Made by a program: the position numbers and the translations under genes
Assembly: GCA_031256395.1 (NCBI GenBank)
Contig: JAIRQQ010000128.1
Span: 1-42,276, forward strand
DNA: 42,276 nucleotides
DNA from: Nitrososphaerota archaeon
GTDB taxonomy: Archaea; Thermoproteota; Bathyarchaeia; Bathyarchaeales; Bathycorpusculaceae
Direction: 5' to 3'
Shown here: piece by piece, positions 1-42,276 of the stretch
How the letters are laid out: each line of letters begins with the position of its first letter
Position numbering within the stretch: position 1 is the first letter of the stretch
The notes under the pieces: generated by a model
Seen by the model: only the letters and a program-made list of their open reading frames with translations
The model's database searches: none
Told to the model about the DNA's origin: nothing

Positions 1-2
1 GT

Positions 3-107
3 GGGCGAGTAGCTCAGCACGGATTGGATGCTGTAACCATCGGCAACCACGCAAAGAGCACCAGCCTCCTAAGTTGGGGGTCGTGGGTTCAAATCCCTCC
101 CCGTCCG
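3..107 (+). tRNA. tRNA-Arg (anticodon CCT) with apparent D-loop intron
   Basis: A cloverleaf can be folded. The acceptor stem pairs 3-9 with 100-106 (one A-C mismatch, one G-T pair), followed by T10 A11. The D-stem pairs GCTC at 12-15 with GAGC at 56-59, and the anticodon stem pairs 61-65 with 73-77. The loop 66-72 reads CTCCTAA, with anticodon CCT at 68-70. The T-arm spans 83-99 with loop TTCAAAT and one T-T mismatch. The discriminator is G107 and no CCA is encoded. The D-loop would be 40 nt; removing about 29 nt (roughly 23-51) leaves a normal loop that keeps GG at 21-22. This suggests an intron at a non-canonical site, as known in several archaeal groups. The exact splice sites are not resolved. 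Confidence 0.8.
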
Positions 108-129
108 CCCTTAAAGACAAAAAGAACCC

Positions 130-183
130 AACCAAACGGCGTGATGAGACTCCAATATTTATTTTAATTTGCCGTTAGGTTGA
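130..183. repeat. imperfect inverted repeat downstream of the tRNA
   Basis: The arms at 130-141 and 172-183 are complementary over 12 nt with one mismatch and enclose a 30-nt A/T-rich spacer. It lies between the tRNA 3' end and the acetyltransferase. It could be a processing or termination hairpin; no T-run follows it directly. Confidence 0.4.
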
Positions 184-242
184 TTGAAGATCACCATGTA
201 TGCGGGGACAGCGCGTAACAATTAAAGTATGGAAGACAAAAC

Positions 243-680
243 ATGATACGGGATATTAGGCAAGAAGACAGAGGGATATTTTTGGAAATGGCGAAAAAAT
301 TCTTTTCGTCAAAAGCGGTAGCACACAATTTAGACGAACATATACTTGAGACAACCTTTGAGGTTGCAGTAAACAAATCTCCGTTTATACGCGTGCTTAT
401 TATAGAGGATAATGAGACACCAGCAGGCTTTGCTGTATTAGCGTTTTCTTATGCGACCGAAGTAGGAGGTATGGTCGTATTACTTGAAGATCTCTATATC
501 AGCGAAACACATCAAGGAAAGGGATTAGGAAAAAAATTCATACAATTTATGGAGCAGACATATTTATCAGCTAAACGGTTCCGCCTTGAGGTTAAAAAAG
601 AAAACAAAAAAACCATAGAGCTATACTGTAAACTCGGATACAAAACCTTGGACTATATACAGATGATAAAAGATGTTTAA
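243..680 (+). CDS. GNAT-family N-acetyltransferase
   Basis: A 145-residue protein with a single GNAT fold. Motif A is visible as a beta strand (LLEDLYIS) followed by the acetyl-CoA pyrophosphate loop QGKGLG at residues 91-96. Motif B near the C terminus has the usual ELYCKLGY sequence. The length is typical for the family. The ATG follows a GGAAGA stretch 6 nt upstream. The substrate cannot be read from the sequence; small-molecule or protein N-acetylation are both possible. The gene stands alone between the tRNA and a convergent DUF4177 gene, so context gives no further hint. Confidence 0.85.
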   Translation: MIRDIRQEDRGIFLEMAKKFFSSKAVAHNLDEHILETTFEVAVNKSPFIRVLIIEDNETPAGFAVLAFSYATEVGGMVVLLEDLYISETHQGKGLGKKFIQFMEQTYLSAKRFRLEVKKENKKTIELYCKLGYKTLDYIQMIKDV

Positions 681-789
681 TTTTATTTGAATACCGCAAT
701 TTAGCAAACGTCGCTATGTGGATGTAGAAAATTCTAATAAATATGAAAGGGGAAGATTCTCAATTGTGTGTTGACGACTGTTTGCAGGG

Positions 790-987
790 TTATTCTAATT
801 CGCGCTCAAACATACAGAGAATATATCTTGTGTTACCCATGCCTTCATTAGACGCAGTTGTTTCAACCAGTCTCCAACCTTGACTGCCCAATTCATTTAG
901 GACTTTATCAAGGTCTTCAATGTTGACTTTGCCACCATTCCAGCCTTTAGCATCTATGACCTTGGTTTGATATTCATATCGTTTCAT
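790..987 (-). CDS. DUF4177 family small protein
   Basis: A 65-residue protein with the features of the DUF4177 family: a short N-terminal strand (YEYQTKVI), a helix ending in LNELGSQGWRLVET, and a final strand (RYILCMFERE). The 'ELGSQGWRLV' block is the recognisable family signature. A GGAG lies 9 nt before the ATG. The family has no assigned biochemical role. It is convergent with the acetyltransferase and divergent from the large helicase gene. Confidence 0.75.
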   Translation of the reverse strand: MKRYEYQTKVIDAKGWNGGKVNIEDLDKVLNELGSQGWRLVETTASNEGMGNTRYILCMFERELE

Positions 988-1103
988 AAGGTTTAGCTCC
1001 GCTCATCAAAGACTTTTTTGTTAATATAAGGTTTCGGCAGGCTGTGCACATCACTATTGCCACGCTGTTGTAAAATCCAAGTTACACCACAACAGAATGG
1101 ATA

Positions 1104-1120
1104 TTTTTATATAATTTACA
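1104..1120 (+). promoter_or_regulatory. TATA-like promoter element for the UPF1-type helicase gene
   Basis: The A/T-rich stretch TTTTTATATAATTTAC lies about 70 nt upstream of the helicase ATG. The expected start site would be near 1135-1140, leaving a leader of about 50 nt. That leader contains GGTGAT at 1150-1155 and a five-codon ORF (1156-1173, ATG to TGA) just before the helicase start. Whether the mini-ORF is translated is unknown. Confidence 0.45.
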
Positions 1121-1185
1121 CAAAACCACCAAAAACAATAATGATGAAAGGTGATATGGTTTCAGTCAATTGATGTAAATTAATC

Positions 1186-3810
1186 ATGCCAGATAAGCAC
1201 AAGCAATTTCGTATATACCTCAAAGGTGAGGACAAAACCGACAGCGTTCGCGATGTGCGGCTTGTTGGCGAGAAATATGAGGTGATTTTTAACAATGGTA
1301 AAGCGTTTACATATAGCGCAAACAATGTGCAACTCATCAAAACCTTACAGAATAAGAAAGAGGGTCAGGAATGTTTTGAGTATTTAAAACGCATCGCACA
1401 TGAAACCGGACTGAAAGTCAAGTTGGATAACGGAGAGGAGTTAAATATCCTTTCACACAATTATTCAAAAATTAAATTTATCACTCCGGAGAGTATTCTT
1501 GGGGCGTTTCTTTCCGGAAAACTCCCAGAAGTTGCAACTACAAAACATAATAATATGGAGAAAGCGTTTGAGCCAGTATATCCTTTTGGATTTAACGCAA
1601 GCCAAAAAGATGCAGTTGACAAAGCGCTCGCAAATCAACTGTGCATTATCGAGGGTCCACCCGGAACGGGTAAAACACAAACGATTCTCAATATTATCGC
1701 AAACGCAGTCATGCTTGGTGAGAGTGTTGCTGTTGTATCAAGTAACAATTCCGCAACGATGAATGTATTGGAAAAACTGCAAAAATACGATATTGATTTC
1801 ATTGCGGCTTATCTTGGCAATTCAGAAAACAAGAAAGAATTTATTAATTCACAGAAACCCCTACCCGACATATCGGATTGGCGTCTCAAAGTAGAAACAG
1901 CTGATGCGCTTCAACAGGCTTTAAAACAGCTCTACAGTCTTTTACGTGAAAAGCTTGCCCAAAAAAATGAACTTGCCGCACTAAAACAAGAAATATCAGC
2001 AATTGAGACCGAACAAAAACATTTTCAACAATACTCTAAACAAATAAACCCACCATCAACCCCCTCTTCAAAGATACAAACTGTTGAAACCTCCCGACGT
2101 GCACTTAAAATGTGGCTACTTAGCGAAACCTATGAAGAATCCGCTCGCACAAAAGGGCTAATCGCGTTTATAAAAAGAATCATCGAACAACACGGATTCA
2201 CCAGCAGAATAAAACAAAAAAACAACAATTTGTTCCAACAGTACCCACGTGAATACATCATCACAGTATTTCAACATCAGTTCTACGAACTAAGAGCCGC
2301 CGAGCTGACAAAACGCATTTCTATGTTGACAAATGCGCTTGATACATTTGATTTTGATGCAAAAATGCGAGAGTATTCAGAGATTTCGATGAAGATTTTC
2401 CGCCACAAACTCTCAGAAAAATTTGATGAACATAAAAGAGAGAAATATGACATAGACGACCTCTGGAGAAACTCGACGAATTTTATAAAAAACTATCCAG
2501 TGATTCTAAGTACAACATACTCACTGCGCAACAGCCTGTCAAGACACGTATTGTATGATTATGTGATAATTGATGAATCATCGCAAGTCGACTTATGCAC
2601 CGGTGCACTTGCGCTCTCGTGCGCTCGGAAAGCAGTCGTTGTCGGCGATTTAAAACAGTTGCCAAACGTTGTGGATTCAAGTACTGCCACAATAACCGAT
2701 GCCATTTTCGCAGAATTTGCTTTACCCGATACCTATCGCTATAAAAAACACAGTCTGCTGTCAGCAGTGATTGAATTATTCCCTAATGCACCAAAAACTT
2801 TGCTACGTGAACATTATCGCTGTCATCCAAAAATTATCGAGTTCTGCAACAAAAAATTCTATGATAACCAGTTAATTATACTCACCACACCAAAGTCCGA
2901 CCGTGAACCGTTGTGCGTATATAAAACCGCTGAGGGTAACCACGAACGTAATCACATTAATCAGCGGCAAATTGACGTTATCAAAACTGAGATTATTTCT
3001 CAGCAAAATCTTGATGTAAAAACCGGCAACGTTGGAATTGTCACGCCTTATCGCAAACAAACTAACGCACTACAAACAGCGTTTGTTGATACTAATATCA
3101 AGGCGGATACGGTTGATAAATTTCAAGGGCAGGAAAAAGACATTATTATTCTCTCAACAGTTGACAATGAAATTACACCGTTTGCTGACAATGCTAATCG
3201 TTTAAATGTAGCAATTTCTCGGGCGATTGAGCAACTAATAGTTGTTGTAAACGAGGGGGATACGCTAAGCGACACAAATATTGGAGATCTTGTGCGCTAT
3301 ATTGAATACAATAATTGTATGATAGTGAAAAGTACCGTCTACTCGGTTTTTGACTATTTGTATAAGAGTTATGCTGAACGCAGAAAAGAGTATCTCAAAA
3401 ACCAGAAACGCATATCAGAATACGACAGCGAAAATCTTATGTACACACTTATTGCGAGTGTGTTAAAAGACGAACGATTTACGCGGTTTGACATCGCAAC
3501 GCACGTTCCACTTAAAATGATAATCCGAGATATGAACAAACTTACACCATCTGAAAAACAGTATGTTGCAAACATTCTCACACACGTTGATTTTCTAATT
3601 TTTGATACCATTGGGAAATCGCCTAGACTAATCGTTGAGGTTGACGGCACAGCAGTTCACTCGGAGAGAACACGCCAAGCAGAACGCGACGTGATGAAAA
3701 ACGAGATTCTTAAAAAACATGGACTGCCGATTGTGCGATTTCGCACCGATGGAAGCAATGAACGCGAGCGATTGATTACTACACTTTGCGATATAGTGAA
3801 TAGTACATAA
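1186..3810 (+). CDS. UPF1/DNA2-type superfamily 1 helicase with C-terminal DUF2726-like nuclease domain
   Basis: An 874-residue protein. After an N-terminal domain of about 130 residues without recognised motifs comes an SF1 helicase core. Walker A GPPGTGKT is at residues 157-164 and the Walker B box DESS at 463-466. LREHYRCHPKIIEF, VDKFQGQEKDIIILSTV and LNVAISRA (near 673) follow, as in UPF1/DNA2/SMUBP2 proteins. The region between motifs I and II (about 220-440) is helical and coiled-coil-like. The last 80 residues (HVDFLIFD ... LIVEVDG ... ERDVMKNEIL) match the DUF2726/PD-(D/E)XK pattern, so this is probably a helicase-nuclease fusion. The ATG at 1186 is the first possible start after an in-frame stop. 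The substrate (DNA or RNA) is unknown; defence or nucleic-acid repair are both plausible. Confidence 0.85.
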   Translation: MPDKHKQFRIYLKGEDKTDSVRDVRLVGEKYEVIFNNGKAFTYSANNVQLIKTLQNKKEGQECFEYLKRIAHETGLKVKLDNGEELNILSHNYSKIKFITPESILGAFLSGKLPEVATTKHNNMEKAFEPVYPFGFNASQKDAVDKALANQLCIIEGPPGTGKTQTILNIIANAVMLGESVAVVSSNNSATMNVLEKLQKYDIDFIAAYLGNSENKKEFINSQKPLPDISDWRLKVETADALQQALKQLYSLLREKLAQKNELAALKQEISAIETEQKHFQQYSKQINPPSTPSSKIQTVETSRRALKMWLLSETYEESARTKGLIAFIKRIIEQHGFTSRIKQKNNNLFQQYPREYIITVFQHQFYELRAAELTKRISMLTNALDTFDFDAKMREYSEISMKIFRHKLSEKFDEHKREKYDIDDLWRNSTNFIKNYPVILSTTYSLRNSLSRHVLYDYVIIDESSQVDLCTGALALSCARKAVVVGDLKQLPNVVDSSTATITDAIFAEFALPDTYRYKKHSLLSAVIELFPNAPKTLLREHYRCHPKIIEFCNKKFYDNQLIILTTPKSDREPLCVYKTAEGNHERNHINQRQIDVIKTEIISQQNLDVKTGNVGIVTPYRKQTNALQTAFVDTNIKADTVDKFQGQEKDIIILSTVDNEITPFADNANRLNVAISRAIEQLIVVVNEGDTLSDTNIGDLVRYIEYNNCMIVKSTVYSVFDYLYKSYAERRKEYLKNQKRISEYDSENLMYTLIASVLKDERFTRFDIATHVPLKMIIRDMNKLTPSEKQYVANILTHVDFLIFDTIGKSPRLIVEVDGTAVHSERTRQAERDVMKNEILKKHGLPIVRFRTDGSNERERLITTLCDIVNST

Positions 3811-3901
3811 GCAACAACCTACCGAACAAGCAACAAGTGATGAAAAGAAACACACAACAATGCGGATAAGTGGGCGCTTTTTGTTTTCTAAAATACTCAC
3901 G

Positions 3902-5047
3902 TTAGGGGGATTTATTGGTTGTATTTGGGTTTTTGTTGTTATGTAGTTCGGCTAGTCGCAGGATGGTTTCTTTGTATACTGCTATGGCTTGGAGGTATTC
4001 GTTGATTTCTATGTGTTCATCGGTGGTGTGGTCGAGGTGTGAGTCTCCGGGGCCATATGTGACTATGGGTAGGTTCATGGCTTTGCCTAGGAGGTTCATG
4101 TCTCCTGTGCCGGTTTTGCGCAGAAGTGTGGCGGGTTTGTTTAGGATGCGCCGGACTGAGGAGGAGAGTACGTGGACTATGGGTGAGGATTTGTTGGCTT
4201 CGAAGGGTTCGACGGTGTCAAGTATGGTGGGGGTTATGTTGACTTTGGGGTTGGTGTTTTGGTAGTTGGCGATTATTTTTATCATCTTATCGTAGACTTG
4301 GGTGGTGGTGAATTGGATAGGTACACGTACGTCTAGGATCATTTCGGCTTCATAGGGGATGACTGAGTTGCCTTCTCCGCCAATCATCTGGACTAGGCAG
4401 ACGGTTATGGAGGTAAAGGGGGTTTCGTTGGGATCCATGGAGGGGAAGGTGCAGGCGGATTTGATTTGTTTCCAGAGTTCGTAGGCTTTATCTAGGGCGT
4501 TGTCGTAGAGCCAGGGTGTGGAGGCGTGTCCGGTTTCGGTTTTTAGGGTGATTTTTAGTTGGATTTGTCCTTTGTAGCCCACGGTTATGTTTTCTACTCC
4601 GCTGGGTTCGCCAAAGATGGCATAGTCGGCATGTATGCCTTCGGTGATGAGGTGGCGAACGCCTTTGCTTGTGGCTTCTTCTTCGACTACGCTTACGACT
4701 AGGACTTTGCCTTTAAAGTTGGGTTCTTGGGCGGCTTGGGCGGCGGCCATGACCATGGCGGCTAGTGGGCCTTTGGCATCCACTGCGCCGCGGGCATAGA
4801 TTTTGCCTTCTTCTATGCGTAGAGGCATGTGGCCTGCGACGGTGTCCATGTGGCCGCATAGGAGCAGAACAGGGTTGCCGGTGCCGATGACGCCTATGAC
4901 GTTGCCTATGGTGTCGATGCCGACTTCAAAGCCTAAGCGTTTCATTTCAGTGGCTAGAAATGCGGCTATGGCTTGTTCTTTTCCGCTTGGGCTGTAGATG
5001 CCTAAGAGGTTAGTTAGAAATCGTACGGCTGTGGTTTGTTCGCTCAT
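3902..5047 (-). CDS. lysK: [LysW]-lysine hydrolase, M20 metallopeptidase
   Basis: A 381-residue M20-family di-zinc hydrolase that releases lysine (or ornithine) from the LysW carrier in the last step of the pathway. The family's metal-binding and catalytic signatures are present: CGHMDTV (H66, D68), RGAVDAKGP (D90), VVEEEATSKG (catalytic Glu near 122), FGEPSG (E147) and a C-terminal GDSHLDHTTDEH block. The gene is last in the lysW-X-Y-Z-J-K cluster. Its ATG lies inside the 3' end of lysJ (38-nt overlap), behind a GAGG about 10 nt upstream, which points to translational coupling. The coding strand is strongly A/C-rich. Confidence 0.92.
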   Translation of the reverse strand: MSEQTTAVRFLTNLLGIYSPSGKEQAIAAFLATEMKRLGFEVGIDTIGNVIGVIGTGNPVLLLCGHMDTVAGHMPLRIEEGKIYARGAVDAKGPLAAMVMAAAQAAQEPNFKGKVLVVSVVEEEATSKGVRHLITEGIHADYAIFGEPSGVENITVGYKGQIQLKITLKTETGHASTPWLYDNALDKAYELWKQIKSACTFPSMDPNETPFTSITVCLVQMIGGEGNSVIPYEAEMILDVRVPIQFTTTQVYDKMIKIIANYQNTNPKVNITPTILDTVEPFEANKSSPIVHVLSSSVRRILNKPATLLRKTGTGDMNLLGKAMNLPIVTYGPGDSHLDHTTDEHIEINEYLQAIAVYKETILRLAELHNNKNPNTTNKSP

Positions 5048-6239
5048 TTGTTTCTTCCTCTAATACAATATCTAGGGTGTTTATGACTTGGTCGATTTGG
5101 GGTTTGGTTATGACTAAGGGGGGTAGGAGGCGTACTACGGTTCGGCCGGCGTCTATGAGGAGAAGGCCGTGGTTTAGGGCTTTTGTGAGTACGCCATATA
5201 CGTCATATCGGAGTTCTATGCCCAGCATTAGGCCTAGGCCGCGGATTTCTTTGATGATTTTGTGTTTTGCGGCTAGGGTTTCGAGTTGGGTTTTGAAGTA
5301 TTGGCCGTTTGAGGCGGCTTTGTCGGCGAGTTGTTCTTCGATTAGTACGTCTATGGCGGCGCATCCAGCGGCGCAAACAAGGGGGCCGCCGCTAAAGGTG
5401 GTGGAGTGTTCTCCGGTTTTTAGGGTGGACATAATTGAGTTGTTTGCAAGGGTTATGCCTATGGGTAGGCCTCCTGCGAAGGGTTTGGCTAGGCACATTA
5501 TATCGGGGGTGATGTTCCAGTTTTGGCATCCGAAGAGTTTGCCGGTTCGGCCAAATCCGGTTTGTACTTCGTCAAATATGAGTAAAACACCGTGATCAGT
5601 GCAGATGTCTCTGGCGGCTTGGAGGTATCCTTGGGGGGGTACGCGTATGCCGCCTTCGCCGCGTATGGGTTCCATGATAACTGCGGCGGTTTTGTCTGTT
5701 AGGGCTTCTTGGAGTTTATCGGGGTTATCGGGGGTAACATGTTTTATATCGGGGATGAGGGGCATGAAGGGTTCGCGGTATTTTTTGTCCCAGGTTGTTG
5801 ATAGGGCGCCCATGGTTTTGCCGTGGTAGGAGCCCATAAGGGCAATGATTTCGGTTTTGCCGGTGGCTTTGCGGGCTAATTTGAGGGCGCACTCTACGCT
5901 TTCTGCGCCGCTGTTGGAGAGAAAGGCTTGGTTTAGGCCTTGGGGGGTTATTTTGACTAGTTTTTCTATAAATTGGGCGCGTGTGTTGTTGTAGTAGCTG
6001 CTATGACAAGTTATGAGTTGTTCGGCTTGGGTTTTTATGGCTTCGACGATTTTGGGGTGGCAGTGGCCGGTGGCGGCTATGCCATAGCCGCTTGTGCAGT
6101 CGAGGTATTCTTTGCCGTTGATGTCCCAGACTTGGGTGCCTTTGCCGTGTGTGAGAACCAGAGGTTTTTTTGAGAATACGTTAGCCAAGTATTGGTTTTC
6201 GGTTTCTATTATGTGCTCTTGTTGTTGGGTGTTATTCAT
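5010..6239 (-). CDS. lysJ: [LysW]-aminoadipate semialdehyde transaminase
   Basis: A 409-residue class III PLP-dependent aminotransferase of the acetylornithine/LysW-lysine type. It converts the LysW-bound semialdehyde to LysW-bound lysine. Visible signatures are SNSGAES near 109-114, FDEVQTGFGRTG (Asp near 223 contacts the PLP nitrogen) and CLAKPFAGGLPIG with the Schiff-base lysine at about 252. The length is normal for the family. It overlaps lysZ by 8 nt at its start and lysK by 38 nt at its end. The family also acts in arginine biosynthesis; in many archaea one LysW system serves both pathways, and the sequence alone does not decide. Confidence 0.92.
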   Translation of the reverse strand: MNNTQQQEHIIETENQYLANVFSKKPLVLTHGKGTQVWDINGKEYLDCTSGYGIAATGHCHPKIVEAIKTQAEQLITCHSSYYNNTRAQFIEKLVKITPQGLNQAFLSNSGAESVECALKLARKATGKTEIIALMGSYHGKTMGALSTTWDKKYREPFMPLIPDIKHVTPDNPDKLQEALTDKTAAVIMEPIRGEGGIRVPPQGYLQAARDICTDHGVLLIFDEVQTGFGRTGKLFGCQNWNITPDIMCLAKPFAGGLPIGITLANNSIMSTLKTGEHSTTFSGGPLVCAAGCAAIDVLIEEQLADKAASNGQYFKTQLETLAAKHKIIKEIRGLGLMLGIELRYDVYGVLTKALNHGLLLIDAGRTVVRLLPPLVITKPQIDQVINTLDIVLEEETNERTNHSRTISN

Positions 6240-7041
6240 TTTTTATCACGGTTCCAACTTTGTGGGTGAGTGCGGATGTGAGGGGTTGGTTTGTGGTGCC
6301 GGATGTTACAATTACTTCGTTGACGCCTTGGTTTAGGGCTTCAAGGCCGGCGTGGATTTTGGTGCTCATGCCGCTGCCTATTTTTGAGAGGACTTCTTTG
6401 ACCTCGGTTGCGGTGATTTTTTTGATGCATTCGCCGTTTAGCATCAGGCCCTCTACGTCGGTTAGCATGATGAGTTTGTCGGCTTTTAGGGCTCCTGCGA
6501 CGATGGCGGCTGTGCGATCTCCATCTACGTTTAGGGGTTCGTTGTCTTGGCTCAGTGCAATGGGTGTGACGACGGGAACATAGCCTTGTGTAAGTAGCAT
6601 TGTTAGAAAGGTGGTGTTGACTTGGGTGATTTTGCCGGTGTAGCCGCCGTCGATGACTTTTTTGCGTCCGCGTTCATCGACTACGATTAGTTTGAGTTTA
6701 CGCTCGGCTCTTAGCAGTGAGGCGTCAAGACCGCTTAGGCCTACGGTGTTGATGTTTTGGCTTTGGAGGGCCAATACGATTTGTTTGTTGAGTTTACCGG
6801 CCATAACCATGGTGTAGATGTCGATTGTTTCTTTGTCGGTGTAGCGGCTACGAAAGCCCTCAGGGGACATGACAAATTTTTGTTCTTTGCCCAATTTGGA
6901 GGCGATTTCGGTGACTTCCACTCCGCCGCCATGGACCAATACGACTTGGTGTTGTTTGGTAATATCGACTAGATCGGTGATGAGACTGTTTGAGGCGCCT
7001 TCTTTTAGGATGGATCCGCCCAGTTTAATAACTATCAGCAT
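6232..7041 (-). CDS. lysZ: [LysW]-aminoadipate kinase
   Basis: A 269-residue amino-acid kinase family protein (N-acetylglutamate kinase-like) that phosphorylates the LysW-bound aminoadipate side chain. It starts with the glycine-rich IVIKLGGSIL, then VLVHGGGVEVTEIA, and has VNVDGDRTAA-type and MLTDVEGL motifs near the C-terminal third. An in-frame GTG at 7050 is also possible. I prefer the ATG at 7041 because AGGTG overlapping the lysY stop sits 6 nt before it and the family begins with M-x-V-I-K-x-G-G. The gene directly abuts lysY and overlaps lysJ. Confidence 0.92.
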   Translation of the reverse strand: MLIVIKLGGSILKEGASNSLITDLVDITKQHQVVLVHGGGVEVTEIASKLGKEQKFVMSPEGFRSRYTDKETIDIYTMVMAGKLNKQIVLALQSQNINTVGLSGLDASLLRAERKLKLIVVDERGRKKVIDGGYTGKITQVNTTFLTMLLTQGYVPVVTPIALSQDNEPLNVDGDRTAAIVAGALKADKLIMLTDVEGLMLNGECIKKITATEVKEVLSKIGSGMSTKIHAGLEALNQGVNEVIVTSGTTNQPLTSALTHKVGTVIKNE

Positions 7042-7050
7042 AGCAGGCAC

Positions 7051-8100
7051 CTATATGGGGTGGAACCCTGTGCTCTTAAGAGCGGTGGTTTCATCAATAC
7101 CCATCATTATGTTTAGGCATTGCACACCCTGTCCAGCAGCACCTTTAACCATATTATCCAGAGCGGTAAACATTATGAGACGATTGGCGTGTTCGTCGAT
7201 TTCAAAGCCGACGTCACAAAAGTTGGTGCCGGTAACTATTTTGGGATCCGGCAGCTGATAGGGGCCTTTGAGATATTTTACAAGTCGAATAAAGGGTTCG
7301 TTGCCATACATACCGCGTAATGCCCGCCAGAGATCTTTGCTTGTTAGAGCATGTTTGGGGAAGGTGTGAATGGTTGCTAGTATGCCGCGAACCATGTTAA
7401 CAGTATGGGGGGTAAAGGAGATCTTGACAGGTTCGCCTATCATTGTGAGTTCTTGTTCGACTTCGGCTATGTGTCGATGACCCACGACTTTGTAGGGGCG
7501 TACTCCGTTTGAGCGTTCTGGATGATGGGAAGCTATGGTTGGTTGACTGCCTCCACCTGAGGAGCCGACCTTTAGATCCACAACAATCTTTGCGGGGTCA
7601 ACTAGTCCGGCTTTGACAATAGGAGCTAAGCCCAAAATAGCTGCGGTTGCCTCACACCCTGGACATGCAACCAGATTTGCGTTTTTGATTTCATCTCGGT
7701 GCAACTCGGGTAAGCCATAGACGGCTTGCGGTAGCATCTCGGGTTTGAGGTGTTGCCAGCCATAATAGGTTTGATAGTCCAAGGGATTTTTGAGGCGAAA
7801 ATCAGCACTCATATCGATAACTTTGAGACCGGCATCAAGAAGGGTGGGCACCAGAGTTTGGGAGCCGCCATGAGGAGTGGCTGTAAAGATAAGATCACAG
7901 TTTTTTTGGAGCTCAGCTAGGTCTTGGGGTACAAACTTGAGCTGGGTTAAACCGCGCAGGTTGGGATGGATGTTGAAGACAAATTCGCCTGCATACTGTC
8001 GTGAGGTAACTATGGTTATCTCTACTTGTGGATGCATAAGAAGCAGTCTGAGTAATTCGCTGCCGACGTATCCTGAACCACCAATTATTCCAATTCTCAT
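7051..8100 (-). CDS. lysY: [LysW]-aminoadipyl phosphate reductase
   Basis: A 349-residue NAD(P)H-dependent reductase of the ArgC/LysY family. It reduces the LysW-bound acyl phosphate to the semialdehyde. The Rossmann loop GGSGYVG is at residues 7-13. The catalytic cysteine is C149 in VACPGCEAT, where most family members have NPGC. His-containing motifs such as GHRHIAEVEQEL and FTPHTVNMVRGI are conserved. A GAGG lies about 8 nt before the ATG. It sits 13 nt after lysX and is followed directly by lysZ. Confidence 0.93.
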   Translation of the reverse strand: MRIGIIGGSGYVGSELLRLLLMHPQVEITIVTSRQYAGEFVFNIHPNLRGLTQLKFVPQDLAELQKNCDLIFTATPHGGSQTLVPTLLDAGLKVIDMSADFRLKNPLDYQTYYGWQHLKPEMLPQAVYGLPELHRDEIKNANLVACPGCEATAAILGLAPIVKAGLVDPAKIVVDLKVGSSGGGSQPTIASHHPERSNGVRPYKVVGHRHIAEVEQELTMIGEPVKISFTPHTVNMVRGILATIHTFPKHALTSKDLWRALRGMYGNEPFIRLVKYLKGPYQLPDPKIVTGTNFCDVGFEIDEHANRLIMFTALDNMVKGAAGQGVQCLNIMMGIDETTALKSTGFHPI

Positions 8101-8113
8101 GTGTATTTCCTCG

Positions 8114-9295
8114 TTATTGATCGATTAGACTCTTTGCGCCTCTTAGCAAGGGCTCGGCTACGTTGAGTCCGGTTGCGAGTCGGGTGTTTTCCCAGAATTC
8201 GGGACAGGAATTGGCTTCATGAAACACCAAAGCCTCGCTGTTGGTTTGTAGGTTTTCTTCGATTATGTTTTTAATATTTTCGTAAGCAGAAGTGCGCTTA
8301 TATGTCATAAATTGAGATTCAAGCTGAGTGTTCCAAGCTTGGAAATTAGTAAGGCGGGTGTCATCTTTTTTAATTTTTTGCACTGCACCCCAGGCGTCTG
8401 CGGCTAAATCCAGCTGGGATTTAAGGTAGGCTTCATCGACATTTTTGTTTTTGCCCACATTTACCATAGCATCAAGAGCCAAAATCCAAGCTTGGCTGTC
8501 GTGGCTTAGGGTTTTGCCGCATTTTAGCGCTAAGTTCTGTACACTCTGCGGCAGTTTAGCATCAAACACTAAATTGCCCAGAAAAGTATTGGTGCGAAAG
8601 TCCTTAAACCCAGCACGTATCATAGCAATGGGGTAGCAGGCGGGTTCTTTGCCTCGTTCTTTGGAGACAATTATGCGCAAATCATAGAACCACTTCTGGA
8701 TTAATTCTTGCGCAACAACGCCAACAGGATTTATCAGACCAGGTTTGGTTTCAGCTATATTGTTTTCCAATTCTTCGCGGGTTTTAGAGAGCATAATCAT
8801 TTTGCCATGTGTTCCAGCATCGGCTTTGATAACAATACCCTCTGAGAGAGAAAGGTCCTGCTCAAAAAGATCCGCTAGATCTTTTTTGTTGTGGATTTCT
8901 TTTCCATTTTTTAGTGTGTCGGTGGCATCGCAGGGTACAAACACAGTTTTTGGGATGGGGATGCCTTCTTTGTATAGATTTAGCAGGGTGCGCAACTTGC
9001 TGTAACACATAAATTCAATTTGGGAAGAGTTTAGAGTTTTTTTGCCCAAAACCTCTAGGATATAGGAGGCTTGGAGGCGGCGGTTTTTGCTCTGGGCTCG
9101 ATTAAGAACTACTGCAGTATCTTGGAAGGTTTGGGTGTAGTCTTTACCTTTGGTTTTGGCGCTAAAGCCATCTCCGATGGAGAGGGCAATTTTACGAAAC
9201 GGGATGTAGGTTAAATCAAGACCTAGTTGTTGAGCAGTGAGTTTTATACCGTTTTCATCGCTTTCTGAGCGTTCATATAAGAGGGCAATACTCAT
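8114..9295 (-). CDS. lysX: [LysW]-aminoadipate ligase, RimK-like ATP-grasp, with extra internal segment
   Basis: A 393-residue ATP-grasp ligase that joins aminoadipate (or glutamate) to the C-terminal Glu of LysW. The N terminus (IALLYERSESDENGIK) and the central FMCYSKLRTLL, GIVIKADAGTHGKMI, KWFYDLRIIV and DFRTNTFLGN blocks match LysX. The metal-binding strand near the C terminus reads HEANSCPEF, where the usual form is ExNxTPEF. Ordinary LysX proteins have about 280 residues. Here about 75-85 extra, mostly helical residues (roughly 279-355) separate ALDAMV from the HEAN strand. The ATG at 9295 is preferred over the GTG at 9298 because GGAGG lies 7 nt upstream of it. The ligase role is well supported by its place next to lysW. 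Confidence 0.87.
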   Translation of the reverse strand: MSIALLYERSESDENGIKLTAQQLGLDLTYIPFRKIALSIGDGFSAKTKGKDYTQTFQDTAVVLNRAQSKNRRLQASYILEVLGKKTLNSSQIEFMCYSKLRTLLNLYKEGIPIPKTVFVPCDATDTLKNGKEIHNKKDLADLFEQDLSLSEGIVIKADAGTHGKMIMLSKTREELENNIAETKPGLINPVGVVAQELIQKWFYDLRIIVSKERGKEPACYPIAMIRAGFKDFRTNTFLGNLVFDAKLPQSVQNLALKCGKTLSHDSQAWILALDAMVNVGKNKNVDEAYLKSQLDLAADAWGAVQKIKKDDTRLTNFQAWNTQLESQFMTYKRTSAYENIKNIIEENLQTNSEALVFHEANSCPEFWENTRLATGLNVAEPLLRGAKSLIDQ

Positions 9296-9364
9296 CACTA
9301 GGCCTCCATTGAAAAGTTTACCTTAAAAGTGTGATTTAACAATGTGGGATAATGGAGATGTTGT

Positions 9365-9580
9365 TTATTCTCCCCAGTCTTCCCCTTCAATGGTAAGCTC
9401 TTGAAGGTCTACGCAACCGCCTTTAACTCCTTTGACTTCAAGTTCAAGGCCGCAACCGGGACAACTCAGAATTTCGCCTTCTTCAATATCAGAAGGAACG
9501 TCAAGCTCTGCATCACAATCAGGACATTTTGATTTAGATATAGTCTTTACCTCATCTGGTTGATTTGCTTGTTTAATCAT
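9365..9580 (-). CDS. lysW: LysW amino-group carrier protein
   Basis: A 71-residue acidic carrier protein. A zinc-ribbon-like pair of CPDC and CPGC motifs (residues 19-22 and 40-43) is followed by an acidic tail ending in EDWGE. Its terminal Glu is the attachment site in this family. Intermediates of lysine synthesis travel bound to it. The usual length is about 55; the first 17 residues here are an extension and may be a mis-set start, though no better start codon is evident. A TATA-like TTTAAAAG on the minus strand (9637-9644) and AGTGA before the ATG suggest this gene opens the cluster. Confidence 0.92.
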   Translation of the reverse strand: MIKQANQPDEVKTISKSKCPDCDAELDVPSDIEEGEILSCPGCGLELEVKGVKGGCVDLQELTIEGEDWGE

Positions 9581-9636
9581 TTTTTGTTCGTCACTTTATT
9601 TTTAGTTAGGAAACGTCATTGGGGTATTCCAAGAAT

Positions 9637-9644
9637 CTTTTAAA
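9637..9644 (-). promoter_or_regulatory. TATA box of the lysine cluster
   Basis: TTTAAAAG on the minus strand lies 57-64 nt upstream of the lysW ATG. With the usual archaeal spacing the start site falls near 9612, giving a leader of about 30 nt. Confidence 0.45.
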
Positions 9645-9690
9645 CATTGCGACCTATTTGTTACAACTTGGAGTTATAATGTCCCATTTG

Positions 9691-9707
9691 GTGCAAACAA
9701 AATGCAC
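9691..9707. promoter_or_regulatory. palindromic candidate Lrp/LysM operator
   Basis: GTGCA at 9691-9695 and TGCAC at 9703-9707 form a perfect inverted repeat with a 7-nt A-rich spacer. The outer bases extend it as TTGGTGCA/TGCACAAA. It lies between the divergent lysW and Lrp-like genes, just downstream of GTTATAAT (9673-9680), a TATA-like element for the regulator. Lrp/AsnC proteins commonly bind such sites and repress their own gene; the assignment is an inference from position. Confidence 0.45.
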
Positions 9708-9818
9708 AAAACACCCACAACAAACCGTCCCAAAACAACTAAAACCGCACAAAACCAGCCACCTCAGTAAAGAAAACGTTAAATTACTACCACACCAAAC
9801 AAGATATAGGCAAAAAAC

Positions 9819-10229
9819 ATGGACGAAAAAGACCGCCAAATCATAAAAACCCTAAAAGACGACGCACGAGCAGGATACGCAGACATAGGAAACAAAATCG
9901 GCCTCTCCGAGGGAGCCGTACGCAAAAGAATCAAAACACTCACCGACGAAGGTACCATCAAAAAATTCACAATCAAAATCGATACCAAAGAAAGCGCCCA
10001 AGCCATAACACTACTAGCAACCAACCCCGCATATCCCACACAAGAAGTATCCAAAACAATCCAAACAATCCCAAACATCGAAACCATCTACGAAGTAACA
10101 GGCGAATACGACATCATAGCAGTCATAACCGGAAGCAACGTCACCGAAGTAAACGAATGCATAGAAAAAATCCGACGCGTCGAAGGCATCAGAAAAACCA
10201 ACACCATGATAGTCCTAAAAAACTGGTAA
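9819..10229 (+). CDS. Lrp/AsnC-family transcriptional regulator (LysM-like)
   Basis: A 136-residue protein with an N-terminal winged helix-turn-helix (DRQIIKTLKDDARAGYADIG ... GLSEGAVRKRIKTLTDEGTI, residues 4-50). A C-terminal RAM ligand domain follows (NIETIYEVTGEYDIIAVITG and KTNTMIV). It is divergent from the lysine cluster, with a shared intergenic region that carries a palindrome. This is the arrangement of LysM, which senses lysine and controls lysW in Sulfolobus. The coding strand is strikingly A/C-rich. Role and ligand are inferred from family and position. Confidence 0.88.
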   Translation: MDEKDRQIIKTLKDDARAGYADIGNKIGLSEGAVRKRIKTLTDEGTIKKFTIKIDTKESAQAITLLATNPAYPTQEVSKTIQTIPNIETIYEVTGEYDIIAVITGSNVTEVNECIEKIRRVEGIRKTNTMIVLKNW

Positions 10230-10303
10230 CCACTCAAACAAAAAAACAAATGTGAACTTTTATAACAGGGAAACATTTTTCTCTATTTGTGAAGTGAAGA
10301 CAC

Positions 10304-10483
10304 ATGTGCGAATTTAATGTCATCTTAAACAATCAAATCCAGATAAAAGACGTAATCTACGCCAAAGTCGAAGACAATAAAGTCATTGTAAAAGACATCC
10401 TTGGAAAAGCCACAGAGTTCACAGGTTGCAAAATCATCGAAGTTGATGTGCCCAACGCACGCCTTGTTCTAACTCAAGTGTAA
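10304..10483 (+). CDS. CooT-like nickel-binding small protein
   Basis: A 59-residue ORF. The protein begins MCEFNVIL and continues through DVIYAKVEDNKVIVKDILGK, GCKIIEVDVPNARLVL. This follows the CooT family pattern: an N-terminal Met-Cys whose cysteine binds nickel at the dimer interface, and a small beta-barrel of about 60 residues. GAAGTGAAGA lies just upstream of the ATG, and TTTTATAACA about 40 nt upstream could be its TATA box. CooT is known from carbon-monoxide dehydrogenase maturation. No nickel enzyme is in this window, so the target is unknown. Confidence 0.7.
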   Translation: MCEFNVILNNQIQIKDVIYAKVEDNKVIVKDILGKATEFTGCKIIEVDVPNARLVLTQV

Positions 10484-10522
10484 ATTCAAAAAAATAGACA
10501 CCCTAGAAGTAAAGTTAACGAT

Positions 10523-11227
10523 ATGTTAACTATACAGACTTTTTTAGTAATGAAAAATAATAATCAAAAATTTGAAACCGATCTTACCAGCCTTTTGGAC
10601 AGAATAGCTTCTGGAGTCCAACCCTACGTAGCAAACAGCCTAGACCAACTCAAAAACTGGCTTGTAGAGCTACATAGAGAAAACATTGTAAAAATTAACC
10701 ATTCCGTCATGGAGCTGGTATGTGCCAAGTATTTAATTGAAAAAAACTATGACATCCAACTCGAATATCCCCTAAATGAGCTTTTAACCTGCGACTTGTA
10801 CGGCACAAAAGGCTTAGGCAACCTGGTGGTAGAAATAGAAACCGGTTTCATACCCCCCGAGAATGCTCTTGCACCATTAACCTATACTACAGCACGATTG
10901 GCAAGTAAAATTGTACGCTATAGCGGCTTTACAGGCAAGTTTGCTTTAGGTGTGCCGCCGCACTATATTTTGCCTTTTCCTAACACCTTTGCCAAGCCTC
11001 CGCGGATGCGTACCAAACAAGAAATCCAAGCCATAAAAGCGCTCTGTGATGCGTACTATCAAAAGCCGCCTGTAACTCTTGAGGGCATTCGTAATGCACG
11101 CATTCAGGAAATATACATAATTGATGTGGATCATGGTTTGGTGCAAGAAATTGATCCTGAGACCTACTTAGATAGGGCAATGCAAAAAGGGGTCAGCTAT
11201 AACTACCTAACAGCACATGTAGGGTAG
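10523..11227 (+). CDS. conserved hypothetical protein with PD-(D/E)XK-like pattern
   Basis: A 234-residue protein with no confident family name. The middle reads MELVCAKYLIEKNYDIQLEYPL, then TCDLYG, then NLVVEIETG (residues 62-107). This order of a helix with Glu, a strand with Asp and a strand with E-x-E resembles the PD-(D/E)XK nuclease core, although the usual Lys is missing. A conserved-looking block follows (PLTYTTARLASKIVRYSG). An alternative start is the ATG at residue 10. The hexamer GTTAAC occurs at 10514-10519 and again at 10525-10530 across the start codon. Function is unknown. Confidence 0.65.
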   Translation: MLTIQTFLVMKNNNQKFETDLTSLLDRIASGVQPYVANSLDQLKNWLVELHRENIVKINHSVMELVCAKYLIEKNYDIQLEYPLNELLTCDLYGTKGLGNLVVEIETGFIPPENALAPLTYTTARLASKIVRYSGFTGKFALGVPPHYILPFPNTFAKPPRMRTKQEIQAIKALCDAYYQKPPVTLEGIRNARIQEIYIIDVDHGLVQEIDPETYLDRAMQKGVSYNYLTAHVG

Positions 11228-11243
11228 GATAAAGCGGGTTTGC

Positions 11244-11498
11244 ATGACGTTTTATGTTTACATACTGCAGTGTTGTGATGGCAGCTACTATACGGGTTCC
11301 ACCAAAGATGTAGAGGCACGAATGCAACAACATCAAAATGGCAGAGGGGCCAGATATACCAAGTCTCATCCGCCTCAGAGTGTGGTATATCGTGAGGAGT
11401 TTAATAGCCGCAGTGCCGCAATGAAACGGGAACGGGAAATTAAAAAGCTTAGTCACCAACAAAAAGAGACGCTAATTGTTGAACAGAGTAAAAAATAA
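11244..11498 (+). CDS. GIY-YIG domain protein (UPF0213-like)
   Basis: An 84-residue protein made of a single GIY-YIG nuclease-like domain: FYVYILQCCDGSYYTGSTKDVEARMQQH gives the GIY and YIG strands and the catalytic Arg. The RYTKSHPP and AAMKREREIKKLS blocks, with the metal-binding Glu, follow. This matches small YhbQ/UPF0213 proteins, whose role in the cell is poorly known but may involve DNA. It lies 16 nt after the preceding gene in the same orientation. Confidence 0.85.
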   Translation: MTFYVYILQCCDGSYYTGSTKDVEARMQQHQNGRGARYTKSHPPQSVVYREEFNSRSAAMKREREIKKLSHQQKETLIVEQSKK

Positions 11499-11577
11499 CG
11501 ACTAAATGTTGCTGCTATCAAACAACAGCATAGATTCATAGCACCGGCATGACCCTTAAGAATTTGAGGTTTTATCT

Positions 11578-11808
11578 TTGACTTCTAATTTAAATCAGAA
11601 TTTTTCTGGAGAACCCAATCATACATCGGGCCATGACCCTGCAATAGTATCAATAAAGGAAAATATGTACATGTGTCCCGAATGTGGCAAAATGTTTACC
11701 ATCAAAGACGCCGCAGAACAACATCTTCACGGGGTCCACTTGGAACACTTACGCAAGATGCATCAAGAAGTTCACGGTAAAGACGTTGTAGGACAGCACA
11801 TAGGATAG
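11578..11808 (+). CDS. small C2H2-type zinc-finger protein
   Basis: A 76-residue protein with one C2H2 finger: CPECGKMF near residues 33-40 and the histidines of EQHLHGVH near 49-54. A disordered N-terminal part precedes it and a short basic helix follows. The TTG start is supported by GAGGT 8 nt upstream (11565-11569). An ATG at 11656 or 11665, after AAAGGAAAA, would give only the finger. Single-finger proteins of this size are common in archaea and often bind DNA or protein. It is convergent with the cysteine-rich gene. Confidence 0.65.
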   Translation: MTSNLNQNFSGEPNHTSGHDPAIVSIKENMYMCPECGKMFTIKDAAEQHLHGVHLEHLRKMHQEVHGKDVVGQHIG

Positions 11809-11843
11809 CTACGTTAGCTAACTAAGAAAGGTTTCAATTTTTT
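11807..11843 (+). terminator. putative transcription terminator after the zinc-finger gene
   Basis: The repeated palindrome TAGCTA (11807-11812 and 11816-11821) is followed by a run of seven T (11837-11843). This fits T-rich archaeal termination, and the region lies between convergent genes. Confidence 0.35.
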
Positions 11844-12385
11844 TATCGGGTCATTTCGCGGCAGGCTTCTGCGCATCGTCTACAGGTACTGGCACATTCT
11901 TTCATGAAATCTTCTTCAAACTTGTCACAGTCATCGCCGCATTCATCGCAGATATCAGCGCATATACCGCAGGTTTGGGGGTAGTAGGTAGAGTTTCGGA
12001 GCATAAAGTCGGCGTTGATGTTGCAGATTTTTGCACAGTCCATAAGCAGATTGATGTGTTTGGATTCAGCATGTTTACCGCCCATAGTTAAGCATCGCAG
12101 TGTGGTTTCAGTGCAGGTTTGATAACAGTCTATGGAGTCTTGGATGCCTTCGCGGACTTCATCACTATTCATCATCTCGGAGCTTTGGATGTCTTCAAGA
12201 TCGGCCATGGTTCCAGCCATGCGTCCAGTCATGGGGGATTGGTTTTCGGTCCATCCTTCATCAATGTCTTCTTGAGTCTGTACTTCGGTGTGGTCTTGTT
12301 TAGCATAGCTGTGGGTGTCCATAGAGATTTCTTTGATGTAATCAGGCTGTTTGCTATAGCTTTCGTTTTTGTAGGGTTTTGACAC
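11843..12385 (-). CDS. cysteine-rich four-helix-bundle protein (DUF326/Csp copper-storage type)
   Basis: A 180-residue protein. The first 80 residues are polar and probably disordered. The C-terminal 100 residues carry 14 cysteines arranged as CxxxC and CxxC pairs on helices (DCYQTC, MDCAKIC, TCGICADICDECGDDC, ECASTCRRCAEAC), the pattern of DUF326/copper-storage (Csp) four-helix bundles. Such proteins hold many Cu(I) ions inside the bundle. No signal peptide is seen, so it is likely cytosolic. The GTG start is supported by GGTGA 6 nt upstream. Metal storage is inferred from the family. Confidence 0.75.
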   Translation of the reverse strand: MSKPYKNESYSKQPDYIKEISMDTHSYAKQDHTEVQTQEDIDEGWTENQSPMTGRMAGTMADLEDIQSSEMMNSDEVREGIQDSIDCYQTCTETTLRCLTMGGKHAESKHINLLMDCAKICNINADFMLRNSTYYPQTCGICADICDECGDDCDKFEEDFMKECASTCRRCAEACREMTR

Positions 12386-12509
12386 GTTTCTTCACCCCCT
12401 AACTTTTCTTTGGCGGTAATTTAAGAATATGTGAGTGTAAAACTGAACCAACATAACACTAGAAAAAGTATAAAAAACTGCTAAAAACAGCTAGTTTTTA
12501 GCATACGGA

Positions 12510-13403
12510 TTATTTTTTGGGTAACAGTTCGTTTAGTTCATAGCTTGCGCCGCAAACGACAGTGTCTGCACCGCCATAGTACACAAGGACTTGGTTGTCA
12601 AGCACTATGTTGCCGCAGCTAAACACTACGTTGGGTACATCGCCTATGCATTCATAGTCTTTGCAAGGTGTTAGAATGGGCTGCTCAGTGCGATAGAGAA
12701 TGTTTTCGGGGTTGGTTTTATCAAGCAATGCGGCGCCTAGTGAGTAGTGTTTGTTTGCGTCTACGCCATGGTAGATGAATAGGTAGCCTTCGTTGAGTTC
12801 TATGGGTGTTCCTGCGGCTCCGATTTTTAGGCTGTCCCACATTTTGTCGCGGGGTTCCATGATGGATTTGAAGCTGTGCCATTTTTTGAGATCCTCTGAG
12901 TAGGCGATGCAGATGCTGGGTTCGATGCGGTGGAACATAACATAGTTGTTGTTGATTTTGTTGGGTAGAAGAACAGCGTCTTTGTTGCGAACACCTGGGA
13001 ATGGCAGGATGCGTTCTTGCCAGTTCCAGTTTTGGTTAACAAAGTCGTGGATGTTTATGGAGGTTAGTGCGATTTGGAAAATTATGGGGAAGTCATGATT
13101 GCGAAAAGCGGTGTAGGCCATGTAGCATTGATTATCAATTAGGGTTAAGCGGGGGTCTTCACAGCCGTCGCGTTCTGCATAGTTGGTTGGGCTAAAGATG
13201 GGTGTATCGAAGCGTTCTTTGATGGTGAAACCGTCATTTGAGGTAGCTAAACCGAGGCGTGAGATGTTGTCTTTGCCTTGGGCCCGATATACCAGATACA
13301 CCAATCCATCACGATAGATTGCAGCCGCGTTGAAAACTGAGCGCGATTGCCAAGAACTATCCGATATTGGCGCTAGTATGGGATTATGTATAAAACGATT
13401 CAT
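12510..13403 (-). CDS. glycoside hydrolase family 130 protein (mannoside phosphorylase type), copy 1
   Basis: A 297-residue five-bladed beta-propeller protein. The GH130 signatures are present: NPILAPI, SVFNAAAIYRDGLVYLVYRA, DGCEDPRL with the likely acid Asp, FPGVRNKDAVLLP, YVMFHRIEPSI, IYHGVD and YYGGADTVV. Family members phosphorolyse beta-mannosides; relatives run in the synthetic direction. The ATG at 13403 is chosen over an upstream GTG at 13499 because it begins at the conserved N terminus, has GGGAGAAGGG just before it, and a TATA-like TTTATAT lies on the minus strand near 13447-13453. It is a close paralogue of the protein at 16264 and is divergent from the GT4 gene. Confidence 0.88.
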   Translation of the reverse strand: MNRFIHNPILAPISDSSWQSRSVFNAAAIYRDGLVYLVYRAQGKDNISRLGLATSNDGFTIKERFDTPIFSPTNYAERDGCEDPRLTLIDNQCYMAYTAFRNHDFPIIFQIALTSINIHDFVNQNWNWQERILPFPGVRNKDAVLLPNKINNNYVMFHRIEPSICIAYSEDLKKWHSFKSIMEPRDKMWDSLKIGAAGTPIELNEGYLFIYHGVDANKHYSLGAALLDKTNPENILYRTEQPILTPCKDYECIGDVPNVVFSCGNIVLDNQVLVYYGGADTVVCGASYELNELLPKK

Positions 13404-13559
13404 AAACCCTTCTCCCTTCGAACTCATCAACGTACAGAGGCAACATATAAACTTGATGCAAAATGTGTTGAAAAATCGCCTGTGATTGGCAGAACACAAT
13501 CACATTGGCTTAAAGCAAGCCGAACCATATTTTACGATGTGACTTGTTTGGCAAAGTAT

Positions 13560-14786
13560 ATGCTAGGCGACCCTGCGCTGACAGGAGTTAGAAAAGTTGC
13601 ATATGTGAGCACCTTTCCACCTCGAAAGTGCGGCATAGCGACTTTTACATCCGATTTAGTTAATGCTATAACTTGTTTAAACAAATTATACGACCAACGA
13701 GTCATCTCCATTGATGGTCGCCATCTCTTCAAACCTGCCTGTGAGGCTATGGAGCATAAAATTGGCAGAGATTTTTTGGATGACTATGTGCTTATGGCAG
13801 ATTTTCTAAATCAGTCCTCAGTTGAGGTAGTAAATATTCAACATGAATTTGGCATTTTTGGAGGCGAAGCAGGCGAATACATCGGTGCGTTTTTAGATCA
13901 GCTAAACCGTCCTGTTGCCACCACCCTTCACACAGTCTTGCCAAATTTTGAGAATAAATCCAAAGCGGTCTTTAGTAAAATTGTTGAGAAAAGCACCGCT
14001 TTAGTTGTTTTAAATGAAACCACCCGCACCCTTATCAGACAATATGGGGTTCCAGCAAAAAAAGTAAAGCTAATTCCACATGGCTGTCCAGATTTGCCTT
14101 TGGTGCCTAGTGCCAAAGCTAAACCGAAATTGGGCTTGCAAAATAAGGTGGTACTTTCCACCTTTGGACTACTGAGTAAGGGCAAAGGTATCGAGCAGGT
14201 TATTTCAGCTCTGCCCAAGATCATAAAAAAAGAACCCCGCCTGGTCTACTATGTTTTAGGAGTTACCCACCCCCAAGTTAAAAAAAACGAGGGCGAAGCC
14301 TATCGCAATATGCTCCATGACATGGTCAAAAGATTAGGACTTGGGGGACATGTACGGTTTCTCAATCGCTTCCTCACTAAACCCGAACTCTATGACTATC
14401 TCCAAGCAACTGATGTCTACATTACACCCTATGTTTCACCCAATCAGATAAGCAGCGGGGCATTAGTGAATGCCCTAGCAGCTGGAAAAGCGGTAGTATC
14501 CACACCATATCTTCATGCCATAGAAGCTCTGGGTGGAGGACGAGGGGTTTTTTGCAGGTTTAACGATTCGGACTCTATAGCAGAACGCGTGGTTGAGATT
14601 ATTGAAAACCCGGCATTGCGAGAATCGTTGGAGCAAAAAGCCTACGAGTATAGTCGGAAATTTACTTGGCAATCGGTTGCCAAAAAATATCTCAGATTAT
14701 TTAATGAGTTAACACAACAAATGGAGGAGAAAAATTATTCACCAACTACCCCCCCTAAAAATCGATTATCTCCAAGCCTTCACTGA
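13560..14786 (+). CDS. GT4-family glycosyltransferase
   Basis: About 408 residues with a GT-B fold. The N-terminal domain starts at VAYVSTFPPRKCGIATFT and includes NIQHEFGIFGGEAGEY. The C-terminal domain includes the loop STFGLLSKGKG, YVLGVTHP and the sugar-nucleotide site YVSPNQISSGALVNALAAGKAVVSTPY. The ORF is open from an ATG at 13386, but that part overlaps the divergent GH130 gene. ATG 13560 is more likely, with CATATTTTAC near 13526 as a TATA element. In many bacteria this GT type is fused to the domain encoded next. Here the last 20 residues read into another frame and end at 14786, overlapping the downstream gene. Confidence 0.82.
   Translation: MLGDPALTGVRKVAYVSTFPPRKCGIATFTSDLVNAITCLNKLYDQRVISIDGRHLFKPACEAMEHKIGRDFLDDYVLMADFLNQSSVEVVNIQHEFGIFGGEAGEYIGAFLDQLNRPVATTLHTVLPNFENKSKAVFSKIVEKSTALVVLNETTRTLIRQYGVPAKKVKLIPHGCPDLPLVPSAKAKPKLGLQNKVVLSTFGLLSKGKGIEQVISALPKIIKKEPRLVYYVLGVTHPQVKKNEGEAYRNMLHDMVKRLGLGGHVRFLNRFLTKPELYDYLQATDVYITPYVSPNQISSGALVNALAAGKAVVSTPYLHAIEALGGGRGVFCRFNDSDSIAERVVEIIENPALRESLEQKAYEYSRKFTWQSVAKKYLRLFNELTQQMEEKNYSPTTPPKNRLSPSLH
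14723..14739 (+). promoter_or_regulatory. Shine-Dalgarno site with two possible ATT starts
   Basis: GGAGG at 14723-14727 is followed by ATT at 14734 (6-nt spacing) and ATT at 14737 (9-nt spacing), both in frame with the downstream barrel protein. That frame has no ATG, GTG or TTG between its upstream stop (14710) and the TTG at 14869, which lies inside a conserved motif. Confidence 0.5.
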
Positions 14787-15783
14787 TGATACGGGCATTT
14801 TTCAGCATGCCAAATATAGTATCCCCAAAAGAGGCGAGGGATATACCACTGATGATAATGCGCGTGCTTTGATTGCTGTTGTTAAATATCAACAGCTAAA
14901 AAATAGCGCTGAGTTGACTCCGCTTGTAAGGGTTTATTTGTCGTTTCTCAACCATATGCAAAAGCCTGATGGGGGGTTTCATAACTATCTGAGTTATGAG
15001 CGGACCTATTTGGATATGGAGGGCTCAGAGGATTCGGCTGGGCGGGCGCTTTGGGCGTGTGGGTGTACGCTTAATTCGTCGGTGTCACATGAGTTGCGGC
15101 TGGTTGCTAGGGATCTTTTTGAGCGGGGGTTGTCGATGCGGGGAAAGGCGGTTTGTCTTAGGTTTCATGCTGCGTTGCTTTTGGGGTTGTATGAGTATTA
15201 TCAGGTTGTGGCGGAGACTTATGTGCGGGAATTTGCAAAAGAGTTGGGGGATATTTTTGTTCAGCGATTTCAAGATCAGGCGAAAGAGGATTGGGAGTGG
15301 TTTGAGCCTTATTTGACCTATGATAATGCGCGGTTGCCTCAGGCGCTTTTTGCGGCTTATCGGTTGGTTGGGGAGCCACAGTTTTTAGAGGTTGCTGAGC
15401 GGTCAATGGGGTTTTTGCTTAAAACGCAGATGGTAAATGATGTTTTTGTGCCCATTGGTAATGATGGGTGGTATAGTCGGGGTGGTAAGCGGCCGCTCTA
15501 TGATCAGCAGCCCTTGGAGGCGGCGGCGACTGTGGAGGCGGCGGTGGATGGGTATTATGTTACTAAAAAGCGGGGTTATCTTGAGGCGGCGGAGAGTGCG
15601 TTTGGATGGTTTTTGGGTAGAAATACTCGGGGGGTTATGGTGTATAATCCTCAGACGGGTGGGTGTTATGATGGTGTAGCTGAGCAGTGTGTTAATCTTA
15701 ATCAGGGTGCGGAGTCGTCTGTTTGTTATCTTTTAGCTCGGCTTAAGCTTGAGGAAGTTTGGCAGGGAGTTTTATCAGAATGA
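14734..15783 (+). CDS. alpha/alpha-barrel protein linked to GT4 glycosyltransferases
   Basis: About 349 residues, mostly helical with repeated A-A-F-G/AAESAF-type helices, like an (alpha/alpha)6 glycosidase or epimerase barrel. The N-terminal part DYLQAFTDDTGIFQHA ... IPKRGEGYTTDDNARAL is, to my knowledge, a signature found in bacteria directly after a GT4 domain in one polypeptide. The first standard start (TTG 14869) would remove this signature, so translation probably begins at ATT 14734/14737 behind GGAGG. A programmed or artefactual frameshift at the C7 run (14749-14755), which would join it to the GT4 protein, is the alternative. From about 14930 onward the coding strand becomes strongly G/T-rich. 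Function is probably tied to glycan synthesis with the neighbouring enzymes. Confidence 0.7.
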   Translation: MIHQLPPLKIDYLQAFTDDTGIFQHAKYSIPKRGEGYTTDDNARALIAVVKYQQLKNSAELTPLVRVYLSFLNHMQKPDGGFHNYLSYERTYLDMEGSEDSAGRALWACGCTLNSSVSHELRLVARDLFERGLSMRGKAVCLRFHAALLLGLYEYYQVVAETYVREFAKELGDIFVQRFQDQAKEDWEWFEPYLTYDNARLPQALFAAYRLVGEPQFLEVAERSMGFLLKTQMVNDVFVPIGNDGWYSRGGKRPLYDQQPLEAAATVEAAVDGYYVTKKRGYLEAAESAFGWFLGRNTRGVMVYNPQTGGCYDGVAEQCVNLNQGAESSVCYLLARLKLEEVWQGVLSE

Positions 15784-15851
15784 GATTTAAACAGGAATTA
15801 GGTTCATTATTAGTTGCTGTTTTTGTTTTTGGTTTTAGTGTAGGATGTTGA
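15780..15851 (+). CDS. possible 23-residue hydrophobic peptide
   Basis: The ATG overlaps the stop of the preceding gene as ATGA, and AGGGAG lies about 10 nt upstream. The product is a basic head (MRFKQ) followed by one hydrophobic helix (LLVAVFVFGFSVG) ending in Cys. The CBS gene begins 4 nt after its stop. It fills the gap between two genes exactly, which supports a real microprotein, but length and composition alone could arise by chance. Confidence 0.35.
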   Translation: MRFKQELGSLLVAVFVFGFSVGC

Positions 15852-15855
15852 ATGT

Positions 15856-16254
15856 ATGCTTAGAGTTAAAGATATTATGTGTAGGAAAGTGATTACTGCT
15901 AAAGAGGATTTATCTATTCAGGATGCTGTGCAACTTTTAAGTGATCGGCATGTTGGGTCTATTGTGGTGATTGATGAGGAGGAGCGGTGTCGGGGTATTT
16001 TTACGGAGCGGGATGCTATTCGGGTTTTTGCTGCCAAGTATTCCACTGCGGAGCCGCTTAGCAAAATTATGAGTAGTCATGTTGTGACTATATCGCTTGA
16101 GGCGTCTTTTGATGAGGCTAAGCGGCTTATGCTTAGCCATAACATTCGTCATTTGCCGGTTATAGATCAGACTGATAAGTTGATTGGGATGTTTTCGCTT
16201 AGGGCTTTTTTTGATGAGGTTTTGGGTGTGAAAACTCCGGGGTCAAGTGGGTAG
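15856..16254 (+). CDS. CBS-domain pair protein
   Basis: A 132-residue protein consisting of two CBS domains. The first is VKDIMCRKVITAKEDLSIQDAVQLL...GSIVVIDEEERCRGIFTERDAIR (1-60). The second is LSKIMSSHVVTISLEASFDEAKRLM...HLPVIDQTDKLIGMFS (68-125). Such stand-alone pairs usually bind adenine nucleotides and report energy state. It lies inside the GT4-barrel-GH130 transcription unit, so it may regulate those enzymes. This is inferred from position only. The coding strand is G/T-rich like the neighbouring genes. Confidence 0.88.
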   Translation: MLRVKDIMCRKVITAKEDLSIQDAVQLLSDRHVGSIVVIDEEERCRGIFTERDAIRVFAAKYSTAEPLSKIMSSHVVTISLEASFDEAKRLMLSHNIRHLPVIDQTDKLIGMFSLRAFFDEVLGVKTPGSSG

Positions 16255-16263
16255 TTAGGATTG

Positions 16264-17163
16264 ATGGAGCGTTTTTTAAAAAATCCGATTTTAAAACCCA
16301 TTGAGGCTCATGCGTGGGAGTCGCGGGAGGTTTTTAATCCTGCGGCGATTTATCTGCAGGGCAAGGTTCATCTGCTTTATCGGGCCTTAGGGAATGATAA
16401 TATTTCTCGAATTGGTTATGCGGTCTCAGGGGATGGGGTTCATATTGATGAGCGTTTGTCTGAGCCGGTTTTTGAGCCGCAAAATGATAATGAGCAAGAT
16501 GGGTGTGAGGATCCAAGGATAAGCAATGTCGAGGGTACCTTAGCCTTGACCTATACTGCGCTTCGCGAGCACAATCATTTGCAGTCCTATCAAGTTGCAC
16601 TAACCACTATTTCAATGAATGATTTTCTTGGCCATAATTGGAACTGGGGAACCCGACGCTTGCCCTTTCCGGGAGTATATAATAAAAATGCGGTGGTGTT
16701 TCCTAAAAAAATCGGCGGCCGATATGTAATGTTTCATCGCATTGAGCCCACCATATGCATTGCCTACTCAGATGATCTCAAAAAGTGGTGTGATATTATG
16801 TCAATTATGGGGCCCCGAGCAGATGATTGGGATAGTTGGAAGGTAGGGATTGCAGGTTCGCCCATAAGAGTCAGCGAAGGCTGGCTTGTTGTCTATCACG
16901 GAGTAAGTGATGAGAAGACATATTCACTGGGTATTGTTTTGCTTGATGCGGATCATCCCGAGCAGGTGCTCTACCGCTCAAAAACACCCATTTTAACACC
17001 CAAAGAGGATTATGAGCGCTTTGGTAAAGTTCCAAGCGTGGTGTTTAGCTGCGGCAATGTGGTTATCGACGATAGATTTTTTCTCTACTACGGTGGGGCT
17101 GACAGTGTAGTCTGCGGTGCATCAATCAACTTTGAAGACCTGTTATCATCAATACGCAAATAA
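16264..17163 (+). CDS. glycoside hydrolase family 130 protein (mannoside phosphorylase type), copy 2
   Basis: A 299-residue beta-propeller enzyme with the same GH130 motifs as the copy at 12510: FLKNPILKPIEAHAWES, VFNPAAIYLQGKVHLLYRA, DGCEDPRI, FPGVYNKNAVVFP, YVMFHRIEPTI and YYGGADSVV. The two copies look more than half identical by eye. A TTG lies immediately before the ATG and is less likely as the start. It closes the plus-strand run GT4, barrel protein, microprotein, CBS protein, GH130. Its first ~250 nt are G/T-rich, then composition becomes balanced. Probable activity is phosphorolysis or synthesis of a beta-mannoside; linkage cannot be read from the sequence. Confidence 0.88.
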   Translation: MERFLKNPILKPIEAHAWESREVFNPAAIYLQGKVHLLYRALGNDNISRIGYAVSGDGVHIDERLSEPVFEPQNDNEQDGCEDPRISNVEGTLALTYTALREHNHLQSYQVALTTISMNDFLGHNWNWGTRRLPFPGVYNKNAVVFPKKIGGRYVMFHRIEPTICIAYSDDLKKWCDIMSIMGPRADDWDSWKVGIAGSPIRVSEGWLVVYHGVSDEKTYSLGIVLLDADHPEQVLYRSKTPILTPKEDYERFGKVPSVVFSCGNVVIDDRFFLYYGGADSVVCGASINFEDLLSSIRK

Positions 17164-17220
17164 CCCTCACTAAACATGATAAAATGAAATATGTGTAGCT
17201 ACAAACCTACCGTAGGGGTA

Positions 17221-18276
17221 TTATGCTTTGATTATGTGGTAGCCTGAGGCTTTGCGCAGGCGATTCATAATTGCTAAGCCTATTCCGTCTGAGGATACGC
17301 CCTCTGCTATGATAATATCAACGTTTTGGGTGTCAACGTCGCGTAGAAGTCCAAAGAGGTTTTGGGCAACGCTTGATAGGTTGGTGCGGCTGCCCAGAGA
17401 TTTTACGATATCTGCTTGGTAGGCTGGTTGGGTTTCATCGGTGGCTAAAATGGCGATTTTGTATCCTTTTTGTTTATAGGTGTTTGTTAGGGTTGAGATT
17501 TTGGTTGTGATTTCTTGGGGGTTGCCCTCAACTAGTATGACGTCTGCTTGGGGGGCGTAGTGTTTGTGTTTCATGCCGGGGGAATTGGTTTTTTCAAGGG
17601 TTAATTCTTTGTCTGTTTGTACAAAGGGATGGAGCTCTAAATCCTCTATTGTTGCTTTTAGGGTTTCATAGGGTGTGCCTCCGGGGCGCAGAAGCAACGG
17701 AGGGTCAACACTTAAGTCGACAACAGTGGATTCTACGCCGATATCGGTTGGGCCGCCATCTATTAGGGCATCTATGGCTCCATTGAGATCATCTAGTACA
17801 TGCTGAGCGGTTGTTGGGCTGGGTTTGCCTGAGAGATTGGCGCTGGGTGCGGCTATGGGACAGTTGGCTTGTCGGATAAGAGCTTGGGCGATGGGGTGGT
17901 TGGGTATACGTAGGGCAATGGTGTCTAGGTTGGCAACGGTTTGTTTGGGCACTATTTTTGAGTGTTTAAAGATAAGGGTGATCGGCCCGGGCCAGAATTG
18001 TTCCATTAAACGTTGGGCTTTTTGAGAAACCTGCTCTACCAAGGGATAAACCGATTCGGGGTCAGCTATGTGTATGATTGGGGGATTGTCCAAGGGGCGT
18101 CCTTTAGCTTCAAAGAGACGTAAAACGGCATTGCTGTTTAGTGCATCTGCGCCAAGACCATAGACAGTTTCTGTTGGAAAAGCCACTAACCCGCCGTGTT
18201 TGAGGATATCTGCTGCGGGTTGGATTTTTTTTGGATCCGGACATTTTGGATTGATGTTTATCAGAAGGGTCTTCAT
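17221..18276 (-). CDS. sua5: threonylcarbamoyl-AMP synthase (Sua5)
   Basis: A 351-residue protein with a YrdC domain (about 13-205), recognisable by GGLVAFPTETVYGLGADAL, FEAKGRPLDNPPIIHI, ALRIPNHPIA and APSANLSGKPSPTTAQHV. A linker containing SPGMKHKHYAP and a Rossmann-like Sua5 domain (about 240-351) follow. It makes threonylcarbamoyl-AMP from threonine, bicarbonate and ATP for the t6A37 modification of ANN-decoding tRNAs, completed by the KEOPS complex. The full-length two-domain form is typical for archaea. It is convergent with the GH130 gene and downstream of the chaperone-like gene on the same strand. Confidence 0.93.
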   Translation of the reverse strand: MKTLLININPKCPDPKKIQPAADILKHGGLVAFPTETVYGLGADALNSNAVLRLFEAKGRPLDNPPIIHIADPESVYPLVEQVSQKAQRLMEQFWPGPITLIFKHSKIVPKQTVANLDTIALRIPNHPIAQALIRQANCPIAAPSANLSGKPSPTTAQHVLDDLNGAIDALIDGGPTDIGVESTVVDLSVDPPLLLRPGGTPYETLKATIEDLELHPFVQTDKELTLEKTNSPGMKHKHYAPQADVILVEGNPQEITTKISTLTNTYKQKGYKIAILATDETQPAYQADIVKSLGSRTNLSSVAQNLFGLLRDVDTQNVDIIIAEGVSSDGIGLAIMNRLRKASGYHIIKA

Positions 18277-18415
18277 CTTAGGCGCCTGATTGTGAGCTAA
18301 CTACGTGGATACACAGTATTCTTTAAGAGCTTATTTGTTTCTACCCAAAAATCCCAAAGACAACTAGCAAACTCGAAGAGGGTTAGGGGTGTTGGTGTGT
18401 GTGCGAGAGGGTTGT

Positions 18416-18799
18416 TTAGTAGAGGGCGGTTGGTTCTTTTTGACTGCTGTCGGTTTTTAGTACCTTATCGATGAGATACATAAAGATCTCTTGGGCTTGG
18501 CTTTCGCTTATGTTTTGGAGATAAACTGAGACTAGTGCGGTTTTGCCTTTTTTGGCTGCTGTGTACTCAGCAAACATGCGAGCAGAAATTACGTTTTTGT
18601 CACCCAGAAGCACTGAGGAGGAGGCTGAACCCATACTACTATCCCGAGGTTTAGGAATTGCAACTGCTAAGGTGCCTAGTTTATCTTCTTTTTCACTTAG
18701 CATAATCATAATACTGTTTTTTGTTTCCACATAAACAGCTAAAAAGAGGTTATCTTGATGTTCAACTGCTTCTTTTATGACATTGGCCCGCTCGCTCAA
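18416..18799 (-). CDS. proteasome assembly chaperone 3/4-like protein (tentative)
   Basis: A 127-residue protein of alternating strands and helices. The order FLAVYVETKNSIMIMLS, LGTLAVAIPKP, SSVLLG, ISARMFAEYTAAKKGKTALVSVYL, and a final helix resembles the small PAC3/PAC4 chaperone fold, with the LLG turn and the A-x-x-x-A-x-K-x-G-K-x-x-x-V-S block. Archaeal homologues of these chaperones exist. The TTG start (TTGAGCGAG) has GGGGAG 7 nt upstream. The resemblance is by eye, so a dimeric actin- or Lsm-like unknown is the alternative. Confidence 0.45.
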   Translation of the reverse strand: MSERANVIKEAVEHQDNLFLAVYVETKNSIMIMLSEKEDKLGTLAVAIPKPRDSSMGSASSSVLLGDKNVISARMFAEYTAAKKGKTALVSVYLQNISESQAQEIFMYLIDKVLKTDSSQKEPTALY

Positions 18800-19192
18800 G
18801 TTTTCTCCCCAACGGCTAAGAGAAGCTACAACTTAAAAAAACTTTACACCCCAAACATGTCAATGCCAAGCCTCAGAGACCAATAGTAAAGTTAGACAAA
18901 ACACAGCAAGTCAGATCTCATATTCCCGTATCTGCCATATTCATATATAGGTTAAGGGGTATGTTGTTTTTTTCAGTTAAGATTAGAAAAGTCTGTTTAG
19001 GTTTGGGGTAGAACTCTTATAAGCAATATACCTTGTCGATTTAGGTTATTGTTGTTGGTTGTAGGTTAGGTACTAAGGGGATTGTTGTGTTATAGGTTTT
19101 CTTGGTTGGTGGTTTGGGGTTGAGGTTTTGTTGGAGTGTTGGAAATGCTTAATTAAGGGCGTTTGTCTTTTCTGGGTACGAAGGAATAAACT
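18800..19192. other. intergenic region between divergent chaperone-like and prefoldin genes
   Basis: No convincing ORF is seen. TTTTTTTAAG on the minus strand near 18830-18840 may be the promoter of the leftward gene. On the plus strand, CTTAATTAAGG (19148-19158) with AAGGA at 19181-19185 fits the prefoldin promoter and SD. A further TATA-like TCTTATAAGC lies near 19014. The stretch 19030-19140 is markedly G/T-rich, with few C. Confidence 0.4.
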
Positions 19193-19567
19193 TTGAGTGA
19201 TGAATTATCCAAGTTGCCTCCTAACGTTCAAGAAAGGTTACTTAGACTCCAACAGCTCCAGCAGACTATGCAGTCGATAATGGCACAAAAGCAACAGGTT
19301 GAGATGGAAAAAGCAGAGGTTGAGCAGACCGTAGCAGAGTTAGCTAAAACTGCTGATGAGGCAGTTATCTACAAAACTGCTGGTTCACTGCTGATTAAAT
19401 CAGAAAAAGCCAAGGTTAACGAAGATCTAAACGAACGCAAGTCCCTTCTAGAGACGCGCAGTACAGTTATTGCTCGCCAAGAAGAACGCGTGAAAGCTCA
19501 AGTTAAAGAAATTCAGACTAAACTTCAGGAAGACCTCAGCCCAGTCTCAGGTCAATCCCTCTCTTAA
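19193..19567 (+). CDS. pfdB: prefoldin subunit beta
   Basis: A 124-residue coiled-coil protein. The N-terminal helix (LPPNVQERLLRLQQLQQTMQSIMAQKQQVEMEKAEVEQTVAEL) is followed by the beta hairpin DEAVIYKTAGSLLIKSEKAKV and a C-terminal helix, the classic prefoldin beta layout. Four beta and two alpha subunits form the jellyfish-shaped holdase that delivers unfolded proteins to the thermosome. The TTG start is supported by AAGGA 7 nt upstream and by the family's usual N terminus. It forms an operon with the DUF3194 and DHH genes. Confidence 0.93.
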   Translation: MSDELSKLPPNVQERLLRLQQLQQTMQSIMAQKQQVEMEKAEVEQTVAELAKTADEAVIYKTAGSLLIKSEKAKVNEDLNERKSLLETRSTVIARQEERVKAQVKEIQTKLQEDLSPVSGQSLS

Positions 19568-19577
19568 ACGGGACTTG

Positions 19578-19871
19578 ATGTTGTTGGATGAGCTCGGCTT
19601 TCCAGAGCTAACTGCCGAGCAAATCGAATTTTTATGTCAAACTACTGAGGATACAGTGCGCAAATATATCCTAAACCAAGTGGCCAGTAAAGATGTCAAT
19701 CAGCTGGACATCTTTGTTGAAGTTGAGGGCACCAAACCGGTTAACGTCTCTGTTGAAGTGGAACTGGTACTCACAAAACAAGCTGAAGCTATTGATGTGG
19801 AAGCATTGGTTAAGCAAGCAGTAGAAACAGGACAGACTACGGCTGAAAACTTTTTGAGAAAGATACAATGA
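19578..19871 (+). CDS. DUF3194 family protein
   Basis: A 97-residue protein (ATG at 19578, preceded in frame by a TTG). It starts with a helix (FPELTAEQIEFLCQTTEDTVRKYIL), continues with strands (LDIFVEVEGTKPVNVSVEVELVL) and ends with a helix (VEALVKQAVETGQTTAENFLRKI). This is the layout of the archaeal DUF3194 family, which commonly lies next to prefoldin beta. It overlaps the DHH gene by 4 nt (ATGA). The molecular role of the family is unknown. Confidence 0.75.
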   Translation: MLLDELGFPELTAEQIEFLCQTTEDTVRKYILNQVASKDVNQLDIFVEVEGTKPVNVSVEVELVLTKQAEAIDVEALVKQAVETGQTTAENFLRKIQ

Positions 19872-20896
19872 GTTTCAAAGATTTATTGGCAATTATAGAA
19901 GAGAAGCAGGCAGGCTTTGTGTTGCTGATGTGTCATCGCAGTGCTGATGCTGATGCAATTTGCTCAGCCTATGGTCTGCAGGGCTTACTTAAGCGATTTT
20001 TACCCAATACTGTGGTGGAAATTGGTTGTCCAGCAGGCATCAACAAACCCTCCAAAACCCTTCTGGATTATCTACCCATAACTGTTAGCCTCAAACCCAA
20101 CATTGAATCCGCAGAAGTCATCGTCCTCTTAGACATGAACACCATAGAGCAACTCGACGAAGCAACTGAGGCGGTAAAGAAATCTCCAGCCCCAAAAATC
20201 ATTATTGATCATCATGCACCAAATCAAGAAACTCTAAAACAATGCAGGCTTTGCATAATTGATGATAAGGCCTCAGCAAACTGTGAGCTGGTCTACCGGC
20301 TTTATGCAGAGGCACAAGTCAAACCCAATCTAAATGAAGCCAAAGCATTGTTTGTGGGCATATCTTTTGATACGCGCCATTTTGCTCTGGCAAACTCGCC
20401 TACATTTGGCATTCTTGCAGCGCTGGTTGCAGAGGGCATAGATGCGCAACAAACGCTTGCTCAATTTGCGCTACCTATCGAAACCTCCGAGCGCATTGCT
20501 AAACTCAAAGCATGTAAACGCGCAAAAGTAGTTCAGGTGGATAATTGGATAATTGCGCTCTCACATGTGAGTGCCTTTCAAGCTCCAGCAGCAAAAGCGC
20601 TGGTCGATTTGGGCGCACATGTAGCAGCAGTTGCAGGCAAAAAGAGCGGTAAAATTGAAATCAGTCTTCGAAGTGTTCGCCAGTTCAACGAAGGAGCAAA
20701 CATTCATCTTGGAACCGACATCGCCGCACCCCTTGGTGAATACTTACAAGGCATAGGCGGCGGCCATGCTATGGCATCGGGTGTGAGCGGCAAAGGAGAA
20801 ATCCAAGACGCACTCAAACAATGCCTAACACTATTAAAACAAAAAATAACCAAATCCGAGCAACCATCCACGGATAAAACTATTGAAGATACGTAG
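19868..20896 (+). CDS. DHH/DHHA1-family phosphoesterase
   Basis: A 342-residue protein with the DHH metal sites: MCHRSADADAICSAYG (motif I, DAD), VLLDMN (motif II) and IIIDHHAPN (motif III, DHH). The C-terminal DHHA1 domain ends in GGGHAMASGVSG. Relatives cleave short oligonucleotides, pAp or cyclic dinucleotides (RecJ/NrnA-like). The exact substrate is not clear from motifs. It is the third gene of the prefoldin-DUF3194 unit, in the order often seen in archaea. Confidence 0.87.
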   Translation: MSFKDLLAIIEEKQAGFVLLMCHRSADADAICSAYGLQGLLKRFLPNTVVEIGCPAGINKPSKTLLDYLPITVSLKPNIESAEVIVLLDMNTIEQLDEATEAVKKSPAPKIIIDHHAPNQETLKQCRLCIIDDKASANCELVYRLYAEAQVKPNLNEAKALFVGISFDTRHFALANSPTFGILAALVAEGIDAQQTLAQFALPIETSERIAKLKACKRAKVVQVDNWIIALSHVSAFQAPAAKALVDLGAHVAAVAGKKSGKIEISLRSVRQFNEGANIHLGTDIAAPLGEYLQGIGGGHAMASGVSGKGEIQDALKQCLTLLKQKITKSEQPSTDKTIEDT

Positions 20897-21297
20897 CTTT
20901 GACAGTTTTTCAGGGCTCGCCTTGGCTCACAAGTGTGATGTTTTTATTTGCAGGGATAGCGAGGTCTGTGCTGGTGAGTGTACGACCCGCAGAATTACAG
21001 AAAAAAATGATAAAAAGGTCGCATTAGCTACAATAGCGTTAAACCAAACACGAATTGTTAAGAGCTTCTGAGTTTTGTAATATGGCTTTCGTGAGAGATA
21101 CTTGTGCGAAGAATTAGTTGCGTTCATATCAATTCTGCGTTATAGGAAATCCTTGATTGGATGTTAGGGCAAGGTAGTTATTTTTTGATATTTGGGGAAT
21201 TTTTAATTATGTCCGAAGCATTTGGGTATAAAATCAGAAATGGGTAGCTACGCTTAAATGAACAAACTTTCACGCTTAGAGGGAGCAGGCACAAAAT
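20897..21297. other. 401-nt region upstream of the ECF operon
   Basis: No believable gene is seen; a 62-codon open frame across its first part lacks recognisable features. GGTATAAAAT (21225-21234) is a good TATA candidate for the ECF genes, and AGGGAG (21280-21285) is their SD. The 300 nt before that are unexplained. I found no match to TPP, cobalamin or fluoride riboswitch consensus elements by eye. Confidence 0.4.
21225..21234 (+). promoter_or_regulatory. TATA box of the ECF transporter operon
   Basis: GGTATAAAAT lies 64 nt before the first ATPase ATG. The predicted start site near 21258 leaves a leader of about 40 nt containing the AGGGAG ribosome binding site. Confidence 0.5.
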
Positions 21298-22146
21298 ATG
21301 GCATTAATCGAAACTAGAAATCTCACCTATACCTATCCAGGCATATCCAAGCCGTCTATTGAGGATGTGTCTATTCAGATAGAGAAGGGCGAGTTTGTCT
21401 TAATCACAGGTCCTAGTGGGTGTGGTAAGACGACTTTGTGTCGATGTTTTAATGGATTGGTGCCGCATTTCTATCAGGGCGAGATTAAAGGGGACATAAC
21501 AGTTGCGGGCATAAATACTCTGGATCATCACACCTATGAGTTAGCTAAACATGTGGGTTTGGTTTTTCAGAATCCTGAGAATCAGTTATTTGCGCTCTCA
21601 ATTGAAAAAGATGTGGCGTTTGGTTTAGAAAATGTAGGTGTCTCTCGAGAAGAGATGCGCCAAAAAGTTGATTGGGCGCTTCATCAAACAGGGATTTATG
21701 ATATTCGGGATCGGTCTCCACATGAAATCAGCGGCGGACAGCAACAACGGGTGGCGATCGCATCGGTTTTGGCAATGGAGCCCGAGATTATTGTTTTGGA
21801 TGAACCGACCTCTTTTTTGGATCCACTTAGTGCAGAAAAGATTTTTGAGGTTATCTACAAGCTCAACCAAGAGCAGGGAATTACAGTTGTGCTAGTTGAG
21901 CACCGGTTGGATTTAACGGCAAAATATACCAATCATCTTATCGTTATGGATCAGGGCAAAGTATGTTTGGAGGGAAATCCACGCGATATTCTTAGCAAAG
22001 AAGAAACTAGTCGTATTGGTGTGGGCATACCCAAAGCAACACAGCTCTATCAGATGCTAACAAAAGAAGGACATAATTTAGGCAATAGGACGCCTCTTTG
22101 TTCGGAGGAGCTGGCGGATCAAATCTTGGAGGCGCTTGTTAGATGA
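21298..22146 (+). CDS. ECF transporter ATPase, first subunit
   Basis: A 282-residue ABC ATPase of the CbiO/EcfA type. Walker A is GPSGCGKTTL, the Q-loop is VFQNPENQLFA, the signature is EISGGQQQRVAIASVLA and Walker B is IIVLDEPTSFLDP with a His switch in VEHRLD. The FQNPENQ form of the Q-loop is characteristic of energy-coupling factor transporters. It pairs with the next ATPase and EcfT to drive uptake of a vitamin or metal through a separate S component. Overlap with the next gene is 4 nt. Confidence 0.9.
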   Translation: MALIETRNLTYTYPGISKPSIEDVSIQIEKGEFVLITGPSGCGKTTLCRCFNGLVPHFYQGEIKGDITVAGINTLDHHTYELAKHVGLVFQNPENQLFALSIEKDVAFGLENVGVSREEMRQKVDWALHQTGIYDIRDRSPHEISGGQQQRVAIASVLAMEPEIIVLDEPTSFLDPLSAEKIFEVIYKLNQEQGITVVLVEHRLDLTAKYTNHLIVMDQGKVCLEGNPRDILSKEETSRIGVGIPKATQLYQMLTKEGHNLGNRTPLCSEELADQILEALVR

Positions 22147-22967
22147 TTGAGGTTTTAGATATTCACTATAGCTACCCCAGCAAAGTTGAGGCACTGAGGG
22201 GTGTTTCGCTTACTATCAAAGACGGCGAATTTGTTGCCATCATGGGACAAAATGGGGCAGGCAAATCCACCTTTGTTAAGCATTTCAATGGGTTACTCAA
22301 ACCCTCAGCGGGTAGCGTTAAGGTCGATGGGGTAGAGACAACTAAGTCTAGTGTTGCGGCTTTGGCACGTAGCGTGGGGTTTGTGTTCCAAAATCCCGAT
22401 CATCAACTGTTTAGTGAAACCGTTGAAACCGAGGTGGGGTTTGCACTTAAAAATTTTGGATTTGACGCAAAAATAATTGAGGAGCGCATCTCAGCGATGT
22501 TAGAGCTGCTTTCACTCTCGCAGTACCGCAAAACCTCACCATTTCTCTTAAGCGGGGGAGAGCGCAAACGGGTGGCGTTGGCATCGGTTTTGGCGTGTGA
22601 CCCCAAGATGTTGGTTTTAGATGAACCCACCATCGGACAGGATCATGAGCAGAAAGAAAAACTCCAACAGTTCATCTTAAAGCTACAAGCGCAGGGAAAA
22701 ACTGTTGTTGCAGTCACACATGATGTAGAGTTTGTGGCGGAGTGTAATCCGCGGGTAGTTTTGATGCGGGAGGGTAAAATAGTGGCTGATGGCGAGGGCC
22801 ATAAAATTTTAACTGATCCGGTGATGCTTGAGGCCGCCTCAATTGTTCTGCCTCAAATCGCGCAAGTATTTACTAAACTCTCAGCCGCAGGATTACCTAA
22901 AGATATTATTGATATCTCAGAGGCTAAAGCGGTTCTTCTAAGAGCACTGGAGAAACGTAAACAATGA
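22143..22967 (+). CDS. ECF transporter ATPase, second subunit
   Basis: A 274-residue ABC ATPase, a diverged partner of the preceding one. Walker A is GQNGAGKSTF, the Q-loop VFQNPDHQLFSETVETEV, the signature LLSGGERKRVALASVLA, and Walker B LVLDEPTIGQDHEQ. The last is typical of the second EcfA, where GQD replaces the usual LD. It starts on an ATGA overlap and ends on another with EcfT. Together the two ATPases form an asymmetric motor. Confidence 0.9.
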   Translation: MIEVLDIHYSYPSKVEALRGVSLTIKDGEFVAIMGQNGAGKSTFVKHFNGLLKPSAGSVKVDGVETTKSSVAALARSVGFVFQNPDHQLFSETVETEVGFALKNFGFDAKIIEERISAMLELLSLSQYRKTSPFLLSGGERKRVALASVLACDPKMLVLDEPTIGQDHEQKEKLQQFILKLQAQGKTVVAVTHDVEFVAECNPRVVLMREGKIVADGEGHKILTDPVMLEAASIVLPQIAQVFTKLSAAGLPKDIIDISEAKAVLLRALEKRKQ

Positions 22968-23752
22968 GTGTTTTTGACGGCTTAAAGTTTCGCAGAGTTA
23001 ACTCGATTATTCATAATCTTGATCCCCGAATCAAATTTGTCTATGTTATTGGAATCTTTATTGCGGCGCTTTTGTTTCTTCAGATAATTCCACTTGTGGC
23101 GCTGTTTTTGTTACAATTGCCATTTGTGTTTTTGGCGCGAGTTCAGAAGCAGTGGATACGTTCTTTGCGCGGGGCAGCGTTTTTGGCGGGGTTTATTTTT
23201 TTTATAAACATCGTTACAATCTTTTTGGGAAACAACTATACCGTAACACCTAGCAATATTGAGGGTGCCTTATCGATGACTCTGCGCTTTGTGGTGTTAG
23301 TGGAGTCTTTCTCGGTGTTTTTCCTAACCACCTCTCCGGATCATTTGGGGTTAGCCTTGGAGCAGTCCAAGGTGCCTTATGAATTTGCATTTGCCTTCAC
23401 CACTGCGGTACGCTTTGTGCCGGTATTGGCTGAGGAAGCGCAGACCATAATGGATGCTCAAAAAGCAAGGGGGTTAGAACTTGAGAAGGGCAATCTGCTA
23501 AAGCGCATCCGCAACTATATTCCCATTTTGATTCCTTTGATTGTGAGTGCTATTCGGCGAAGTTTGGAACTAGCTGAAGCTATGGAATCACGCGCTTGGG
23601 GAGCATGCAAAAGACGCACCAACCTCTACACACTGCGGCTACACAAAGGAGACTATGCACTGCTAGGAATCACTGCAGTAATTGTGACTGGGGCAATCTA
23701 TGCATACTTCTATGTGTCAATACCCACCATTGTAAGCCTGCTGTCGCTATAA
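22964..23752 (+). CDS. ECF transporter transmembrane subunit EcfT
   Basis: A 262-residue membrane protein with about five to six hydrophobic segments. Its coupling-helix motifs are visible as MDAQKARGLELEKG and EAMESRAWG, the two A-R-G-like sites that contact the ATPases. It completes an energising module (A, A', T). No S component is adjacent; this is a group II arrangement in which several S proteins encoded elsewhere may share the module. Confidence 0.9.
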   Translation: MSVFDGLKFRRVNSIIHNLDPRIKFVYVIGIFIAALLFLQIIPLVALFLLQLPFVFLARVQKQWIRSLRGAAFLAGFIFFINIVTIFLGNNYTVTPSNIEGALSMTLRFVVLVESFSVFFLTTSPDHLGLALEQSKVPYEFAFAFTTAVRFVPVLAEEAQTIMDAQKARGLELEKGNLLKRIRNYIPILIPLIVSAIRRSLELAEAMESRAWGACKRRTNLYTLRLHKGDYALLGITAVIVTGAIYAYFYVSIPTIVSLLSL

Positions 23753-23879
23753 CAAAAAACAAACAGCAAAAAGCATCTTGACCTACTAGTGCAGAAGAGA
23801 AAGCCCAAAGTTAGAGAAGATAGGCTTAAGAAGCGAAGGCAGACAATAGTTCTCAGAACAACAAGTCAGGGTTGAGGTT

Positions 23880-24755
23880 ATGGCTGAGCGTACTCGTTTT
23901 GGACCTGCTGGGGTGCCGCCTATGTTTCGGTTGTTAGGGGCGTCTACGTTTGATACTCCGCGTTTGCTTTGTGAGGAGGGGTTAGATGCGTTTGAGTATC
24001 AGGCGGTGAGGTGGGGTCCTAAACCGCAAATAAAAGAGGCGGATGCTCGTCGGTTGGGGGAGGAGGCAAAGCGTAATGATGTTAAGCTCAGTATGCATGG
24101 TAGCTACTTTATCAACCTTTCAGGCAAACCTGAGGTGGTAGAAGCCAGCAAGCAACGCATACTAGCCTGCGCAAGGGGCGCTGAGTGTATGGAGGCTGGG
24201 GTTGTGGTGTTTCATACAGGGTTCTATGGCATGTTTGAGAAAGACTATGCCCTCAAATGCTGTATTGGTGCTCTCAAAGAGATCAGCTCTGAGATGCAGA
24301 GTTTGGGGTTGAGGGTAAAGTTGGGACCCGAAACTATGGGTCGTAAATCTCAAGTGGGCACTTTAGAGGAAATCATAGCCATTAATCGTGAAGTGGAGGG
24401 TACGCAGCTAGTTGTTGATTGGGGGCATCTTCATGCCCTGCATCAGGGAGCCCTAAAAACAGTGGATGATATGCGACAGATAGCTGAGAAAATTGAGACG
24501 GAGCTGGGTACGCAGATTCTTCGCAGTATGCATTGTCATTTCTCAAAAATAGAGTTCACAAGCCAAGGAGAAAAAAAGCACCATACTCTTGATGAAGAGC
24601 AGTTTGGACCAGAGTTTGGTCTGCTATCAGAGGTAATTTTGGATTTTAATATGCATCCCACAATTATCTGCGAAACCCCAATCCTAGATATTGATGCACG
24701 AAAAATGAAAGAAACTCTCCAACAAGCCCAAAAACAAAGACAAGAACAAAAATAG
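23880..24755 (+). CDS. endonuclease IV-like TIM-barrel protein
   Basis: A 291-residue xylose-isomerase-like TIM barrel. Metal-ligand positions of the AP endonuclease IV type are visible: SMHGSYFINL, VVFHTGFY, KLGPETMGR, VVDWGHLHAL and SMHCHFSKIEF, and a late ICETPIL. The order of His, His, Glu, Asp-x-x-His, His and Glu matches an Nfo-like site with three metals. A DNA-repair role is plausible, but some relatives are sugar isomerases. Its first ~190 nt are G/T-rich, after which composition changes abruptly. Confidence 0.72.
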   Translation: MAERTRFGPAGVPPMFRLLGASTFDTPRLLCEEGLDAFEYQAVRWGPKPQIKEADARRLGEEAKRNDVKLSMHGSYFINLSGKPEVVEASKQRILACARGAECMEAGVVVFHTGFYGMFEKDYALKCCIGALKEISSEMQSLGLRVKLGPETMGRKSQVGTLEEIIAINREVEGTQLVVDWGHLHALHQGALKTVDDMRQIAEKIETELGTQILRSMHCHFSKIEFTSQGEKKHHTLDEEQFGPEFGLLSEVILDFNMHPTIICETPILDIDARKMKETLQQAQKQRQEQK

Positions 24756-24866
24756 AGGTAAATATTAGCGATAAAGAGAACCACCAACTGGGTTACACAA
24801 GCGGCGCTAGTCATTTTGGTGTTTTTTAATTCGGGACTATTAGCGTTCACACTTTTGTTGAAACGG

Positions 24867-24885
24867 GGCATATATAATCAAATTG
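24867..24885 (+). repeat. upstream copy of a short flanking repeat
   Basis: GGCATATATAATCAAATTG. A near copy lies at 25899-25918, so the two bracket the nucleotide-sugar dehydrogenase gene. It may instead be a TATA element. Confidence 0.35.
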
Positions 24886-25031
24886 TCATTTAATTTGTTA
24901 TGTCAATTAATTTACATGTATCCATGCATCATAAATAAAATGACTAAAAGCAGAATTTTTTTGAATTAGGGATAAAGTTTTTATAATTTCGTGACCTCCA
25001 AGTAAAAAAATCACAACCGAGCGAAAGTTAG

Positions 25032-25886
25032 ATGGCTGTAAATGTTTGCATTATGGGTCTAGGTAATATAGGTTTACCAGTTGCTCAACACATCTCAAAA
25101 ATATACAAACAAACCCAAGGATATGACATATCCCAACAAGCCATAAAAATAGCCAAACAAAACGGAATCAACACCACAACCAAACCCCCATATGCAGAAA
25201 TTTATGTAATCACAGTCAACACTTGGTTTCGCAACAACCAACCCGATATGAGCGCCATTGAAGACTGCACAAAAAAAGCAGCCAAACTCAACCCTGATGC
25301 ACTCATATGTTACGAATCAACCCTAACCACAGGCACCGCACGAAAACTCGCCGCAAAATACAACCTAACCAACATAGCCGTCTGCCCCCACAGATGGTGG
25401 AAACAAGAAGAAGACAAACACGGCGTCGTACAAATAAGAGCCCTGGGTTCTCTAAACCAACAAAGCCACAAAAAAGCCCTTGACTTCTACAACACCCTAG
25501 GCATACCCACTCACCCCGTTAACTCCCTAGAAATCGCTGAACTGACCAAACTAGCCGAAAATACCTACTACTATCTCCGCATCGCATACGCTCAAGAACT
25601 AAAATTGCTTTGTGATGAAAACAATCTAAACTATGACGAACTACGCGACGCCGCCAACACAAAATGGAACGTAGATCTCCCCGAAGCACGCAACGGCATA
25701 GGCGGAGAATGCCTCCCAAAAGACATACAATTTCTCATAAACACCTACCCCACAACATCTCTGCTCCAAGCCGCCATAACCGCAGACAAACACTACCAAA
25801 CAAAACAAAAGAATAAAAAAATAACCAAACAAAAAAACACCAAACAAAACACTACCCAAACAGATACCAACACAAATTCCACATAA
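25032..25886 (+). CDS. short nucleotide-sugar dehydrogenase-like protein
   Basis: A 284-residue protein with the NAD-binding Rossmann domain (VCIMGLGNIGLPVA) and the central domain of UDP-glucose/UDP-ManNAc dehydrogenases. It keeps the E-S-T-L/TGTA block, ELTKLAENTYYYLRIAYAQEL with the conserved Lys and Asn, and GGECLPKD with the catalytic Cys (usual form GGHCxPKD). The third, UDP-binding domain of the roughly 430-residue family members is absent. It is replaced by about 35 low-complexity Lys/Gln/Asn/Thr residues. The coding strand is strongly A/C-rich. It may be a distinct short subfamily or a decayed gene; the intact catalytic motifs favour the first. Confidence 0.75.
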   Translation: MAVNVCIMGLGNIGLPVAQHISKIYKQTQGYDISQQAIKIAKQNGINTTTKPPYAEIYVITVNTWFRNNQPDMSAIEDCTKKAAKLNPDALICYESTLTTGTARKLAAKYNLTNIAVCPHRWWKQEEDKHGVVQIRALGSLNQQSHKKALDFYNTLGIPTHPVNSLEIAELTKLAENTYYYLRIAYAQELKLLCDENNLNYDELRDAANTKWNVDLPEARNGIGGECLPKDIQFLINTYPTTSLLQAAITADKHYQTKQKNKKITKQKNTKQNTTQTDTNTNST

Positions 25887-25898
25887 ACAACAAAACTA

Positions 25899-25918
25899 GG
25901 CACATATAATCAAACTTG
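25899..25918 (+). repeat. downstream copy of a short flanking repeat
   Basis: GGCACATATAATCAAACTTG, 18 of 20 positions shared with 24867-24885. No plus-strand gene follows it, so a simple promoter role is doubtful. Confidence 0.35.
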
Positions 25919-25996
25919 CAACCGAAACCAACAGACGGTTAAATACAAAGCGAGTTAAATGCGGTAACAACTTGTGTTGTTGAGATTTGAAGTTTA

Positions 25997-26911
25997 TTAT
26001 TCTAGGAATTGGGTTAGGTATTGGGCAATTAGCTCGTAGGCTTCCAAGTCATCAGGTCCTTTTTTGTTACCGTTTTCGTCTATTCCAATCAGATGTTCGC
26101 CCTCGCTTTCAGAAACGGGTTCATTGTACTCTATACGAAACACGCATCGCACAACTGTGCCGTTGCGGGCTTCAAAGGTTAGAAGAGGATATTTTACTCC
26201 GGGTAGAATAAGGTCGTATTTTCCTTCTGTTTTGGGTTCAACTAGAAACGTTTTGGTTTCTGCCAGCGAGAGCAGACTTAGCAACAATGAACCTTGGTAG
26301 GGTTGGAAGCTGAGTTTTGGGTCGTCATGGGTTAGTTTTTCTTTGGCTTCCTCGATTTTGGTGATTAAGTCAGTGTTGTTCCACAAGTCTACTCGGCATC
26401 TTTGCGCCTCTATGATAGCTTGTTCGGTAAAAGAGGTGGTTGCTATGATAAGGGAGCGGTCGCAGTTTTTGGTGGTTTGGGCTTGTTGGGCGGCCAAAAC
26501 TATGATCTCGTTGAGGGCATAGTTGGGGGGGTATTTGCGTGTTAAAACGGTAATCTTTTCAGCACTTTTGCTAACAACTAGATCTGCGCCGTTGTTAACT
26601 ATACAGCTACTTTGTACTTCATAGCCCAAAGTTTCAAAGAGCCACTGGATAAATATTCTAAACTCTTTATCGGAGAGGGCCCCGACCAAATAAGGTTCGG
26701 GTTGGGGTTCGGTGGGTTTGTCGAGTTTTTCCACAAGGGGTTTTATGCGGGGTTTCTCGGAGATTAGATTAGACGTTTTTTTTATGCGGTTTGCTAGTGT
26801 TTCGGCTTTATCTATAGATATCTGCAGTTCATCTGCTAGCTGCTCGATTAGATCTGTGTTTTTTGGTTGTTCAGCTATTTTTTTTAGGGTATTAGTTTTT
26901 TGGTGGCTCAT
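25997..26911 (-). CDS. Mrr-like restriction endonuclease-fold protein
   Basis: A 304-residue protein. A helical N-terminal part (1-75) is followed by an Mrr_cat-type domain: FRIFIQWLFETLGYEVQSS, then NNGADLVV (Asp near 110), then ITVLTRKY, where the usual QxK is TRK (Lys near 126). SLIIATTSFTEQAIIEAQRCRVDLWNNTDL is a clear Mrr-type C-terminal block. The last 100 residues are beta-rich and unrecognised. Mrr proteins cut modified DNA. The gene is last in a three-gene operon with the zinc protein and RapA-like helicase, 6 nt after the former. Loss of the Gln may reduce or alter cleavage. Confidence 0.72.
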   Translation of the reverse strand: MSHQKTNTLKKIAEQPKNTDLIEQLADELQISIDKAETLANRIKKTSNLISEKPRIKPLVEKLDKPTEPQPEPYLVGALSDKEFRIFIQWLFETLGYEVQSSCIVNNGADLVVSKSAEKITVLTRKYPPNYALNEIIVLAAQQAQTTKNCDRSLIIATTSFTEQAIIEAQRCRVDLWNNTDLITKIEEAKEKLTHDDPKLSFQPYQGSLLLSLLSLAETKTFLVEPKTEGKYDLILPGVKYPLLTFEARNGTVVRCVFRIEYNEPVSESEGEHLIGIDENGNKKGPDDLEAYELIAQYLTQFLE

Positions 26912-26917
26912 TTTCTT

Positions 26918-28270
26918 TTAGGGTTCCTTTTTTGCGTGTTGAGGACAGAGTTTTTTTCTGAATTCGTCAGTGTGGGTGAGGTTGAGTTTGGAGAAGGGTT
27001 TGTTGCAGATATCGCAGGCGTCGTAGTGGTGGATGCATATGCTTGTGTTGTCGTGGGTGCATTTGAATTCGAGGAGGCGGCTGTGGCGTTTGCCGCAGAA
27101 TGTGCATATAAAGCCTTTGTCACGCTCAAAATATTCGTCTAGGGTTTCGTCGTGGGTTAGAGTTGTTGTTTTTTTGGAGTAAATTTTTGTTGTGTCTATG
27201 GATTGTCGGATACAATCTTTGCAGACATAGAGACCGTCCTCGGTTGAGTATCCTTCGGTATGGGTTTTTTTGCATAGGGGACAGGTAATGTCGGGATTTT
27301 GGATGCCTATGGTTAGGGTGGATTGGGTGGTTGCTTTGTTGTTGAGGGTGAGTTCGAATTTGATTTTGGTGGTGTTGATTATTAGGAGGTTTTGGAGTTT
27401 TACGGTTATGTTTGTTTGGCAGGATTCTTCTTCGCGTTGCAGCATTGTTTCGTAGGTGGATTGCCATTTTTGGAAGTCGAAATCGTGTTTTTTGGAGATG
27501 ACTTGTTCGCGGCGTTCGCGTTTTAAGCGGCGCTCAAAGCTTTGTAAGCGCATTTTTTTCTCTTTGCCAAGGGGGAGATCAAAGAGGGTGACTTTGTTTT
27601 TGAGATAGATCTGTAGGGTTTGTTCGGCGATTGTTTTTAGTTCGTCGTAGAGTTCGGGTTTTATTTTTGCTTTTGTGTTTTCGGCTTGTATGGTTGGGTT
27701 TTCAAGCACCGCTACTAAATCGAGGGGGTTATTGATGATATGGCCTTCTTCGTTTATCAGAATAGGGAGGGTTTCTTCGCTTTTGGTTCGGAGTTTGTTT
27801 TGAAAGTTTAGGGCGTAGTAGAACTGGAAGAAACGCAGGGATTCTTTTTTAATAATTTTTATCGAGGTGATCTTGCCATTGTTTATCTGGTGAAAACAAG
27901 GTTCGAGTTTGGTGCAAACTTGGGTGTCTTGTAGGGTTTGGGTTTTTGTACAGCTCAAACAGGCAGCGGGGTCATTGAAGTATGATTCTATGAGGGTTTC
28001 TATGGGGCCGTTGTTTGTGAGATTGATGTGGCAGAGGGCGCCGTTGTCTATGGCTTCTTTTAGAAGTTGCTGAAACAGGGGGCTTCCAGGAGCAAGCAAG
28101 GGGATTTTTTTTTCTTTTGCGGTGTGGGGTTGGTAGGTGAATTCTTGGGTTGTACCATCGGGGTAGGCAACGGTTAGAGTGTCGTTTGTTTGGTGAGTTA
28201 TTATACCGCCTTTGTTTTGGATATAGGTTTCAAAGAAGGAGCAGAGATCGGCTTCGGCTTGGGTGCTCAA
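26918..28270 (-). CDS. cysteine-rich zinc-binding protein of the helicase operon
   Basis: A 450-residue protein of no family I can name. The first 330 residues contain two cysteines in SCTK/VCTK context and a basic helical stretch (RLQSFERRLKRERREQ). The C-terminal 120 residues carry several zinc-site pairs: CPLCKKTH with YVCKDC, CTFCGKRH with KCTHD, and CDICNKPF with LCPQH. These resemble treble-clef or RING/LIM-like modules. It overlaps the helicase gene by 4 nt (ATGA) and precedes the Mrr-like gene by 6 nt, so the three products probably act together. It may be a DNA- or protein-recognition subunit. Confidence 0.65.
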   Translation of the reverse strand: MSTQAEADLCSFFETYIQNKGGIITHQTNDTLTVAYPDGTTQEFTYQPHTAKEKKIPLLAPGSPLFQQLLKEAIDNGALCHINLTNNGPIETLIESYFNDPAACLSCTKTQTLQDTQVCTKLEPCFHQINNGKITSIKIIKKESLRFFQFYYALNFQNKLRTKSEETLPILINEEGHIINNPLDLVAVLENPTIQAENTKAKIKPELYDELKTIAEQTLQIYLKNKVTLFDLPLGKEKKMRLQSFERRLKRERREQVISKKHDFDFQKWQSTYETMLQREEESCQTNITVKLQNLLIINTTKIKFELTLNNKATTQSTLTIGIQNPDITCPLCKKTHTEGYSTEDGLYVCKDCIRQSIDTTKIYSKKTTTLTHDETLDEYFERDKGFICTFCGKRHSRLLEFKCTHDNTSICIHHYDACDICNKPFSKLNLTHTDEFRKKLCPQHAKKEP

Positions 28271-30237
28271 TCCAAGACTCCCTGGGTGAATTGTTCGGAT
28301 AGTTCTTGGTTTTCTTTTACTATGTTTAGGTTCTCGGCTAGTTTTTCTAGTTCTTTTTGGATGTCGAGTCGTGAGTTACTGCGCAGTAAAATGTCGCCTA
28401 TGGTTTTTTGTATGTCTTGAGCACCCTCTTTTAAATCGGCTAGCACGGTTTCCATTTTGCCCACGGTCATGGTGAACAGATCGATTTTTTGGTATAGCAC
28501 ATGCAACACATAGTCATCGATGGTGTCTTTGACGGCTAGGTTAAAGATGGTTACATCACGGTCTTGTTTGTAGCGATGAATTCTGCCGATGCGTTGCTCT
28601 ATTTTCATGGGGTTCCAGTGTAGGTCATAGTTAAACAATACACAACAATTTTGCAGGTTGAGGCCCTCTGCGGCGGCGTCAGTTGCGATGAGGTATTTGG
28701 TTTGGCCGCTCTTAAAGCTGGCAATCACTTGATCGCGCTCAGCTTGGTTCATATCGCCCACATAGATGGCGGCGGGGCCAAATTGGTCGTTTAGCATTTC
28801 GTTTATTTTGCGAGCAGTTGTTTTTCTTAGGCAGAAAATGACTGCTTGCTCATTTGGGACTTCTCTTAGAACGTTTTTTAGCAACTCCATTTTGGCACTT
28901 GTTACTTTTTGGGCCATCTCGATTAGTTTGTTGGTGGCGTCGGTTTCCATGGGGAAGCGTTGTTGGCGTTTTTTGAGGGATTCTATGGATGCGTAGGGGG
29001 AGCTTGAGAAGGATTGTTGGAGGGTAATGGCTTGGAAGACCAAGATGGCGTTGCTCTGGGAGGCAGTCATTTTTCTTGAGGGGTTCTCAGCGATTAGGGT
29101 TTCGATGGTTTTGAAGTGGTTGTCGCTGACTTTGCGCAGGTATTGGGTTGCTTCTTCGATGAATTCGCGTTCGTAGTCGTTGGGTTCAAGAGTTCGGGAT
29201 TCTACGCAACGTTTAGTGAAGGGGATACCTGTTTGTTCGCGAAGTGTGCGGCACATGACGTCTTGGAGGGTGTGTTTGAGATAGTTTGCTTCTTGGGGTC
29301 GCACTACTCGGCTTCGGACGTCTTCGGCGAATCGGGAGATAAAGGCGCGTTCGCTATCTAAGAGTCCGGGTTGGATTAGATCAACAATGCTGTAGAGATC
29401 GGTTAGGCGGTTGCATAGCGGGGTTGCGGTTAGCAGAAGCAGGTGGTTTTTGCGCAGATCAGAGAGTGCGTTGCGGCTTTTGCTATGAGTGTTGCGAAAT
29501 GCATGGGCTTCATCGACCATAACTAGGTCCCAGGTTCGGTTGGTGAGTGCGGGATGATTTTTTAGTAACATGTTATGGGAGCATATGAGACGGTTGTTGG
29601 TGGCTAGATTGGCGCGTTTTCCTGCGCCGTTGGCGATGGTAAAGGTTTCGCCGAATTTTTCAGCCATCTCAGCTCTCCACTGCGAGAGCAGGCTTTTGGG
29701 TGCGACAATTAGTACCGAGTTTATTTCTTCTCGCAATAGTAATTCTTTCATGATTAGGCCGGCTTCGATGGTTTTTCCTAAACCCACCTCGTCGGCTAAG
29801 ATGGCGTTTGAGTTCATTTCGTTTATAACTTGCAGTGCGGTGTGCAACTGAAAGTTGTAGGGGATGAGTTTTGTGCGTATGGCATCCACTGAGATGAGGT
29901 GATCGATTTTATCGGTTTGTTTGAGCTGGGTTGCTCTTAGGCTTAGTTGAAAGTTTGTTAGGGATGCATAATTTGTTTTTTGAATTTGTTTTTTTATGTT
30001 GAGGGGATCGGTGTAGGTGATGGTATATTTATGAGATGTTTTTTTGTTGTTTTCGGGGTTGTCGAGTGCGCATATAATTGTTGATTGTTCGGGTTGGGGG
30101 TCTTTGGTTTTTTTTGTTTTTGGTTTGGGGTTGGGGTATAGTAGGTCAACTATTGCATGCGCAGGGTTGATTGTGATTTCGGGTTGGGGGGGTTGGCTGG
30201 TTTGTTTTTTTGGGCTTTGAGACAAGAGTATCGACAT
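28267..30237 (-). CDS. RapA/SNF2-type superfamily 2 helicase
   Basis: A 656-residue protein. After about 115 low-complexity residues comes an SF2 core: LADEVGLGKTIEAGLI (Walker A, 149-156), VAPKSLLSQW, VDEAHAFRN (DEAH, 242-245) and LLLLTATPLCN. The second RecA domain has ATDAAAEGLNLQNC, LHWNPMKIEQRIGRIHR. This combination is typical of RapA/HepA-like translocases and of the SNF2 subunits found in some defence systems. It heads the operon with a TATA-like TTTTTATAG about 20 nt upstream of the ATG, suggesting a nearly leaderless mRNA. The coding strand is A/C-rich. Confidence 0.88.
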   Translation of the reverse strand: MSILLSQSPKKQTSQPPQPEITINPAHAIVDLLYPNPKPKTKKTKDPQPEQSTIICALDNPENNKKTSHKYTITYTDPLNIKKQIQKTNYASLTNFQLSLRATQLKQTDKIDHLISVDAIRTKLIPYNFQLHTALQVINEMNSNAILADEVGLGKTIEAGLIMKELLLREEINSVLIVAPKSLLSQWRAEMAEKFGETFTIANGAGKRANLATNNRLICSHNMLLKNHPALTNRTWDLVMVDEAHAFRNTHSKSRNALSDLRKNHLLLLTATPLCNRLTDLYSIVDLIQPGLLDSERAFISRFAEDVRSRVVRPQEANYLKHTLQDVMCRTLREQTGIPFTKRCVESRTLEPNDYEREFIEEATQYLRKVSDNHFKTIETLIAENPSRKMTASQSNAILVFQAITLQQSFSSSPYASIESLKKRQQRFPMETDATNKLIEMAQKVTSAKMELLKNVLREVPNEQAVIFCLRKTTARKINEMLNDQFGPAAIYVGDMNQAERDQVIASFKSGQTKYLIATDAAAEGLNLQNCCVLFNYDLHWNPMKIEQRIGRIHRYKQDRDVTIFNLAVKDTIDDYVLHVLYQKIDLFTMTVGKMETVLADLKEGAQDIQKTIGDILLRSNSRLDIQKELEKLAENLNIVKENQELSEQFTQGVLD

Positions 30238-30658
30238 TTACTGATTGTTTGGCTATAAAAACCTGAAATGCAACTCTTGGGTGGTTGTGTGTTCTTCGGA
30301 TAGTGCGTATGCGGATTTCATATTCAAAGGGTCATTAATTTGAAATTTTTTTTCATTTGAGTTTGAGGTTTTGAGGCCATGGCGACTTTTTGAGGTTGTT
30401 GGGGTTGGTTTGGTGTTGGGTGGGGGTGTTTGGTGTTGTTTTAGGGGTTATTTTTTGTTGGGTTGTTTTTGACATTTTTATGTTAAATGTGTACAGATGA
30501 AAAATTGATGAAAAAGCAGACAATTTATCGGTTGTTTTTAGGGTTGTTTTGGCTATAGCTCAAGAATTCAGGCGGTTTTGTTAGTTAAGGCAGACTTGTT
30601 AGCGTTTAGTAATTTTTAAATATAAATTGAGGCTTTCTGTCCTTTTGAGGTTAGTAAC
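30238..30658. other. intergenic region with a C-free G/T tract
   Basis: No gene is seen. Next to the helicase start lies its promoter (GGTTTTTATAG on the minus strand). The stretch 30387-30472 has no C on the plus strand and contains runs GGGG, GGG, GGGGG, GGGG and GGG, a possible G-quadruplex former. TTTTTAAATATAAATT at 30613-30628 is a strong TATA candidate for the short ORF that follows. Confidence 0.5.
30613..30628 (+). promoter_or_regulatory. TATA-like element upstream of the lysine-rich short ORF
   Basis: TTTTTAAATATAAATT, about 35 nt before the GTG at 30659, at the right distance for a short leader with its own SD. Confidence 0.5.
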
Positions 30659-30709
30659 GTGGCTAAGGCGGCAAAAAAAGATACAAAAAAGGCTAAAAAG
30701 AAGAAATAA
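30659..30709 (+). CDS. possible 16-residue lysine-rich peptide
   Basis: GTG to TAA encodes MAKAAKKDTKKAKKKK. GAGGT lies 7 nt before the GTG (30647-30651) and a strong TATA-like element lies at 30613-30628, so the start site would fall just before the SD. A T-rich tract follows at about 30738-30750. Promoter, SD, ORF and T-tract are therefore all in the expected order. Perfect inverted octamers GAGGCTTT (30629-30636) and AAAGCCTC (30708-30715) flank the ORF. It resembles the basic tails of ribosomal proteins but matches none that I recognise. Confidence 0.4.
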   Translation: MAKAAKKDTKKAKKKK

Positions 30710-30874
30710 AGCCTCATCAGTTCTGCATCCACCCTCATTTTTCTTTCTAAATCCCAACCGACAAACTTATAATCACCAAACCAAAGTAAACACAAAAACG
30801 CCTAACACAACCCAGCAGAATTTAGTTAAAAAAGATTTATCTTATCATCCGCCTAGACTATACAAGGTGTTTAT

Positions 30875-31792
30875 GTGGAAAACAATCCGATGCACACAAC
30901 CCTTGCCGGCTTAAACTTAGCCAACCCCACCATGCTAGCATCAGGAATCATGGGATACACAGCAGAATCCTTTCTCCAAGTAGCCAAAGGCGGCGCAGGA
31001 GCCATCGTCACCAAATCTGTTGGCACCCAACCCCGAACAGGCTACGCAAACCCCATCGTAGTACAAACAAAAGCCGGCCTGATAAACGCCGTAGGACTAC
31101 CCAACCCCGGCATTGACATATTCACCGAAGAAATCAAATACACCAAAACCCTGCTGCACATCCCCTTAATTGTCAGCATCTTTGGCTACTCAGCTGAGGA
31201 CTACGCCACAGCAGCCAAAAAAGCCGCCAACGCAGGCGCAGACGCCGTAGAGCTAAACGTCTCATGTCCTCATGTAAAACAAACCGGCGCCGAAATCGGA
31301 CAAAGCCCCAAACTACTCGCTGAAGTCACCCAACAAGTCAAAGCCGCCATAAACAAACCCCTCATTGTCAAACTCTCACCCAACGTCACCGACCTAGGAG
31401 TGCTTGCACAAGCCGCCGTAGAAGCAGGCGCAGACGCCCTAACCGCAATCAACACCCTAAGAGCCATAGCCATTGACAGTGAAACCCAGCAACCAATTTT
31501 AAGCAACATCAAAGGCGGCATGTCTGGCCCCGCAATCAAACCCGTAGCACTGCGCTGTGTCTATGACCTATCACAAATTGTAGATGTGCCCATAATTGGT
31601 TGCGGAGGAATCACAACTTGGCAAGACGCAGTCGAGTTCTTCTTAGCCGGCGCCTCAGCAATACAAATCGGAACCGCAGTCGCCGACAACATGGCAGTTT
31701 TTAGCACCATAACCAAAGGAGTAGAGAGTTATTTGAGACAAAAACATTACAAAAATGTAGAGGAGATTGTTGGTCTTGCTCACCGAAAATAA
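30875..31792 (+). CDS. pyrD: dihydroorotate dehydrogenase, class 1B catalytic subunit
   Basis: A 305-residue flavoprotein TIM barrel that oxidises dihydroorotate to orotate in pyrimidine synthesis. Signatures are PTMLASGIMGYT, GAIVTKSV, GLINAVGLPNPG, ELNVSCPHV with the class 1 catalytic Cys, INTLRAIAID and IGCGGITTWQDAVEFFLAGASAIQIGTA. The GTG start at 30875 has GGTG 5 nt upstream; an in-frame ATG at 30890 is possible. It is followed by pyrK, forming the PyrDB-PyrK NAD-dependent enzyme. The coding strand is A/C-rich. Confidence 0.94.
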   Translation: MENNPMHTTLAGLNLANPTMLASGIMGYTAESFLQVAKGGAGAIVTKSVGTQPRTGYANPIVVQTKAGLINAVGLPNPGIDIFTEEIKYTKTLLHIPLIVSIFGYSAEDYATAAKKAANAGADAVELNVSCPHVKQTGAEIGQSPKLLAEVTQQVKAAINKPLIVKLSPNVTDLGVLAQAAVEAGADALTAINTLRAIAIDSETQQPILSNIKGGMSGPAIKPVALRCVYDLSQIVDVPIIGCGGITTWQDAVEFFLAGASAIQIGTAVADNMAVFSTITKGVESYLRQKHYKNVEEIVGLAHRK

Positions 31793-31796
31793 CACC

Positions 31797-32585
31797 ATGC
31801 GCATTACCCAAATAGTAAACATACACACCGAGAGCCCCTCAGTTAAAACCTACACCTTTGTAGACAAGCTCTGTAGCACGGCTCGACCAGGCCAGTTTTT
31901 GATGCTCTGGATTCCAGGCATTGACGAAATTCCACTAAGTATCATGGGCACCACAAATGACCTAGTTTCAGTTGCAGTTAAAGCCGTAGGAGACGCCACC
32001 CGACACCTCCACAACCTCGAAGCAGGCGCAACCATAGGTGTGCGAGGACCCTTTGGCACAAGCTTCACCGAGAACACGGGAAGAGTACTTCTAATTGGCG
32101 GCGGAACCGGAATCGCACCCTTGTTGTTTTTAGCAAAACGCCTGCAACCAAAAGCTACCCATCTGGCCTTTGTAGAGGGCGCCAAAACTAAAACTGAGCT
32201 ACTATTTGTCAGCGAACTAGGCGGGGTGTGTCAAGAGCAGAATCTAATAACCACCACCGACGATGGCACAGCAGGTCTGCAGTGTCTTGTTACCCAACCG
32301 CTGGCAAATCTGCTTGACAAAGAATCCTTTGATATGGTCTACACCTGTGGACCTGAGAGGATGGTTAAAAAAATCTTTGACCTAGCTGAGCAACACAAAC
32401 TACCTCTTGAGGCGAGCTTGGAGAGACTGATGCGATGCGGCATAGGCTTATGTGGAAGCTGCATGCTGGGCAAATACCGCGTATGCCGAGACGGCCCCGT
32501 ATTTACATCCACACAACTCCGAGAAGTCAAAGATGAACTAGGAATTTCAAAAATAGGCTTTGATGGATCACGTATACCCATCTAA
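31797..32585 (+). CDS. pyrK: dihydroorotate dehydrogenase electron-transfer subunit
   Basis: A 262-residue ferredoxin-reductase-like protein. It has an FAD domain (LMLWIPGIDEIPLSI), an NAD domain (LLIGGGTGIAPLLFLAKRL, YTCGPERMVKK) and a C-terminal [2Fe-2S] cluster site with cysteines in RCGIGLCGSC and RVCRDGPVF. It passes electrons from the PyrD flavin to NAD. The ATG 4 nt after the pyrD stop gives the family's normal N terminus. The frame is open to a TTG at 31767, which would overlap pyrD. Confidence 0.93.
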   Translation: MRITQIVNIHTESPSVKTYTFVDKLCSTARPGQFLMLWIPGIDEIPLSIMGTTNDLVSVAVKAVGDATRHLHNLEAGATIGVRGPFGTSFTENTGRVLLIGGGTGIAPLLFLAKRLQPKATHLAFVEGAKTKTELLFVSELGGVCQEQNLITTTDDGTAGLQCLVTQPLANLLDKESFDMVYTCGPERMVKKIFDLAEQHKLPLEASLERLMRCGIGLCGSCMLGKYRVCRDGPVFTSTQLREVKDELGISKIGFDGSRIPI

Positions 32586-32621
32586 CAACAAACAACAGCA
32601 ACAATATACACAAAAAGCAAG

Positions 32622-32644
32622 TTGAGGCTGATTTTTAGCCTTCT
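32622..32644 (+). terminator. hairpin after pyrK
   Basis: GAGGCT and AGCCTTC pair around the T-rich loop gattttt, between pyrK and the convergent AlkD-like gene. Probable termination or mRNA end structure. Confidence 0.4.
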
Positions 32645-32681
32645 AAATAATGCCAACAGCAGATACAGATCCATTTTTTGA

Positions 32682-33335
32682 TCAGAGGTATTTACTAGCT
32701 TCTTTGATGGAGAGATTAGTCATTTTATCTCTGTGGGTTGTTATGAATGTTTGTACCCAGACAGGGTTTGTTTTGCTGTATTCGCGCAAACTCCAGCCAA
32801 TGGCTTTGTTTATGAAAAATTCAGTTTGTCCAAAATTGTTAAGGATTATTTGTTCTAGTAAAGCAGTATTGGTTTTTTCTTTTCGCATCAGTTGATGGTC
32901 AATAGCAATGCGTCTTAGCCAAAAGTTAGAATCGGTACTCCATTCAATCAAGACCGAGTTAACTTTGGGAAAATTTAGGGCAATCCCGCCTACAATGCGA
33001 TCTAAACAATCAATGGTATCCCACCAGGATTTGGTGGTAGCAAGTTTTTTTAGGCGAGAAATATCCTCCGGCCCAAGCAACTTTGCAAGCACCGCTAAAT
33101 AGTCCAGAGCCAAGTATTGAAATTCACGCTCTTTTTCCCAACATTTATCAATAAAAGTCCAGTTTATGGCAGGCTCTTTTTTTGCTAGAGTTAAAAAGGG
33201 TTTAGAGAGTTCTCTGCGTTTGGGTGTGGGGATACCTAAAAAGGGGAACATATCGCGCATATATTTGCTCATCTTGGCTGCCGCTTGAGAGTCAGCGGCA
33301 ACACAGTAGGTTTCAAATATTGTTTGGTAATCCAC
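32682..33335 (-). CDS. AlkD-like DNA alkylation repair protein
   Basis: A 217-residue all-helical HEAT-like repeat protein. Characteristic blocks are FPFLGIPTPKRRELSKPFL, WEKEREFQYLALDYL, TTKSWWDTIDCLD, SNFWLRRIAIDHQL and EFFINKAIGWSLREYSKTNPVWV. The W-W-D and final R-E-Y-S-K residues are those of AlkD glycosylases, which remove 3-methyl- and 7-methyl-purines. No signal or membrane segment is seen. It is a single gene, convergent with pyrK and divergent from folE. Confidence 0.9.
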   Translation of the reverse strand: MDYQTIFETYCVAADSQAAAKMSKYMRDMFPFLGIPTPKRRELSKPFLTLAKKEPAINWTFIDKCWEKEREFQYLALDYLAVLAKLLGPEDISRLKKLATTKSWWDTIDCLDRIVGGIALNFPKVNSVLIEWSTDSNFWLRRIAIDHQLMRKEKTNTALLEQIILNNFGQTEFFINKAIGWSLREYSKTNPVWVQTFITTHRDKMTNLSIKEASKYL

Positions 33336-33511
33336 GGTTAGGCCTCAATAGTTAGGTAAATGCCGTGCATATAACTTTATTTTTTTATTGGTTGTGCTCT
33401 TAGCTTATCGACAAAGTTATACCTAAAAAGTAAACAGCCCAGCGCAGATTTTTAACTTGCAGTTTGGGTTGTTAGGGGAGATAACAAGGGTTGTTGGCTT
33501 ATTTTTGCGGA

Positions 33512-33536
33512 ATTTTTATATTTGTATATAAAAAAT
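33512..33536 (+). promoter_or_regulatory. TATA region of the folate operon
   Basis: TTTTTATATTTGTATATAAA contains two overlapping TATA-like boxes. The predicted start near 33550-33560 leaves a leader of about 150 nt before the preferred folE ATG. The leader is open in the folE frame from a GTG at 33572 and could encode a 44-residue extension with a CxxC, though no SD precedes that GTG. Confidence 0.5.
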
Positions 33537-33703
33537 TACATAACGATGAAAAAATTTACAGGCAATAGTGTGTGAGGGAGCCTAACACAGCAAGTAAAAG
33601 CCAACCTTGCATTTATTGCTTGTTAAATCAGATATCTGTGGTTAAGCGTGTTCCAGTAAAAGCATTTAACGCAGATAGAAAAACAGATAGGCAGTGTGAG
33701 CGG

Positions 33704-34258
33704 ATGATCGATAAAAAGAGAATCGAAAACGCAGTAAAGGAAATCTTGTTTGCGATTGGCGAGGATCCTACCAGAGAAGGGCTGGTTGAAACACCTGCAA
33801 GAGTGGCAGATATGTATGCAGAGATATTTGCGGGACTCCACACTAACCCAAAAGGCTGTACCAAAATTTTCCACGAGTCCGAAAACAGCGGCCTTGTTGT
33901 GGTAAAAGACATTGCATTTCAATCGGTATGCGAGCACCACTTAATACCGTTTATAGGTAAAGCATGTATAGCCTACAAACCCAAGGACGGACGCATACTG
34001 GGTCTTAGCAAAGCCGCGCGCATACTTGACATATTATCAGCAAGGCCTCAAGTGCAAGAAAGACTCACCGCGCAGGTGGCTCAGACCATAATGGAAATCG
34101 TTGAACCCAAAGGCGTATACGTCTATATTGAAGCCGAACACTTGTGCATGACCATGAGAGGAGTAAAAAAGCCTGGAGCAAAAACCGCCACCACATGCAT
34201 AAAAGGCGAGATCAGCGAGAGTGATATTGCCACCGTTAGGGGCGGTAATTATAGTTAA
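33704..34258 (+). CDS. folE: GTP cyclohydrolase I (FolE type)
   Basis: A 184-residue protein that converts GTP to dihydroneopterin triphosphate. The family's metal site is complete: [18 protein letters not shown] (Cys, His) and [15 protein letters not shown] (Cys). [18 protein letters not shown] and the final TTCIKG are also typical. The frame extends upstream to a GTG at 33572, but family length and N terminus favour the ATG at 33704. It is the first gene of folE-folP-folBK, overlapping folP by 38 nt. Most archaea use MptA instead of this bacterial/eukaryotic type. Confidence 0.92.
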
Positions 34259-35489
34259 TGTAAGAATAATCTATCCAAAAAATATAGCTGAAGCAGTAAA
34301 AGAAATACATAAAATAGAAACCGACATCAACCTCACCGAGTGGATGGCCAACAAAGCCGTTCAGATATGTATGGTTGTTGAGGGTCTCTCACCTTTTGTT
34401 GCAGACACACTTAAACAAGAGCTAATCAATGTCGGTGGCGCAGCTCTTATTCAAAGAAACGGGAGCCAGGGTGTGCTGGAGAATACAAATGCGCTTATTG
34501 TGGGCAATTTAGATCAAATAAAAAAGATGCTTAAAAAATTAGAGACCTACCCCGAGACATTAGCGGATATAGGTTCTAAGATACAATTAGCCGCACAAAG
34601 CATAGAGCCAAAAGAACCCCGCTATTATTGTTGCAGAGAACACAGATTGGAAATCGGCAAAAAAACATATACCGTGGGCATCTTAAACATAACTACAGAT
34701 TCATTTTCGGGCGATGGCCTACTAAAACCAGAGACACACAACAAAACATCTGATAAAGAGTCGATCAGAGACAGAGAGCAACTTGTTGAGGCGGCATGCC
34801 GCAGGGCAGAAGAAATGGTTGCCGATGGAGCGGATATAATTGATGTTGGAGGTGAATCCACAAGGCCAGGCTATATCGCGGTGGATGAGCGCGAAGAATT
34901 AGATAGAATAATAGGGGTTGTGGAGCATCTGGTCAAAACGCTCAAGGTACCCATTTCGGTTGATACTTCAAAATTATATGTTGCCGAAGAGGCACTCAAA
35001 GCAGGCGTACATATCATAAATGATGTCAATGGATTGATAAAAGAACCCAAAATTGCGCAACGGGCAGCCGCATATGGCGCGGGAGTTATTGCTATGCACA
35101 ATCCCGATGGTCCCATAACCGGGGACCTTTTTAGCCACCTCACATGTTCTTTGAGAAAAAGTGTAGATATAGCATTGAGTGCAGGGTTAAAACCAGAAAA
35201 CATTGTTTTGGATCCAGGGATAGGGTTTGGTAAAACCTTGGAACAAAATTTGGAAGTCATGCGACGACTCGAGGAACTTAGATGTCTGGGCTATCCGGTT
35301 TTGCTTGGTACTTCAAGAAAATCCATGATAGGTAAAGTTTTGGATCTGCCAGTAAATGAGCGCCTAGAGGGCACAGCCGCTACAGTTACCCTTGGAGTTG
35401 CTAAAGGGGTTGATTTCATAAGGGTACATGATATAAAAGAGATGCAAAGAGTCGTAAAGATGAGCGATGCAATGATTAGAGGAATATAA
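34221..35489 (+). CDS. folP: dihydropteroate synthase with N-terminal extension
   Basis: A 422-residue protein. Residues 140-422 form a true [80 protein letters not shown] and IRVHDIKEM. It joins pABA to hydroxymethyl-dihydropterin diphosphate. The first 135 residues ([19 protein letters not shown] ... [15 protein letters not shown]) are an extra domain that I associate with DHPS of some Firmicutes and Chloroflexi. It starts with GTG (or TTG 34227) inside folE and ends on a TAATG junction with folBK. Confidence 0.92.
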
Positions 35490-36445
35490 TGTCAGCACCT
35501 ATGCAACATATGGATAAAATACTAATTGAGGGCCTAAAAGCTTGGGGAAAACATGGAGTTTTGGATTTTGAGAAACAATACCCACAAGCATTCACAGTTG
35601 ATATGGAAATATGGGCAGACCTCTCAAAGGCCTACTTAAGTGATAATTTAGAGGACACCGTGAATTACGCCTGCATTTATGAGGTAATAAAGACAGTTAT
35701 TGAAACTCAGAGTTTCAGGCTTGTTGAGCGGCTGGCATTTGTGATTTTAGAAAAAGTTTTCCGCCATGATGTGCGGATACAGAGAATCAGAATTCGATTG
35801 ATAAAAAATAAAGCACCCCTAGAGGGACAAGTGGATAGTATTGGGGTGGAGATTGAAAAAAACAGAACCCAAGTTTTACTACAAGATACGTGCAAGATTA
35901 TAGAGACAAATGTTAACGCAGATACAAGTGCAAAAACAGATACCGATGAGGGATATAGAGCAGTACTGGCATTGGGGTCAAACGTCGGCGATAAACATCA
36001 AAATATGCAAAGAGCCCTAGAAATGTTGTCTGATTGTGACGGCATCGTTATTTTAAATAAGTCTAAATTGTATGAAACCGAACCAGTGGGTTATGTTGAT
36101 CAAGAGAAATTCTACAATGCCGCAATTCTTGTAAAAACAACATTGAACCCGTTTGATTTGTACAGTAAAATTAAGGATATTGAAAATAATTTAGGGCGAA
36201 AAAAGACGATCAGATGGGGTCCAAGACTCATAGATATTGACATAATAGCATATGAACGATGTGTGATCAATACAAAAGGTTTGACTTTACCACATAAAGA
36301 ATACATGCAAAGAGCATTTGTCCTAAAGCCCATCTCAGACATGCCCGATGCAGTCGAAGTTACAGGATTAAACATGACACTTATAGAAAAAATGACTACA
36401 TGCGCAGATGACTATCAGGGCCTAAAATGCATTGGCTCTCTATGA
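35489..36445 (+). CDS. folBK: dihydroneopterin aldolase / HPPK fusion
   Basis: A 318-residue fusion. Residues 8-130 are FolB (KILIEGLKAWGKHGVLDFEK, DLEDTVNY-like NLEDTVNYACIYEV, RLVERLAFVI). After a short linker, residues 152-310 are FolK (AVLALGSNVGDKHQNM, SKLYETEPVGY, FYNAAILVKT, RWGPRLIDIDIIAY, LPHKEYMQRAFVLKPI). The aldolase makes 6-hydroxymethyl-dihydropterin, and the kinase transfers diphosphate to it. GAGG lies before the ATG, which overlaps the folP stop. The fusion is common in bacteria and unusual for archaea. Confidence 0.93.
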   Translation: MSAPMQHMDKILIEGLKAWGKHGVLDFEKQYPQAFTVDMEIWADLSKAYLSDNLEDTVNYACIYEVIKTVIETQSFRLVERLAFVILEKVFRHDVRIQRIRIRLIKNKAPLEGQVDSIGVEIEKNRTQVLLQDTCKIIETNVNADTSAKTDTDEGYRAVLALGSNVGDKHQNMQRALEMLSDCDGIVILNKSKLYETEPVGYVDQEKFYNAAILVKTTLNPFDLYSKIKDIENNLGRKKTIRWGPRLIDIDIIAYERCVINTKGLTLPHKEYMQRAFVLKPISDMPDAVEVTGLNMTLIEKMTTCADDYQGLKCIGSL

Positions 36446-36596
36446 GCTATATTTAACTCAAAATCAGCAAGATAAAGTCCAGATATCTTGTGCAATAATG
36501 TCTGTTTTTAGTTATCAATAACAAGCGGCAAGTTTAGGGCTCATACTTATGCCTGTTCGCCATAGTTTTTCTATTGATATCGAATATACGGAAAAC

Positions 36597-37847
36597 TCAC
36601 TTTGTGGTATGGCGTTTGTTTTTGCGCAACTTGGATATAAAAAATAAACCAACAACAACACAGACTATGAGAACTATTATGCCTACAACAGACCCAATTA
36701 AGAAAACCCATAAAGATTCAGATGAAACAAAGGGAGAATTACCATTAGAAGATGGAGAAGGCCCCAAAGGCAAAACACTACCATAACCAACGGGTACATA
36801 TTGCTCATTTGCAGAACTGACTTCGTTAATAAATATGGTTGAACTATAATCAGGGAAATTGAGGGTGTATCCTCCAATTGCATATAAGAGATCATCAACA
36901 ACTGCCACACCAAACATTCTCCGAGGAGTGGACATAGGTTCGGCTGTTGACCACGTATTCGTTACAGGATCATAAACATCGGTTCTTGTTTCCTCAAAGA
37001 AATAGATTTTTTGAGGAGCAAAAAATCCAGTTGTTACACCTGTAGCTGCATCATAAACCATGCCCATAGGTGCTGAATTTACTTCTTTCCACACATCAAA
37101 CTTTGTATCATAAACAATAACTTTGCTCGCCAGAGTAGTAAAACCATTGGAAGTTTTACCATAAAATGAACCGATAACGAATAGTTTATCATCCACTACC
37201 GCTAAAACAAAATCATACATAGATGTTGCGATGTCGGTAGGTATACTGGGTTTTTCAGTCCATACATCAGTAACTGGGTCATACATAACCAAAGCCAGCT
37301 TTGACATAGTAGATCCCATTTCTGTAATGCCTAAGATGAAAATTTTTTCACCCACAACATGGGCTTTAATATTATTTAAGCTAATTGGAGGGGGAGTTTT
37401 AGTGCCCCAACTGTTGGTAACTGTATCATAAACCTCATTTATCCCAATTATATAGGCACTACTACTAACTGGCATGGGTTTAGTGCCCGCCTCACCCACC
37501 CCAAATGGCTGGGGATCTGGATCATAAAGAGTACTGCTTATACAGTAAATTTTACCTTGATAAGTAGCTATAGCAAAGTTACTTTGGGGGGTTGGCATAG
37601 GTGCTAAAGTGGTCCAAGTATCAGTTTTAGGATCATAACGCTCATTAGTGCCAAAATTATCTCCTCCAATAGCGTAAATTTTGCCATCTACAGCAACAAC
37701 ACCTAAACCACTTCGTGGCTCACGCATAGACTCTTTTATATTCCAAGAATCTTCAACTATCTCTGAGGCAGAAACAGAATTAAGCGCTGTTACAAATGAT
37801 CCGCTTATGAAAAATAAAAGTAGTATAACAGCAATGAGTTTATTCAT
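36597..37847 (-). CDS. kelch-repeat surface protein with C-terminal membrane anchor
   Basis: A 416-residue protein. The N-terminal signal peptide (MNKLIAVILLLFFISGSFVTA) is followed by about six kelch blades with repeated IYAIGG, YDPxTDTW and R-x-x-x-G-V-A-V-V-D motifs. A Ser/Pro/Gly linker, one transmembrane helix (WVFLIGSVVGIIVLIVCVVVGLFF) and a basic tail (KLRKNKRH) end the protein. The beta-propeller therefore faces outward. An upstream in-frame ATG at 37886 would add 13 residues before the signal peptide and is less likely. The ligand is unknown; adhesion or glycan binding are options. The gene is monocistronic. Confidence 0.8.
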   Translation of the reverse strand: MNKLIAVILLLFFISGSFVTALNSVSASEIVEDSWNIKESMREPRSGLGVVAVDGKIYAIGGDNFGTNERYDPKTDTWTTLAPMPTPQSNFAIATYQGKIYCISSTLYDPDPQPFGVGEAGTKPMPVSSSAYIIGINEVYDTVTNSWGTKTPPPISLNNIKAHVVGEKIFILGITEMGSTMSKLALVMYDPVTDVWTEKPSIPTDIATSMYDFVLAVVDDKLFVIGSFYGKTSNGFTTLASKVIVYDTKFDVWKEVNSAPMGMVYDAATGVTTGFFAPQKIYFFEETRTDVYDPVTNTWSTAEPMSTPRRMFGVAVVDDLLYAIGGYTLNFPDYSSTIFINEVSSANEQYVPVGYGSVLPLGPSPSSNGNSPFVSSESLWVFLIGSVVGIIVLIVCVVVGLFFISKLRKNKRHTTK

Positions 37848-38047
37848 GCTTAACCACAAGCATATTTGATTTTCTGGATATAACATTTACTGCCAAACAT
37901 TTGAAATATAAATAATCAAACCATTTCCGCAGATTACGTTTTACCACAATAACTCAAAATAAATGAAGAGAACATCTGAAGGATTAATGATCAACTAAAC
38001 GACCTAATCTTATACAGGAAGTTTAGTACTTTAAACTATGATATTGT

Positions 38048-39610
38048 TTAAAATAGGGCAGTATCTTGCAGGTAGTTCTTATCAGTTTTTAGGGCTATCT
38101 CGGCTTTTGTTAATTCGTTACCAAGATATGCAGAATGATCCAATTTTGAAACTAGGCCCATCTCCAAAATTTTTGTATACACTGCCTGAGCTGTTTTTCC
38201 CTTGATAACATTGAGAGGCTCAGGTGAATTGTTCACGGAGTAACGTATGGCAACTATCAGATGGTCAGTGTGGTCTATAAAAATTCTAAAAGCACCCATG
38301 GGATCAAGTGTAGCAGGTTCCACTTTTTCAGGGGCAATAATAACAGACTGAGTGGTAGCTTCTAGGTTTCTGTTGTAGGGTTCTTCGTGGGCACGTTTGT
38401 CTTTGAGAATCAAAAGGTCTATACCGAGGTCTTTTGGGACGGAGTTGCGTTTTTTAGCTAGAAACATCATTTTTGTAGCAACAACTTCCTCAGCAACAGT
38501 CCCTTTTGCTTTGTTGCTTTTCTCGGTTGCTAAGAGGATACCTCCGCCTATTTCTGCTGAGATACGGGTCAAAACTACATTTAGGCCCACAGAGTCTGCG
38601 TCAAAGAGCTCTGTTACATTGGAAATCCCCACAAACAGGGGCACCGCAGGGTTTCGCTGGGCGAACTCTTTGAAAGCAAGAAATGAGTTGAGAATTTCTT
38701 GGGGGTCCAAAATCAAATCCGCTAGGACATTATTTACACCTAGACTTTGGGCTTTGGTGATAATTTCTTCAAGGAACTCGACGCGTTCAGAGGCACTTTT
38801 TGGCATGTAGCCTATGTTTTGGTTAGTGGGGATAACAACCACGGGGATATCTTTGATGCAGGGGGCTATGGCTTGGATGTTTCCTGCATCAGCGCTCAAG
38901 ACTAGTTGTACCCCAGCTTTTACGGCGGCTTTAATCTCTTCTGGATCAAGTGAATCAATACTCAACGGTAAATTGGTAACTTCTCTGACCCAGTGGATCA
39001 GCTGGGCGGCTTTTTGGGGTTGGGATTCACCTGCAGCCATACCCACATCGATAAAATCCGCACCTGCCAAAGCAAAGCGACGAGCGGTTTGTTGAACAGT
39101 TTCTTTGTCCATCAGTGCGGCATCCACGATTTCGGCAAGCACTCGCAGAGGAAAATCTCTACCAACCGCAACCCCGCCCACCAGCATGTTGCCTGGTTTT
39201 TGGAGCAGGGTGGTGCGTTGGTTTTCAACTTTTTCTATTTCTGCCAGAGCTTTTGCAGTTAGCTGCTGCTTTAGTAGCTCATCAGCAGGGGTGGTTGTTG
39301 AGAGGTTGACTTCGCATAGCATATCTAGTACAACAGAAAGATCTGCAGCATATTTGGGGCCCTTATAGGCAGGAACCCTGAGGGCTGTTGTGATGGTTGC
39401 TGTGTCTCCTCTTAGTAGTCCAGGGGTTAGGATGAGGTTAAAGCTGGTGAGGTTTTTTTTGTCTTTTAAGCTCTCAATAATGGTTTGGGGGGTTAAAAAA
39501 GCGGCAACCGCTGTCTTTAGGGCAACAACCTCGGTTTCGATTGAGCTTTGGTTAGCGTATGTAGTAACGGTTTCGGTTGCTAGTTGTCCGGTGACAAGGA
39601 GTACCTTCAT
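38048..39610 (-). CDS. dihydropteroate synthase-like protein of the H4MPT pathway
   Basis: A 520-residue protein related to the archaeal 'DHPS-related' family (MJ0107-like). The N-terminal 140 residues form a domain starting MKVLLVTGQLATE. The TIM barrel follows with ADFIDVGMAAGESQPQKAA, LPLSIDSLDPEEI, LVLSADAGNI and LADLILDPQEI in place of the usual DHPS motifs. The C-terminal part is family-specific. It lies next to beta-RFAP synthase and the DUF447 gene, so it likely joins the pterin to the ribofuranosylaminobenzene unit or a related step. This function is inferred. Confidence 0.82.
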   Translation of the reverse strand: MKVLLVTGQLATETVTTYANQSSIETEVVALKTAVAAFLTPQTIIESLKDKKNLTSFNLILTPGLLRGDTATITTALRVPAYKGPKYAADLSVVLDMLCEVNLSTTTPADELLKQQLTAKALAEIEKVENQRTTLLQKPGNMLVGGVAVGRDFPLRVLAEIVDAALMDKETVQQTARRFALAGADFIDVGMAAGESQPQKAAQLIHWVREVTNLPLSIDSLDPEEIKAAVKAGVQLVLSADAGNIQAIAPCIKDIPVVVIPTNQNIGYMPKSASERVEFLEEIITKAQSLGVNNVLADLILDPQEILNSFLAFKEFAQRNPAVPLFVGISNVTELFDADSVGLNVVLTRISAEIGGGILLATEKSNKAKGTVAEEVVATKMMFLAKKRNSVPKDLGIDLLILKDKRAHEEPYNRNLEATTQSVIIAPEKVEPATLDPMGAFRIFIDHTDHLIVAIRYSVNNSPEPLNVIKGKTAQAVYTKILEMGLVSKLDHSAYLGNELTKAEIALKTDKNYLQDTALF

Positions 39611-39612
39611 GT

Positions 39613-40563
39613 TTAGGCCTCGACTTTGATGGTTGCGCCTTGGTTGTTGGCTTTTACGATGAATGCTTCTCCGCCGGTGTTGGCTTGGAGGTGGTCTTGG
39701 ACTTTAGTTAGAAATGTGTTTGCTTGTTGTTGTTTTAGAACGGCATAGAGTGCGGGTCCCCAGGAGCTTTGGCCGACTCCGTAGGCGCCTTGTTGTTGCA
39801 TAAATTTAATACATTTTGTGGCTGGGGGTTTGGCGTAGGTTCCGCCTTGGGTTTGGGCAAAGTGGTTGCCGGTTAGAATTTGGATTTCTGTGAGGGCCGC
39901 TCCAAAGGTTTCGATGTCATGTTCGGCTATGGCGGGAAGTAGTTTGAACATGATTAAGCGGCAAATCTGGCCCACGTCTTGGGCAGGCATGGTTGTGAGT
40001 TGGTCAAATGCTTGTTTTTCTTCAGAGTTGGCTAAGCCTTTGGGTTGGTTGGGAGAGGCTACAATAAAACACCAGTCCGCAGGGAAAGGCTGGTGATAAA
40101 TTAGCGGTGGAGTGGCATTGGTTTTGGGATTTTTGCCGCCATCTACCACAAATCCGCCATACTCAAAGATACTGGTACCCACGCTTGTGCGTTTGGCGCG
40201 TCCAACGCTTGATGCAAGCTCGGGTATGGATGCTTGGAGGTTTGAGATTTTTGCAAGCGCAACAGCTATGGCTAGGGCGAGTTGGGTACCGGAGCCTAGG
40301 CCGCTGTGGCAGGGTATGGTTTGGGTGATATGGAGATGTGCTTTGGGGGTTATGTGATAGTTTGTGGAAAATTGAGCGATGATTTCTTGGGCGAGATTAG
40401 TTTGTTCACCGGTAATTTTGAGACTGGGGGCGCTTTGGGCGTGTAGTAGGACGTTTGGGTGATCTATGCCGACGCCTAAGCCGCCAAATATTCGGCCTAA
40501 CTCACCGTTCATATCAATTAGACCTAGGTGGAGTCTTGCGGGGGTTTTGATAAAGATCTTTAT
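39613..40563 (-). CDS. mptG: beta-ribofuranosylaminobenzene 5'-phosphate synthase (beta-RFAP synthase)
   Basis: A GHMP-kinase-fold protein of about 316 residues that condenses PRPP with p-aminobenzoate or 4-hydroxybenzoate, releasing CO2 in the former case, at the start of the H4MPT arm. The IPCHSGLGSGTQLALAIA loop, FGGLGVGIDHPN and TSVGTSIFEYGGFVVDGG are typical. The first ATG (40512) lies inside the conserved N terminus KTPARLHLGLIDMNGELGR. The frame continues upstream without ATG, GTG or TTG to an ATA at 40563-40561. That codon overlaps the UAA stop of the preceding gene (ATAA) and follows GGAGG by 8 nt. I therefore start it there. Confidence 0.85.
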   Translation of the reverse strand: MKIFIKTPARLHLGLIDMNGELGRIFGGLGVGIDHPNVLLHAQSAPSLKITGEQTNLAQEIIAQFSTNYHITPKAHLHITQTIPCHSGLGSGTQLALAIAVALAKISNLQASIPELASSVGRAKRTSVGTSIFEYGGFVVDGGKNPKTNATPPLIYHQPFPADWCFIVASPNQPKGLANSEEKQAFDQLTTMPAQDVGQICRLIMFKLLPAIAEHDIETFGAALTEIQILTGNHFAQTQGGTYAKPPATKCIKFMQQQGAYGVGQSSWGPALYAVLKQQQANTFLTKVQDHLQANTGGEAFIVKANNQGATIKVEA

Positions 40564-41243
40564 TGGGGTTGCCTCCAGAGTGCGATTTGTTTTTGCATCT
40601 CCACCATCACTGTGGTATAGATGCTGTTTGGTGCTACGCGTTCTACGATTTGGGCGTAGTCAAAGATTTGCTCAGCTAATTTGTTGGTTTGGGCTTGTTT
40701 TTGGGAGTTTGTATGATAGGTTTCTATGCGGGTGGCATTTATGAGAGCCTCAAGGGTTAGTGCAAAAGCACGGCTGTAGAGTTGAGAAACCCCAATTGGA
40801 GAGGAGGTTAGGTGTTCAATGCGGCAGATAACTAGGGTTTTTTCATCATTTAGAGGTTTAGAGTCTATCACGGTGACTTCGAGGGCAACCTCGGCAGCTT
40901 GCAACTTTTTTGCGGCTACATACTCGGCGGGGACAAACCACTCCAAAGGAAGATTCCCAGTAAAGAGGGTTTTTTTGAAAACCGTTTTGTAGAAGAGCTC
41001 TATGTCACAGGTAAAGTTTATGACGGCATATGGATTGGTTTTTAGGTTCTGCAGGGTTTTTGAGGTGTTAAAAATGGTTAGAGTTAGGTGTTTTTCATCC
41101 TGCAGGGTTATACCCATGGGTGCCGCATTAGAGGTACAATCGGAGTTTAGGGTAGTGACAATGGATTCATAAATTACAGTTTTTTGGAATCCAAAGGTGG
41201 ACAGTTGCCCTAAATCAGCTTGGAACCGCATAGACATGAGCAT
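40560..41243 (-). CDS. DUF447 family protein, flavin-binding split-barrel type
   Basis: A 227-residue protein with an FMN-binding split-barrel N-terminal domain (ESIVTTLNSDCTSNAAPMGI, NLKTNPYAVINFTCD) and a C-terminal helical part. The family is archaeal, and here the gene directly precedes beta-RFAP synthase, with which it is often linked. A role in H4MPT or pABA-related chemistry is suggested by position only. Starts at 41243, 41237 and 41231 are all in frame; the SD does not decide among them. Confidence 0.78.
   Translation of the reverse strand: MLMSMRFQADLGQLSTFGFQKTVIYESIVTTLNSDCTSNAAPMGITLQDEKHLTLTIFNTSKTLQNLKTNPYAVINFTCDIELFYKTVFKKTLFTGNLPLEWFVPAEYVAAKKLQAAEVALEVTVIDSKPLNDEKTLVICRIEHLTSSPIGVSQLYSRAFALTLEALINATRIETYHTNSQKQAQTNKLAEQIFDYAQIVERVAPNSIYTTVMVEMQKQIALWRQPQ
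40561..40576 (-). promoter_or_regulatory. Shine-Dalgarno and candidate ATA start of mptG
   Basis: GGAGG at 40576-40572 and ATA at 40563-40561 on the minus strand. The ATA overlaps the DUF447 stop codon in the same way that ATGA overlaps couple genes elsewhere in this window. Confidence 0.5.
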
Positions 41244-41397
41244 TCCCGTTCAATCGAATGTAAAATTTTACAGTTAAATAATAAAAGGTTTGCCACCCAA
41301 CCACCAAGTTTACCCGCCTAAAGGTCAAATCAACCAACCAAGTTTGAACTACAACACAAGACTTGGGGTGAGTTTGGAGGTTTGTTGGCGGGTGTTT

Positions 41398-42276
41398 TTA
41401 TCGTTTTTTGTTGTTGCGGCGTTGGTTTGCTTTTTCTTGTCTTGTGCGTTTTTGTTCTTTGATGAGGGGTATGTTGTCAAAGAGACGTCCGATTTCGCGT
41501 ACTGTGGTGGGCAACAATGTTAGACCCAGTACGACTATCCAGTGGAATCCGCCGATGGTTGTGAGGCCAAAGATTTGTCCGATGGGCAAAGCGACCAGTA
41601 GCGCGAAGGTGATAAGCATTGCAACTGAGCCGATAAGTAGGGGCTTGTTGTTTCTAACAGGAGTCTTAAAGACCGAGTTGGAGCTACGGACATGGAACAC
41701 ATGTACTATAGAGGTCAACCCGGTGATCAGAAAAGCCATAGTTTGACCCAATGCTGCGGAGGGGCCGGCTGTGCCGGGCAGGGTTACAAAGGCGCCTATG
41801 TAGTAGCCGATTAGGACTGCAACTGAGCAGGCAATGGTTTGGCGAAGAATCAGATGTAATAACTCGTCACTAAAGAAGCTCTCATTGCGCTTTATGGGCT
41901 TTTTATCCATCAATTTAGTATCAAAGGCTTCGCGGGAAAGATTAATACCCGGAATACCATCGCCCACCAAGTTAATCAACAACAACATAACTGGCGTTAA
42001 CAAAATACCCCAGCCAGCCATCTGTGCAAACACCATGATGATAATCTCACTCAGGTTACAGACCAGCAGGAAATTGATGGTCTTTTTGATGTTGGCATAG
42101 ACATTTCGGCCCTCACCAACAGCCTCAACAATAGTTGCAAAATTATCATCGGTTAGAATCATATCTGAAGCGCTCTTAGCCACCTCAGTTCCGGATTTGC
42201 CCATCGCAATCCCAATATCAGCCGCCTTCAACGCCGGGGCGTCATTTACGCCATCGCCTGTCATGGCCACAACCTC
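41398..42276 (-). CDS. P-type cation ATPase, C-terminal part (cut by window edge)
   Basis: 292 codons remain, running off the window's right edge. The visible start [25 protein letters not shown] is the hinge motif of P-type ATPases. Membrane helices M5-M10 follow ([44 protein letters not shown] and more), ending in a basic tail. The [12 protein letters not shown] segment corresponds to M6 of P2-type (Ca2+/Na+/K+-like) pumps; the usual Ca2+ pump form is NLVTDGLPA. Ion specificity cannot be fixed without the N-terminal part. Confidence 0.88.

What the first reader, a model, noticed from the sequence alone, without database searches (positions are those of the whole stretch)
25997..30237. Three-gene operon of RapA/SNF2 helicase, multi-zinc protein and Mrr-like nuclease: candidate new defence or repair system
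The sequence shows a 4-nt overlap and a 6-nt gap between the three genes, so they are co-transcribed and probably co-translated. SNF2-type translocases paired with nucleases are hallmarks of several anti-phage systems (for example DISARM), and Mrr domains target modified DNA. The middle protein has at least three zinc-site clusters and no family I can name, and could be the recognition subunit. The Mrr-like site has TRK where QxK is expected. I do not know this gene trio as a described system.
Basis: partly seen in the sequence, partly recalled or inferred. Interest (0 to 1): 0.7.

Follow-up and report, generated by a model that had tools for sequence, protein, structure and literature searches.

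The report
Three-piece archaeal DNA-motor complex with zinc array
A gut archaeon carries a conserved three-gene unit in which a DNA-pumping motor is split into two proteins and paired with a nuclease-like third protein whose cutting site has decayed; relatives in salt-loving and other archaea keep the same order, and some keep an intact cutting site, which points to an undescribed DNA-defence-type machine.

Summary
The trio is real and at the stated coordinates. It occurs in 26 of 32 genomes of the genus (Candidatus Bathycorpusculum) plus one neighbour, always in the order helicase, zinc protein, Mrr-like, with a 4-nt helicase/zinc overlap and a non-ATG start. The zinc protein is not orphan: its predicted fold matches E. 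coli RapA best in the PDB, and it is homologous to the gene after haloarchaeal split SNF2 helicases (profile P=2e-11). It is the split-off C-terminal half of a RapA/BrxHII-type motor with zinc sites added. The Mrr-like protein is probably not a nuclease here: none of 27 members keeps both catalytic D and K. I found the same ordered trio in two other archaeal lineages: haloarchaeal plasmids (three) and another class of the same phylum (two). There the zinc part expands to 17-74 CxxC/H motifs; three of those five have an intact Mrr site. Helicases paired with a CTD lacking the array lack Mrr. Best reading: an undescribed three-subunit, defence-type SNF2 effector whose nuclease has decayed in Bathycorpusculum, where it is inherited vertically in housekeeping surroundings. 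Anatomy is well supported; function is inferred.

The parts
28267..30237 (-). SNF2/RapA-type helicase core, 656 aa (HEL); ends where RapA/DrmD proteins continue into their C-terminal half
   Evidence: Pfam SNF2-rel_dom 3.7e-35 and Helicase_C 5.7e-27; best PADLOC model DrmD 3.6e-73, matched only over the helicase part; PDB profile hits Snf2/Rad54 and RapA
29770..29793 (-). Walker A, DEVGLGKT (aa 149-156)
   Evidence: invariant in 26 relatives and in the haloarchaeal set
29503..29514 (-). Walker B, DEAH (aa 242-245)
   Evidence: invariant
28573..28596 (-). motif VI, QRIGRIHR (aa 548-555)
   Evidence: invariant in the genus apart from I553
28267..28270 (-). 4-nt stop/start overlap (TTGA) coupling HEL to the zinc protein
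   Evidence: NTGA in 27/27 loci, TTG or CTG start, never ATG; GTGA in haloarchaeal trios L151 and L152
26918..28270 (-). zinc protein, 450 aa (ZN): split-off RapA-type C-terminal half plus zinc sites
   Evidence: Foldseek top four PDB hits all E. coli RapA, best E 2.9e-5; hhalign to the haloarchaeal CTD family prob 97.3, P 2.3e-11 over 376 columns, shuffles P>=0.097
27977..28264 (-). ZN aa 3-98: alpha/beta domain at the place of the degenerate REase-like domain described after the RapA/BrxHII helicase core
   Evidence: AlphaFold topology H-E-E-E-H-E; hhalign to single-chain SNF2 tails P 2.8e-4; domain description PMC12839542
27890..27961 (-). N-terminal zinc-like cluster, C104/C107/C119 with H127 and near-invariant C125
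   Evidence: conserved in the genus; absent in haloarchaeal homologues
27422..27658 (-). [quoted passage not shown]
   Evidence: AlphaFold secondary structure; described for BrxHII/RapA in PMC12839542
27212..27283 (-). first zinc ribbon, C330-C333...C350-C353
   Evidence: C330 and C333 invariant in Bathycorpusculum and Halobacteria, C353 at least 90%
26936..27106 (-). C-terminal zinc cluster (C389 to H445), short counterpart of the zinc arrays of other trios
   Evidence: invariant Cys/His; 7 CxxC/H motifs here against 11, 17, 25, 63 and 74 elsewhere
25997..26911 (-). Mrr-like protein, 304 aa (MRR)
   Evidence: Mrr_cat 1.9e-11; AlphaFold pLDDT 86.5, Foldseek to AF1548 and restriction enzymes
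26360..26677 (-). Mrr restriction-fold domain, aa 79-184, predicted inactive
   Evidence: 0 of 27 members keep D110 plus K125; R125 in 20; dN/dS 0.30
26000..26329 (-). MRR C-terminal domain (aa 195-304) of unknown fold, the most conserved part of the protein
   Evidence: invariant PLLTF and conserved Tyr/Leu; dN/dS 0.07; no counterpart seen in haloarchaeal or G414/G625 Mrr proteins

Best explanation
HEL and ZN are the two halves of one RapA/BrxHII-type SNF2 DNA translocase, made as separate but translationally coupled chains. ZN supplies the degenerate REase-like domain, the coiled-coil beta domain and a zinc-finger tail; MRR docks on this motor, probably through the zinc tail. In the ancestral form (two genomes of another class, one haloarchaeal plasmid) the Mrr subunit has an intact active site, so the unit most likely translocates on invading or modified DNA and cuts it, like the helicase-nuclease effectors of BR/BREX-type systems but without methyltransferase or DUF499 ATPase. 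In Bathycorpusculum the nuclease site has decayed while motor, ZN and the MRR C-terminal domain stay under selection, so here it probably works as a nuclease-dead DNA motor (stripping protein or transcription complexes from target DNA) or hands DNA to another nuclease. Shown: gene order, homologies, active-site states, co-inheritance. Inferred: complex formation, DNA as substrate, which form is ancestral, defence role.
For: Motor motifs invariant; ZN matches RapA in the PDB and haloarchaeal split-SNF2 partners; domain order HEL-ZN-MRR mirrors single-chain SNF2-CTD-NOV_C proteins such as L097 in the same family; trio in the same order in L151, L152, L155, L265 and L270; the A2 (MRR) profile scores trio Mrr proteins 15-70 bits against 3-14 for the other Mrr_cat proteins of the own genome; split SNF2 clade 100/100 against single-chain helicases; intact Mrr site in L155, G414, G625; DUF1156 methyltransferase absent in 16 of 17 trio genomes.
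Against: Neighbours in Bathycorpusculum are mostly housekeeping genes, not a defence island. Presence in 26 of 32 genus genomes, with one gain and few losses, looks more like a stable resident function than a shuttling defence system. The ZN-MRR contact is a guess: the association of zinc array with Mrr rests on three independent contrasts (sign test p=0.25). No experiment.
Confidence: 0.55

Rival explanations
1. A housekeeping transcription or chromatin factor: a split archaeal RapA that clears stalled RNA polymerase or nucleoprotein, with MRR as a structural subunit; defence origin long lost.
For: ZN matches E. coli RapA, an RNAP recycling factor; near-fixed vertical inheritance in the genus and a helicase as constrained as ecfA1 (dN/dS 0.05 against 0.06); housekeeping neighbours; dead nuclease.
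Against: Absent from nearly all other archaea searched and lost at least twice in the genus, once leaving a decayed remnant; relatives lie on plasmids beside DUF1156/DUF499 genes; no RapA-type N-terminal RNAP-binding domain is annotated in the 656-aa helicase.
Confidence: 0.25
2. A DNA-repair unit (nucleotide-excision or break repair) rather than defence.
For: UvrA/B/C genes lie near the trio in some related genomes and a DNA alkylation repair gene is close in the window.
Against: The neighbourhoods are not conserved across the genus; patchy distribution and haloarchaeal plasmid location do not suit core repair.
Confidence: 0.1
3. A subunit set of a larger BR/Hma-type modification-restriction system whose methyltransferase and DUF499 ATPase sit elsewhere in the genome.
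For: Haloarchaeal two-gene versions sit beside DUF1156 and DUF499 genes.
Against: DUF1156 not found in the own genome or 15 of 16 other trio genomes; trios L265 and L270 have no such neighbours evident among their ORFs; DUF499 itself was not searched genome-wide.
Confidence: 0.07

Closest known systems
BR (DUF499-associated) and Hma systems, SNF2 helicase-nuclease effector (PMC12839542; PADLOC HmaA)
   Same: SNF2 core, degenerate REase-like domain, coiled-coil alpha+beta domain, optional extra PD-(D/E)xK domain, in the same order
   Different: Here three separate genes, no methyltransferase or DUF499 ATPase in the neighbourhood, zinc array, Mrr-type third part with a decayed site
RapA (bacterial RNAP recycling factor) and BrxHII (type 3 BREX)
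   Same: Fold of the C-terminal half, helicase family
   Different: Single chain in RapA/BrxHII; split here, with zinc sites, no RapA-type N-terminal RNAP-binding domain found, and the Mrr partner added
DISARM DrmD
   Same: Closest helicase models (3.6e-73)
   Different: No DrmA, DrmB, DrmC or methyltransferase among the neighbouring ORFs
Zorya ZorD (SNF2 plus Mrr-like nuclease)
   Same: Pairs SNF2 with a Mrr-like domain; MRR matches the ZorD nuclease region weakly (6.9e-6)
   Different: Single chain in ZorD, no ZorA/B/C here
Haloarchaeal and cyanobacterial plasmid pairs (SNF2-related protein plus hypothetical protein)
   Same: Same split of motor and C-terminal half
   Different: 0-3 CxxC/H motifs in the C-terminal partner of intact genes and no Mrr neighbour in 12 loci (plus the G687 pair)

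Membership tests
RapA/BrxHII/BR-type SNF2 helicase family | SNF2 core with intact ATPase motifs | tested here: met
RapA/BrxHII/BR-type SNF2 helicase family | C-terminal half: degenerate REase-like domain plus coiled-coil alpha+beta domain | tested here: met
   as a separate chain; description
RapA/BrxHII/BR-type SNF2 helicase family | N-terminal Tudor domain(s) | tested here: inconclusive
   no Pfam hit in the N-terminal 100 aa; not modelled
BR/Hma system | DUF1156 adenine methyltransferase | tested here: not met
   absent in own genome
BR/Hma system | DUF499 ATPase | not tested
   no genome-wide search; none among the flanking genes scanned
DISARM | DrmA, DrmB and DrmC next to DrmD | tested here: not met
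   flanking genes are pyr, fol, ecf and others
Zorya | ZorA/ZorB membrane motor next to ZorD | tested here: not met
   none among window neighbours
Mrr type IV restriction enzyme | D...Q-x-K active site | tested here: not met
   0 of 27 Bathycorpusculum-group members; met in L155, G414, G625

The most novel reading that the evidence does not exclude
A distinct, undescribed archaeal immune or genome-surveillance system: a split SNF2 motor whose second subunit carries an expandable zinc-finger array (7 to 74 CxxC/H motifs) that recruits a Mrr subunit, active in some lineages and converted into a nuclease-dead sensor or motor in Bathycorpusculum.
Probability: 0.45. Interest if true: 0.78.

Novelty: new variant of a known kind. 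Interest (0 to 1): 0.64.

Why it matters
It links the RNA-polymerase recycler RapA, BREX/BR helicases and Mrr nucleases through a three-subunit archaeal form, gives an identity to a protein without a family, and shows a natural series from active to dead nuclease within one conserved trio. The subunits are small and separable, so the role of the RapA-type C-terminal half and of the zinc array can be tested directly.

Tried and rejected
Pfam, NCBIfam and PADLOC scans of the zinc protein gave nothing above cut-off; the weak RING/TRIM21 sequence hit (E 0.009) covers only the first zinc ribbon. Rpb5 hits of the MRR model were set aside: rmsd 14-22 A, and Rpb5 shares the restriction-type fold. Close relatives of ZN in viral contigs, plasmids and phages by single sequence: none. 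Viral contigs with the helicase profile give only generic SNF2 matches, not followed further. Defence-island enrichment: neighbours hit 65 PADLOC models against 30 for 121 control proteins, but the hits are dominated by redundant models and generic families (ABC ATPases, cysteine desulfurases), so no enrichment is claimed. ZN profile against the cyanobacterial partner P0002: not significant. Rfam: none in the region. Bacterial promoter and terminator patterns: not above shuffles and not relevant to archaea.

Full report
Observation. The three genes are on the minus strand: helicase HEL 30237-28267, zinc protein ZN 28270-26918 and Mrr-like MRR 26911-25997. HEL stop and ZN start overlap in TTGA; six bases separate ZN and MRR. 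The window belongs to a Bathyarchaeia genome: the closest named relatives are Candidatus Bathycorpusculum from termite guts, 86% identical in ZN to B. hydrogenotrophicum.

Conservation in the genus. ZN is found in 26 of 32 genomes of the genus and one genome of another genus, and in none of the other Bathyarchaeia searched. In all 26 relatives the three genes follow each other on one strand. HEL/ZN overlap by NTGA in 27 of 27, with TTG (23) or CTG (4) as start and never ATG. In the four closest relatives the unit lies next to pyrD (and, where the contig reaches that far, the ecf cluster); elsewhere the surroundings differ but are shared by subclades. On an EF-2 tree presence needs three changes, compatible with one gain and two losses; G031 retains decayed pieces of HEL and MRR, and in G003 the ZN reading frame is interrupted. 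dN/dS is 0.05, 0.15 and 0.18 for HEL, ZN and MRR against 0.13 for pyrD.

What ZN is. Family libraries give nothing above cut-off. An AlphaFold model (mean pLDDT 76) has as its four best PDB matches four structures of E. coli RapA, E 2.9e-5 to 2.9e-2 over about 320 columns. A tblastn of HEL against plasmids led to haloarchaeal and cyanobacterial SNF2 proteins of about 580 aa that are followed directly by a hypothetical protein. The haloarchaeal partner family is homologous to ZN: hhalign probability 97.3, P 2.3e-11, 376 columns, whereas 20 column-shuffled controls gave P of 0.097 or more. The N-terminal part of ZN also aligns with the region after the helicase core of long single-chain SNF2 proteins (P 2.8e-4); one of these, L097, has SNF2, RapA/DrmD-like tail and NOV_C domains in one chain, the same order as the trio. 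[quoted passage not shown] PMC12839542) fits the ZN secondary structure. So HEL plus ZN is a split RapA/BrxHII-type motor, and ZN has zinc sites added.

What MRR is. It has the Mrr fold, but none of 27 members has both the catalytic Asp (position 110) and Lys (position 125; Arg in 20). The restriction-fold domain evolves loosely (dN/dS 0.30) while the C-terminal domain is tightly kept (0.07). Nuclease activity in this genus is therefore unlikely; this is inference from sequence.

The trio outside the genus. The same order SNF2, CTD-zinc protein, Mrr-like was found on haloarchaeal plasmids of Haloferax lucentense (L151), Halorhabdus tiamatea (L152) and Halocatena salina (L155), and in two genomes of another class of the same phylum, G414 (L265) and G625 (L270). 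G414 carries a cupredoxin-like gene typical of ammonia-oxidising Nitrososphaeria; that name is my inference, as the handles are anonymous. In these the zinc protein has 17 to 74 CxxC/H motifs against 7 in the window. A conserved C-terminal tail after the array is also present in the 578-aa ZN of G090 (42 bits; best of 200 shuffles 5.9), so the window form is probably shortened. The Mrr site is intact in L155, G414 and G625 and degenerate in L151 and L152. The MRR profile prefers these proteins (70, 62, 44, 21 and 15 bits) to the other three Mrr_cat proteins of the window's own genome (14, 7 and 3 bits).

Pairs without Mrr. In 12 haloarchaeal, cyanobacterial and alphaproteobacterial loci and in G687 the split SNF2 has a CTD partner with few or no zinc motifs and no Mrr nearby. 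Mrr and the zinc array thus go together, but only over three independent contrasts on the helicase tree (p 0.25). In that tree the split helicases are set apart from the single-chain outgroup (100/100) and each lineage is one clade; the order among lineages is weakly supported (85/61, 89/81).

Defence or not. The helicase resembles DrmD, BrxH and HmaA; some haloarchaeal pairs lie beside DUF1156 and DUF499 genes, the mark of BR/Hma systems. In Bathycorpusculum the DUF1156 methyltransferase is missing and neighbours are largely housekeeping genes. I therefore favour a defence-type ancestry and a nuclease-dead motor in this genus, with a RapA-like housekeeping role as the main rival.

Literature. 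Searches of the open PMC library for SNF2 with Mrr, zinc and archaea found descriptions of the parts (BR/BREX helicases, YprA/ARMADA, Zorya) but not this trio. Most subscription papers are not in that library.

Limits. E-values are from pairwise comparisons, controlled by shuffles only. The ZN model is moderate, and poor in its zinc tail. Distribution outside Bathyarchaeia was sampled (398 genomes of the phylum, 400 of the class of G414, plasmids), not exhausted; haloarchaeal chromosomes were not searched.

Noticed in passing
L151:4947-8684, L152:4746-8033: Haloarchaeal plasmid proteins of 1245 and 1095 aa with 74 and 63 CxxC/H motifs: very long zinc-finger arrays attached to a RapA-type C-terminal module.
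   Followed up: partly
L097:2336-5686 (G005): A genome of the genus without the trio has a 1116-aa single-chain SNF2-CTD-NOV_C protein, a fused counterpart of the same domain order; close relatives in G168 and G211.
   Followed up: partly
L096:1149-1692 (G031): Decayed remnant of the trio (fragments of HEL and the MRR C-terminus with stops).
   Followed up: yes
L062 (G003:C22): ZN reading frame interrupted while HEL and MRR stay open, either a pseudogene or an assembly error.
   Followed up: no
window 25032-25886: A UDP-glucose/GDP-mannose dehydrogenase-like gene lies just beyond MRR in the window and in G015 but not in G004 or G024, so it is a recent insertion or loss.
   Followed up: no
L002, L003, L004 (own genome C49, C16, C33): Three further Mrr_cat proteins in the same genome, not closely related to MRR.
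   Followed up: partly
L144:4956-11947: E. coli plasmid cluster of a 987-aa SNF2 protein, DNA methyltransferase and DEAD/DEAH helicase, resembling Hma/ARMADA-type defence.
   Followed up: no
window 26000-26329: The MRR C-terminal domain (PLLTF motif) is strongly conserved, has no family and was not seen in the other trios' Mrr proteins.
   Followed up: no
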